Source of the DNA: a virus
DNA length: 41,514 bases
Virus record (IMG/VR): IMGVR_UViG_3300021957_000094
Coordinates: 1 to 41,514 of that record
Reading direction: 5' to 3' (one strand)
Shown here: positions 1 to 41,514 of the stretch, piece by piece
Numbering within the stretch: position 1 is the first letter of the stretch
Layout of the letters: each line of letters opens with the position of its first letter
Notes under the pieces: model-generated
Told to the model about the DNA's origin: nothing
The model's input: the letters and a program-made list of their open reading frames with translations, nothing else
Databases searched by the model: none
Translations under genes and position numbers: made by a program

Positions 1-375
1 CTTAGTGCTCTGCACTGTTACAGGAGTATATGTAGGACATGCATAGAACATTTCAGACATTACACTAATAAGAAACATATAGTCGTTTGGAAATCTAGCT
101 CTATCAAATGTAAATCCAGATATAGAGTTTCCCCCAAATTCTGTTCTTATTCGATGGTCTACTACTAGATTCCGTAAGTCGTCAATCCTTTTTTGAGACT
201 GTTCAAATCCACGACGGTACTTGTTCCCCATAGGGATATAACGCTGCTTAATAAATCTATCCATAGCGTTATTAAGCTCATGATCAATCTCTTGAGGTAA
301 GAGATTGTCAACCTGGAAAGATGCAATCTTTTGCACCCCCAGGTTGACAGCAATATGCATCTCTTCTATAGTCAT
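1..375 (-). CDS. Conserved crAss-like virion protein, C-terminus cut by window edge
   Basis: The reading frame starts at the ATG at 375-373 and stays open to the window edge, giving 125 residues beginning MTIEEMHIAVNL. The start overlaps the stop of the upstream gene by one base (TAATG), so the two are translationally coupled. The visible part is mostly helical in character, with a segment around residues 29-60 rich in charged residues and the string RFIKQRY. No enzyme motif is visible. From its place two genes after the major capsid protein in a crAss-like gene order, I infer a virion component, such as a ring, tail-stabilisation or connector protein. The exact role is not known, and the missing C-terminus could change the call. 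Confidence 0.72.
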   Translation of the reverse strand, partial: MTIEEMHIAVNLGVQKIASFQVDNLLPQEIDHELNNAMDRFIKQRYIPMGNKYRRGFEQSQKRIDDLRNLVVDHRIRTEFGGNSISGFTFDRARFPNDYMFLISVMSEMFYACPTYTPVTVQSTK

Positions 376-1184
376 TAACTTCTAACGTCTTTGAGCTGTG
401 CACGCATAGCATTCACTTGCCCTGAGTTTTTCTTATTATTAAAGTAGACAATAGCATCAGTGATATTGTCCCCAATAGTCTCATCTCCATAGATCAATTG
501 ATTCCCAATCTTTCTAAGTACAGATGTTTCAATCATCTCTTCAAGCTCAGCCCTAACATCTAGGTTCTTATCTGTGCTCATCTTCAAGAACTTTTCAGGA
601 GAAGAGTTTTTAATTGAGTAGAGTTGATTTTCTACTTCAGTATCTGCCATAGTCTCTGGTCGAGCTCCTTTAGACAGTACTCTAAGCAGTCGTCTCATTT
701 TATCAAAGTCCGAGGAGATTTTGATAAACTCTTTATCAGCTGCTTTTTGTACTTGTACTTTAGCATTTCTTTTGAGCAAATCCCTCTGCGGATCATAGAT
801 ATAGAATTTTTTCAATCCGTTTGTTTTCATTTCAGCTTCTGAACTAGCTACCTGCCTATGCTTTAGACACCACTTATATGTGATATAGTCCATAGCATTT
901 TCAGGATGCCCGTCTTCATCAGTTGTAATGTTTAGCTCCACTCCTTCGAATGGGACTTTCAATGACATACTTGCCCAAAATGCTTTCTCAAGCTTAGGCC
1001 AGTCTTGGTGAGTTGGGGGTACGTCTAAAATACCTTGAAGAAGTTTGTGCGCTTCTTCTCCCTCTACACCCTTCAAAGGTTGTCGTCCTACATAGATAGA
1101 ACCGACTTTAACTTTTGCGCCTGCTCTAATCTCCTTAGGGAGATGATTCAGGACTTCTTTTCTGCGAATGATTATTTTTTTCAT
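375..1184 (-). CDS. Conserved structural protein downstream of major capsid gene
   Basis: This encodes 269 residues with no signal peptide or membrane segment. The middle contains a stretch resembling a conserved crAss-phage virion protein: NAMDYITYKWCLKHRQVA near residues 95-112, followed by KKFYIYDP near residue 125. The C-terminal half is charged and probably helical. It follows the major capsid gene after a GC-rich hairpin, and its stop overlaps the next gene's ATG. No TAnnTTTG box lies directly upstream, so expression may rely on read-through past that hairpin. The leader is A-rich, as is usual in Bacteroidota. Family resemblance is from memory of crAss-like genomes; the molecular function is unknown. 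Confidence 0.8.
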   Translation of the reverse strand: MKKIIIRRKEVLNHLPKEIRAGAKVKVGSIYVGRQPLKGVEGEEAHKLLQGILDVPPTHQDWPKLEKAFWASMSLKVPFEGVELNITTDEDGHPENAMDYITYKWCLKHRQVASSEAEMKTNGLKKFYIYDPQRDLLKRNAKVQVQKAADKEFIKISSDFDKMRRLLRVLSKGARPETMADTEVENQLYSIKNSSPEKFLKMSTDKNLDVRAELEEMIETSVLRKIGNQLIYGDETIGDNITDAIVYFNNKKNSGQVNAMRAQLKDVRS

Positions 1185-1210
1185 GTTCTTTTTTTTAAGG
1201 ATAAGAATAA

Positions 1211-1255
1211 CTATTTATGATAAATAGGGGAGCCCAACCCGTTGGCGGGCCCCCC
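1211..1255 (-). terminator. Double hairpin after major capsid gene
   Basis: The 89-base gap between the capsid gene and the next gene holds two abutting inverted repeats. The first, at 1227-1255, is unusually GC-rich for this genome, with a GGGG/CCCC outer stem and a GCCC/GGGC inner stem around one mismatch. The second, at 1211-1227, is CTATTTA/TAAATAG with a three-base loop. There is no clean U-run on the minus strand, so it could equally be an RNA-stabilising 3' structure or processing site that raises the capsid message over the downstream genes. Confidence 0.5.
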
Positions 1256-1273
1256 TTGCAAACCAAACACAAA

Positions 1274-2698
1274 TTACGATGCTACACACTGGAGATCGAG
1301 CGAGGTATCAAAGCGGCGAAGCAAGATACCAGCTGTTTTCAACATGTGTACAGAAGCACCGTCTATATCACTTGCTCGTGTGTCTGTTTCAGCAAATCCC
1401 TTAGGGACAACTGAACCACCAACACACCAGCGCAACATTTCACGACCTTTCTTATTGATCATTTGGAGGTTGTTTTCTCCGTCATAAGTAGACTGATCAA
1501 CAAAGGTCATTCTGTAAGACTCCAATGGCAATCCAGATTCTGGATGCTTAGCAGAAGCTTGAGCAACAGGACCGTGGTCAAACAACGGGACTTTTACTAC
1601 GTTTACTCTATGACCATCAATGTGCTCATAAGAATTGAAGTATCCAGTAATTCCCAAGTTACGACCTGAGCCAGTGATAAACTTAGCTTCTGAAGTTTGG
1701 AGGTAAGTATTTGAACCACCACCACCATAGTAGTCACGCAGAGCCTTATCGAACTCACGTGCACCACCTACACCAGTGTAGAGTGTTACTTGCTTATCAG
1801 TAGCGTCAGTCATACCGTAGAACAAATCACCGATAACATCTTCAATCTTCTTTTGAGTCAAAGTAGAGTAAGTGTCTTTGTTGATGATCTGCTCAAACAA
1901 ACCTGGTCCAGAAATAACTGGTTGTCCGTTCTCGTCAAGCATTTCATTAACACCACTGTTACCATATGTCTTTTGTCCATACCAGTAGTACATCTCACAC
2001 TCTTCTTTAAACTTGAGCATGTGACGGTACTCTTCGTAGTCCATCCACAATTGAGTAGATTGACCCTCCTTCATTGGGAGAGTAAACTGAGCAACATAAT
2101 CTTTAGCGTTACCAGAGAAGTGGTAAGACTTACGAATTGTTCCAATTTTGCTACGTACCAAACCTGGTGCACTCCAGTTAGATGCATTACCTCTAGAGAA
2201 GTCAATACCTACGTTTGCATAGAGCATTCCAAATAGTGCACCTGCTGCAACGTCTGTAGATGGCATGTCAGCTTGGTCAGGAGATACAAGCTTCAAAGTG
2301 TACTTATATCCACCTGCGTCTGGGACGGGCTGAGACATAATACGAGCCAATACACCTGATTGAGATACCAGAGTGTACGGGAATACAAACCACTTGTCTG
2401 GAAAAGTAACAGTGAAGTGACTTCCACCTGCACCATTACCTACAGCGGCAACAACAGGGCGAACGTTTACTTCGTGGGTTTTTACACGGTATTCATATTC
2501 AAAGCGGTCAATAGATTTAGTATTGCCCACACCCTCTGTCAAAAAAGACAATGGGAATTTCTTCTCTTCTCGTCCTGCGAGATGAGTAATAATAGGAGAC
2601 AACTCTTCTGGTTTCTCCATAAGCGCATTAACCAACGAATTAGTGTCGGTCATCTGCTGGTCATTATAGTACGTTTTTAGTACTTGTTGTAAAGCCAT
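1274..2698 (-). CDS. Major capsid protein, crAss-like (HK97-fold expected)
   Basis: This encodes 474 residues. Its size and position (after portal and a very acidic scaffold-like protein) are those of the crAss major capsid protein, which would assemble into the icosahedral shell. The protein begins MALQQVLKTYYND. It contains a glycine-rich segment (DYYGGGGSN, near residue 327) and a C-terminal region with the sequence YDGENNLQMINKKGREM, which I associate with crAss-like capsids. There is no protease or membrane signal. Its codons end in C or G more often than in neighbouring genes (aac, ttc, gac, acc), as expected for the most abundant virion protein. It is separated from the scaffold gene by 23 bases and followed by a GC-rich hairpin. 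Confidence 0.88.
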   Translation of the reverse strand: MALQQVLKTYYNDQQMTDTNSLVNALMEKPEELSPIITHLAGREEKKFPLSFLTEGVGNTKSIDRFEYEYRVKTHEVNVRPVVAAVGNGAGGSHFTVTFPDKWFVFPYTLVSQSGVLARIMSQPVPDAGGYKYTLKLVSPDQADMPSTDVAAGALFGMLYANVGIDFSRGNASNWSAPGLVRSKIGTIRKSYHFSGNAKDYVAQFTLPMKEGQSTQLWMDYEEYRHMLKFKEECEMYYWYGQKTYGNSGVNEMLDENGQPVISGPGLFEQIINKDTYSTLTQKKIEDVIGDLFYGMTDATDKQVTLYTGVGGAREFDKALRDYYGGGGSNTYLQTSEAKFITGSGRNLGITGYFNSYEHIDGHRVNVVKVPLFDHGPVAQASAKHPESGLPLESYRMTFVDQSTYDGENNLQMINKKGREMLRWCVGGSVVPKGFAETDTRASDIDGASVHMLKTAGILLRRFDTSLDLQCVAS

Positions 2699-2721
2699 GA
2701 TATTCTAGTTTTAAGTTAAGT

Positions 2722-3798
2722 TTATTTTAAAAGAGCATTTATATCGAGATCCTCAGGATCGAAAGTATTAGTTTGACGCTGAGTTTTTCTAGCACTCTTA
2801 ACCCTTTCTTGGTTAGAGACTATTCGATTTCTAAGGCTCTCAGCGCTCTTGGTTTTAGCCTTAGTATCTATGATATTGCTTAAGTTAAAGCCATTATACA
2901 TTAAGTAGTCCATAGCTAACTTAACATCAATATCAGATTCTTCATAGTCAAGGTCTCTTTGAGTCTCTCCATTAGGGCCTATAGGCTCAGAGATGTAATC
3001 AAAGAATTTACCTTTCTGTTTGTCTGGGATTCGCACTCCTGCAAATTCGTTCCCAGACTCAATAGTAGTTGCTACACTATCCCAGAACTGCTCATTTTCT
3101 TCTAGTTCTTGTTGATAGACAGCTTCTTGGTCTTGTAGGAGTTGCTCCTTGTATTGTTCTTGAGCTTCCCCTATCTCATTTTTTGCTTGAGTAGATTTAT
3201 TATAGAGCTTCCCATTATCTTCATACGTGTCTATAATCTCTTGTATGAATTCTTGGTCGTGTCCCTTAGCTGCAAAGTATTGAGACAATACAGCTCTCTG
3301 CATTTGAACATCGTTTTCTGCTAGTTCGATGTTATTAAAATCAGTCTGAGGATTAAAGGCTTCAAAGAACGTTTCTGAGTTTCCTCCAGACATTAAGTAA
3401 TCTAAATGTTTTTGTACCTCAGGGTACTGTTCAAATAGATTAGAGATTTGATCTTCAGCAGCATCTTGTGAAAGGTCTCTTACAAATTCAGTAAGTCCTT
3501 CTACAGTATCCGCATATTCATTTTCAAGTTCAAATCCTAAAGTATCAGCAATTTCATTAGCTACTGTAGAATTAATTTCTTCTACCTCTTCTAGAGTTTC
3601 TTCCTCTACAGCTTCTTCTTCTACTGCTTGAATTTCGTAGTCTTCCGGCTCCACCTCTTCTAAAGGTTCTTCCGCAAGAACTTCTTCTTGTTCAGTCTGA
3701 GGCTCTGCTACCTCTTCTTGAACTGATTGCAAACCATCTCCCAACATGTCGTCGAAAGAGATTGCATCAAGGTCTAATTTGTTGTTTGGGTCTTGCAT
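2722..3798 (-). CDS. Acidic scaffold-like head protein
   Basis: This encodes 358 residues with a very acidic N-terminal third: between about residues 26 and 75 most positions are Glu, with Val, Ala and Pro between them. The rest is probably helical and ends in a basic tail (VKSARKTQRQ) before a short acidic end. An extended, highly charged helical protein encoded directly before the major capsid gene is typical of phage scaffolding proteins, which guide shell assembly and then leave. No catalytic motif is visible. The start is the ATG at 3798, which lies only four bases after a TATATTTG box, so its own transcript may have almost no leader. The role is inferred from position and composition. 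Confidence 0.72.
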   Translation of the reverse strand: MQDPNNKLDLDAISFDDMLGDGLQSVQEEVAEPQTEQEEVLAEEPLEEVEPEDYEIQAVEEEAVEEETLEEVEEINSTVANEIADTLGFELENEYADTVEGLTEFVRDLSQDAAEDQISNLFEQYPEVQKHLDYLMSGGNSETFFEAFNPQTDFNNIELAENDVQMQRAVLSQYFAAKGHDQEFIQEIIDTYEDNGKLYNKSTQAKNEIGEAQEQYKEQLLQDQEAVYQQELEENEQFWDSVATTIESGNEFAGVRIPDKQKGKFFDYISEPIGPNGETQRDLDYEESDIDVKLAMDYLMYNGFNLSNIIDTKAKTKSAESLRNRIVSNQERVKSARKTQRQTNTFDPEDLDINALLK

Positions 3799-3802
3799 TT
3801 TA

Positions 3803-3810
3803 CAAATATA
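3803..3810 (-). promoter_or_regulatory. TATATTTG -7 promoter element, almost leaderless
   Basis: The minus strand reads TATATTTG, an exact match to the Bacteroidota -7 consensus TAnnTTTG, in the 71-base gap before the scaffold gene. Only four bases (TAAA) separate it from the ATG, so a start site a few bases downstream would give a leaderless or nearly leaderless mRNA. No TTG is seen at the -33 position. Confidence 0.6.
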
Positions 3811-3869
3811 TTTAGTTTGTGTTTTTATTTATCTATAAAATTATTTTTTACAGTTGTAGTTATAATATA

Positions 3870-4823
3870 TCACTTACGCTTTTTTCCTCCCAGTTTTCTT
3901 TTAATATAGTTGGGCTCTGGGATTCCTTTCTTCTTTGCGTCTAATCTACTGGCATTAAATTTATTAATGCCTAATTGTTTCTCTTCTGGGTTTTTAAACT
4001 TCTTCTTCCATCCTGTAGCCCATACTTCTGCCAATGTAGATTTTCCACTAGCGTAATCAGCCATAGACGCAGGTCCTTGCAGAAGGTGAGCAAGTGTTAA
4101 TGCTCTTTGCTCTTCATATGTAAGCTGAGCTGCATCTCTGCTGTCCATAATATTTTGAGGAGGAGTTTCCCCCCAATACCCCATTGTCCTTCTTAAATGT
4201 TTTTGAGCTGTTTCTAAAGTATTGCTACCATCCTTCCCTTCTATCTGAAATGTCCCTCTACCTGTTGGGGTAGGCTCTTGAAGAGCATTAATTGCCATTC
4301 TTTGGTTAGGACCTGATTCATGATATCCCATTGTGTCTGCTGATGCTAAATAAAACTCTGGGGTACTTCCTTTTCTTTTAGCTAACTCTTGAGCCACTCT
4401 ATAGTCTAAAGAGACTCCTCCAGCTTGCATCTTAGAAGGGGTTTCAATTACTGTTCCTCCTTGGCTGCTCATCTTTAAGTTTGAGACTCCAGGAGGTACT
4501 GCTTCATAAGACTTAACCAGATTACCAGCATCATTAAATTGATTTATATCAATTGGGGCACGCATCCCCCTAGTATTAAATTCTTGATTTGGGGGAGTAT
4601 TTGGGAAAGCCATACTAGCTTCTGTGTTCCCAGCTTGGTGTGAGGACCTTAATCCTTGCTGTCTTTCTTCAGGGGTATTTGCAACTTGCATACCCTTCTG
4701 ATTTTCAAACTCTGCAATTAAATCCCTTCCTTGTCTAGCTGCTGCTAAAACATCTACAATAGAGCCTGGGAATTCAGACTGTCTGTGTCGATCAAGAAAT
4801 GCTCTTCTCTCAGGGTTTGTCAT
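3870..4823 (-). CDS. Virion protein with lysozyme-like (murein hydrolase) region
   Basis: This encodes 317 residues. The N-terminal half is low in order. Near residues 110-135 it contains PPGVSNLKMSSQGG followed by ETPSKMQAGG, a pattern that recurs in phage virion proteins of Bacteroidota. From about residue 160 the sequence YHESGPNQRM, then GRGTFQIEGKDG, then a helix-rich segment with EEQRALTLAHLL resembles lysozyme or transglycosylase-like domains, with the Glu of HESG as candidate catalytic residue. It ends in a strongly basic tail. Its start overlaps the portal stop by four bases. I infer a muralytic protein packaged near the portal that helps DNA pass the cell wall. The fold is a reading from weak motifs. 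Confidence 0.68.
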   Translation of the reverse strand: MTNPERRAFLDRHRQSEFPGSIVDVLAAARQGRDLIAEFENQKGMQVANTPEERQQGLRSSHQAGNTEASMAFPNTPPNQEFNTRGMRAPIDINQFNDAGNLVKSYEAVPPGVSNLKMSSQGGTVIETPSKMQAGGVSLDYRVAQELAKRKGSTPEFYLASADTMGYHESGPNQRMAINALQEPTPTGRGTFQIEGKDGSNTLETAQKHLRRTMGYWGETPPQNIMDSRDAAQLTYEEQRALTLAHLLQGPASMADYASGKSTLAEVWATGWKKKFKNPEEKQLGINKFNASRLDAKKKGIPEPNYIKRKLGGKKRK

Positions 4824-7039
4824 ACTCCGTTAGGCTCTAAGTCGTTCTCTTTATCTAACGCTTGCTGCTTTAGCTCTATCTCCCTCTCTTTAATCTCAAA
4901 ATCTTTCATCATCTTTTCTAGGTCCAAATTAATCTTATTAGTTTGATCCCTAGCTTCCGCATTAATGAGAGCTATCTCGATATCTTTCTGCCTGTCTTTA
5001 TCGTTCTCAAGAGCTTCTTGCTGGAACTTAGCTTGTTCTCTCTGCAATAGCATTTCTTCTTTTTGCTGTTCTGCTTGTTGCTGAGCTTTTTGTAGTTCTT
5101 GCTGAGCTTTTTCTGCTTTCTTTATTTTCTCTTTAATTCCTATAAAGTTGTCTGTGTCAAACAGATCTAGAACTGCAGATGCTGGAACCCCATTTTGAAT
5201 CATAGACTGAGACATCTGTCTAGCTTGTTGCATATTATCTTGGTCTCTGCCCGCATCAGATACAAATACACCGTACTCACTTTCCATATGCTGCATAGAA
5301 TCTAAATCTATATACTGCATAGTAGTGTCAGGCAATACATACATTCCTTTCTTACCTGCTATCCAAGCTTCTTTAGAATAATCCAAAAGCCCTTGAAGTT
5401 CTCTTTGCTCGAATCTTGCAAACTTTCTAAATAGGTCCTCAGTAATATGACTGGATTGTACAATTGCTTGCTGTGAAGTAGCCTTACCTTCATAGCTTCC
5501 TATATTACCTTGTCTCTGCCTATTAACTCCTGATAGCTTCTCCCACTCTAACATTATAGAGTCTAATAGCATAATGTATTGTTGAATAGTCTTAATAGAC
5601 ATATCAAGAACTGATTGGTGCTGTGGAGATAACTGAACTCCCTCTTTGTTGTAGTCAACCCAGGCAATACCTGTTCCTTCTACATAGTACATGAATTTAT
5701 CCATGTCCCACTTTTTTGGGATCATGTTAATGTCAAATTGAGCAATAATATCTTTTGATCGTGCAAGAGCAAGCTCCATACGATACTTAAATATGTTGTA
5801 GTTAAGTTGATATGGTATTCCTAGCTGTACTAGTGAGATATTACTAGAGTTAATATCTGAGTATTTTCTACCGTTAATTGGGAGCTTACACAAGGAGGGA
5901 TTGTCCATAGAAGTCCTCTGATTAGCTATGGGAGATACATTAACATAAAATCTGCCATCAATTTTAGTTCCTTCCCATACTTCATTAACCCACTCCCACT
6001 TTAATTTACCCCCTTGTTCTTTTACTTCTTTAGGCATTCTGTAAGACTCATTTACATCTATTACCTCAAGCATCCCTGTATTGGGATCAGTGTATTCTAC
6101 AAAGCCTATACGTTTCCTGCTCTTCCAGTATACTGTAGCGCATTCTACAAGTCTGTTTCTATACAAGTTGTCATCTGAGCCTGTAGCTTCTGACCTATAT
6201 AGGAGGTAAGACTCTGTAGAGGTATTAGTTGGATTTTCTAATTCAAGAACTTGCTCCTCTGTTAGATACTCCCCATACATATCAATTACCCCAGAGGCAT
6301 GTGCAAACCTCCTAACTATAGCCCAGTCCCCATCTTCTACAAACTCTACGTCTGGATCTTTGTCAAAGTCTACGTCTAATGGGTTTACAACATCATAAAA
6401 AGGCTCACTTCTAACTACACCTTTATGAGAGTACACCTCCCCTGAAACTACGAAATGAAAAAACAGCTTTTGAAACTTATCGTATATCTCCTCATTATGC
6501 ATGATATAGTTAAGCGCTGCCTGTCCTTTAATCGCTCTATCATCTACATAGGTTCTATCAAACTGTTCTAATACTTGTGCAGGAATTGGGGATTCAGCCT
6601 TCTGAGCTTTTAGTTCTGGGTCTTCTATACTCTCAAGTTCTTTTAAAAACATCTGCTGAACAGTTGTCATTAAGACTTGCTTTTTAGCTTCTTCTTTTAG
6701 ACTTACAGAGTCTGCATTCTTAACAGACACAGAATAGTTAAGCGGTCTTTTAGATTTCTCCCCAAGCAGTAAATCTATAATGGGCTTAATGATTGGGTAG
6801 TTTCTAAGCTTAGATGGGAAGTTATTCCTACTCTTCCCGTATGGCTTTAATACATATCTGTAGTCAGTCTCGTCTATCTCCCCATTGTAGTAGTCATATA
6901 AAGACTTAATGCTATCCCTACGTTCCGATAAACCAAACTTTGATAAATTAAGGAATGCATCTACGCACTCCTCTCTCCACTTCTTAGTCTTCTTGTTTAA
7001 CGGTAGCCTCTGTTGAGGTATTTTCGCATTTCCATACAT
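4820..7039 (-). CDS. Portal protein, crAss-like
   Basis: This encodes 739 residues, the usual length of crAss-like portals. The protein would form the dodecameric ring at one capsid vertex through which DNA enters and leaves. The N-terminus has YDYYNGEID, typical of portal proteins, then KPYGKSRNNFPSKLRNYP and LLLGEKSKRPL. The middle contains SGVNRQRQGNIGSYEGKAT near residues 500-520. The last 150 residues form a long Gln/Glu/Lys coiled coil (about 625-730) with runs such as QQAEQQKEEML. It lies between TerL (18 bases upstream) and the muralytic virion gene, with which it shares a 4-base overlap. Position, length and motifs agree, so the call is strong even without a search. Confidence 0.9.
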   Translation of the reverse strand: MYGNAKIPQQRLPLNKKTKKWREECVDAFLNLSKFGLSERRDSIKSLYDYYNGEIDETDYRYVLKPYGKSRNNFPSKLRNYPIIKPIIDLLLGEKSKRPLNYSVSVKNADSVSLKEEAKKQVLMTTVQQMFLKELESIEDPELKAQKAESPIPAQVLEQFDRTYVDDRAIKGQAALNYIMHNEEIYDKFQKLFFHFVVSGEVYSHKGVVRSEPFYDVVNPLDVDFDKDPDVEFVEDGDWAIVRRFAHASGVIDMYGEYLTEEQVLELENPTNTSTESYLLYRSEATGSDDNLYRNRLVECATVYWKSRKRIGFVEYTDPNTGMLEVIDVNESYRMPKEVKEQGGKLKWEWVNEVWEGTKIDGRFYVNVSPIANQRTSMDNPSLCKLPINGRKYSDINSSNISLVQLGIPYQLNYNIFKYRMELALARSKDIIAQFDINMIPKKWDMDKFMYYVEGTGIAWVDYNKEGVQLSPQHQSVLDMSIKTIQQYIMLLDSIMLEWEKLSGVNRQRQGNIGSYEGKATSQQAIVQSSHITEDLFRKFARFEQRELQGLLDYSKEAWIAGKKGMYVLPDTTMQYIDLDSMQHMESEYGVFVSDAGRDQDNMQQARQMSQSMIQNGVPASAVLDLFDTDNFIGIKEKIKKAEKAQQELQKAQQQAEQQKEEMLLQREQAKFQQEALENDKDRQKDIEIALINAEARDQTNKINLDLEKMMKDFEIKEREIELKQQALDKENDLEPNGV

Positions 7040-7057
7040 TCTCGTAAAAGTAATAAA

Positions 7058-9022
7058 TTATTGATAGTTTTTATCAAACCAGTCATCTTGAGATCTATCG
7101 TCTAGTATTTCTACTACCTCTTTATTATATAGCTCTCTAGTATGATACATCCCAACCATAAACGCCATAACTCGGTCAAAGTTACCCTTATGGTTAAACT
7201 TAATAAGCTCCTGCAACAAAGCTGGATCGTATATATAATGCATATTAAGTTTAGTGTTTCCATCTTCGTCTGTAGCTCTGGGGGAGTTTAACCAATCTCT
7301 TATATAAAGTTCCCCTTGTCTTTTACGCTGCTCAGTCATATGCATCCCAAACTGACGCTTTACTGTACGACTTCGAAGTTCTTTCTTGTCTAGCATCTCA
7401 AACTCTTCTTGTAGTTTATAAAGTTTGCGATATCTTTTCGCGTAAGCAATAAGCTCTCCACGGTCGTTTTCGAACCCAATCTTTGCGTTGTAGTATTCAG
7501 CAAGCATAAATAGATTTTTGTTGTATTCATCCTGTGTTTGTGGTCTACCGACATAGCTAGCTACTATTATATCATCTGGTTTGCTTAAGTTATTAGCTCT
7601 TTTAATAACGTATGAAGCTCCTAATGATTCGTTTGAAGTTGATTTAGATTGTGCGTAAGGGTCATGACACACTACATATAGATTGTGGGGCACAAGACCT
7701 TCTTTAGTTTTATATGGGGATTCGTACATAACTACTGCCCCTTCTGTTTTATCCCCTTTTCTATGTGGGAATTTAAATACTGGGGAGACATCCATTGATG
7801 GTCTGAATAGTGGATTACCGTCTTTATCATAGTACATTACACCTGCGGTACCTTCTGACTCAAGACCATTTGCTTTTACTCTATTGTACTGCTCCTTTAG
7901 TGAATTTACATCAAAGAGATTAGCTGTAACTTGAAGTGTAGCTTCTTGCGGGCTAAATGGGTGCTCAGCTATATATTGGTCTAGAGCTTTTGGATCGTTA
8001 GCTCCCTTCTTTTTTTCTCTTTGTTTTTCTTCATGCTCTTTTGCTATTTCTACCTGAGAGTTTCCATCCTCATCTATAAATCCGTCTAGGTTTTTATATA
8101 TAGGTACAAAGTAGCCGCACTGTGTTCCCATAGCTCCTGCGTCCCAGTTATTGTCAAAAGCTAAGCAATCATAAGAGTCTGGATGATAGAATAGTTCTTC
8201 CATCCCTTCAAATCCACTTCCTTCTTCTCCACCCGTACCAAAAGCTACCATAGTCCCTAATGTTTTAGAGCCCTGTCTCATTGTAGGCATAGCTACTTCC
8301 CAAGCTTTTAGTAGCCCAGAGAATGATCCAGCTTCTTCAAAGAAAATTAGATCTCCTGCTTTACCTCTAACTTTATCTGGATTGTCTTTAAGACTTACCC
8401 CAATGATTTGAGATTTCATCCCAAGCTCTACATCTGCCCCATTTACATTTTTCTTATATCCAGACTGTTTATGCATCTCTCTATCACGTAGTCGTGGTTG
8501 AGTCCATGCTGTATTATCATCTACAAAAGATAGGAAATCCCATGCCTTACTTAAAAGTCCGTCCCCGATGAGGTATTCTTTTTGGGAAGCAAATACATAG
8601 TTTTTACTATTGCGCATTAGAAAATAGTTTCTAGCAAGCATAGCTCCTGCTTTATAGGAAAATCCCTTACGTCTAGCTTTTAAAACTACCAGGTGTTTAT
8701 CTTCTTTTCTTGCTCTGTCTATAGAGTGAAAATACTCATGATCACCGTCGTAGAAAGCAGGAAATGTTCTATCTCTTCTTGATATAGTAGTACCGTCTGG
8801 CAAGTCTTCATCTATTACCCTATCTATAGGGCAGTAGTTAAGGTAGAAGTAGTGATACCCAGTAATTGTTTTATCCCCTACTGTATACCCAGTCATAGAC
8901 CTTTTTCTTTCTGTGTCCCAGAAATCATAAAACTCTGTAGTCCCTGGTAGAGCATCTACATAGAATCCATGTTTTAAATAGTATGTAGCTGCAGGAGAAA
9001 ATAGATGGGAGTCTTTAAACAT
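7058..9022 (-). CDS. terL: Terminase large subunit (TerL)
   Basis: This encodes 654 residues forming the DNA-packaging motor. The N-terminal ATPase has a deviant Walker A, ARRKGFSYK, at residues 116-124 (no classical GKS/T), and a Walker B LIFFEE at 225-230 followed by AG. A C-terminal RNase H-like nuclease is suggested by VVCHDPYAQ near residue 455 and GFENDRGELIAYAKRY near residue 520, which supply acidic metal ligands. The start overlaps the upstream gene's stop, and the portal follows at once. An internal PKALDQYIAEHPFSPQEA segment is shared by many phage terminases. All of this fits a headful-type terminase of crAss-like phages. Confidence 0.92.
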   Translation of the reverse strand: MFKDSHLFSPAATYYLKHGFYVDALPGTTEFYDFWDTERKRSMTGYTVGDKTITGYHYFYLNYCPIDRVIDEDLPDGTTISRRDRTFPAFYDGDHEYFHSIDRARKEDKHLVVLKARRKGFSYKAGAMLARNYFLMRNSKNYVFASQKEYLIGDGLLSKAWDFLSFVDDNTAWTQPRLRDREMHKQSGYKKNVNGADVELGMKSQIIGVSLKDNPDKVRGKAGDLIFFEEAGSFSGLLKAWEVAMPTMRQGSKTLGTMVAFGTGGEEGSGFEGMEELFYHPDSYDCLAFDNNWDAGAMGTQCGYFVPIYKNLDGFIDEDGNSQVEIAKEHEEKQREKKKGANDPKALDQYIAEHPFSPQEATLQVTANLFDVNSLKEQYNRVKANGLESEGTAGVMYYDKDGNPLFRPSMDVSPVFKFPHRKGDKTEGAVVMYESPYKTKEGLVPHNLYVVCHDPYAQSKSTSNESLGASYVIKRANNLSKPDDIIVASYVGRPQTQDEYNKNLFMLAEYYNAKIGFENDRGELIAYAKRYRKLYKLQEEFEMLDKKELRSRTVKRQFGMHMTEQRKRQGELYIRDWLNSPRATDEDGNTKLNMHYIYDPALLQELIKFNHKGNFDRVMAFMVGMYHTRELYNKEVVEILDDRSQDDWFDKNYQ

Positions 9023-9519
9023 TACTGTGAGTACTTATTGGTAACTACTCCCCCTCTATTAGGGTTATCTTTTTGCTGTTGTCGTTTAACTATACTTTCT
9101 AAGTCTTCTAGCCCAGACACAACTTTCCCCATATTACTAAGATTAGTTATTAAGTCCTTAGCCTGATAGATGGGCTTTCCGTTGTCGTCAAGGGCAGTAA
9201 GATCTATTTCTGCAAAGTATGCTTCTAACTTTGTTACACTCTCTCTAGCAGCTCTTAAAAGCTTTACAGCAGAGCTTTCAGATAACTCTTGATACTTTTC
9301 TATAGCTGCTGCTATTTTAGGAGAAAGCTTAACCTTAACACTAGTTATTATTGCTTCCCACCTAGCTTCTTCTCCATAAGCTGCGTACGGAGATCTGTGG
9401 TCTGAGAAAAAATATACTGCAGATAGTTCTTCTACTGAAAGAGACTTAAACTCTTTTATAGTTTTTACATACGGGGAAGGTATTATTTTACTTCCCGAAG
9501 CTTCTATTAGATTTTTCAT
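9022..9519 (-). CDS. Possible small terminase or TerL-linked protein
   Basis: This encodes 165 residues that are predominantly helical. It ends in a basic, Asn-rich tail (QQQKDNPNRGG). The central part contains VKLLRAARESVTKLEAYFAEID, a probable amphipathic helix. No helix-turn-helix can be read with confidence. It sits directly upstream of TerL, sharing the TAATG junction, and overlaps the IHF-like gene by 32 bases. A small protein coupled to TerL is often the DNA-recognising small terminase, so that is the most likely role by context. The sequence alone does not prove it, and another packaging accessory function is possible. Confidence 0.62.
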   Translation of the reverse strand: MKNLIEASGSKIIPSPYVKTIKEFKSLSVEELSAVYFFSDHRSPYAAYGEEARWEAIITSVKVKLSPKIAAAIEKYQELSESSAVKLLRAARESVTKLEAYFAEIDLTALDDNGKPIYQAKDLITNLSNMGKVVSGLEDLESIVKRQQQKDNPNRGGVVTNKYSQ

Positions 9520-9706
9520 TTAAATGCTTTAATCTTCCTTTTTTAACATGAAACTTACCTAGATATGGTAGTCTAACAGATTCAAAGTTTCCTTCTCTAA
9601 TTATGTTAGCAGTGTATTTAAATTGATAGTATACTATCTCTTCTATTTTAGATATAGGAAGATTGTACTCACTTGCTAGTATTTGTATCATTATCTTTTC
9701 GTCCAT
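9488..9706 (-). CDS. IHF/HU-like DNA-bending protein (short)
   Basis: This encodes 72 residues, shorter than the roughly 90 of bacterial HU or IHF. The helical N-terminus (residues 1-40) resembles the HU dimerisation helices. It is followed by SVRLPYLGKFHVKKGRL (about 43-59), which matches the HU/IHF strand signature with its LPxxGKF turn. The long DNA-gripping arm appears shortened. Crassvirales typically carry IHF-like genes beside TerL, as here. The product would bend DNA during packaging or transcription. It overlaps both neighbours (32 and 38 bases), so it is translated as part of a tightly coupled operon. Confidence 0.8.
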   Translation of the reverse strand: MDEKIMIQILASEYNLPISKIEEIVYYQFKYTANIIREGNFESVRLPYLGKFHVKKGRLKHLNEKSNRSFGK

Positions 9707-9968
9707 GTAAGTTTATTTTTTTCCCTCTTTCCCCTACAACTATTTTATCCCATCTACTGTCTGGGCAGTTAGCTGTTTCCCATTTAGATTTTTCCTTAAC
9801 TACACAACCACAAAGACCGCATCTTAGCCCCTCTAAGTGCTCACATGAATTACAAGTTTCTAATCTTTTCTTGTACTGGTGTTCACTTACGTGTGGAGCT
9901 CCTTGCTTTGCATATTCAATTACTTCGTCTTTGAAGTTCTTTAGCATTTCTTTTAGGGTAGGCTTCAT
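9669..9968 (-). CDS. Small cysteine-rich zinc-binding protein
   Basis: This encodes 99 residues. The middle has CNSCEHLEGLRCGLCGC followed by KSKWETANCPDSRW, which gives two or more CxxC pairs suited to a zinc ribbon. This arrangement recurs in small proteins of Bacteroidota phages and resembles the family called DUF6171; I name that family from memory. The protein has no membrane segment. It overlaps the IHF-like gene by 38 bases and the wHTH gene by 4 bases, which places it in the same regulatory or packaging operon. A nucleic acid or protein adaptor role is plausible but unproven. Confidence 0.72.
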   Translation of the reverse strand: MKPTLKEMLKNFKDEVIEYAKQGAPHVSEHQYKKRLETCNSCEHLEGLRCGLCGCVVKEKSKWETANCPDSRWDKIVVGERGKKINLHGRKDNDTNTSK

Positions 9969-10285
9969 GAGTACTCTACTTCAATTAGTATTTTATTTGA
10001 GATTTTCAACAGAGGAGCTAATATATAGCCTGCTGTATCTTTAGACTTTATTATCGCACCCTTATCCTTTAGACGTTTTACATAGTTGTTTAGGGTGTGG
10101 TAATCTTTTATTCCTAAATCCTTTGCTACTGACTTTTTAGTACTTGTAGAACATATGTTATCAATGTCCCCAATATCTATAAGTTTAGAAAGTATCTGCA
10201 GTTCTTTGTCTGTTAGTTCTAGTATTCCATTGAATACCTGCAAATACTTAAATGTAGTATCTGCTTTAATGTTAATCTTACGCAT
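9965..10285 (-). CDS. Winged helix-turn-helix DNA-binding protein
   Basis: This encodes 106 residues. The segment ELTDKELQILSKLIDIGD, then KSVAKDLGIKDYHTLNNY, then VKRLKDKGAIIKSKD (together about residues 22-85) follows the pattern of a winged helix: a helical support, a recognition helix in a DLGIKDYHTLNNY turn, and a wing. Such proteins act as phage transcription regulators. It overlaps the downstream zinc-protein gene by four bases and the upstream small helical gene by eight. The target is unknown, but the repeated late-type TATATTTG promoters without -33 boxes would be reasonable sites for an accessory regulator. Confidence 0.68.
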   Translation of the reverse strand: MRKINIKADTTFKYLQVFNGILELTDKELQILSKLIDIGDIDNICSTSTKKSVAKDLGIKDYHTLNNYVKRLKDKGAIIKSKDTAGYILAPLLKISNKILIEVEYS

Positions 10286-10514
10286 TTAATTTAATTTTTG
10301 CTCTCCCATCCTCAATTACTATTGAGCTGGTAGTTGATTGAGCATTAAACTCTTCTACATATTCTTTTATATGCTCTCTAGTACATAAAAAAGAGAGGAA
10401 TACTTCCAGCTCTTTTGTAGCTCTAAGTAACCTCTCTTTAAGTTTTGCTGTATCTTCTGATGCTTTTCTTAAGTCATCAAAGTCTTTTAGAGCTATAGTT
10501 ACTGATCCATTCAT
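10278..10514 (-). CDS. Small coiled-coil protein of unknown function
   Basis: This encodes 78 residues. The N-terminal part (about 10-60) is helical, with heptad-like spacing in LRKASEDTAKLKERLLRATK, and the last 15 residues form a likely beta hairpin (SIVIEDGRAKIKL). I do not recognise a family. The start overlaps the GroES-like stop by four bases and its own stop overlaps the wHTH gene start, so all three are co-translated from the promoter before the GroES-like gene. Confidence 0.62.
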   Translation of the reverse strand: MNGSVTIALKDFDDLRKASEDTAKLKERLLRATKELEVFLSFLCTREHIKEYVEEFNAQSTTSSIVIEDGRAKIKLNA

Positions 10515-10789
10515 GCCGGAATAATTCCGCAGATAGTGAATTCATTAACCATTACAAATCTCCCCTCATCTATATCAATAATCAAGCCTTCACTTGTAGG
10601 GTGTACCATGACAGTGTCTCCTACTTTTATTGTTCTGCAGTCTGGTCCAGCTGCTAGTACTGTTAGTATATTAGACTTCATGGATTTTTCTGCACCTCCT
10701 GCGAGAAGAATTCCAGAGTCCGTTTTATCTTTTTGCTGTAGTGGGAGAACCAACCAATCTCGGGTTGGTTTAAAGTTTAATTTGCTCAT
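10511..10789 (-). CDS. GroES-like co-chaperonin
   Basis: This encodes 92 residues, the size of a GroES subunit. The protein begins with FKPTRDWLVLPLQ, matching the conserved RPLxDRVLV-type first strand of GroES. It continues with a mobile loop DKTDSGILLAGGAEKS (about residues 21-36), in which the Gly-Ile-Leu triplet is the GroEL-contact motif. Later it has VLAAGPD, VKVGDTVMVHP-like and EGLIIDIDEGRFVMV segments of the GroES barrel. No phage chaperonin is in view, so it should cap the host GroEL to fold capsid or fibre proteins, as T4 gp31 does. It is the first gene after a TATATTTG promoter. Confidence 0.88.
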   Translation of the reverse strand: MSKLNFKPTRDWLVLPLQQKDKTDSGILLAGGAEKSMKSNILTVLAAGPDCRTIKVGDTVMVHPTSEGLIIDIDEGRFVMVNEFTICGIIPA

Positions 10790-10805
10790 TAGTTTTGGTT
10801 TTGAG

Positions 10806-10813
10806 CAAATATA
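10806..10813 (-). promoter_or_regulatory. TATATTTG -7 promoter element before GroES-like gene
   Basis: The minus strand carries TATATTTG in the 31-base gap between the amidase stop and the GroES-like ATG, 16 bases before that ATG. It matches the Bacteroidota -7 consensus TAnnTTTG exactly. There is no TTG at the expected -33 distance; the upstream DNA is AT-rich. It would drive the chaperonin, regulators and packaging genes. Confidence 0.65.
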
Positions 10814-10820
10814 TAAAAGA

Positions 10821-11234
10821 TTATATTATATCCTTAAATTTTTCAGAGACTTTAAAGCTAGGACAAGCTTTTGTGGAGAATTCATTATGCCCATGAATAG
10901 TCAATTCTTCATCAGCTACGACTCTTAAAGAAAATATAAGTTCTCTCATTGCCTCTTCTTGGCATTCGTATAGGGTGTCTTTTGGGTTATGTTCTTCGTC
11001 TGATCCTCCTATATAACATATTCCAATAGAGTCTTTATTTTGTCCTTTAGAGTGAGCCCCCACTTTGTCTATTGTTCTCCCAGATTCTATCTCCCCATTT
11101 AAGCGTATTACGTAATGATAGCCAATATCTTTCCAGCCTTTAGCTGTGTGCCATCTACGAATTTCTTCCGCCCCAATATCCATAGAAGTGGGGGTTGCAG
11201 AGCAGTGTATTATAATACGCTTAATATCTCTCAT
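10821..11234 (-). CDS. N-acetylmuramoyl-L-alanine amidase (endolysin, T7 lysozyme type)
   Basis: This encodes 137 residues that make up a complete Amidase_2 domain and nothing else. It should cut the bond between muramic acid and the stem peptide of peptidoglycan. Zinc ligands are readable as H10 (IIIHCSAT), H116 (IHGHNEF) and C124 (KACP). K122 and Y41 (GYHYVI) sit where T7 lysozyme has its catalytic Lys and Tyr. There is no signal peptide, so release to the wall would need the holin encoded three genes upstream. It overlaps a 43-residue basic gene by four bases. T7 lysozyme also inhibits RNA polymerase, but nothing here shows that activity. Confidence 0.92.
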   Translation of the reverse strand: MRDIKRIIIHCSATPTSMDIGAEEIRRWHTAKGWKDIGYHYVIRLNGEIESGRTIDKVGAHSKGQNKDSIGICYIGGSDEEHNPKDTLYECQEEAMRELIFSLRVVADEELTIHGHNEFSTKACPSFKVSEKFKDII

Positions 11235-11362
11235 CTTCCTTGACCTCTGTAGGCTTTTTTATAGTTTTTAGACTTCTTGTTTTTACTTGTTTTATTCTTA
11301 GAGTGTACTCCAGGTCTACAAGTTTTTACTTTCTCTAGTGTGCTAGTTTGCAATTTTTTCAT
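11231..11362 (-). CDS. Tiny basic protein, 43 residues
   Basis: An ATG at 11362 opens a 43-residue frame that overlaps both neighbours through ATGA junctions: it starts on the metalloprotease stop and ends on the amidase start. The protein is extremely basic, with the motif RPGVHSKNKTSKNKK and the ending NYKKAYRGQGR. This C-terminal pattern recurs in tiny ORFs of Bacteroidota phages, as I remember them. The perfect double overlap argues for a real gene. RNA or DNA binding is likely from its charge, but the function is unknown. Confidence 0.78.
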   Translation of the reverse strand: MKKLQTSTLEKVKTCRPGVHSKNKTSKNKKSKNYKKAYRGQGR

Positions 11363-12507
11363 TTGTGATAATGTTTATTTATCAAATCTAGCAAATTTTC
11401 TTTATTCTCTACTTTTATAGAAGGCCTTTCTTCTCTGTAAAAAGGATCAAGTTCGGCACCATAACATATCGTTCCCCACTGACTTAGAAGTATTGAGAAG
11501 TCTATTACGTTAAAGTATCCGTTACCGTTTAGGTCTCCAAGAACGTACCCTGGATTTTCCCAGTTGCCTAGCATTAGCATTAAGTCAGTCATACCTACAA
11601 CGTGGTCCCCATTCAGATCTCCTAAACAGTAAGCTTCTTGATCGGTAATGCCTGGACGAGATAGGGGTAGTATGTAATGTATACGCTCAATCTGACCAGG
11701 AGTAAAGTTTGTCCTACATGAATCGGGGTAGTAATCCATATGGTTATTTGCTTCGTAGCCATACAAGGCTGGAGGGCATATAGGATTCTCACAAGTAAAG
11801 CTAACCTTAGTGGGTGGTGTATCGCACACGTAGTCACCTGACTCATCGCATGGACCTAGGTCTTCACCACAGAACTCTACGTTTTTGAAGACATGTTGCA
11901 GCCCAACATAGTGTCCTACTTCGTGTATTAGAGTTTTATTTTGATCTCTGTCGTCATACGAAAGCTGTGGACCGTAATTACCGAACACATCAGACCTAAC
12001 CCACACCCCGTCCAGCTCGGTGCTAGAAGTGTAAGCCGTCCATGCAAATCCAAGTATTCCATTACAGAACTTAGGGAATATATGTACGTTCATGTATATC
12101 TCTCTATCCCATACTAAATCCTCTACGTAGGCATCCATCCATTGGAACCCGCTCTGACTGTACGGTACACAAACGTTGTTTTGCTCTAAGATTACAGGAG
12201 CGCCCCAGAACTCATCGAAGTCATGGTACACAATCGACACAAGATCGAAGTTAATCATAGCCTCTTCGAACTCCTCGTTTAGATGCTCGTGAGCATCCAT
12301 GATGATATCCTCAGGTATGTAGCTATTTGGGAAGCTGTCGGTGTAGTATATGTGATATATGTAGTCTATCTCCTCCCACTGCATAGGTTCTGGGACATAC
12401 CCCATCATCCTTGGTTGTACATTGTTGTTACCGAATACAGCACAAGAGTCCTGTCCTACAATCACGTACTGTGAGAGCAGGCATAGCATGAGAGCTAGAT
12501 GTTTCAT
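11359..12507 (-). CDS. Secreted M43-type metalloprotease with dockerin-like repeats
   Basis: This encodes 382 residues. Residues 1-18 form a signal peptide (MKHLALMLCLLSQYVIVG). The zinc site HEVGHYVGLQH at 195-205 fits HExxHxxGxxH, and NHMDYYPDSC at 255-264 supplies the Met-turn, as in the cytophagalysin/pappalysin (M43) family. Many Cys residues suggest disulfides. Two calcium-loop repeats follow: GDLNGDHVVGMTD (about 296-308) and GDLNGNGYFNVID (about 324-336), each ending in a hydrophobic helix, as in type I dockerins. The gene lies inside the lysis block with 4-base overlaps on both sides. Its codon use is GC-richer than its neighbours, which hints at capture from a host. A role in degrading envelope or surface proteins is inferred. 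Confidence 0.88.
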   Translation of the reverse strand: MKHLALMLCLLSQYVIVGQDSCAVFGNNNVQPRMMGYVPEPMQWEEIDYIYHIYYTDSFPNSYIPEDIIMDAHEHLNEEFEEAMINFDLVSIVYHDFDEFWGAPVILEQNNVCVPYSQSGFQWMDAYVEDLVWDREIYMNVHIFPKFCNGILGFAWTAYTSSTELDGVWVRSDVFGNYGPQLSYDDRDQNKTLIHEVGHYVGLQHVFKNVEFCGEDLGPCDESGDYVCDTPPTKVSFTCENPICPPALYGYEANNHMDYYPDSCRTNFTPGQIERIHYILPLSRPGITDQEAYCLGDLNGDHVVGMTDLMLMLGNWENPGYVLGDLNGNGYFNVIDFSILLSQWGTICYGAELDPFYREERPSIKVENKENLLDLINKHYHK

Positions 12508-12938
12508 CGTTTGGTTTTCTCGATAGTTCTTCCTGCAAAGTATGCTCCAAAAACCGTAAGCATAAGTATCTCTAAAAGAGACACATAGCTTTCTTTAGGC
12601 ATGAAGCTTTCATCAAGTCCATCCCATATCATCATAATCATAAAGAACAGCATAAGAACAATCATAGTAGCTGGACGAATGACCTTGGCAATCTTAACAT
12701 CGCTAGCCATGTCAGCCTCCCATCTCCTAGACACGTTATTTTGAAACTCAACCTCAGCATTTACTGCAGCGTGAGCTTCTTCTTTATTTACGGTAGGCTC
12801 TTTATCTAAAAGATTTTTAACTAGACCTAAAGCTCCTTGATTAGGTAAAAGGTTTCCCACTGTACTAAGAACTCCTGGTGCTTTATCCTTCAGCCATTGC
12901 CCTAGCTTAGTATCTTTTATTTTTTTATTTTCTTCCAT
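12504..12938 (-). CDS. Holin-like membrane protein
   Basis: This encodes 144 residues. The cytoplasmic N-terminal half is helical and ends with NNVSRRWEADMASD (about 67-80). Two membrane helices follow: IRPATMIVLMLFFMIMMIW (about 87-105) and VSLLEILMLTVFGAYFAG (about 119-136). The layout resembles the 3TM holin family seen in gene-transfer agents and many phages, including the RWEADM and RPA signatures before the first helix. It should open the inner membrane for the amidase. It overlaps the protease gene by four bases and the upstream membrane gene by 22. Confidence 0.82.
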   Translation of the reverse strand: MEENKKIKDTKLGQWLKDKAPGVLSTVGNLLPNQGALGLVKNLLDKEPTVNKEEAHAAVNAEVEFQNNVSRRWEADMASDVKIAKVIRPATMIVLMLFFMIMMIWDGLDESFMPKESYVSLLEILMLTVFGAYFAGRTIEKTKR

Positions 12939-13300
12939 TTTGAATCTATTTTCATTGCATTATAGCAATGGTATGGGTCTATCTTATCCAACAACAGAAC
13001 TAACCAAACTCCAAGAGTTGTTAGAGCATTGAAGTATTGTCCATATCCTAATACTGCAGATATAGTCCTATCTGGGTCTCCAAATTTTACCTTTGCTTTA
13101 GATGTCAATAATACTAAATTAAATAAGTCAGAACAAAAAACATTTCCTGCCTGATCTATCGCTATTGCACATACTTTGAAGTAGTCATAACCATTGTTTA
13201 TAGTATATTTCAATCTAAATACTATAGAAAACAATAGTCCTAGAGGTATAAATACAACCCCTAGGACTACTGATATTACGAATAGTGCTATATGCTTCAT
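12917..13300 (-). CDS. Two-helix membrane protein of unknown function
   Basis: This encodes 127 residues with a strong N-terminal membrane segment (residues 5-30, IALFVISVVLGVVFIPLGLL) and a second hydrophobic stretch near 95-106 (TLGVWLVLLLD). Between them is KFGDPDRTISAVLGYGQ, and after the second, KIDPYHCYNAM. Proteins with this FGDPDxTIS and IDxxHC pattern recur in Bacteroidota phages, always without a known function. Position beside the holin suggests an accessory lysis or antiholin role. It shares one base with its upstream neighbour and 22 with the holin gene. Confidence 0.75.
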   Translation of the reverse strand: MKHIALFVISVVLGVVFIPLGLLFSIVFRLKYTINNGYDYFKVCAIAIDQAGNVFCSDLFNLVLLTSKAKVKFGDPDRTISAVLGYGQYFNALTTLGVWLVLLLDKIDPYHCYNAMKIDSKWKKIKK

Positions 13301-13728
13301 TACTCTAAGTCTTCAGCTGGAAACCAGCCGGCAGCTTCTAGCTCATCTTTAGTTCTGACTGTAGCAGTTGACGGGATGATATCACCAAATCTAAATCTAT
13401 TGCTCGCAGAACTTCCTATGTGCGTAGACAGTTGATTAAGTTCTTCAGTAGGCACTTCAGGAAACAAAGCAAGTAGTGCATCTAAGTTATTGTCAGGGTG
13501 CACGTATACTTGATAGTCTAGGTCAATTGGGAGTGCTGCCATATTAAAGTTAGCATCTGCTTCATCTGTAGCAGGATGATGTATTCTCCCAAACAGATAT
13601 TTAGTTGTTTCATTAGACGGTCTTATTCCTATTGGTCTAGAGATAGCCCAAAGCTCAAAAGATATTTGATCTGCTCTGTCTTTGGAAGTAAGTCCCCCCT
13701 CTGGGAGAACCATGATGTAATTTTCCAT
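13300..13728 (-). CDS. Unknown protein after tail fibre
   Basis: This encodes 142 residues with no signal peptide, membrane segment or recognised motif. The sequence begins MENYIMVLPEGGLTSKDRA and is rich in Asp, Glu, Ala and Pro. HHPATDEADANFNMAAL (about 50-66) and DYQVYVHPDNNLDALLALFP (about 71-90) are the most distinctive parts. It has its own TAACTTTG promoter box and is the first gene after the giant fibre, where phages often encode fibre chaperones or small tail accessories. That is a guess from position only. Confidence 0.68.
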   Translation of the reverse strand: MENYIMVLPEGGLTSKDRADQISFELWAISRPIGIRPSNETTKYLFGRIHHPATDEADANFNMAALPIDLDYQVYVHPDNNLDALLALFPEVPTEELNQLSTHIGSSASNRFRFGDIIPSTATVRTKDELEAAGWFPAEDLE

Positions 13729-13749
13729 TTTAATTTAAGTTGTTTGTTA

Positions 13750-13757
13750 CAAAGTTA
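13750..13757 (-). promoter_or_regulatory. TAACTTTG -7 promoter element before lysis block
   Basis: The minus strand reads TAACTTTG in the 80-base gap between the fibre stop and the next ATG at 13728, 21 bases before that ATG. It fits TAnnTTTG but not the TATATTTG octamer used elsewhere. No TTG is found at -33. It could start a transcript for the unknown gene, the membrane genes, protease and amidase. The remaining gap shows no clear terminator. Confidence 0.5.
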
Positions 13758-13808
13758 ATAATTATGTGCTTGTCTGCGTGTCCGTTGGTAGGACTATGAT
13801 ATATCCGT

Positions 13809-16800
13809 TCATGAGTATATGTTGTAGAACGTGTTGATGTTTGTTTCGATGTTAGTGCGGTTGGAAGATTGGTCGGATGGGTATAAAATTAATTCCTGAC
13901 AATTACCCCCGAAACGATAAGAGTTACCACCTGAACTGTAAGCAAAAAGCTCGTCAAAGTTATAGGTGCCACTTGTTGTTTGAGCTGTTTGAGTGTTACC
14001 ATCAACTGAAGGCTGAAGGCTATTACTTGCCCGTGAAAAGGTAAACAGATGCTGTTGATTATAGCTAATTGATGCGCCTGTGAACGTATTTATTGATTGG
14101 GCTGAATTCCTTATTTTTATTTCGTTTGTTTTTAAAGACAAATAACTTCTGCTGTCATTATAAGAACCCAAAAGCATGTTGAAACCTTGAGTTGTGTTGG
14201 TGTTGAATACAGACGAAACAAAAAAGTCGGAGGTGAAACTCATTGCATTTATCGAATTCATGAAGCTATTCGAAAGCGATAACGAAGGCTTCCCGTTCTC
14301 CGTCACCACCCCCGTAGTGCCGTCGTAAATCTTAGGTTGGTTTGCAGATGCATCCTGAGTAGCGTGGTTGTTGTTAGATGACTGATCCTTCCACTCAACT
14401 ACAAAGCAATTAGGGTCTCCTTCTACAAATTGAGATAATGTTGCAAAAGTAGTATTAAAGCTAAAGTCTGCTTGAGATGAACCAGTAGTAGTTTCAGCTA
14501 TGTTAGTTACTCTAGAGTTTAGGCTAAAGTTTCCTTCAATATCTGGATACACATTAACTTCTACATTATCTGAATCTCTTCTTATTTTTACTAATGGTCC
14601 TGCGTAGTTAGAAGAAAGTCTTCTGAGTGAATATGCAGCTGCTGCTCCCCCAAACTCATCAAGTAGCTTTTTAGGTTTAGCGTAAATAGAGTAGTGATTG
14701 TTAATGTCTGACTCAATTCCTGCGCGGTTGGCGGATGATTGCGCGGATGTATAAATAATAAACTCTTGCGTATTGTACATTTTGTAACTATCGCCGCCGC
14801 CGTTTTGCATACCAATCCTAGTTTGAGTTGCTCCTGATAAATCATATTTAGTATTGAAAAGCGTTTGATTTACAAATTGGCTATACACTTGACCTTGCGT
14901 GGTTATTGAAGAAGCCGCACCATTGATGTGCAAATCTGTACCAACTCCACCGCCTCCACTACCATTCGAAAATGAATGAAGATATCCATTTCCAGCGGAG
15001 ATTCCAATGAAAATTTTATGGTTAGTATCCCCTACTTTTCCAACTCCAAATAGATGAGAGGTTGCGGATGTAATTGCGCTGTTCAATAAAAGGGTGCTGC
15101 TACTTCCTTGTACTAATTCTATAATCGGTTTCCCGTTCTCCGTCTCCACACCGTCTTGACCGTCGTAAAGTTTAGGCTGATTAAGAGCTGCACTCTGCTC
15201 AGCATCATTAGACTCTGCTTGATCATACCATACAGATACAAATCCATCAGCCCCACTCATAAAGGTCTTAAGAGATGTATTACTCTTAGGCTCTATAGGA
15301 TCAGTACTGTTAGACAGTATACCTACTTTAGAAGTATCGGATATTGTTAGATTAATGTCTACATATACATCAGCGTGAACATTATCACTAGCCCTTCTAA
15401 CTCTTACTAGTGGGCCTACATATAGTGAATTTATTGCTCTTAAGCTAAAAGCAGCTGCTGCTCCAGGATACTTATTTAGTAGTTTGTTTCCTGGAAGCTT
15501 AGAGTATATGTTATAGTATCCGTTTATGTTGGATTCGATGGACGTGCGGTCGGCGGTTGATTTGTCAGAAGTGTACAGAATTAACTCCTGATAGTTCATT
15601 GTTGTTGGCTGCGTCTGATTTGTAAAGCCTCCAATTACATTTTGATTGATTGTATGACTTGAAGCAGTACCCGCGTTTGTTCCGTTTTGGAAGAAATTTA
15701 AAATCGTTGAGTTGCCAATATATTCAGCCAGTTGTTGATTGTGATTTGCCCCTGAATTGCTACGTTTTGTAGATGGGTAAACAGTCATCAAATACTGGTT
15801 ACCTTCATTAATCCTAATTTGACTATTTCCCCCTGCTAGATTCATAAAATAACTGTCACCATCGCTTTCACCTACTGCAAAAATCGAAAAAGTGTTCGTG
15901 CTTATAGATGAAGACATCAAAAAGTGGTAATCCATTGCCATCGCCACACTTCCATTCTCCTTAACAATAGCTCCACCCGTGTAAATAGTAGGCTGCTTTA
16001 GTGCTGTTCCTTGAGAAGCGTCATTGCTATTCCCAGATTGATCATACCATGTAGCAACTGTACACGTTGTTCCTGTGCAAAAGTTATTAATAGCATTTTC
16101 ATCTAAGTCCCCATTATAAGTAGCATAAATATCTTGTGTGTTACCATTAGCATCTCTAATTTCTAATAGAGGTCCAGTATACGTAGACCTTAGAGCTCTA
16201 ACAGAGTATGCAGCAGCAGCGTTAGGTTGATCATCTAACAGTCCTCTTATGCTTCCATCCCAATATATTTGGAAACTATTGTTGATGTTCGCTTCAATTC
16301 CTGTGCGGAAGTTGGATTGGGAGAGGTTATATGTGATTATCTCCTGCAAATTACCTTTGTAAAAGTCTTGATTTGCTTTTTTACCAATCACAAAATCTGC
16401 AATTGCTACCGTATCTAAACTCGCAGTGACGGATGACCCCCCGTTATTAGCTAAAGACGTGATAGACGATACGTTGTCCAAGTAGATTAAATTATACCCT
16501 CTGCTTGTTTGACCTGTTAAAGCGAGACTATTCAGACCATTCTGAAATTTTATCCCTGTTCCATCTGTCCTTAGATACTGCTGGCCAATAGAACTAGCAC
16601 CAAACAATGTGCTACGACTCGATTGAGCACCTTTTTCGACAACAAACGCGGTTGCTGTTCTTATACTTTGATTGGTTAAAAGGAAGTCGTCGTTACCGTC
16701 AAGCTGAACCGCCACCTTTCCGTTCTCTAGTATTACTCCCGTAGTTCCGCTGTAAATTTTAGGTTGAGCATTTGCAGTAGATTGACTTGCATCATTGCAA

Positions 16801-19800
16801 TTATATACTCTATAGTGAGAGTTAATGTTACCTTCTATCTCTAGTCTATTGTTGGATTCGTCGGATAGGTAAAATATAACCTCCTGTGCCTTACCATTAA
16901 AATAAAAAGTGTCACCTCTATCTTTAAAAAGTGTCGCGTTTGCGGTTACGCTTGTGCTTACTGGTGCGGAACCCGTGTTTGTACTTGCTCCGTCAATCGC
17001 TGTGGAAATTGTACTGTTCGCGTAATTTGAAAAAATTAATTGTTGACCACCCACATACGCCGTTGCTCTTAGGTCATTTGTGTTTGCGCTATAAAAAAGG
17101 TTGCTGTCACTAAACATAATCAATCGCAAACCATCATCGTTTGAGTCACGCAAATCATATAACTGGCTGGACGTTGTGTTATTTGTTGGGCTGGCAATAT
17201 TAAAAGCTGTGAGCGCAGAAGTGTCACCAGCACTCCAATTTGTATCAAATGAATCATCTGTCCCATCAAAGTCAAGCGCAGGCTTACCGTTCTCTTTCAT
17301 TACGCCCGTTGCACTATCATATATTTTAGGTTGATTTAGAGGGGTATCTTGCTCAGCATTATTAGTAGAGTATATGCCATAATACCCATTAATGTTTTCT
17401 TCGATGGATGTGCGGTCTGTGCCTGATTTGTCGGATGAATAAAATATGGTTTCCTGACTATTTCCGTTAAACTTTAAAGAACCAGCTCCATTACCTGCCA
17501 TCAATTGCGAAAATATTGCTGTACCTGAATTGGATGAAGTACCTAGACTTACGCCTTGAAAAGTAACCTCTAAAACATTAGAGGCACGATTTGCAAATGC
17601 TAAATATGGCGTATCCAGTGAGGTTGACGGTATCGAAAAAACGCTCACGATACCTCCTAACTTCCAGCGTAATCCTGAAAGAGGAACCGAACCGAAATTT
17701 CCTGCCAACCCACCATATGGAGCGGCGTTTGTCCTGAAGGCTTGCACACCAATGAACGCAAAATCACCGCTAAAAGTTTGCGCGCTGTATGTTAAAAATG
17801 AATTACCAGTACCTTTGACCGCAGGTTTCCCGTTCCCGTTTTCCTTCACTATCGCCCCACCCGTGTATATCGTCGGTTCGTTTGCAGGTGCTGCGGCTGT
17901 CGCATCGTTTCCGTTGCCTGATTGGTCTTTCCACGTTACCACCGTGCAACTCGTACCTGTGCAGAATGATTCAATAGCTGCCTCGTCTATATTTTTATTT
18001 TTAAACCCAATTGTTCTGAGTTTAGAGTCTGACGCTCTTCTGATGATCATACATTCAGTAGCAGTAGCTGACAACTGTCTTACTGAGTATGCAGCTTCAG
18101 CACCAGTTCCTTCTGGAGTATCTAACAGTAATTCATTAGTAGAATTAAATGCTTGGTTATACCATTTAGCAACATATCCATTATATCCTGAGCAGAAGTT
18201 TATGAGAGTATCTAAGTCTAGTTCTCCTGAGTCTGTAAATCCTACTGTTTTAGATTTTTCATCACTGTCTCTTCTGACCTCTATAGCTGGTCCAGTGTAT
18301 TCTTCACGTAGTTTTCTTAAAGAATAAGCTGCAGCAGCACCTGGGTTAGAATCTAGAAGATACTTGCTGTCTGCTACTAGGGATTGATCAAACCAAGTAG
18401 AAACATAAGCATCTCCATATATTTGATAATTCTTATTTAAAGATGCTTCTATCTCAGTTTTATTGTCCCCAATTTGAGCTGAAGTATATTGTATTACTTC
18501 AGCTACAACCATGTCTGGTGTACTTCCTGATGTAAATCTTTCCCCTATAGATAATCCTTTAACATCCTTAGCTGTAAGTGATGCAGTTTGAGTTGTTTTA
18601 TTAGATGTTCCAGAGCTACTACTCCCCTTAAAGTTTATAGTAAGTATTGATGGGGAGTTTACAGTCTGTACTAAATTAACTAGTAATACACTGGCTGTAC
18701 CTATAGTAATATACATGTCCCCAGATGTGACGAGCTCTAGAGTGTTTCGTATTGATTGGTCAAAACCCTCTCCTGCAGGTTGTATTACTCCTAGTATTCT
18801 ACGGTTTCCAGACGATTGCAGTGCTGTAGGCATAAAGTGCATTGCAACGCATTGCTCTTGCAGGTCAAATACAGTAGTATCTCTTATCGCTAAGAAATGA
18901 TCTTCTGCGTTTGTGAACTTAATAGCTATATTGTTTAAGGTGTCTCTAACAACTACCCCAGATTCTACAATCTTGGGTTGATTAGATGCAGCATCTGCTG
19001 TTAATGTTCTATCTACACCTCCTTGGTTGTACCATTTAGATACATGCCCATCATTACTTCCGCAGAAATCAAGTAATGCTTGCTCATTTATTTTTCCACT
19101 AGAATCTGCATAGATATCTTTAGTTGTATTCCCCCCAGATTCTCTTATTTCTATAAGAGGGCCTGTATATCCAGCTTTTACTACTCTCAGTGAGTACCCA
19201 AAACCTTCAGATATGTCTAATGGGAGTCTAGGATCTTCAGATACCCCATTTACAAAGTTTGCTAGTTGATTTCTGTCTAAAAATCCACCAGGACCCGCAT
19301 ACATTGTTTGCTCTGTGTCTAGATCTGTTCCTAATTCTCTTCTAACCTTAACAATTGGCTGTTTATCTTTCCCAGTTAAGTTTCTAACTGAATATGCTGC
19401 TTCTGCACCAGGGTATTTTCCTAAAAAACTAGAATTATTAGGGGCTAGGGCTACAGAATATATATTAAATGCTTTATTTATATCATCTTCAATATCGGTG
19501 CGGTTGCTGTCATTTGAGTTCCACAAGATGAATTCTTGAAAAAGTGCAGATAAACTAACTCCTCCGTCCCTATCAGCAAACAAACGAATTTTTTGAATTC
19601 CGTTGGTCCCTGCGTTGCCAGTGACTACGCTTAAGCCGTTTTTGAAAACCTCGGTATTTGCTCCGTCTGCTAATATGCTTATATTGACTTGACTTGTTCC
19701 CACCGACCCACTACTAACAAAAGAACCCGCGTAATATCTTCCGTCCTGCAAGAAAAAATTTCTGTTTGTGTTGGATGTGCTGGTTGAGAATATCCATTTA

Positions 19801-20324
19801 GTACCGTTGGCAACATTACCCTTGTGCGTTAGTGTAATGAAATTGGGCTGCGTTAATGGTGTGAAATCTGCTGTGTCGAGATGGTCGTTACTCCCATCAA
19901 ACTCCACCGCTGGCTTCCCGTTTTCAGTTATTATTCCATTGACAGCGTCATAAATCTTAGGTTGATTGCCAGCAACTTCTTGAGATGCATCATTAGCGTT
20001 CCCTGATTGGTCTTTCCAAACAGAAATAAAGGCATGTTGCGGATTACCCCCTATAACAGAACCATCTGCTTGTGTGTAAGATTGAGCATTTACAAATTCC
20101 CCTAAAACAGTAGCACTTGATACATTACTTGGATCAACTACTTTAGAGTCTACACTTATCCACCCTTCGTCGTCTGGGAATACAAATATCTCCCCATTAC
20201 TTTGTGAAGACACTACGTCAACTCTCCTTATTTTAAATAAAGGACCTGTATAGTTTCTATCTAATAGTCGTACGGAGTAAGCTGCTGCAGCTCCTGTATA
20301 TTTTTCTAGTAGTCCTTTATTCAT
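13809..20324 (-). CDS. Giant modular tail fibre/adhesin with LamG-like repeats
   Basis: This encodes 2171 residues. Two module types alternate. Type A, about 70-90 residues, carries AAAYSVRxLxxxYTGP, then IRR or IRD, then WYDQSGNxNDA and QPKIY; copies begin near residues 13, 308, 376, 666, 745, 1371, 1625 and 1896. It resembles the start of the arabinofuranosidase-B-type (ArabFuran-catal) family. Type B is a LamG/concanavalin-like sandwich that opens with ENGKPAVEFDG and closes with QEFILYxSDxS, RxxIExxIN and YxIY; closing motifs lie near residues 266, 608, 960, 1150, 1330, 1583, 1856 and 2146. Copies of A at 308 and 666 lack a B partner, while A at 745 is followed by three B units. I infer a glycan-binding receptor protein. 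No catalytic claim is made. Confidence 0.85.
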   Translation of the reverse strand: MNKGLLEKYTGAAAAYSVRLLDRNYTGPLFKIRRVDVVSSQSNGEIFVFPDDEGWISVDSKVVDPSNVSSATVLGEFVNAQSYTQADGSVIGGNPQHAFISVWKDQSGNANDASQEVAGNQPKIYDAVNGIITENGKPAVEFDGSNDHLDTADFTPLTQPNFITLTHKGNVANGTKWIFSTSTSNTNRNFFLQDGRYYAGSFVSSGSVGTSQVNISILADGANTEVFKNGLSVVTGNAGTNGIQKIRLFADRDGGVSLSALFQEFILWNSNDSNRTDIEDDINKAFNIYSVALAPNNSSFLGKYPGAEAAYSVRNLTGKDKQPIVKVRRELGTDLDTEQTMYAGPGGFLDRNQLANFVNGVSEDPRLPLDISEGFGYSLRVVKAGYTGPLIEIRESGGNTTKDIYADSSGKINEQALLDFCGSNDGHVSKWYNQGGVDRTLTADAASNQPKIVESGVVVRDTLNNIAIKFTNAEDHFLAIRDTTVFDLQEQCVAMHFMPTALQSSGNRRILGVIQPAGEGFDQSIRNTLELVTSGDMYITIGTASVLLVNLVQTVNSPSILTINFKGSSSSGTSNKTTQTASLTAKDVKGLSIGERFTSGSTPDMVVAEVIQYTSAQIGDNKTEIEASLNKNYQIYGDAYVSTWFDQSLVADSKYLLDSNPGAAAAYSLRKLREEYTGPAIEVRRDSDEKSKTVGFTDSGELDLDTLINFCSGYNGYVAKWYNQAFNSTNELLLDTPEGTGAEAAYSVRQLSATATECMIIRRASDSKLRTIGFKNKNIDEAAIESFCTGTSCTVVTWKDQSGNGNDATAAAPANEPTIYTGGAIVKENGNGKPAVKGTGNSFLTYSAQTFSGDFAFIGVQAFRTNAAPYGGLAGNFGSVPLSGLRWKLGGIVSVFSIPSTSLDTPYLAFANRASNVLEVTFQGVSLGTSSNSGTAIFSQLMAGNGAGSLKFNGNSQETIFYSSDKSGTDRTSIEENINGYYGIYSTNNAEQDTPLNQPKIYDSATGVMKENGKPALDFDGTDDSFDTNWSAGDTSALTAFNIASPTNNTTSSQLYDLRDSNDDGLRLIMFSDSNLFYSANTNDLRATAYVGGQQLIFSNYANSTISTAIDGASTNTGSAPVSTSVTANATLFKDRGDTFYFNGKAQEVIFYLSDESNNRLEIEGNINSHYRVYNCNDASQSTANAQPKIYSGTTGVILENGKVAVQLDGNDDFLLTNQSIRTATAFVVEKGAQSSRSTLFGASSIGQQYLRTDGTGIKFQNGLNSLALTGQTSRGYNLIYLDNVSSITSLANNGGSSVTASLDTVAIADFVIGKKANQDFYKGNLQEIITYNLSQSNFRTGIEANINNSFQIYWDGSIRGLLDDQPNAAAAYSVRALRSTYTGPLLEIRDANGNTQDIYATYNGDLDENAINNFCTGTTCTVATWYDQSGNSNDASQGTALKQPTIYTGGAIVKENGSVAMAMDYHFLMSSSISTNTFSIFAVGESDGDSYFMNLAGGNSQIRINEGNQYLMTVYPSTKRSNSGANHNQQLAEYIGNSTILNFFQNGTNAGTASSHTINQNVIGGFTNQTQPTTMNYQELILYTSDKSTADRTSIESNINGYYNIYSKLPGNKLLNKYPGAAAAFSLRAINSLYVGPLVRVRRASDNVHADVYVDINLTISDTSKVGILSNSTDPIEPKSNTSLKTFMSGADGFVSVWYDQAESNDAEQSAALNQPKLYDGQDGVETENGKPIIELVQGSSSTLLLNSAITSATSHLFGVGKVGDTNHKIFIGISAGNGYLHSFSNGSGGGGVGTDLHINGAASSITTQGQVYSQFVNQTLFNTKYDLSGATQTRIGMQNGGGDSYKMYNTQEFIIYTSAQSSANRAGIESDINNHYSIYAKPKKLLDEFGGAAAAYSLRRLSSNYAGPLVKIRRDSDNVEVNVYPDIEGNFSLNSRVTNIAETTTGSSQADFSFNTTFATLSQFVEGDPNCFVVEWKDQSSNNNHATQDASANQPKIYDGTTGVVTENGKPSLSLSNSFMNSINAMSFTSDFFVSSVFNTNTTQGFNMLLGSYNDSRSYLSLKTNEIKIRNSAQSINTFTGASISYNQQHLFTFSRASNSLQPSVDGNTQTAQTTSGTYNFDELFAYSSGGNSYRFGGNCQELILYPSDQSSNRTNIETNINTFYNIYS

Positions 20325-22401
20325 ATCTATTGATAGTATTTACGTCTAAATATTTTATTCTTAGATCTTCTATTAAAGCGGCTTTTTCTACACTTGTAAA
20401 TAACCCGTCATAAACAGCGATGTGAGCAATTGTCCCGTTTAGAGCAGCATTTGTAATTCTGTTAAACTCTAATAAGTCTGAGCTCCCAACTGTAAATCTT
20501 TTTGTCTCCTCATTAAACTCGTTGTACACAGACATATTTGTCCCACTCTTCTCTATGTAGTTAAATATTGGGAGATTGTCTTCTATCCCAGCCCCAGGAG
20601 CTGTTCCTGGTGTTGTGTCTGTTGGGAGAGATGCATTTTTAAGTTTTACATATATATCTCCTGAGTCTAGTCCTATTCCTTCTGTAGTACTTTTTCTATT
20701 AACAGTTAACTGCGATCCTGTAGAGGCTGCTCTAGAACTTGTGATTGATATAAATGTAAAATCTGTACCTGTACTTGTGAATGCAGTAGTCCCTGCAAAG
20801 TTTGCGCTTTTATTCCCTGCAAAGTTTACAGTTTTATTTTTAATCTTATTCGTGTTAGAATAACTTATTACAGTCGGCTGATCTGAAGGAGATGGTGGTG
20901 TTGCATCATACGTATTATCTGAAGCAGGTAACACACTTAATGAGGTGCCAGGAGTTTCAGGTTCTATACCTGCTAGCCAGATAAGAAAATCTTCTGTTAA
21001 TACACCAACTGATGGTATGTATAATCCTCCAGGAAAAGGATTATCTAAAATAGGTGATTGTAAATAATTATTATCTCCTGGAACATAGTTAAAAATATTT
21101 TTTACAGAAACTTCTACCGCTAATACATTGTTATCTGCCCCACTAAACAATGCTGGGAATTCCTCTTGGGTTATAACAATGGATCCGTTGTAAGAGTAGT
21201 GTTTAAAGAATGTGGCTGTATCTAACGGATTTGGGATCTGATGGCTTGACCCAGTATCTGTAAAAGCTATTGTTTTAGTTAAAGACAATGTAGTTTCGTC
21301 AGTATCTTGATACTCTATTGTAAACGTAGTATTAAAAGACGATATATCTACATCCCCGTTTTCATCTGCCCCAAACGGGGATAAATCGTTTCCGAAGCTC
21401 ACCCCATTTAGCTCCGCATATGCTTCTGATACAGAAAATGTTATTGTTAAAGAATCTGCATCTGGTGCAGATGTTGGTATTTGCCCCCCTAAAACAGGGG
21501 TTGAGTTAAAGAAAAAACTATTCCCATTATTTGAAACAAGAGGTGATGCACTTACAAATCCTGCTATTGTGGGTATTACCCCAAATGCAGGCAATGGGAT
21601 TGATACAGGTTGTACCGCAGGGCTAGTGTCTACTACTTGTATGTTTTCTCTGAAGAATGGGACAGTCATTGGCGTTCCTGCTGTATATCCTTCTAACCCC
21701 TGATATTCTGAATAAACAAACTCTGGGGCTGGAAACTCATCAGAGTACAAATATTCTAAATCAGTTACGTCAAAAAGAAAGTTAGTTAGGATATTTAATA
21801 TATCATAATACTCACTATTTGGGTTGGCAGTTGGTGCAAATATGTATCTGTGTGAATTAACTATTGCATTGCTTCCATTTGATTCTGACGATAGATATGT
21901 AAAGTTGCCCCCAAGTTCTTGTGCTGTATTTCCAAATACAGCTGATATTACCTCTGGGTTTTGTATGAAGTACTCTACAAATTTTTGAAATACAGACGCT
22001 GTTTGCGAAGATGCGTCATTCTCACTAGCTGGGACAGAGACTTTTACTCCCCCAGCTACATTAAATGTAGTTGTTATTGCAGAAATATTTCCTTGGGTGT
22101 ATGCACTGTTTGTTCCTGCTTGCTCTTGGTACTCTTCTTCTTTGGTTGGGATCTGAAAGTAAAATATAGAATCTAAAATAACTCCTGGAATAACTACTTC
22201 ATAAGTATAGATTGTCTGTTCATTGACTCCAGTGTCTACTACTGCTGTGTAAAATACTTCAGTTTGAAAGTCATTTGTACTACTAGGTCCTGGGTCTCCT
22301 AAATTTCTTAAAGTAACAGCAACTGGATCTGGGTCTGGACCTGGAGATACTAATGTTCCTATAATACGTGGAGATGTTAAAGATAGTCCTAATCCTAGCA
22401 T
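20317..22401 (-). CDS. Large Ser/Thr-rich virion protein with C-terminal LamG-like domain
   Basis: This encodes 694 residues. The N-terminus is mildly hydrophobic (MLGLGLSLTSPRIIGTLVS) but lacks a clear cleavage site. A Pro/Asp-rich linker SPGPDPDPVAV follows. The body is beta-rich with many Thr, Ser and Asn residues. From about residue 515 the segments KTVNFAGNKSANFAGTTAF, FTFISITSS, then RFTVGSSDLLEFNR and HIAVYDGLFTSVEKAAL look like a LamG-type jelly roll, similar to the sandwich units in the neighbouring fibre. It overlaps the fibre start by eight bases and is the first gene after a TATATTTG promoter, so the two are made together. A tail spike, fibre base or adhesin is inferred. Confidence 0.75.
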   Translation of the reverse strand: MLGLGLSLTSPRIIGTLVSPGPDPDPVAVTLRNLGDPGPSSTNDFQTEVFYTAVVDTGVNEQTIYTYEVVIPGVILDSIFYFQIPTKEEEYQEQAGTNSAYTQGNISAITTTFNVAGGVKVSVPASENDASSQTASVFQKFVEYFIQNPEVISAVFGNTAQELGGNFTYLSSESNGSNAIVNSHRYIFAPTANPNSEYYDILNILTNFLFDVTDLEYLYSDEFPAPEFVYSEYQGLEGYTAGTPMTVPFFRENIQVVDTSPAVQPVSIPLPAFGVIPTIAGFVSASPLVSNNGNSFFFNSTPVLGGQIPTSAPDADSLTITFSVSEAYAELNGVSFGNDLSPFGADENGDVDISSFNTTFTIEYQDTDETTLSLTKTIAFTDTGSSHQIPNPLDTATFFKHYSYNGSIVITQEEFPALFSGADNNVLAVEVSVKNIFNYVPGDNNYLQSPILDNPFPGGLYIPSVGVLTEDFLIWLAGIEPETPGTSLSVLPASDNTYDATPPSPSDQPTVISYSNTNKIKNKTVNFAGNKSANFAGTTAFTSTGTDFTFISITSSRAASTGSQLTVNRKSTTEGIGLDSGDIYVKLKNASLPTDTTPGTAPGAGIEDNLPIFNYIEKSGTNMSVYNEFNEETKRFTVGSSDLLEFNRITNAALNGTIAHIAVYDGLFTSVEKAALIEDLRIKYLDVNTINRYE

Positions 22402-22420
22402 GAGCTTTCTTGTTAATTAG

Positions 22421-22428
22421 CAAATATA
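22421..22428 (-). promoter_or_regulatory. TATATTTG -7 promoter element before tail genes
   Basis: The minus strand has TATATTTG ending 19 bases before the ATG of the 694-residue tail gene. It is identical to the boxes at 3803, 10806 and 22916. A purine-rich stretch AAGAAAG lies between box and start. No -33 TTG is present. Confidence 0.65.
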
Positions 22429-22545
22429 CGTAAAGTAATAAATAGCTGAGTAAGGTTATATACTAAGAATGAATTTTATAGGGGTTGTTTATTACTATAG
22501 CTTTTTCAAAAGGACATAGTTTTCCCCCTTAGGTTTTTATTAAAC

Positions 22546-22630
22546 GACACATTTCCACTCGGCGTATTGAGCCTGACGTCTGGGGGAATTACTTATTACC
22601 TTGGTTCCCAGACCCGAGTTTTATAGTGTC
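22546..22630. ncRNA. Candidate structured RNA element (three-way junction)
   Basis: Four helices nest with almost no unpaired linkers. P0 is GACAC 22546-22550 with GTGTC 22626-22630. After a symmetric 6/6 internal loop comes P1, ACTCGG 22557-22562 with CCGAGT 22614-22619. Inside P1 are P2, CGT 22563-22565 with ACG 22576-22578, and P3, TCTGGG 22579-22584 with CCCAGA 22607-22612, extended by AA/TT. It sits in a 358-base stretch with no convincing gene. On the minus strand it would lie downstream of a 45-residue ORF and upstream of the tail promoter. The strand is not known. It matches no riboswitch or ribozyme consensus that I can recall. Confidence 0.5.
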
Positions 22631-22712
22631 ACAATTTGCACAGCTATTGGGGACAACTTCACCGCTATGTTTACCTGTTATCTCAAGGCTGCAGCTATTA
22701 ACCCAACTTCTG

Positions 22713-22755
22713 ACCCCCTACTTCTATCCCTCAGGGGTGATCTAGATTATTCTAG
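22713..22755. repeat. Pair of hairpins beside the 45-residue ORF stop
   Basis: Two inverted repeats follow the stop of the minus-strand 45-residue ORF. CTAGA 22742-22746 pairs with TCTAG 22751-22755 around a four-base loop. ACCCC plus T at 22713-22719 pairs with AGGGGT 22733-22738 around a bulged C. Neither has a U-run on either strand, so they may be part of a larger RNA fold together with the junction at 22546-22630 rather than terminators. The bases between 22631 and 22712 hold no gene that I can support; TTGGG 22647 could pair with CCCAA 22702. Confidence 0.4.
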
Positions 22756-22759
22756 GCTG

Positions 22760-22897
22760 TTAACTTCCGCAGTTCTCACATGCTTCTGGATTGTCCACGT
22801 TGCATGTAATCTCTCCAGACTTTATTTTTTCTTCTTGTCTTTTAAGCTTTTCTTGATCTAAAAAGTCAACGTTAAATTCCTCAATATCTTTGCTCAT
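22760..22897 (-). CDS. Small Cys-containing protein, 45 residues
   Basis: The minus strand has an ATG at 22897 opening a 45-residue frame: MSKDIEEFNVDFLDQEKLKR at the start, a charged helix, then ITCNVDNPEACENCGS at the end. Three Cys residues in a CN(x)7CENC arrangement could bind a metal. A TATATTTG promoter box lies 18 bases upstream of the ATG, with a purine-rich AAAAAGA directly before the start. The dedicated promoter and sensible composition argue for a real gene. Function unknown; it may be the first leftward gene expressed from the divergent centre. Confidence 0.72.
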   Translation of the reverse strand: MSKDIEEFNVDFLDQEKLKRQEEKIKSGEITCNVDNPEACENCGS

Positions 22898-22915
22898 TCT
22901 TTTTACTTGAACCTT

Positions 22916-22923
22916 CAAATATA
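22916..22923 (-). promoter_or_regulatory. TATATTTG -7 promoter element at the divergent centre
   Basis: The minus strand carries TATATTTG 18 bases upstream of the 45-residue ORF. It is the rightmost of the four identical octamers and defines the origin of leftward transcription. The region 22924-22983, to its right, is strongly A/T-rich and contains no gene; it is the natural place for a divergent control region, although no exact plus-strand TAnnTTTG is present. Confidence 0.62.
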
Positions 22924-23001
22924 GTCAGGGGTAAATCTAGAAAAAAATTTTGGGGTAGAAAAATTTTAAAAAGTTGGTAATTTGTGAGTGTAGGTTCCTA
23001 C

Positions 23002-23029
23002 TTCATCACAGACCCCTACTATACATCGG
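23002..23029 (+). repeat. 28-base direct repeat, copy A (upstream of small ORF)
   Basis: This 28-base stretch begins TTCATCACAGACC and ends CATCGG. It matches 24 of 28 bases with copy B at 23421-23448; all four differences are transitions. It ends 38 bases before the ATG of the first rightward gene. Both copies could be translated to FIxDPYYxS, but they lie upstream of the better start codons, so a shared control element is more likely. Confidence 0.68.
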
Positions 23030-23067
23030 CATTGGGACTACCCCCTATGCTTAATTCCAAATCAATC

Positions 23068-23313
23068 ATGGAAAATTTCCTCGATTATCTGCGTAAGATA
23101 CACGCATCGAAAGCTACTATCGTGGCTGGTCCTAACGGCAAATTCATCAGCGTTCTCTACAAGGAGGGTGCTACGCCTGGCCCTAAGAACTTCCCTATTG
23201 GAAAGAAATCTCAGAATGGGGAGCTATCCCAATTCAACGCACTATGCTGCGAAGATGGCGCAGTTATAGCTACTGTCAACCAGTATGAGGACCTCGAAAG
23301 TATGGACCTCTGA
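23068..23313 (+). CDS. Small soluble protein, first rightward gene
   Basis: The ATG at 23068 gives 81 residues, starting MENFLDYLRKIHASKATIV. An open frame extends upstream to a GTG at 22984, and another ATG lies at 23047. I prefer 23068 because the preceding A/T-rich leader is typical, and because the upstream part contains the repeated element. The protein contains GPNGKFISVLYKEG and NFPIGKKSQNGELSQFNALC, with no membrane segment or known motif. Codons are notably C-ending (ttc, atc, aac, tac) compared with the replication genes, as in highly expressed or host-derived genes. A strong terminator follows at once, so it is a single-gene transcript. Function unknown; an early takeover protein is possible. 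Confidence 0.66.
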   Translation: MENFLDYLRKIHASKATIVAGPNGKFISVLYKEGATPGPKNFPIGKKSQNGELSQFNALCCEDGAVIATVNQYEDLESMDL

Positions 23314-23321
23314 GCAAGAAG

Positions 23322-23347
23322 GAAGAGCAATAGCTCTTCTTTTTTTT
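23322..23347 (+). terminator. Strong intrinsic terminator
   Basis: GAAGAGC 23322-23328 pairs perfectly with GCTCTTC 23333-23339 around an AATA loop and is followed by eight T residues. It lies nine bases after the stop of the first rightward gene. This is a textbook rho-independent terminator and isolates that gene from the rest of the arm. Confidence 0.92.
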
Positions 23348-23396
23348 AAAGTATTCATCATAATCGTAGCACAACTTGTAAAGTTCAGGGCAGTGG

Positions 23397-23430
23397 ACAG
23401 TCGTTCATCATAGACAGTCGTTCATCATAG
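23397..23430 (+). repeat. Tandem duplication of a 17-base unit
   Basis: ACAGTCGTTCATCATAG occurs twice in perfect tandem, at 23397-23413 and 23414-23430. The second unit runs into direct-repeat copy B, which begins at 23421. A further TTCATCATA occurs at 23354. The 227 bases between terminator and next ATG (23314-23540) hold no other gene that I can support. A repeated protein-binding site upstream of the 52-residue ORF is the simplest reading. Confidence 0.75.
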
Positions 23431-23448
23431 ACCCTTACTACGCATCGG
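23421..23448 (+). repeat. 28-base direct repeat, copy B
   Basis: This is the partner of the element at 23002-23029, with 24 of 28 identical positions. It ends 92 bases before the ATG of the 52-residue ORF. The two copies lie 419 bases apart and both precede small rightward genes, as expected for a shared operator or promoter module, or for a partial duplication of an ancestral gene start. Confidence 0.68.
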
Positions 23449-23540
23449 AACTCCTTATGTGTGAAGGAGCTAAGTCTCCCTCCCTCTTTTTCCCCTCTTT
23501 TAAAACCTATCGTAATCATCAACATACAATAGTATCACAC

Positions 23541-23699
23541 ATGTCTAACAAAGAAGAACGAAAACCAGAGTTTAGATACAACGGACAATATGTTATGGAC
23601 TACACAAAGAACAACGTAGTAGGAGATACTGCATGGGACTGTGACTATGGATATTTGAAATGGGATGGAACTAAATGGAAACAGTATAATCCAAAGTAA
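23541..23699 (+). CDS. Small aromatic-rich protein, 52 residues
   Basis: The ATG at 23541 opens MSNKEERKPEFRYNGQYV and continues with DTAWDCDYGYLKWDGTKWKQYNPK. The high Trp/Tyr content and the repeated YxxWDGTKW-like strand suggest a tiny beta-sheet protein. A longer frame begins at an ATG at 23457, but its extra N-terminal part is low in coding character and overlaps the repeat region, so the later start is preferred. It lies between repeat copy B and a candidate structured RNA. Function unknown. Confidence 0.6.
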   Translation: MSNKEERKPEFRYNGQYVMDYTKNNVVGDTAWDCDYGYLKWDGTKWKQYNPK

Positions 23700-23713
23700 A
23701 CTACTTATTGAGT

Positions 23714-23901
23714 TGATAACACAGCGTGGCCTGAGTGGGTCAGTTAAGTACACGCAAGAATCAGAGGCTAGGAGTATCCCTAGGATACATAAAACAGCAG
23801 ACCGCTAAAAAGGTTTGTGCTAGAGTAAGGCTGAAATCTTACTTTCCTCTGTGTATGCTCTCGAGAACTACACGAAATCTGATTTGATAGCTGTGTTATC
23901 A
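23714..23901 (+). ncRNA. Candidate 188-base structured RNA closed by a 12-bp stem
   Basis: The ends pair perfectly: TGATAACACAGC 23714-23725 with GCTGTGTTATCA 23890-23901. Inside are several local hairpins. GCGTG 23724-23728 pairs with CACGC 23751-23755 (sharing two bases with the closing stem) and encloses CTGA/TCAG. CTAGG 23768-23772 pairs with CCTAG 23779-23783, competing with GTATCC/GGATAC 23774-23788. AGTAAG 23824-23829 pairs with CTTACT 23838-23843. GTGTA 23851-23855 pairs with TACAC 23869-23873. A short T-run (ATTTTT) follows the closing stem. No good protein frame fills the gap 23700-23938. I recognise no known RNA family. The plus strand is preferred because of the trailing T-run. 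Confidence 0.55.
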
Positions 23902-23938
23902 TTTTTAAACCTTTTAAACCTAGTAACATATAATCAAC

Positions 23939-24067
23939 ATGAAAGAAAGATTATTCCTCCGAGCATTCCTCATTATTATTACCTGTACACTCCTTATCTA
24001 CTGCACTTCTTGCTCTTCAACAAGTCACACAACTCAATACAAGTCATCATGCCCAGCTTACAACTAA
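23939..24067 (+). CDS. Tiny lipoprotein, 42 residues
   Basis: The ATG at 23939 starts MKERLFLRAFLIIITCTLLI, a basic N-terminus and hydrophobic core, followed by YCTSCSSTSH, in which a Cys could be the lipidated residue of a type II signal peptide. The rest is a short polar tail ending SSCPAYN. Tiny lipoproteins with such tails recur in Bacteroidota phages, as I remember them. A superinfection-exclusion or membrane role is possible. The ORF overlaps the next gene by 19 bases. It is the first gene after the 188-base structured element, whose 3' end is 37 bases upstream of this ATG. Confidence 0.7.
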   Translation: MKERLFLRAFLIIITCTLLIYCTSCSSTSHTTQYKSSCPAYN

Positions 24068-24342
24068 GTGATTACAAACCATCTTCAGCAGAAATGAATC
24101 ATATTCTATTAGACCGCAAAGTCTATTCTATAGAAGACGCAGACACAGGGATGTCAATCTTTGGGTCAAGAACTCCTGACTGCATTCTCAAGTACATAGT
24201 AGATAGCAACATCTTACTTGAGACTAACTACAAGACATTGATTGTAGCCGAATACCCTTCAATCAGTACAGAAATTCCTACTACTGTATTAAGTATCAAG
24301 CAATTTGTGCTTGAGCAATACGAAGTATCAGTAGTAGACTAA
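24049..24342 (+). CDS. Unknown small protein
   Basis: The ATG at 24049 gives 97 residues starting MPSLQLSDYKPSSAEMNHIL. A longer frame reaches back to 23851 but would cross the structured RNA and the lipoprotein gene in another frame, so I reject that start. An internal Met (MNHILLDRK) is an alternative. The protein has VYSIEDADTGMSIFGSRTPD and ends EQYEVSVVD; it is soluble and mixed alpha/beta. No family is recognised. A bulged hairpin terminator follows. Confidence 0.6.
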   Translation: MPSLQLSDYKPSSAEMNHILLDRKVYSIEDADTGMSIFGSRTPDCILKYIVDSNILLETNYKTLIVAEYPSISTEIPTTVLSIKQFVLEQYEVSVVD

Positions 24343-24345
24343 AGC

Positions 24346-24373
24346 ATAGGGTTAAGAGAACCTCCTATTTTAA
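24346..24373 (+). terminator. Probable terminator with bulged stem
   Basis: ATAGGGTT 24346-24353 pairs with AACC plus CTAT around 24359-24368 (two bulged bases), with loop AAGAG, followed by TTTT. It lies just after the stop of the 97-residue gene and before the leader of the 198-residue gene. The remaining leader, 24374-24418, is A/T-rich; a TACATTTT at about 24394 is only a near match to TAnnTTTG. Confidence 0.5.
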
Positions 24374-24418
24374 AGTGTTCTCAACATTTATCTACATTTT
24401 TTTCCAACATAAAATATC

Positions 24419-25015
24419 ATGGAAAATACATTAAACACAGGCACCTTGGAAGCCTTAATTCCAGGAGAAACGCTAGTTGTCCACGCGCGTAAGGTTAAGG
24501 GTGGCAAAGTTCAAATCGAGTTTGCAGAAAAACTTGCAACAGAGGAGCGTCCTCAAAGTTTATTGAGTGTATTCAATAGATCAGATGACCGATTCTCACA
24601 AGCAGGTGGAGCAAGACGCACTTGGATGACTTCAGAACCTTCTGATGCATCAGAGCTCTTGAATGTAGACTTGGTTAATGCTGAGTACAAAACCGTAACA
24701 ATTAACGGTAAGGTTCAAGAGATTTTCCCTTTGAACATTCTCAACCCAACACTTGATGGGAAGCGAATGCGCATTCAGGTTAATGAGACTACTCTCCCAA
24801 CCACATGGCAGTCAGATAACCTTGAGACTACTGCTAAGCGCAAGGGAGCTGAAGGTGAGTTTATTACTTACAAAGGACAATACATCTTCTCTAACACAGA
24901 TGTAGTTTTGGGGGAACCAAAACACACGTTCTTGAAGGCTGACGAAGTAGCCTCCGAATCTTTGTCTGGTATTTATGCCAACGTAGACATCGAGACAGGA
25001 GAGATTGCTTCCTAA
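24419..25015 (+). CDS. Unknown conserved-type early protein, possibly highly expressed
   Basis: This encodes 198 residues, starting MENTLNTGTLEALIPGETL. It reads as a beta-rich soluble protein: LVVHARKVKGGKVQIEFAEK, then RRTWMTSEPSDASELL, YKTVTINGKVQEIFPLNIL and TYKGQYIFSNTDVVLGEP. The strand-rich N-terminus and its place beside replication genes could fit a nucleic acid-binding (OB-like) protein, but no aromatic DNA-binding signature is clear. Codons are GC-richer than in the polymerase gene, similar to the capsid gene, which suggests abundance. It is bounded by terminator-like hairpins on both sides, forming a single-gene unit. Function not assigned. Confidence 0.75.
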   Translation: MENTLNTGTLEALIPGETLVVHARKVKGGKVQIEFAEKLATEERPQSLLSVFNRSDDRFSQAGGARRTWMTSEPSDASELLNVDLVNAEYKTVTINGKVQEIFPLNILNPTLDGKRMRIQVNETTLPTTWQSDNLETTAKRKGAEGEFITYKGQYIFSNTDVVLGEPKHTFLKADEVASESLSGIYANVDIETGEIAS

Positions 25016-25068
25016 GCACTAGCGAAAAGGTATGATAGACGTATTATACTTATGATTGATTTGGACAC

Positions 25069-25095
25069 GAATGAGGGGGACGCCTCTCATTCTTT
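25069..25095 (+). terminator. Hairpin terminator after the 198-residue gene
   Basis: GAATGAG 25069-25075 pairs with CTCATTC 25086-25092, extended inward by three G-C/G-T pairs around a GACG loop, then TTT. The stem is strong but the T-run is short. It lies 54 bases after the stop codon in a 102-base gap that holds nothing else I can identify. Confidence 0.62.
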
Positions 25096-25117
25096 AATCC
25101 TATAGATTCACAACGAT

Positions 25118-25360
25118 ATGGGTAAAATGAAAATGGTTTTCTTACTTGCACAGGAATCAAACTCTGTAAGAAGAATTAAGAAATTAATCTCAGAGGCTGA
25201 AGCAGAGAAACTTAGATATTGTGTTTTTGAGGGTGAATTTCTCACACTCGAACAGGCAAAATCTATAGTTAAACTGATCACTATAGAGAGAAAAAGACAA
25301 TACAATTTAAATGATACATTACATCTCGAACCAGACGAGCATACAATCGAACAGGATTAA
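25118..25360 (+). CDS. Small helical protein upstream of DNA polymerase
   Basis: This encodes 80 residues, beginning MGKMKMVFLLAQESNSVRRI and continuing with a charged helix KKLISEAEAEKLRYCVFEGE, then LTLEQAKSIVKLITIERKRQY and an acidic tail. No membrane segment or recognised motif. A second ATG at 25127 is possible. Its end overlaps the polymerase frame by 50 bases, which couples the two. It may be a small polymerase accessory, but only position suggests this. Confidence 0.62.
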   Translation: MGKMKMVFLLAQESNSVRRIKKLISEAEAEKLRYCVFEGEFLTLEQAKSIVKLITIERKRQYNLNDTLHLEPDEHTIEQD

Positions 25361-27200
25361 ACTATCAACAATAGACGATGCTGTTCAATATTGTAAAAGC
25401 AAAACAGTACTTGGGGTAGACACTGAGACTGAAGGCTTTGACTTTACGTGTAAGAAGATGATTATGTTTCAGATTGGGGACAACGAACAACAGTTCGTAA
25501 TTGATACAAGATGTGTATCAATTGAACCTCTTCGAGAAATACTCGAGTCAGAGGATATAATTAAAATCTTTCATAATGCAAAGTTCGATTACAAATTTAT
25601 TAAACGATGGGGAAATATATGTTGCAAAAACATTTACGATACCTTTCTTACAGAAAAGGTTCTACATTGTGGGAAACAAGATTACGGTTTCTCACTTGCA
25701 AAAGTCTGTAAACGTTACCTCAATGTCGATTTGGACAAAGAGGAAAGGAACAAGTTCATCAACTTGCAGGGTCTCCCCTACACGCACAATCAAATTGTTT
25801 ATGGGGCTAAAGACGTTACATTTCTCATACAGATTAGAGAGAAACAAATACCGTTACTTGATCTACACAAATTGGTTCAAGTCTCCGAATTGGAGAACAG
25901 AGTTGTTAGAGTCTTTTCAGAAATTGAATACGAAGGACTAAATATTAACAAGGATAAGTGGGTAGAGATGGCTAACAAAAATCAAGAGTTAGCTGAAAAC
26001 ATGCAAATAACATTGGATAGTAGTGTAGCTGAAAACAATAAGCTTAAACAATTCATTCAACCTGTGCAGCAGGATTTGTTTGCCCCAACATTGAGGAAGA
26101 CTAATATTAATTGGAGTTCCCCTAAGCAAGTCTTAGAGGTATTTCAAACTCTTATCCCCAAGCTAGAAGATGTAAACGGGAAGAACCTATATAAGCATAA
26201 GTATAAGTTCTCAATAATAAAGGAGTATATCAGGTACAAAGAACTAACCAAGCTATCTAATGCTTATGGGAGTAAGTTCTTTAAGTATGTTAACTCTGAT
26301 AACAAAGTTCATACAAACTTTCAGCAGATTTTAGACACTGGGAGAGTTAGCTCTTCGTCCCCGAACATGCAACAAATCCCAAGTGATAATACATTTAGGA
26401 ATTGTTTTTATGCTCCTGAAGACTGGGTATTCGTTAGCTCTGACTATTCAAGTCAAGAGTTAAATGTTATTGCTTATGGATCAAACGACCCTGTATTCTT
26501 ACGAGCACTTGAAAACGGCGAAGATCTGCACTCTGTTTGCGCGGAACTTGTATTTCAAAATGAATGGATAGATAACGCTGAGAGCGGTTGTGTTTACATC
26601 AGTCATAAGCAGAAATGTAGTTGCCCCAAACATAAGGAGCTTAGGACTAAAGTTAAGACAATTAATTTTGGATTAGCATATGGGATGGGACCAAATAAAC
26701 TCAGCGATACGTTACAGATTTCTTTACAAGAGGCTAAAGACCTTATAAAGAAATACTTTACGGCATTCCCTTCAATCGAAAGCTTTCTTAATGATCTTGG
26801 GGAGAAGGGTAAACGTACAGGAAGTATACGCACTTTCCCCCCGTTTAATAGGGTTAGATGGTTTGAAAACTGGACTGCTAAGATGTATAATAACCGAGAT
26901 AACTTTATGGAGCTTGGGAGTATTGAAAGAGCTTCAAAGAATACCCCAATTCAAGGTTCAAGTGCTGATATGACTAAGCTTGCACTATACTATATCTATA
27001 ATGAGATAGAGAAAAACTATAGTGACACAGTTAAGATAGTCATGACTGTACATGATCAGATTGATACTATATGTAAGCAAGAAATTGCTGAAGAATGGAA
27101 AGAAAGAATGACAGAGCTAATGGAGAAGGCTGCTAACGTAATCATCCCCAATAAACTGCTCAAAGCTGACACTAATATTTCAAAAACATGGGAAAAATAG
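25311..27200 (+). CDS. polA: DNA polymerase, family A, with 3'-5' proofreading domain
   Basis: This encodes 629 residues, a replicative phage-type Pol I without a 5' nuclease domain (that enzyme is encoded separately at 39138). Proofreading motifs: Exo I VDTETEG (D37, E39), Exo II HNAKFD (D93), Exo III YGAKD (D168). Polymerase motifs: TGRVSSSSPNMQQIP (343-357), motif A SSDYSSQEL (D378), motif B R445-x3-K449-x3-FGLAYG, and motif C TVHDQID (H581, D582). Between motifs A and B there is an insert with C427, C436, C438 and H441 that could bind zinc. The N-terminus overlaps the previous gene by 50 bases, so the exact start is uncertain. It should copy the phage genome with the DnaB and primase downstream. 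Confidence 0.95.
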   Translation: MIHYISNQTSIQSNRIKLSTIDDAVQYCKSKTVLGVDTETEGFDFTCKKMIMFQIGDNEQQFVIDTRCVSIEPLREILESEDIIKIFHNAKFDYKFIKRWGNICCKNIYDTFLTEKVLHCGKQDYGFSLAKVCKRYLNVDLDKEERNKFINLQGLPYTHNQIVYGAKDVTFLIQIREKQIPLLDLHKLVQVSELENRVVRVFSEIEYEGLNINKDKWVEMANKNQELAENMQITLDSSVAENNKLKQFIQPVQQDLFAPTLRKTNINWSSPKQVLEVFQTLIPKLEDVNGKNLYKHKYKFSIIKEYIRYKELTKLSNAYGSKFFKYVNSDNKVHTNFQQILDTGRVSSSSPNMQQIPSDNTFRNCFYAPEDWVFVSSDYSSQELNVIAYGSNDPVFLRALENGEDLHSVCAELVFQNEWIDNAESGCVYISHKQKCSCPKHKELRTKVKTINFGLAYGMGPNKLSDTLQISLQEAKDLIKKYFTAFPSIESFLNDLGEKGKRTGSIRTFPPFNRVRWFENWTAKMYNNRDNFMELGSIERASKNTPIQGSSADMTKLALYYIYNEIEKNYSDTVKIVMTVHDQIDTICKQEIAEEWKERMTELMEKAANVIIPNKLLKADTNISKTWEK

Positions 27201-27664
27201 AAGTTAAAGAACTCACACTTAATGAGTTACAAAACAAAGTATATGCTCTAAAAGAAGAGATAAAGAGCAAAGAATATGAGATAGAGGATCTTAGTTGTAA
27301 GATTAAGAGGTACTCAGTCTTAAGTATAGCAGAAGGGTTGAGTGTACATAAGTCTTACAAGGATACATTGTGTACTATGCTGATAAAAAGAGGGGGCACT
27401 AATGTTTGTAAAATGTATGGGACAGTACATTACAAGATAGAAGAAACCTCTTTGTTTGCAAAACAGATAACACTAATCCCTAAACTGCTTAAGATTGTAT
27501 CTAAGATTGTGGATGGGGAGTATACTTATACTCTTAAAGAGGAGGCTGAGGATTTGTTATATGAAGCTAGCCTAGACTCTTTGAACTGGGTGGATGTATC
27601 TGCTGATAAACGCTTAGGGTATAAGTGTGTGCTTAACTCTAAAAGGAAAGAAGTAGAGGCATGA
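27188..27664 (+). CDS. Coiled-coil protein downstream of polymerase
   Basis: This encodes 158 residues. The first 45 form a coiled coil (LQNKVYALKEEIKSKEYEIE). The rest has KMYGTVHYKIEETSLFAKQ and TLKEEAEDLLYEASLDSLNW, with no catalytic motif visible. Its ATG lies inside the polymerase end (13-base overlap) and its TGA overlaps the next start (ATGA), so it belongs firmly to the polymerase operon. Function unknown. Confidence 0.72.
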   Translation: MGKIEVKELTLNELQNKVYALKEEIKSKEYEIEDLSCKIKRYSVLSIAEGLSVHKSYKDTLCTMLIKRGGTNVCKMYGTVHYKIEETSLFAKQITLIPKLLKIVSKIVDGEYTYTLKEEAEDLLYEASLDSLNWVDVSADKRLGYKCVLNSKRKEVEA

Positions 27665-27804
27665 GTAAGATTAAAATCAAATCAACTGTATACCCTAAAG
27701 AGAAACTATCATATGAAGAGTGGTGCGATCATATGAAAATAGTTAGGTATAAAAAAGTACCTATTTCTGACAGAACAGGTTCTAAAAAGGATCTAAATTT
27801 GTAG
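27661..27804 (+). CDS. Small basic protein, 47 residues
   Basis: The ATG at 27661 overlaps the preceding TGA as ATGA and opens MSKIKIKSTVYPKEKLSYEE, then WCDHMKIVRYKKVPISDRTG and a basic end. The coupling and length support a real gene. It ends nine bases before the first tRNA, and its last codons contain a TAAATTTG promoter-like box for the tRNA cluster. Function unknown. Confidence 0.7.
   Translation: MSKIKIKSTVYPKEKLSYEEWCDHMKIVRYKKVPISDRTGSKKDLNL
27794..27801 (+). promoter_or_regulatory. TAAATTTG -7 element before tRNA cluster
   Basis: TAAATTTG matches TAnnTTTG and ends 12 bases before the first base of the CAT tRNA. It overlaps the 3' end of the 47-residue ORF, so part of its sequence is fixed by coding. 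No TTG is seen at -33. It would let the tRNAs be transcribed apart from the polymerase operon. Confidence 0.45.
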
Positions 27805-27813
27805 GACAAACAT

Positions 27814-27887
27814 GCGCTTATAGCTCAGTTGGTTAGAGCATCCGACTCATAATCGGCAGGTCCTAGGTTCAAGTCCTAGTAGGCGCA
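27814..27887 (+). tRNA. tRNA with CAT anticodon (Ile2 or Met)
   Basis: A full cloverleaf of 74 bases is present: acceptor GCGCTTA/TAGGCGC (one T-G pair), D arm GCTC/GAGC, T arm CTAGG/CCTAG with TTCAAGT, and discriminator A. CCA is not encoded. The anticodon loop CTCATAA places CAT at 27848-27850. The anticodon stem CCGA/TCGG, with a mismatched 27-43 pair, resembles tRNA-Ile2, whose C34 is modified to lysidine to read ATA. Elongator Met cannot be excluded. ATA is common in this AT-rich phage, which favours Ile2. Confidence 0.92.
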
Positions 27888-27921
27888 CTTACCTCGTCAT
27901 TTATGGCTGTCAAAGCGGGCA

Positions 27922-27946
27922 ACAGGTCACCGACACCTGTGGGGTA
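27922..27946 (+). repeat. tRNA-spacer element, copy 1
   Basis: The 63-base spacer between the first two tRNAs has ACAGGT 27922-27927 pairing with ACCTGT 27935-27940 around a seven-base loop. It also contains CCGACACCTGTGGGGTA (27930-27946), which recurs with a single shifted base as CCGACACCTTGTGGGTA at 28086-28102 in the next spacer. Shared spacers suggest the tRNA units arose by duplication or carry a processing signal. Confidence 0.6.
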
Positions 27947-27950
27947 TTAA

Positions 27951-28024
27951 GCTCTCTTAGCTCAGCTGGTTAGAGCATCTCACTTTTAATGAGAGGGTCC
28001 TGGGTTCGAGTCCCAGAGGGGGTA
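27951..28024 (+). tRNA. tRNA-Lys (TTT anticodon)
   Basis: A complete cloverleaf of 74 bases: acceptor GCTCTCT/AGGGGGT, D arm GCTC/GAGC, anticodon stem TCTCA/TGAGA with loop CTTTTAA (anticodon TTT 27985-27987), T arm CTGGG/CCCAG with TTCGAGT, discriminator A. The acceptor stem has three G-T wobbles, including the 1-72 pair. It reads AAA/AAG; AAA is frequent in this genome. CCA is not encoded. Confidence 0.93.
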
Positions 28025-28033
28025 CGACTATTA

Positions 28034-28065
28034 TCTAACATCAATCACCTATACAAGATGTTAGA
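28034..28065 (+). repeat. Hairpin in tRNA spacer
   Basis: TCTAACATC 28034-28042 pairs perfectly with GATGTTAGA 28057-28065 (9 bp, 14-base loop). It begins 10 bases after the Lys tRNA and is not followed by a T-run. It may shape processing of the polycistronic tRNA transcript. Confidence 0.6.
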
Positions 28066-28117
28066 GTTTATATAAGATAGGTTGCCCGACACCTTGTGGG
28101 TACAACGAATCAAGGTA

Positions 28118-28153
28118 GGGGAGATAAGTAGGTGCAAGATGCTTACTCTCCCC
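28118..28153 (+). repeat. Strong hairpin next to tRNA-Arg
   Basis: GGGGAGA plus TAAG (28118-28128) pairs with CTTA plus TCTCCCC (28142-28153) with one bulged C: 11 base pairs with a 13-base loop. It ends seven bases before the Arg tRNA. The rest of this 136-base spacer holds copy 2 of the spacer repeat (28086-28102) and no gene. Confidence 0.65.
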
Positions 28154-28160
28154 GATTTCT

Positions 28161-28234
<74 letters not shown>

Positions 28235-28260
28235 CAATTCACACCTAAACACAATCAATT

Positions 28261-28404
28261 ATGATTTTATTAGAAAAAATAGCACTAGTGCTAATATGTT
28301 TTTTAGTGGTCGCAATGCTTATTATGTTAATAGATTCGCTGTGGGATTCAGTTCTATCTATTAAGAAAAGAATTAAAGAGTTAAAGGCACACTCTAAAAA
28401 ATGA
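28261..28404 (+). CDS. Small single-pass membrane protein, 47 residues
   Basis: The ATG at 28261 opens MILLEKIALVLICFLVVAML, which with the following IML forms one membrane helix (about residues 3-24). A basic cytoplasmic tail VLSIKKRIKELKAHSKK follows. The stop overlaps the next ATG as ATGA. The function is unknown; small membrane peptides in early phage operons often alter the host envelope or exclude other phages. Confidence 0.72.
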   Translation: MILLEKIALVLICFLVVAMLIMLIDSLWDSVLSIKKRIKELKAHSKK

Positions 28405-28853
28405 ATCCTGTAATATATGCAGGCTTAGATTACAAATATCGTCTTTTAGCACTTAACAAGTATACAAGCAGTAGAGCAGACCTTACTGGGATATTAGACT
28501 GCTGCTGTATTGTTTTTGATGTTGACAAAGACGATGTTATAAGTAGGTCTCGTAAACACGAATATGCTATTGCTAGGCACGCATTTGCGAAGCTTAGTAG
28601 AGATAGGACAGAAGAACCACTTAGGATTATTGGGGAACATCTGGGAGGTAGAGACCATTCTACTGCTCTTAACTCTTATACTCAAGCAGAGAATCTTATT
28701 AAAACGTATCCTGCGTTTAAGGAGCGCTATCAGATGTGTAAAGAACTTCTAGATACTGCGGATATAGTTAAGAAAGCAAATAAGATTAAAAAGGTAGCTG
28801 ATAAACTCAGCTTAATTAGGAATCAAAATATAATATTAACCGATTTACAATGA
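28401..28853 (+). CDS. DnaA domain IV-like DNA-binding protein
   Basis: This encodes 150 residues. Residues about 44-110 match the C-terminal DNA-binding domain of DnaA: DVISRSRKHEYAIARHAFAK, then EEPLRIIGEHLGGRDHSTAL, with the GGRDHST signature at 82-88, and NSYTQAENLI. The AAA+ ATPase of DnaA is absent. In DnaA this domain reads the DnaA box, so this protein may recognise the phage or host origin, steer helicase loading, or compete with host DnaA. It is flanked by coupled genes on both sides (ATGA upstream, ATGA downstream). Confidence 0.88.
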   Translation: MNPVIYAGLDYKYRLLALNKYTSSRADLTGILDCCCIVFDVDKDDVISRSRKHEYAIARHAFAKLSRDRTEEPLRIIGEHLGGRDHSTALNSYTQAENLIKTYPAFKERYQMCKELLDTADIVKKANKIKKVADKLSLIRNQNIILTDLQ

Positions 28854-29137
28854 AAAAAATCAAAGACATGAAAGATCATTATTATACTGAAGAAGAAATA
28901 GACTTAGTAATAGAGTACACATTTGATCCTGGAGAACAAGCTACATATGAATATCCCCCAGAAGGATTTTCACTTTATATGCATAAAGTATACGTAGATA
29001 CTGATGCTTCGAAAGTAGATATTTCTCTTTTACTTAAGAAAGATGTTCGAAGAAGAATAGAAGAGAGCATATTAGAACATGAAGAAAATCGTTCTTATGA
29101 AGACGTATACGAAGACTACTCAGATGACCGTACATAA
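28850..29137 (+). CDS. Small acidic protein of unknown function
   Basis: This encodes 95 residues, overlapping the DnaA-like stop by four bases. It has a Tyr/Glu-rich character: KDHYYTEEEIDLVIEYTFDP near the start, MHKVYVDTDASKVDISLLLK in the middle, and a strongly acidic end (EDVYEDYSDDRT). No motif is recognised. The next gene starts within its last 14 bases if the preferred helicase start is right. DNA mimicry is conceivable from the acidity but not shown. Confidence 0.66.
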   Translation: MKKIKDMKDHYYTEEEIDLVIEYTFDPGEQATYEYPPEGFSLYMHKVYVDTDASKVDISLLLKKDVRRRIEESILEHEENRSYEDVYEDYSDDRT

Positions 29138-30269
29138 TAATGAAGTAAAAGACAAGGAGCAGAAGAAAGCTTTAAATAATTGGGCTAAGAGTGGATACAT
29201 AGGCTCAATTATAGCGGGGACTGGATTTGGTAAATCTAGGTGCGGTGTATTAGCTATTAAGAAACTACTGCAACCCGCAGAGAGAGCTTTAGTCCTTGTC
29301 CCTACTACTCAGCTGCAAGATCAATTTGCAGAAGAATTTAAGAAGTGGGGTGCAGAAGATGTTTTAGAACACACAGATATTATGTGCTATCAATCAGCTT
29401 ATAAGCTGGAGGCTATGCATTATGCTATTGTTGTGTGTGATGAGATACACTTAGGCATAAGCCCGAAGTACCGTAAGTTCTTTGAGAATAATACGTATGA
29501 CAGGCTATTGTGTATGACAGCTACTACTCCTGAAGAGGATGAGTACAGAGCGTATCTAACTAATCTAGCCCCTACACGGTACAAGATTACTCTTGATGAG
29601 TGTGTAAGTTTAGGATTAGTTGCAGACTATGAAATTATTTGCATCCCTGTATCTCTAACAGAGGAAGAACAGAAAGCTTACAAAAGAGCTAATAACCTAT
29701 TTGTTCAAAGCAAGTATAAACTTGGGCAGTTTGATGCTTTTACTCAAGCTAAGCTTATTCTAGATAAGAAGATTGCTGGGGATGCTGGTGCTGCAAAGAT
29801 GTTCTACAAAGCTATAAGAGATAGAGCAACTGTTGTTAACCATGCTACAAGTAAGATATCAAAGTCTAAAGAGTTGCTGGAAAAGCATACTAAAGACAAG
29901 GTACTTATATTCTCAGGAACTACTGCATTTACTGATGCTATGGCAGAAGAACTTAATGGACTAAGTTATCACTCTAAGAAGTCAAAAAAACAAAGAGAAC
30001 AAATCTTAGAGGATTTTAAGAGTAATAAGAACAATGTGCTTTGTTCAGCAAAAGCTCTTAATCAAGGCTTTAACGTTGAGGATGCTAGCGTAGGTATTAT
30101 AGCTGGGCTAAACAGTAAGGCTCTTCCTATGGTGCAAAGAGTTGGGAGACTATTACGTCTTAATAAAGAGAAAGTTGGGAAGGTTTACATACTATATGTA
30201 AAAGGATCTCAAGAAGAGAAGTGGTTAAATAATTCAATTAAACCATTAAACAATATTAAATGGATGTAA
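29124..30269 (+). CDS. SF2 DNA helicase (DExH type)
   Basis: From the ATG at 29124 it has 381 residues. Motif I is GTGFGKS (32-38), motif II is DEIH (106-109), motif III is TATT (132-135), and motif VI is QRVGRLLR near residue 355. Two RecA-like lobes without large insertions resemble the UvsW/ResIII-type helicases that phages use for replication restart and recombination. An open frame reaches back to 29079, deep in the previous gene; I prefer the later ATG because the overlap is smaller and the protein then begins as compact helicases do. It follows the small acidic gene with a 14-base overlap. Confidence 0.9.
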   Translation: MTVHNNEVKDKEQKKALNNWAKSGYIGSIIAGTGFGKSRCGVLAIKKLLQPAERALVLVPTTQLQDQFAEEFKKWGAEDVLEHTDIMCYQSAYKLEAMHYAIVVCDEIHLGISPKYRKFFENNTYDRLLCMTATTPEEDEYRAYLTNLAPTRYKITLDECVSLGLVADYEIICIPVSLTEEEQKAYKRANNLFVQSKYKLGQFDAFTQAKLILDKKIAGDAGAAKMFYKAIRDRATVVNHATSKISKSKELLEKHTKDKVLIFSGTTAFTDAMAEELNGLSYHSKKSKKQREQILEDFKSNKNNVLCSAKALNQGFNVEDASVGIIAGLNSKALPMVQRVGRLLRLNKEKVGKVYILYVKGSQEEKWLNNSIKPLNNIKWM

Positions 30270-30291
30270 TACATTTATAACATAATTTATT

Positions 30292-30849
30292 ATGATAATA
30301 CAAGTATCAACAGAAGTTCTAAAAAAATTTGGGATATCTGCTAACGATTACTTATATTTATACTTGATAAACACTAAGGAGTATGATATTCTTACACAGT
30401 TAAGCCTTGATGTTGATTTAGAGAGCTTGCAAACCAAAGACTTGCTCAAAATAGGAGAGGACGTTCAATCCCATGTAATTAGAGGAGAGTTATTTGTATA
30501 TAACTCAACACCCTTTGATCAGATGTGGAGCGAACTTCTCTCCTATTTTCCTCTAAAAGTGTCAGTAGCTAACGGAAGAGGTGTTAGAGTTCTTAGAGCT
30601 AAGGACCCTCAAGCATTAGCTAATAAACAGGCTAAAAAGAAGTATCGTACGTACGTCAATGGAAATGTTGGGAAACATAAAGAAGTCATTGAGTGCCTTA
30701 AAAGAGAGTTAAGTATTCGTGCGGACGGAGATGACATGGGATACATGCAAATGCTATCTACATGGATTAATCAACATACGTGGGAAAAATATCAATCGTT
30801 AGATGAACCAAGTACCAAAAACAAATCAAGGATTACCAGGCAACTCTAG
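30292..30849 (+). CDS. Unknown protein beside DnaB helicase (possible loader)
   Basis: This encodes 185 residues. The first third is helical (TEVLKKFGISANDYLYLYLI), followed by ESLQTKDLLKIGEDVQSHVI, a basic middle (KQAKKKYRTYVNG), and a C-terminal helical part with GDDMGYMQMLSTWINQHTWE. No Walker motif. It overlaps the DnaB gene by 47 bases. A helicase loader or primosome adaptor would fit both size and position, but nothing in the sequence proves it. Confidence 0.66.
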   Translation: MIIQVSTEVLKKFGISANDYLYLYLINTKEYDILTQLSLDVDLESLQTKDLLKIGEDVQSHVIRGELFVYNSTPFDQMWSELLSYFPLKVSVANGRGVRVLRAKDPQALANKQAKKKYRTYVNGNVGKHKEVIECLKRELSIRADGDDMGYMQMLSTWINQHTWEKYQSLDEPSTKNKSRITRQL

Positions 30850-31771
30850 GCCCAAGCTTCAGCATATATCTAGAAGTGTAGAGAAATCTATACAAGATGT
30901 ACGTGATGCTATGAATGGGAAGAGACGGGTCTACCCTACTAAATGGGGGAGACTCAATAAAAATCTCATGGGGGGACTGCAGCCTGGTAAAATGTATGTT
31001 ATTGCAGGTAGACCTGGTGTTGGGAAGAGTGCATTTTCAAATCAATTAATATTTGATGTACTTGATGCTAACTCAGAATCTAAACTAGATGATCTCTTAG
31101 TTATCTATTGGAGCTTTGAGATGCCTGGGGAACAACAGATACTTAGAGCAGGGAGTAAGGACACTAAGCTTCAAACGTTTGAGTTATTGTCAGTTAACAG
31201 TGTGTTGACTGAACAAGACTTAAAGCGATTCGAGCAGAGTGTAGACAAATACAAAAATTACCCTCTCTATTTCTGTAGTATACCTCAGACTATGGAACAA
31301 GTAATAGCTATTAATGAAGAGCTATTTATTAGAAACCCTACAAAGACTGTAATCAATCTTATTGACCATTCACGACTAGTGAAGGGTAAAGAAGACACAG
31401 AACTACAGAAACTAAACACTCTCTCTAAAGGGTGTATGTGGGTGCAGTCTAAAATGCAGACTATAACTATTCTGCTATCACAGTTAAATCGTAACATTGA
31501 GCAAGAGTACAGAGCTAAGCAACAGTATCAACCATTGCTTACTGACCTCTTCGGGGGTGACTCTATTGGTCAAGATGCACATGTAGTGATGATGCTACAG
31601 CGTCCTTATGATTTATATGGGATTACAGACAAGTATTGCGGAGAAGACCCAATTAAACTACTTGCATGTCATGTAGAAAAGAACCGAGATGGTTTACTTG
31701 GGATGATACCTTTTGAAACAGATTTATCAACATTTACAATTAATGAGCGACCAAAAAGTAATGCTTCCTGA
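30803..31771 (+). CDS. dnaB: Replicative DNA helicase, DnaB-type RecA core
   Basis: This encodes 322 residues containing only the C-terminal RecA-like motor of DnaB; the usual N-terminal primase-interacting domain (about 150 residues) is absent. Walker A GRPGVGKS is at 69-76. The Walker B region is INLIDHSRL near residue 190, and ILLSQLNRNIE near 225 and FGGDSIGQDAHVVMML follow, as in DnaB families. It should unwind DNA at the fork with the primase at 33620 and the polymerase. Its ATG sits inside the end of the previous gene, and its own end overlaps the next ATPase. Confidence 0.93.
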   Translation: MNQVPKTNQGLPGNSRPKLQHISRSVEKSIQDVRDAMNGKRRVYPTKWGRLNKNLMGGLQPGKMYVIAGRPGVGKSAFSNQLIFDVLDANSESKLDDLLVIYWSFEMPGEQQILRAGSKDTKLQTFELLSVNSVLTEQDLKRFEQSVDKYKNYPLYFCSIPQTMEQVIAINEELFIRNPTKTVINLIDHSRLVKGKEDTELQKLNTLSKGCMWVQSKMQTITILLSQLNRNIEQEYRAKQQYQPLLTDLFGGDSIGQDAHVVMMLQRPYDLYGITDKYCGEDPIKLLACHVEKNRDGLLGMIPFETDLSTFTINERPKSNAS

Positions 31772-32456
31772 GAAGAAAATAAAAGCTTCTAGGAAATCAC
31801 CAAAGAACATGGTTATCTATGGAGCACCAAAGATTGGGAAAACAACAGCACTATCTAAACTAGATAACTGCTTGATTCTTGACCTTGAAGACGGAACTGA
31901 CATGGTGGATGCCTTGAAAGTTAAGATTAAAGATATAGAGCACCTGGCTAAAGTTGGGCAAGCCATCTTTAACGAGAAACGTCCATACAAGTATGTAGCT
32001 GTAGATACAGTTACTCAGCTTGAAGTGTGGTGTGAGCAAGAAGCCAAGAAGATATATAGGCAAACCCCTATGGGTAAGAACTTTGACCCTAAAAATACAG
32101 GACTCTCTGTATTATCTCTACCTCAAGGTGCTGGGTACCTATACTTAAGAATAGCCTATAAGAAATGGTTAGACAACTTGAACAAGCTGGCTGATCATGT
32201 AATCTTAGTCGGACACCTTAAGGATAGGATGATTGAGAAGAAGGGCAAAGAAGTTGCAGTTAAAGATCTTGATCTTACAGGTAAGATTAGGAATATTACT
32301 TGCGCTAATGCTGATGCTATTGGGTATATCTACAGACTAGATGATAAGACTATGATATCATTTGATTCTAAAGGAGATATATCAGCGGGCTCTCGCTGTG
32401 ACCACTTAAAAGGTCAAGACATGGAGCTATTGTGGGAAAACATTTTTATTGATTAA
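31743..32456 (+). CDS. RecA-like ATPase, Sak4/AAA_24 type
   Basis: From the ATG at 31743 it has 237 residues; an upstream ATG at 31713 in the DnaB gene is less likely. Walker A GAPKIGKTT is at 27-35. LILDLEDGT and YKYVAVDTVTQLEVW (Walker B region) follow, then HVILVGHLKDR. This is the layout of the AAA_24/Sak4 ATPases that phages use in single-strand annealing or recombination with an SSB, and an SSB-like gene lies just downstream. The overlap with DnaB is 29 bases. Confidence 0.85.
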   Translation: MSDQKVMLPEKKIKASRKSPKNMVIYGAPKIGKTTALSKLDNCLILDLEDGTDMVDALKVKIKDIEHLAKVGQAIFNEKRPYKYVAVDTVTQLEVWCEQEAKKIYRQTPMGKNFDPKNTGLSVLSLPQGAGYLYLRIAYKKWLDNLNKLADHVILVGHLKDRMIEKKGKEVAVKDLDLTGKIRNITCANADAIGYIYRLDDKTMISFDSKGDISAGSRCDHLKGQDMELLWENIFID

Positions 32457-32479
32457 TTAAATATTTAAAATTACTAAGC

Positions 32480-32779
32480 ATGATTGATGCAAAAGTAGAT
32501 TCAGTCGTAGAGGCTGAAACAGTAGAAACACCTCAGGTGTTTAAAGTATCTCAAATCCTTTCTGATTTGGACAACGGCTTGGATAGAAAAGCTATTCGAG
32601 AAAAATACTCACTCAGTATTGACGAAGTGAAACATCTATTTCAACACCCAAGTTTGAAGGGTAAGAGACCTAAGCGAGCTCACAAGGCTATTCGCTTTAC
32701 ACTTGTAGATGACACTGTCTCTAAGGTAGATGAGAGTGTAGCAGAGAATGAATATACTAACTTTGAAATCGTAGATTAA
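32480..32779 (+). CDS. Small helix-turn-helix-like protein
   Basis: This encodes 99 residues. The core VSQILSDLDNGLDRKAIREK, then YSLSIDEVKHLFQHPSLKG, looks like a resolvase-type helix-turn-helix in which DRKAIREKYSLS is the turn. Both ends are acidic. It lies between the Sak4-like ATPase and the SSB-like gene and shares one base with the latter. Similar proteins recur in Bacteroidota phages. A DNA-binding accessory role is inferred. Confidence 0.7.
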   Translation: MIDAKVDSVVEAETVETPQVFKVSQILSDLDNGLDRKAIREKYSLSIDEVKHLFQHPSLKGKRPKRAHKAIRFTLVDDTVSKVDESVAENEYTNFEIVD

Positions 32780-33552
32780 TGGCTATTCAATCAAACACAT
32801 CGGAGGAATCAGTATCTGGAGGAGGAGTTAATCTCTATACTGGAATTGCAGCAGTAAATGTAATCGCTGTAAACCCAACACTTTCTGAACTCGAAAAGTT
32901 AGGTATCCCACTTAAGAGCGAGCCTGAGTATATTGGGGTAGATATTAATGGGAGTACGTTTAATAAGATTGTTTTCTGGCTTAGAAGCGAGGAACCAAAG
33001 TTTGACACCAGACTTGAGATCTTAATTAAACCAGAAGATAAAGTGTCTAGTACAGGCAAGAACATGTGGATTAACAATTTTGGTAAAACCACATATTCTG
33101 AAATTAAAGCTTCTGAAAAATACGATTGGTACAAATCTGATGGTGAACGTCATGCATTTCATGGCGAAGACACTTTGATGAATTTTGTACTTGCTTGGGC
33201 TAACGTTTCAAATAACGCAGAATGTTATTTTGATACATACAAAGATATTATGAACGCTAAAGTTGATGAGATCAAAGCGCTTGCAGAACGTATAAAAGAT
33301 AATAAACTACGGGTCTTATTAGGTGTTAAAAACGGTCAATACCAGCAAGTATATACTAAGCACTTTGGTAGACTTAAGCCGTTCCGTAAGGATCTATTTA
33401 TTAAGCAGCTTAATGATGGCTACAGTATTTTCAAAGCTGAGTATAACTCAGAGTTAGAACTGCAGAAATATAACCCAGAGCTTATAACTCCAGATGACGC
33501 TCCTACAGAGGATAGCATCAAGGTAGAAGCAAATAGTGATTGGTTAGCGTAA
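32779..33552 (+). CDS. Putative single-stranded DNA-binding protein
   Basis: This encodes 257 residues. The N-terminal part NLYTGIAAVNVIAVNPTLSE is a pattern that I associate with SSB-type proteins of crAss-like phages. The central part has KNMWINNFGKTTYSE and aromatic residues suited to an OB-like fold. The C-terminus is acidic (PDDAPTEDSIKVEANSDWLA), as in SSBs, where such a tail contacts partner proteins. It follows a Sak4-like ATPase and precedes a strong terminator. No bacterial SSB signature is obvious, so the call rests on context, composition and remembered similarity. Confidence 0.66.
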   Translation: MAIQSNTSEESVSGGGVNLYTGIAAVNVIAVNPTLSELEKLGIPLKSEPEYIGVDINGSTFNKIVFWLRSEEPKFDTRLEILIKPEDKVSSTGKNMWINNFGKTTYSEIKASEKYDWYKSDGERHAFHGEDTLMNFVLAWANVSNNAECYFDTYKDIMNAKVDEIKALAERIKDNKLRVLLGVKNGQYQQVYTKHFGRLKPFRKDLFIKQLNDGYSIFKAEYNSELELQKYNPELITPDDAPTEDSIKVEANSDWLA

Positions 33553-33573
33553 CTAATCATAAATATTGAAAGA

Positions 33574-33603
33574 GAAGGGCCCTTAATTGGGTCCTTCTTT
33601 TTT
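33574..33603 (+). terminator. Intrinsic terminator between SSB-like and primase genes
   Basis: GAAGGGCCC 33574-33582 pairs with GGGTCCTTC 33589-33597 (nine pairs, one G-T) around loop TTAATT, followed by six T residues. It stands 17 bases before the primase ATG. Either a promoter in that short gap or partial read-through must supply the primase, so it may act as an attenuator. Confidence 0.9.
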
Positions 33604-33619
33604 ATATTGTATCCCTCCT

Positions 33620-34630
33620 ATGAGTGTACAATCTAGAGATAGCAATGAATATTTACATACATCTGTAATTCTTAGCAAGATTACAGAATATGATATATTC
33701 AGATATTACTGCTCTAACTTTAAAGAGGTTGGGGAGAAGTTCCGCAGTGATCTAAGAGAAGACAATTCTCCTACAGTATCTATTGTATCTTGGAATAATA
33801 AGCTTTTGTATAAAGACTTCGGGAGATCTGCACATTCATTTGATTGTTTTGCATATGTATCTCATAAATACAATTTAACATTCTTAGAAACTCTGCGAGT
33901 CATCTCTAATGACTTTGGGTTAGGATTAGCAGGCAGTACTAGCACCTCTGTAGCTGTTACGTATGGTAAAAAACAGTTTACCCAAAAACTAAAGACCATA
34001 ATTAAGGTAAAATATAGGAATTGGGATAAACGAGATGCTTCTTATTGGAAGATGTTTTGTATAAGTAAGGAATTATTGTTTAAATTTGACGTTCACCCTA
34101 TTGAATATTATTGGATTAATGAGACCCGTTTTAAGTGCACTAACCTCGGCTATGTTTTCTGTTTTAACAGTGGTTATAAGATTTATAACCCTTATAATAC
34201 TGAGTATAAATGGTTTAGTAACGTGGGTAAAGAAACTATTCAAGGGTATTCGCAACTTCCTAAAGACGGGGAAGTTGTATTTCTCACAAGTTCGCTCAAG
34301 GATGTCATGTGCTTGGAAGTGCTTGGTTACGCATCCATCGCGCTACAGTCCGAAATGCACATGCCCTCAGAAGAGACAATACAATCGTTACACAAAAGAT
34401 TCAAGCAGATAGTAGTTTTGTATGATAATGATTATACTTCAGAGTCTAACCCAGGCCAAACTATGGCAGAAGACATATGTCTTAAGTATAGTCTTAGAAA
34501 TATCTGCATACCTACAGAGTATGAATCTAAGGATATATCGGATTTAATAAAAAATCACGGTAAACACGAAGCGTTTGAAGTTATTAATCAATATTTGCAA
34601 TGGATAAAAGACACACACAACAAAGAATAG
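33620..34630 (+). CDS. DNA primase, DnaG-like with TOPRIM domain
   Basis: The ATG at 33620 gives 336 residues; an open frame back to 33587 overlaps the terminator and is rejected. The N-terminal part ITEYDIFRYYCSNFKEVGEK and LLYKDFG, SFDCFAYVSHKYNLTF resembles the CHC2-like domain of phage DnaG proteins, but only isolated Cys residues (C31, C76) remain, so a zinc finger is doubtful. The TOPRIM domain has LTSSLKDVM (222-230), where the usual Glu is replaced, and LYDND (267-271) for metal binding. It should make RNA primers for the polymerase together with DnaB. Confidence 0.85.
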   Translation: MSVQSRDSNEYLHTSVILSKITEYDIFRYYCSNFKEVGEKFRSDLREDNSPTVSIVSWNNKLLYKDFGRSAHSFDCFAYVSHKYNLTFLETLRVISNDFGLGLAGSTSTSVAVTYGKKQFTQKLKTIIKVKYRNWDKRDASYWKMFCISKELLFKFDVHPIEYYWINETRFKCTNLGYVFCFNSGYKIYNPYNTEYKWFSNVGKETIQGYSQLPKDGEVVFLTSSLKDVMCLEVLGYASIALQSEMHMPSEETIQSLHKRFKQIVVLYDNDYTSESNPGQTMAEDICLKYSLRNICIPTEYESKDISDLIKNHGKHEAFEVINQYLQWIKDTHNKE

Positions 34631-34803
34631 ATGAAATACTTAAAAAGTGTGTCATAATGAGAGCAAATCTTGGAACTAAAACAGCCTTAGATGTAGGGAG
34701 TGTAGAAACAGCAAAACAATTAGAAGCACAGTGGTTAAAAGAAGTAAACGAACTAAGTCCAGAACAGTACAGTCTCCTCGCCCCAAGACAAAGCGAGGAC
34801 TGA
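34600..34803 (+). CDS. Small helical protein between primase and endonuclease
   Basis: This encodes 67 residues, beginning MDKRHTQQRIDEILKKCVIM and ending WLKEVNELSPEQYSLLAPRQ plus SED. It is almost wholly helical. It overlaps the primase end by 31 bases and the endonuclease frame by up to 73 bases, which is large but acceptable in this crowded arm. No motif recognised; small helical partners of primases or nucleases are common. Confidence 0.6.
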   Translation: MDKRHTQQRIDEILKKCVIMRANLGTKTALDVGSVETAKQLEAQWLKEVNELSPEQYSLLAPRQSED

Positions 34804-35225
34804 TAAATGCTAAGCGTAAAAAAGTAGACGGGATTCAATTCCGCAGCTTACTAGAAGTATTCTGTTATCAGAAGCTTAAAGAAGCTGGAATCAAATCTGA
34901 TTACGAAAAGCACAAGTATGTATTAATGGAGGGGTTTCATTATGGAAACTCTTCTTATGAGGACAATGGGAAGTCAGGATATAATGATAAAGGGTCTCAT
35001 AAGGTAAGAGACATTACATATACACCTGACTTTGTTGATCCTAATGGGAGATGGGTTATTGAATGCAAAGGATTTGCAAACGATAGGTTCCCTCTTAAAT
35101 GGAAAATGTTTAAAAAGCTTCTTATGGAAGGGGACAGTCCCCCGGTATTATATGTTCCTAGAAACCAGAAACAGGTTCTAGAAACAGTAGAAATGATTTT
35201 AGAACTAATGGCCCCTACTAAATAG
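34731..35225 (+). CDS. T7-type endonuclease I (Holliday junction resolvase)
   Basis: The frame starts with a GTG at 34731 and gives 164 residues. The catalytic set of the T7 endonuclease I family is readable: E42 (SLLEVFCY), D100 (YTPDFV), E111 and K113 (VIECKG). LINAKRKKVDGIQFRSLLE at the start of the domain is typical. It should cut branched replication intermediates. Start choice is uncertain: there is no ATG before the conserved part, and a later non-ATG start near 34800 would shorten the basic N-terminal tail. The stop codon lies inside the following terminator hairpin. Confidence 0.88.
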   Translation: MVKRSKRTKSRTVQSPRPKTKRGLINAKRKKVDGIQFRSLLEVFCYQKLKEAGIKSDYEKHKYVLMEGFHYGNSSYEDNGKSGYNDKGSHKVRDITYTPDFVDPNGRWVIECKGFANDRFPLKWKMFKKLLMEGDSPPVLYVPRNQKQVLETVEMILELMAPTK

Positions 35226-35235
35226 GGGTCATTTT
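35210..35235 (+). terminator. Terminator overlapping the endonuclease stop codon
   Basis: GGCCCCTA 35210-35217 pairs with TAGGGGTC 35223-35230 (one G-T) around loop CTAAA and is followed by ATTTTT. The TAG stop of the endonuclease forms part of the 3' arm, so ribosomes reaching the stop would cover the hairpin. The next gene starts at 35249. Confidence 0.8.
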
Positions 35236-35248
35236 TATTTTACAGCTA

Positions 35249-37990
35249 ATGAGTATTAAAACAATTGACAGAGAATCTGTCAGCAATAAGAAGGGGTTAA
35301 GTAAAAAGATTAACAAGAGTGCTGAGAAGATGGTATTTGACATCTTACAAGCCAGTCAGTACTCTACTCCTATCCCTTCTACAGTGAGAGAGCTTGTAAC
35401 TAATGCATGCGACTCTCAGAGAGAGAAAGAAATGGCTATAGAAATACTAAAAGGAGAGAAGAAGATAGAAGATTACTATATTACAAGAGAGCAAGATGAG
35501 TACAAGGATTCTAATTTTAACATCTCTTATTATGACTTGAAGTATCTAAACCAATCTAAATCCCATGTAGACTTAATCTACAAGTACGGAGAAGGAATTG
35601 GGTATTGTGATACATTTGAGATCATAGACTACGGTGTTGGGGTTGGGGAAGAAAGACTTAAAGGGATATTAGAGCTAGGGTATTCTACAAAGCGCAATAC
35701 AGCTGAGAACTTTGGGGCCTTTGGACTAGGAGCTAAGGTGGCTCTTTCTACTGGGGTTCCTTTTTATACTATACACACCAAGCATAACGGGAAGGAGTAT
35801 CTAATGAACTGTCTTCCATACACTACAAACTTTATGATCAATAAGTTTGAGGCTGCTGGTAGCGTAGATATAGGAGGAGAAACAGTTTACTATAAGTCTA
35901 CAGATGATTTCAATAGCACTAAGATTTCATTTGGGGTTAAAAAACATAACCGACAACGATTTATAGATACTATAGAGGAACAGTTAATGTATTTAGACAA
36001 TGTAGAGCTGCTTATAAAAGAAGAAGAATATGACTACCCTAAAGACTTTAAAGCTAAGATTTTACATAACTCAAATAGCATTATTGTATCTGATAAAGGA
36101 TACTGGAGTAAGCCTCACATTGTAGTTGTAAAGTCCCCTGAATCTAAGACAGGTATTAACTATGGACACATAGACTTTAGAGAGCTTGAGATGGAGCAAC
36201 TTTATGGGAGTGTAGGTCTTAAATGTCCTATAAGACAGTCCTATAAGTCTGAAGCTGGGGAAGAAATTGTTATTCAAGAAGGAGTAGATGTAACTCCCTC
36301 AAGAGAAAAGGTTATATGGAATGAAAACACTAAGGACTTTGTACAAGGAGTAATAGAAAAAGCAGCAGAAGAGGCTAGTATTATAGTAGAGGAACAATTA
36401 GAAGAGACAGACTTTCTAAAATGGATTCTAAGATGTAGAGATGTATTAGTTAGCAGCAATACTTATGGGAGCGCTTTGTATCATATATCTAAGATTATTG
36501 ATACAGAGAAGCTTAATCCTAAATTTTCAGGAGATACCTCTATACATTATAAGAATCCTAAAGCAATGCTTCCTGGTTACTCTGTTAAGAGAGTATTCTC
36601 CACAATAAAAGATAAAAAGTATGTTCTAACTTCAGAAGAAGTAAATGCTTGGGGAGATATAGACTTTGACAAATTGTACTATAGAGATGAAAGCCGATCT
36701 AAATTAAAAGATTTCTATCTAGTATCTGAAAACAATATATTTTATACTATTAAGAAGAAGAATACATCAGCACTGCAAGAAAAGTTAGATCAAGCCCATG
36801 ACGACGATAAAAAGCTATATCAGTTAAGATTAAACAAAGTAAAAAATAACTGGAAGGTAGATGAGTTTATTAAAAACTCGTCGTTATTCCAGAGCTATGA
36901 TGAGATTGAAGTTCCTGAAGAATATGAATCCAAACTCAAGGAGACAGAATTACAAGTAGAAGAAACAAATGCGCTTAAAGGATTAAGTCCTGCAGAACGT
37001 AGACAAGTAGAAGAAAGAGTTGTAGCATTTTCACTGCGTTATAGGACTATGGAGTCTGAACATCATATAGAAAACGCCTTTGTCTGGGACAAGGTTGAAC
37101 CTAAACTCAAAACTTTGATGACATCAGAACTAAATACTTATTACTGTACAAATGCTGACAAAGATCTTCTACTTCTAGCTGCAAGTCTTATTCGTAAAAT
37201 GATTCCCTCAGGGAAGGACGTTTACAAAAAAGGATGGTATACTACAAGCCACTTTAAGTATTCTCAGCATACCTATCCTATGTTTTACAGAGATGAAGTT
37301 CCTTCAGCTAGGAACCTTGGAGGTTTAGATCTAACTGAGGTTATCCCAGAGAAATTTCCTGAGGTACCTCAATTTATTAGGCTAAGTGAATCAAATCTTA
37401 AGTATGTAAAACGTAATGAAAACTGCAAGCACATCTCTGATTTTTTCTTACAACTAACTAACTCAGGAGGATATACTATGGATCTTACGCTAATACGATG
37501 GTGTACTGCACATCAAATTGGGGATCTCCCTAATTGGATTAATGAGCTTAAAGGCATTGATGAGAGATTTGGAGTTTTGTACAGAACCTTAGAGGCGTAC
37601 AAAAAAGATTATTTCTACATCAATAATTTTACTCCTGAAACGCCATCAAAAGAACTATTTGGAGCTGTAAAACGAATGATGGAATTCAAGAAATATGAAA
37701 AGTCTATTGATGGAGCTGATAACAAAGAAGAGCTGCTATCTAGAAGATCTAGGGAATTGTTTACTTTAGATATTCCAGAAGTAGAATGCTTTGAGGAAGA
37801 CATTATAGAACTCATAGATGTAAAGAATGAAATCATTGAAGGAATTAATGCCTTTATGAAGTCCATTCAATTTCCTGTCGTTACAAACAAAAGTTTTCTT
37901 CAGGAACTTTATTCTTATCTCAAGCAAAGCGGGAAGCTTGATATTCAATTCCCAGAAACTCTAACACCAACTAAAACCCCAACAACATGA
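35249..37990 (+). CDS. rIIA-like protein with GHKL ATPase domain
   Basis: This encodes 913 residues. An N-terminal GHKL (gyrase/Hsp90/kinase-type) ATP site has RELVTNACD (E48, N52, D55), DYGVGVG (127-133) and FGAFGLGAKVAL (155-166). The remaining 700 residues have no catalytic motif visible and include a long helical region near 515-590. In T4, rIIA and rIIB act together at the membrane and affect exclusion by resident prophage; homologues in other phages are mostly uncharacterised. The stop overlaps the rIIB-like start (ATGA). Role by analogy only. Confidence 0.86.
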   Translation: MSIKTIDRESVSNKKGLSKKINKSAEKMVFDILQASQYSTPIPSTVRELVTNACDSQREKEMAIEILKGEKKIEDYYITREQDEYKDSNFNISYYDLKYLNQSKSHVDLIYKYGEGIGYCDTFEIIDYGVGVGEERLKGILELGYSTKRNTAENFGAFGLGAKVALSTGVPFYTIHTKHNGKEYLMNCLPYTTNFMINKFEAAGSVDIGGETVYYKSTDDFNSTKISFGVKKHNRQRFIDTIEEQLMYLDNVELLIKEEEYDYPKDFKAKILHNSNSIIVSDKGYWSKPHIVVVKSPESKTGINYGHIDFRELEMEQLYGSVGLKCPIRQSYKSEAGEEIVIQEGVDVTPSREKVIWNENTKDFVQGVIEKAAEEASIIVEEQLEETDFLKWILRCRDVLVSSNTYGSALYHISKIIDTEKLNPKFSGDTSIHYKNPKAMLPGYSVKRVFSTIKDKKYVLTSEEVNAWGDIDFDKLYYRDESRSKLKDFYLVSENNIFYTIKKKNTSALQEKLDQAHDDDKKLYQLRLNKVKNNWKVDEFIKNSSLFQSYDEIEVPEEYESKLKETELQVEETNALKGLSPAERRQVEERVVAFSLRYRTMESEHHIENAFVWDKVEPKLKTLMTSELNTYYCTNADKDLLLLAASLIRKMIPSGKDVYKKGWYTTSHFKYSQHTYPMFYRDEVPSARNLGGLDLTEVIPEKFPEVPQFIRLSESNLKYVKRNENCKHISDFFLQLTNSGGYTMDLTLIRWCTAHQIGDLPNWINELKGIDERFGVLYRTLEAYKKDYFYINNFTPETPSKELFGAVKRMMEFKKYEKSIDGADNKEELLSRRSRELFTLDIPEVECFEEDIIELIDVKNEIIEGINAFMKSIQFPVVTNKSFLQELYSYLKQSGKLDIQFPETLTPTKTPTT

Positions 37991-39138
37991 TATCAGTAAA
38001 TGTTATCGACGGTAATATTGTAGGTTCTTATGGGGACACCCCATATTCAGTTGCATATTCTAAGAACTTATATGCTAAACTTCTTGAATTCTCCAATGAA
38101 GCTGATGCAGCTCACTCTATGAATGATTATCAGTCTGTTCTACAAGCTTTTAAAGCAGCTGTACAAGAAGACTTTAGCAAAGTAATTCAAGATAAGTGCG
38201 AGTTTATATACATAAAACCCTCCACAGGTGAATTCTTTCTTAAAAATGAGAACACTGTTTCTTCTATTCCTATGCCACAATCTCTGGTTGATAGGATATA
38301 TGAATCTATGGATGCCCAAATAGATTTTTTACCATTAGTCAAAATGTGGACTAGATGGTTAAGAAATCCTATCTTGTATGAGAAGCAATCTAAAGGTATT
38401 GGGAATCAATTTTCTGAACGATTCTTTAACTTTATAAACATGAAGTACGTCCATCCTACTCTTAAAAAAGAGTTTATGGAGGATCATGGGCTAAGTGAAG
38501 AAGTTGCTACTAGAAAAGCTACCATGTATCAGGTAAAGATTACTAAGGAAGGACTTCTTAACGGGTATAAAGTATCTAGAGAAGTACTAACAAAGTATGA
38601 TTCTGAAACTGGGGAGCAAATGCCAAGGTATATTAGAACTTTTAATCCAGACACAGGAGAAATTGACTCTGAAGGTTTACCAGAAACAGTAGAAGAAAGA
38701 CTTTTTGAGCCCGCTGTGATGGGGGATAGAGGAGATGCTTTCTACTGTGAAGGTAGTAATGGGTATAGCGATGCTCAACACTTTATTAAAGTAGGATGTT
38801 CTCACAGACTTGCTGACTGGGATCAAGTAGATACTAATGATAACCATTCTTGTGTGCCGGGCCTTCACGTAGGTGGGCTTAAGTACATAGCTTGGTACTC
38901 AGGTGAAATTCACAATGTTTTCATTGACCCTATGCACATAGGCGCTGTTCCTGACGATGTAGATGGGGCTATTAGATGCTTGCAATACTTTGTGCACTCC
39001 AGCTTAACTGGGGTTAACGGGAGTATTTATCACTCTTCTACCTATGCTTCTATGACAGATGAACAATGGGACACCATGAGAACAGATTCAATTAAAGCTG
39101 CTCAATCTAGTTTGAATACTTTAAACTCTATGAGATAA
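37987..39138 (+). CDS. rIIB-like protein
   Basis: This encodes 383 residues. The C-terminal half contains NHSCVPGLHVGGLKYIAWYS followed by HNVFIDPMHIGAVPDDVDGA, the signature region of rIIB-type proteins. The first half has a helical character with WTRWLRNP near residue 118. It overlaps the rIIA-like gene by four bases and the exonuclease gene by one. The pair is expected to work together; the mechanism is unknown even in better-studied phages. Confidence 0.82.
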   Translation: MISVNVIDGNIVGSYGDTPYSVAYSKNLYAKLLEFSNEADAAHSMNDYQSVLQAFKAAVQEDFSKVIQDKCEFIYIKPSTGEFFLKNENTVSSIPMPQSLVDRIYESMDAQIDFLPLVKMWTRWLRNPILYEKQSKGIGNQFSERFFNFINMKYVHPTLKKEFMEDHGLSEEVATRKATMYQVKITKEGLLNGYKVSREVLTKYDSETGEQMPRYIRTFNPDTGEIDSEGLPETVEERLFEPAVMGDRGDAFYCEGSNGYSDAQHFIKVGCSHRLADWDQVDTNDNHSCVPGLHVGGLKYIAWYSGEIHNVFIDPMHIGAVPDDVDGAIRCLQYFVHSSLTGVNGSIYHSSTYASMTDEQWDTMRTDSIKAAQSSLNTLNSMR

Positions 39139-40001
39139 TGGAGCGTATAGAAAGATTGCCTCAAAATGGGGCAATATGTTTAATTGATGCAGACTCTCTT
39201 ATGTACTATGAGATGGATAAACCCTCTCTAGACGAAGCGGTCTATGGCCTTGATGAGAGAATTAAACATATGCTTGGGGAGTGTAACACCTCACTCTATG
39301 CAGGATTTTTGACTAAGGGCAAGTGCTACAGATACTCTGTTGATGCTGAGTATAAAGCTAAGAGAAAGAAGAATAATAGATCTATTCTATTCCCTTCTCT
39401 CTTTGAGTATCTAATTCAGAGATGGGGATTTAACTATGTACCAGAGCTAGAAGCTGATGATTTAGTTAGCTACTATTCCTATACAGATAATAGGAAAACT
39501 ATTATTTGCTCTCCAGATAAGGATGTTCTATATCAATGTGCAGGTATGCATTATAACTATAGAACTAGAGAGTTCTTACATACTTCCCCAGAAGAAGCTC
39601 TTAAGTTTTTGTGGTTACAAACTCTAATGGGGGATAGTACTGATAATATACCAGGTATCCCTAAAGTCGGGATAAAGACTGCAGAGAACTGGTTAAAAGA
39701 CAGGAATAAAGACTTTGAAGGGTTTGCTCTCAAAAAGTATGTAGAGAAGTTTGGGATGATTGATGGCATATTTAAATTTCATCAAACATTTAGACTTGTA
39801 TACTTACTTAGGTCTAAAGAAGATGTTCTTAGAGAAACTAACCTAATCTTGCCTGAACTAACTCCACTCAAGGAAGAATATCTTTTCATGGACCCTGACA
39901 TTCCTTTCCCACTCACTTATAAGTGGAGAGTGGATAAGAATTTTAATGTTATTGAGGTTGATCAAAATCCAGGGCCTTATGTCAAAGAAATTGAACTTTA
40001 A
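39138..40001 (+). CDS. 5'-3' exonuclease (flap endonuclease family)
   Basis: This encodes 287 residues of the Pol I 5' nuclease/T5 FEN family. Metal-binding motifs are LIDADS (D17, D19), ELEADD (E105, D107, D108), SPDKD (125-129) and GDSTDNIPGIPKVGIKTA (165-182), which also includes the helix-hairpin-helix that binds DNA. It should remove RNA primers and flaps, complementing the polymerase, which lacks this domain. The next gene's start lies in its last 23 bases. Confidence 0.93.
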   Translation: MERIERLPQNGAICLIDADSLMYYEMDKPSLDEAVYGLDERIKHMLGECNTSLYAGFLTKGKCYRYSVDAEYKAKRKKNNRSILFPSLFEYLIQRWGFNYVPELEADDLVSYYSYTDNRKTIICSPDKDVLYQCAGMHYNYRTREFLHTSPEEALKFLWLQTLMGDSTDNIPGIPKVGIKTAENWLKDRNKDFEGFALKKYVEKFGMIDGIFKFHQTFRLVYLLRSKEDVLRETNLILPELTPLKEEYLFMDPDIPFPLTYKWRVDKNFNVIEVDQNPGPYVKEIEL

Positions 40002-40740
40002 AATAATTAATGGGAGAACTGTTCGTGTTAATAACGTTAGAGATTTCCATGAAGAATTAGGAGATAAGGATGAAGTTGTTAGAATTTATACAGACTCTGG
40101 GTTAAATATAAAACTAGGAGACACTGTACACCCTACTAAAAGTTATCCTCAAAAAGTTAATTACATACATAGAGGGAAGATAGATTCTAGAATTGTGTGC
40201 TACGATCTTCTATCTACTAAAATGACTGTAAGCTCTACATTTGTTACTCCTTTTCTTGGTGCATCTAAGAGTTTTATGTTGTGGGATAATTTATTTGTAA
40301 ATACTTACATTTCTGCATATGAATACGATAACTGCATAGCTCTTCTATATAGATTCTCAGGAGATCCTATGTTTTTAAAGTTTGAAGCTGCTTTATGTTC
40401 TTTTAGAACCTTTGTAAAGAAGTATGACCCAGACCCATATCATGTTCTTTTTATTTTTAATGTTCCAGACGTTGCTCAGAAGTCTTATGATAAGCTTATC
40501 AATGGTAAGTATTCTGAGATTGATGATATATGGAAACTTAAGATTTTAGATTTCCATGATTATGATAGATATGGTCAAACAGGTCAGATTCTCTATAAAG
40601 ACGTTGAGCTGAGATATAAGATAGAACAGAAATTAGATGTAGCTCTAGATGATACTTACGAACTACATAGTGCCCCAAGTAAGGAAGAAGAAACGTATTT
40701 TCCAGAAAGCTTTAAAATATCTAAAGCATTAGTAAGATGA
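39979..40740 (+). CDS. Unknown conserved-type protein between nuclease and UDG
   Basis: The ATG at 39979 gives 253 residues starting MSKKLNFKIINGRTVRVNNV. An in-frame ATG at 39946 lies deeper in the previous gene and is less likely. The C-terminal half contains PYHVLFIFNVPDVAQKSYD followed by LINGKYSEIDDIWKLKI, a pattern I have seen in phage proteins of unknown function. The N-terminal part looks beta-rich. It overlaps the UDG gene by four bases. No function assigned. Confidence 0.75.
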   Translation: MSKKLNFKIINGRTVRVNNVRDFHEELGDKDEVVRIYTDSGLNIKLGDTVHPTKSYPQKVNYIHRGKIDSRIVCYDLLSTKMTVSSTFVTPFLGASKSFMLWDNLFVNTYISAYEYDNCIALLYRFSGDPMFLKFEAALCSFRTFVKKYDPDPYHVLFIFNVPDVAQKSYDKLINGKYSEIDDIWKLKILDFHDYDRYGQTGQILYKDVELRYKIEQKLDVALDDTYELHSAPSKEEETYFPESFKISKALVR

Positions 40741-41447
40741 GTAAAGAACTACTAAATAGAATAGGGGATTGGGATAAAGTTCTCAGTCCCCTAATTTCTG
40801 ATCCTAGGTTTGCAGAGACTAGAAAGTCAATAATTCAGTATAGTAGAGACAATGTTGTATACCCAGAATCTAAAAATGTATTTAGAGCTTTTGAGCTGTG
40901 CCCTTTAGAATCACTTAAAGTAGTGATTATAGGACAAGACCCATATCATAATGGATCAGCTACAGGATTATGCTTTGGGATACGTACAGGAGATAAAATT
41001 CCCCCTAGTCTAAGAATCATATATAAAGAGCTGTGCTCTCAATTTGATTATGTACCAGAGAATTTTGACTATACTTTAGAACATTGGAGTAAACAAGGAG
41101 TCTTAATGTTAAATACAGCGCTAACAGTAAATGCCAAACAACCTGGTTCACATTCTGAAATATGGAAATGGTGGACAGAAGAAGTAATAAAAGGCATATG
41201 TATGCATAAAAGACACACTATATTTGTACTCTGGGGCAAACATGCTCAATCCTATAAAGATATAATACCTATAGCTGTTTTACATTCTCCGCATCCTGCA
41301 GCAGAAGTATACAGTGGAGGTAAAGCTGGATTTTATGGGAATGGGCATTTTCTTAATATCAATGAGAGGATTACTCCTAAAATTGATTGGTTTGAATACC
41401 CAAAACAACTTACTGAACAACAACAAATAGATTTATACGATGAGTGA
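40737..41447 (+). CDS. ung: Uracil-DNA glycosylase, family 1
   Basis: This encodes 236 residues. The water-activating motif is GQDPYH (66-71). LMLNTALTV (123-131) is the uracil-binding segment, and HSPHPAAE (183-190), followed by GGKAGFYGNGHF, is the leucine-loop region; it differs from the usual HPSPLS form. The enzyme removes uracil from DNA, protecting an AT-rich genome from cytosine deamination or dUTP incorporation. It shares 4-base overlap with the previous gene, and the last gene begins inside its end. Confidence 0.95.
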   Translation: MSKELLNRIGDWDKVLSPLISDPRFAETRKSIIQYSRDNVVYPESKNVFRAFELCPLESLKVVIIGQDPYHNGSATGLCFGIRTGDKIPPSLRIIYKELCSQFDYVPENFDYTLEHWSKQGVLMLNTALTVNAKQPGSHSEIWKWWTEEVIKGICMHKRHTIFVLWGKHAQSYKDIIPIAVLHSPHPAAEVYSGGKAGFYGNGHFLNINERITPKIDWFEYPKQLTEQQQIDLYDE

Positions 41448-41514
41448 TGGAATATGGTTTCAAACCAATACAAAAGATGTAATAGAAGAAGTTACTACAG
41501 AAGTACTTACACGA
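41440..41514 (+). CDS. Start of a further gene, cut by window edge
   Basis: An ATG at 41440, inside the end of the UDG gene, opens a frame that stays open for 25 codons to the window edge (MSDGIWFQTNTKDVIEEVTT and on). The coupled start is like those of neighbouring genes, so it is probably real. Nothing can be said about function. Confidence 0.6.
   Translation, partial: MSDGIWFQTNTKDVIEEVTTEVLTR

Follow-up and report, generated by a model that had tools for sequence, protein, structure and literature searches.

What is the element that fills the gap between two small genes in the virus genome analysed here, and does it act as DNA, as part of an mRNA or as an RNA in its own right? The window, by which we mean the whole stretch of DNA that was analysed, is a 41.5-kb virus record from IMG/VR. 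At positions 23714-23901 of this window a perfect 12-bp closing stem surrounds an interior of 164 bases. The arms of the stem are the exact inverted repeats TGATAACACAGC (23714-23725) and GCTGTGTTATCA (23890-23901), and TTTTT follows directly 3' of it, at 23902-23906, which confirms the arms, their spacing and the T-run described in an earlier note on this DNA. Dinucleotide shuffling of the gap (23700-23938) was repeated 3000 times, and a perfect inverted repeat of 12 bp whose loop does not exceed 200 bases arose in 4 of the shuffled sequences; when the whole window was shuffled, a mean of 0.72 such repeats was obtained vs 4 observed. The chance expectations initially given, 0.002 for the gap and 0.5 for the window, were thus about right. 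The window contains three more perfect inverted repeats whose stems are 12 bp or longer and whose loops are shorter than 200 bases, at 11099/11213, 30448/30538 and 39174/39260. The minimum free energy fold of the 188-nt RNA has a value of -57.7 kcal/mol (z = -3.4), and the complementary strand folds too (z = -3.2). Since the two z values are similar, folding energy alone does not decide between the strands, and in our judgement the better-than-shuffled folding of both strands is mostly due to the palindromic ends.

Relatives were sought in IMG/VR by protein neighbour and by DNA pattern. Homologous phage intergenic regions, the collection of which had been recommended at the outset, were found in the form of eight further complete relatives (two of them, L013 and L124, nearly identical) and one partial member, L186, which is cut off by the end of its contig. 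The complete members span 126-199 nt, with 188 nt in the window, 177 in L007, 138 in L124 and in L013/L015, 199 in L027, 131 in L087, 126 in L096, 150 in L110 and 164 in the distant member L356. The sample therefore consists of nine complete copies including the window, two of which are nearly identical and most of which are closely related. Reduced forms are also present: L011/L165 carry a 53-nt form in which the same arms and TTTTTAAA enclose an unrelated 29-nt interior, so that only a P1 hairpin and T-run are left, and L016 has the right arm (P1') alone, at the same site. A search of 41 records with model R1 (L356 not among them) revealed at most one copy per record, and the element was absent from most related records. 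Because its core is lost in L011/L165 and L016, and because most related records lack it, the RNA seems dispensable.

Beyond these loci, large collections were scanned by exact pattern only. The right-arm pattern gave many matches, chance-like in appearance, and the conserved-strand pattern, run over 84,980 genomes, gave chance-like matches together with a repeated Nostoc element that we judge unrelated to the phage RNA. The latter is a MITE-like repeat of about 110 bases, present in many copies (L259, L260, L263, L268, L270, L281, L283 and others), whose ends ATAGCGTTTCT.../AGGAAAGGCTATA are inverted and whose interior contains AGTGAAGTACAAGCAAGA. A blastn search of 50,697 phage records detected no relative of the window, L096, L013 or L356 copies; the L013 and L356 queries returned weak short matches only, located 3' of the element. 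When the window and eight related loci were compared with Rfam release 15, as the earlier note had advised, no family matched the element at the gathering threshold and none meaningfully up to E = 5, which is consistent with the element being new.

The complete members share a predicted three-way junction that consists, in order, of P1, P2, an unpaired strand, P3 (which bears an apical domain that varies), GAUA and P1'. In the window, all parts lie on the plus strand. The 5' arm of the closing stem P1 (23714-23725) is the exact complement of P1' (23890-23901) and is unchanged in eight members. The arms of P2 (23727-23732 and 23737-23742), taken from the minimum free energy fold, contain pairs that have changed on both sides in relatives. 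They are followed by the unpaired strand J2/3, GTTAAGTACACGCAA (23743-23757), which is near-invariant in all members, including L356 and L186, and has the 15-nt consensus GUNARGUACAMGCAA. P3 is formed by GAATCAGA (23758-23765), in which three pairs have changed on both sides, and TCTGATTT (23878-23885), whose covariation is seen in the alignment of eight sequences. Between these arms the apical domain (23766-23877) varies from member to member in both length and sequence; it contains the hairpin P4, GTGTATGCTCTCGAGAACTACAC (23851-23873), which is retained despite changed pairs in L007, L013, L124, L027 and L087, as is visible by eye in GCUC/GAGC of L013 vs GUUCU/AGAAC of L027. J3/1, the unpaired GATA at 23886-23889, is invariant in all complete members including L356. 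The T-run at 23902-23906 possibly makes an intrinsic terminator together with P1: TTTTT follows P1' in the window, L124, L027, L087 and L011/L165, and is degenerate in L007, L013 and L110. A terminator scan limited to loops of 3-8 did not list P1 with its T-run.

The apical domain also contains the two competing hairpins, CTAGG/CCTAG and GTATCC/GGATAC, that had been proposed as a possible switch. Both can indeed be traced in the sequences of the window and L027 but in no others, as L007 has lost the stretch by deletion and the remaining members lack it; they are thus not conserved, and a two-hairpin switch was rejected.

Comparison of the members provides support for the pairing. In an alignment of eight sequences, 97.9% of cells pair vs 91.8% after shuffling and at most 43% in slid controls, although these shuffle counts are not probabilities, since the sequences are few and mostly related. 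In five pairs both partners have changed (P2 has two of these and P3 three), and P1 is invariant across the same alignment apart from the outermost base of L110. In the case of L356, the closing stem AGAUGUGUGC/GCACACAUCU differs from that of the window on both sides in 6 of 10 pairs and still pairs. These changes were counted by hand, since P1 of L356 came out of register in the MAFFT alignment. Shuffled flanks of the L356 motif would be expected to contain a perfect 10-bp repeat about 0.3% of the time, and L356 appears to be a true member on the joint grounds of its stem, P2, P3, conserved strands and locus. The automatic model recovered L356 in part only, and the long P3 inserts of the window, L027 and L356 were beyond the span of model R2. 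As regards the strand, 12 G-U pairs were counted vs 1 A-C pair across the eight core sequences, which favours the plus strand as the RNA; with model R1 the complete members score 98-151 bits when read on the plus strand, and their opposite strands reach no more than 20.

No conserved reading frame runs through the element. The lengths (126, 131, 138, 150, 164, 177, 188 and 199) differ by numbers not divisible by 3, and indels occur throughout the alignment, which speaks against the conserved protein frame that the earlier note had named as the sign of an error. The compensatory changes that it had asked for are present, within a small sample, as five pairs in P2 and P3 and six of ten in P1 of L356. 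Homologues, compensation in all three stems, the lack of a conserved frame and the lack of an Rfam family together support its suggestion of a new structured non-coding RNA of phages, and from sequence comparison we consider the element a candidate family, i.e., a three-armed RNA conserved in related viruses and without match among described families.

The position of the element is conserved as well. Wherever a contig reaches the replication genes, the element is found at the same locus and in the same orientation, upstream of a gene for a 198-aa protein and of DNA polymerase A; the downstream side is out of view in L110, where the element is at the contig start, and in L186, where it is at the contig end. 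The gene immediately upstream in the window encodes 52 aa (23541-23699, plus strand) and is the same neighbour in L007, L124, L016 and L186, with other genes elsewhere. The 198-aa protein (24419-25015, plus strand) has no Pfam or PHROGs match; a homologue lies 3' of the element in L007, L124, L013, L027, L087 and L096, and this neighbour has diverged to about 50% identity while the joining strands stay conserved. The second locus marker, DNA polymerase family A (25311-27200, plus strand; Pfam PF00476, E = 2.5e-73), has its closest phage records among the crAss-like phages, at about 32% identity, on which ground a host among the Bacteroidota is presumed. The L356 element is located about 1.6 kb upstream of a polymerase 58% identical to that of the window. 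The gene directly 3' of the element is a different matter, as the element is followed by a lipoprotein gene, two other small genes or tRNA-like structures, depending on the member, and a link to the tiny lipoprotein is thus weak. The lipoprotein-like protein of the window (23939-24067) weakly resembles Rz-like spanins (phrog_456, E = 0.0045), and its gene overlaps the next one at 24049.

No promoter-like sequence common to the members was recognised by eye 5' of the element, and for this reason the RNA is probably made within an early transcript. Several smaller features of these loci were noted on the way. The motif ATCAYAGACCCYTACTAYRCATCGG is repeated at 23008-23029 and 23427-23448 of the window, 5' of small plus-strand genes, and is also present in L007 and, in a weaker form, in L096; it may be a candidate phage promoter of the early transcript. 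Another conserved motif that looks non-coding, CCTRAGCATGAAGACAAACTGC, occurs at L005:3702, L013:2279, L032:3648, L087 (minus strand) at about 3960 and, diverged, at L096:10284, and may correspond to a tiny leader frame (MKTNC) or to an RNA element. In L087, a 30-base P1-related hairpin, TGATAACGCAGC/GCTGCGCTATCA, adjoins the element at 4218-4247 and overlaps the end of the upstream gene.

Four members (L013, L087, L096 and L356) have a tRNA-like structure within a few bases of P1', the exact distances depending on the chosen start of the acceptor stem. In L013 (about 2184-2229) and L087 (about 4026-4072, minus strand), an acceptor stem and a T-arm without D or anticodon arm follow P1' after a few bases; in L096 one such structure (9794-9850) ends just 5' of P1 and a longer one (9985-10089) begins a few bases past P1'; in L356 (3771-3813, minus strand) about 4 nt separate P1' from a structure whose acceptor stem is imperfect. 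Several of these non-canonical structures, clustered near the element, consist of acceptor stem and T-arm (GGTTCGATTCC loop) only. With a strict pattern, these loci yield seven non-canonical tRNA-like structures and shuffled sequence yields none; those beside the element were not called by ARAGORN, nor by Rfam at the gathering threshold, and no such structure adjoins the element of the window, L124 or L007. Note also that L096 contains a near-complete but odd tRNA-like structure at 10994-11071, between the 198-aa gene and the polymerase gene, with the acceptor CACCATG...CATGGTG and a large insert on the anticodon side. RNase P prefers substrates made of acceptor and T-arm, and this preference suggests that it may cut beside the element.

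With the structure, conservation, covariation, locus and tRNA-like neighbours described above in hand, we infer transcription, processing, trans action and a partner for this RNA. The reading that we hold to be slightly better than an even bet is that the element specifies a plus-strand structured non-coding RNA, matured from the early transcript of the replication operon and acting in trans. An RNA of about 190 nt in the window, built on the P1/P2/P3 junction with its 15-nt unpaired strand between P2 and P3 and GAUA between P3 and P1, would probably be made within the early transcript of the small genes preceding DNA polymerase A and would then be cut or terminated out of it, with its ends shielded by the long P1. 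Two routes could lead to the 3' end, namely termination at P1 and the T-run (window, L124, L027), or an RNase P cut at the adjacent tRNA-like structure (L013, L087, L096, L356). Once freed, the RNA would act in trans, and the conserved joining strands would serve as its binding surface. Several points count against this reading, i.e., the near-invariance of P1 in close members, the loss of the core in L011/L165 and L016 and its absence from most related records, the lack of a recognised promoter of its own and the lack of a tRNA-like neighbour in the window. An antisense mode of action was also found weaker, because no target appeared in the phage or in rRNA: the best complement elsewhere among the phage's own genes has 5 mismatches in 19, and the longest match to Flavobacterium 16S and 23S rRNA is 7, no better than for shuffled strands.

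Riboswitch, terminator, DNA-level and mobile-element readings were also considered and found weaker than a trans-acting RNA. A cis-acting riboswitch-like sensor or attenuator, which would control downstream genes from within a polycistronic mRNA, would fit an element that sits within a single operon, between its genes, and whose junction resembles those of riboswitch sensors in having conserved unpaired strands. We consider it unlikely, given that the directly downstream gene changes between lipoprotein, other small genes and tRNA-like structures, that the alternative hairpins are unconserved and leave no conserved expression platform, and that no Rfam riboswitch matches; the constant class of downstream gene and the expression platform expected of a riboswitch were not found. 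It is the conservation of the RNA core and of its place, while the downstream gene changes, that favours a free RNA over a cis switch. A further reading is that the element is an intrinsic terminator or RNA-processing site in which P1 and the T-run alone matter. The 53-nt form of L011/L165, with its arms and TTTTTAAA around an unrelated 29-nt interior, and the related short hairpin adjoining the element of L087 agree with a passive interior. Yet the unpaired strand and P2/P3 are conserved and covarying in all complete members, the T-run is degenerate in L007, L013 and L110, and a loop of 164 nt would be unusual for a terminator, which makes this explanation improbable.

The location upstream of DNA polymerase A, the near-invariant P1 arms of close relatives and the good folding of both strands could all be accounted for by a replication origin or a protein-binding palindrome near the replication genes. 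However, P1 is replaced as a pair in L356, the G-U pairs point to one of the two strands and the conserved strand forms no pairs, and we give such a DNA-level role only a slim chance. Least probable is a non-autonomous mobile element: terminal inverted repeats are present, the window and L027 copies are 88% identical within unrelated flanks and the site in L016 is almost empty, but each record has at most one copy, always at one locus, no target-site duplication was seen and L016 retains one arm rather than offering a clean empty site. A MITE-type element was rejected on account of the single locus, the single copy per record and the missing target duplication.

Structured phage RNAs with an assigned function are few, and this element is compact, with a clear conserved core and a fixed place by the replication genes, which makes it amenable to probing and deletion and usable as bait; its tRNA-like neighbours suggest a processing route that is testable in vitro. 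We also put forward, tentatively and as the less probable case, a new composite class of phage RNA, in which the three-way-junction RNA with its conserved unpaired strand is interspersed with tRNA-like structures that recruit RNase P and whose D and anticodon arms are reduced or absent; a clade of uncultured phages would keep this RNA at a single locus, upstream of its replication genes.

Known systems resemble the element in different respects. Sensors of the purine and TPP riboswitch type share with it a P1-P2-P3 junction and conserved unpaired joining strands; they differ in that the element has no Rfam riboswitch match, constant downstream gene or conserved expression platform. P4 CI RNA and P1 C4 RNA are small antisense regulators of phages, about 70-80 nt long, which are believed to come from an early transcript that is cut beside a tRNA-like structure. 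The likeness lies in this mode of release and is one of working only, since those RNAs are antisense, whereas the element has no antisense target found and no Rfam match. Stable RNAs 1 and 2 of T4 (bands C and D), encoded in the T4 tRNA cluster, are about 120-140 nt long and of unknown function. They can be likened to the element, by description only, as stable phage RNAs beside tRNA genes, although the tRNA genes here are about 4 kb from the element. Nearest in kind are GOLLD and ROOL, structured non-coding RNAs of phages and prophages that also have no assigned function, although their Rfam models found no match in the window or its relatives, and the element does not reach their length of several hundred nt. 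Both are often encoded near tRNA genes, and GOLLD can carry tRNAs in its linker (PMC12286853). They are much larger RNAs, with pseudoknots and oligomer contacts, whereas the element described here is a predicted three-way junction of 126-199 nt.
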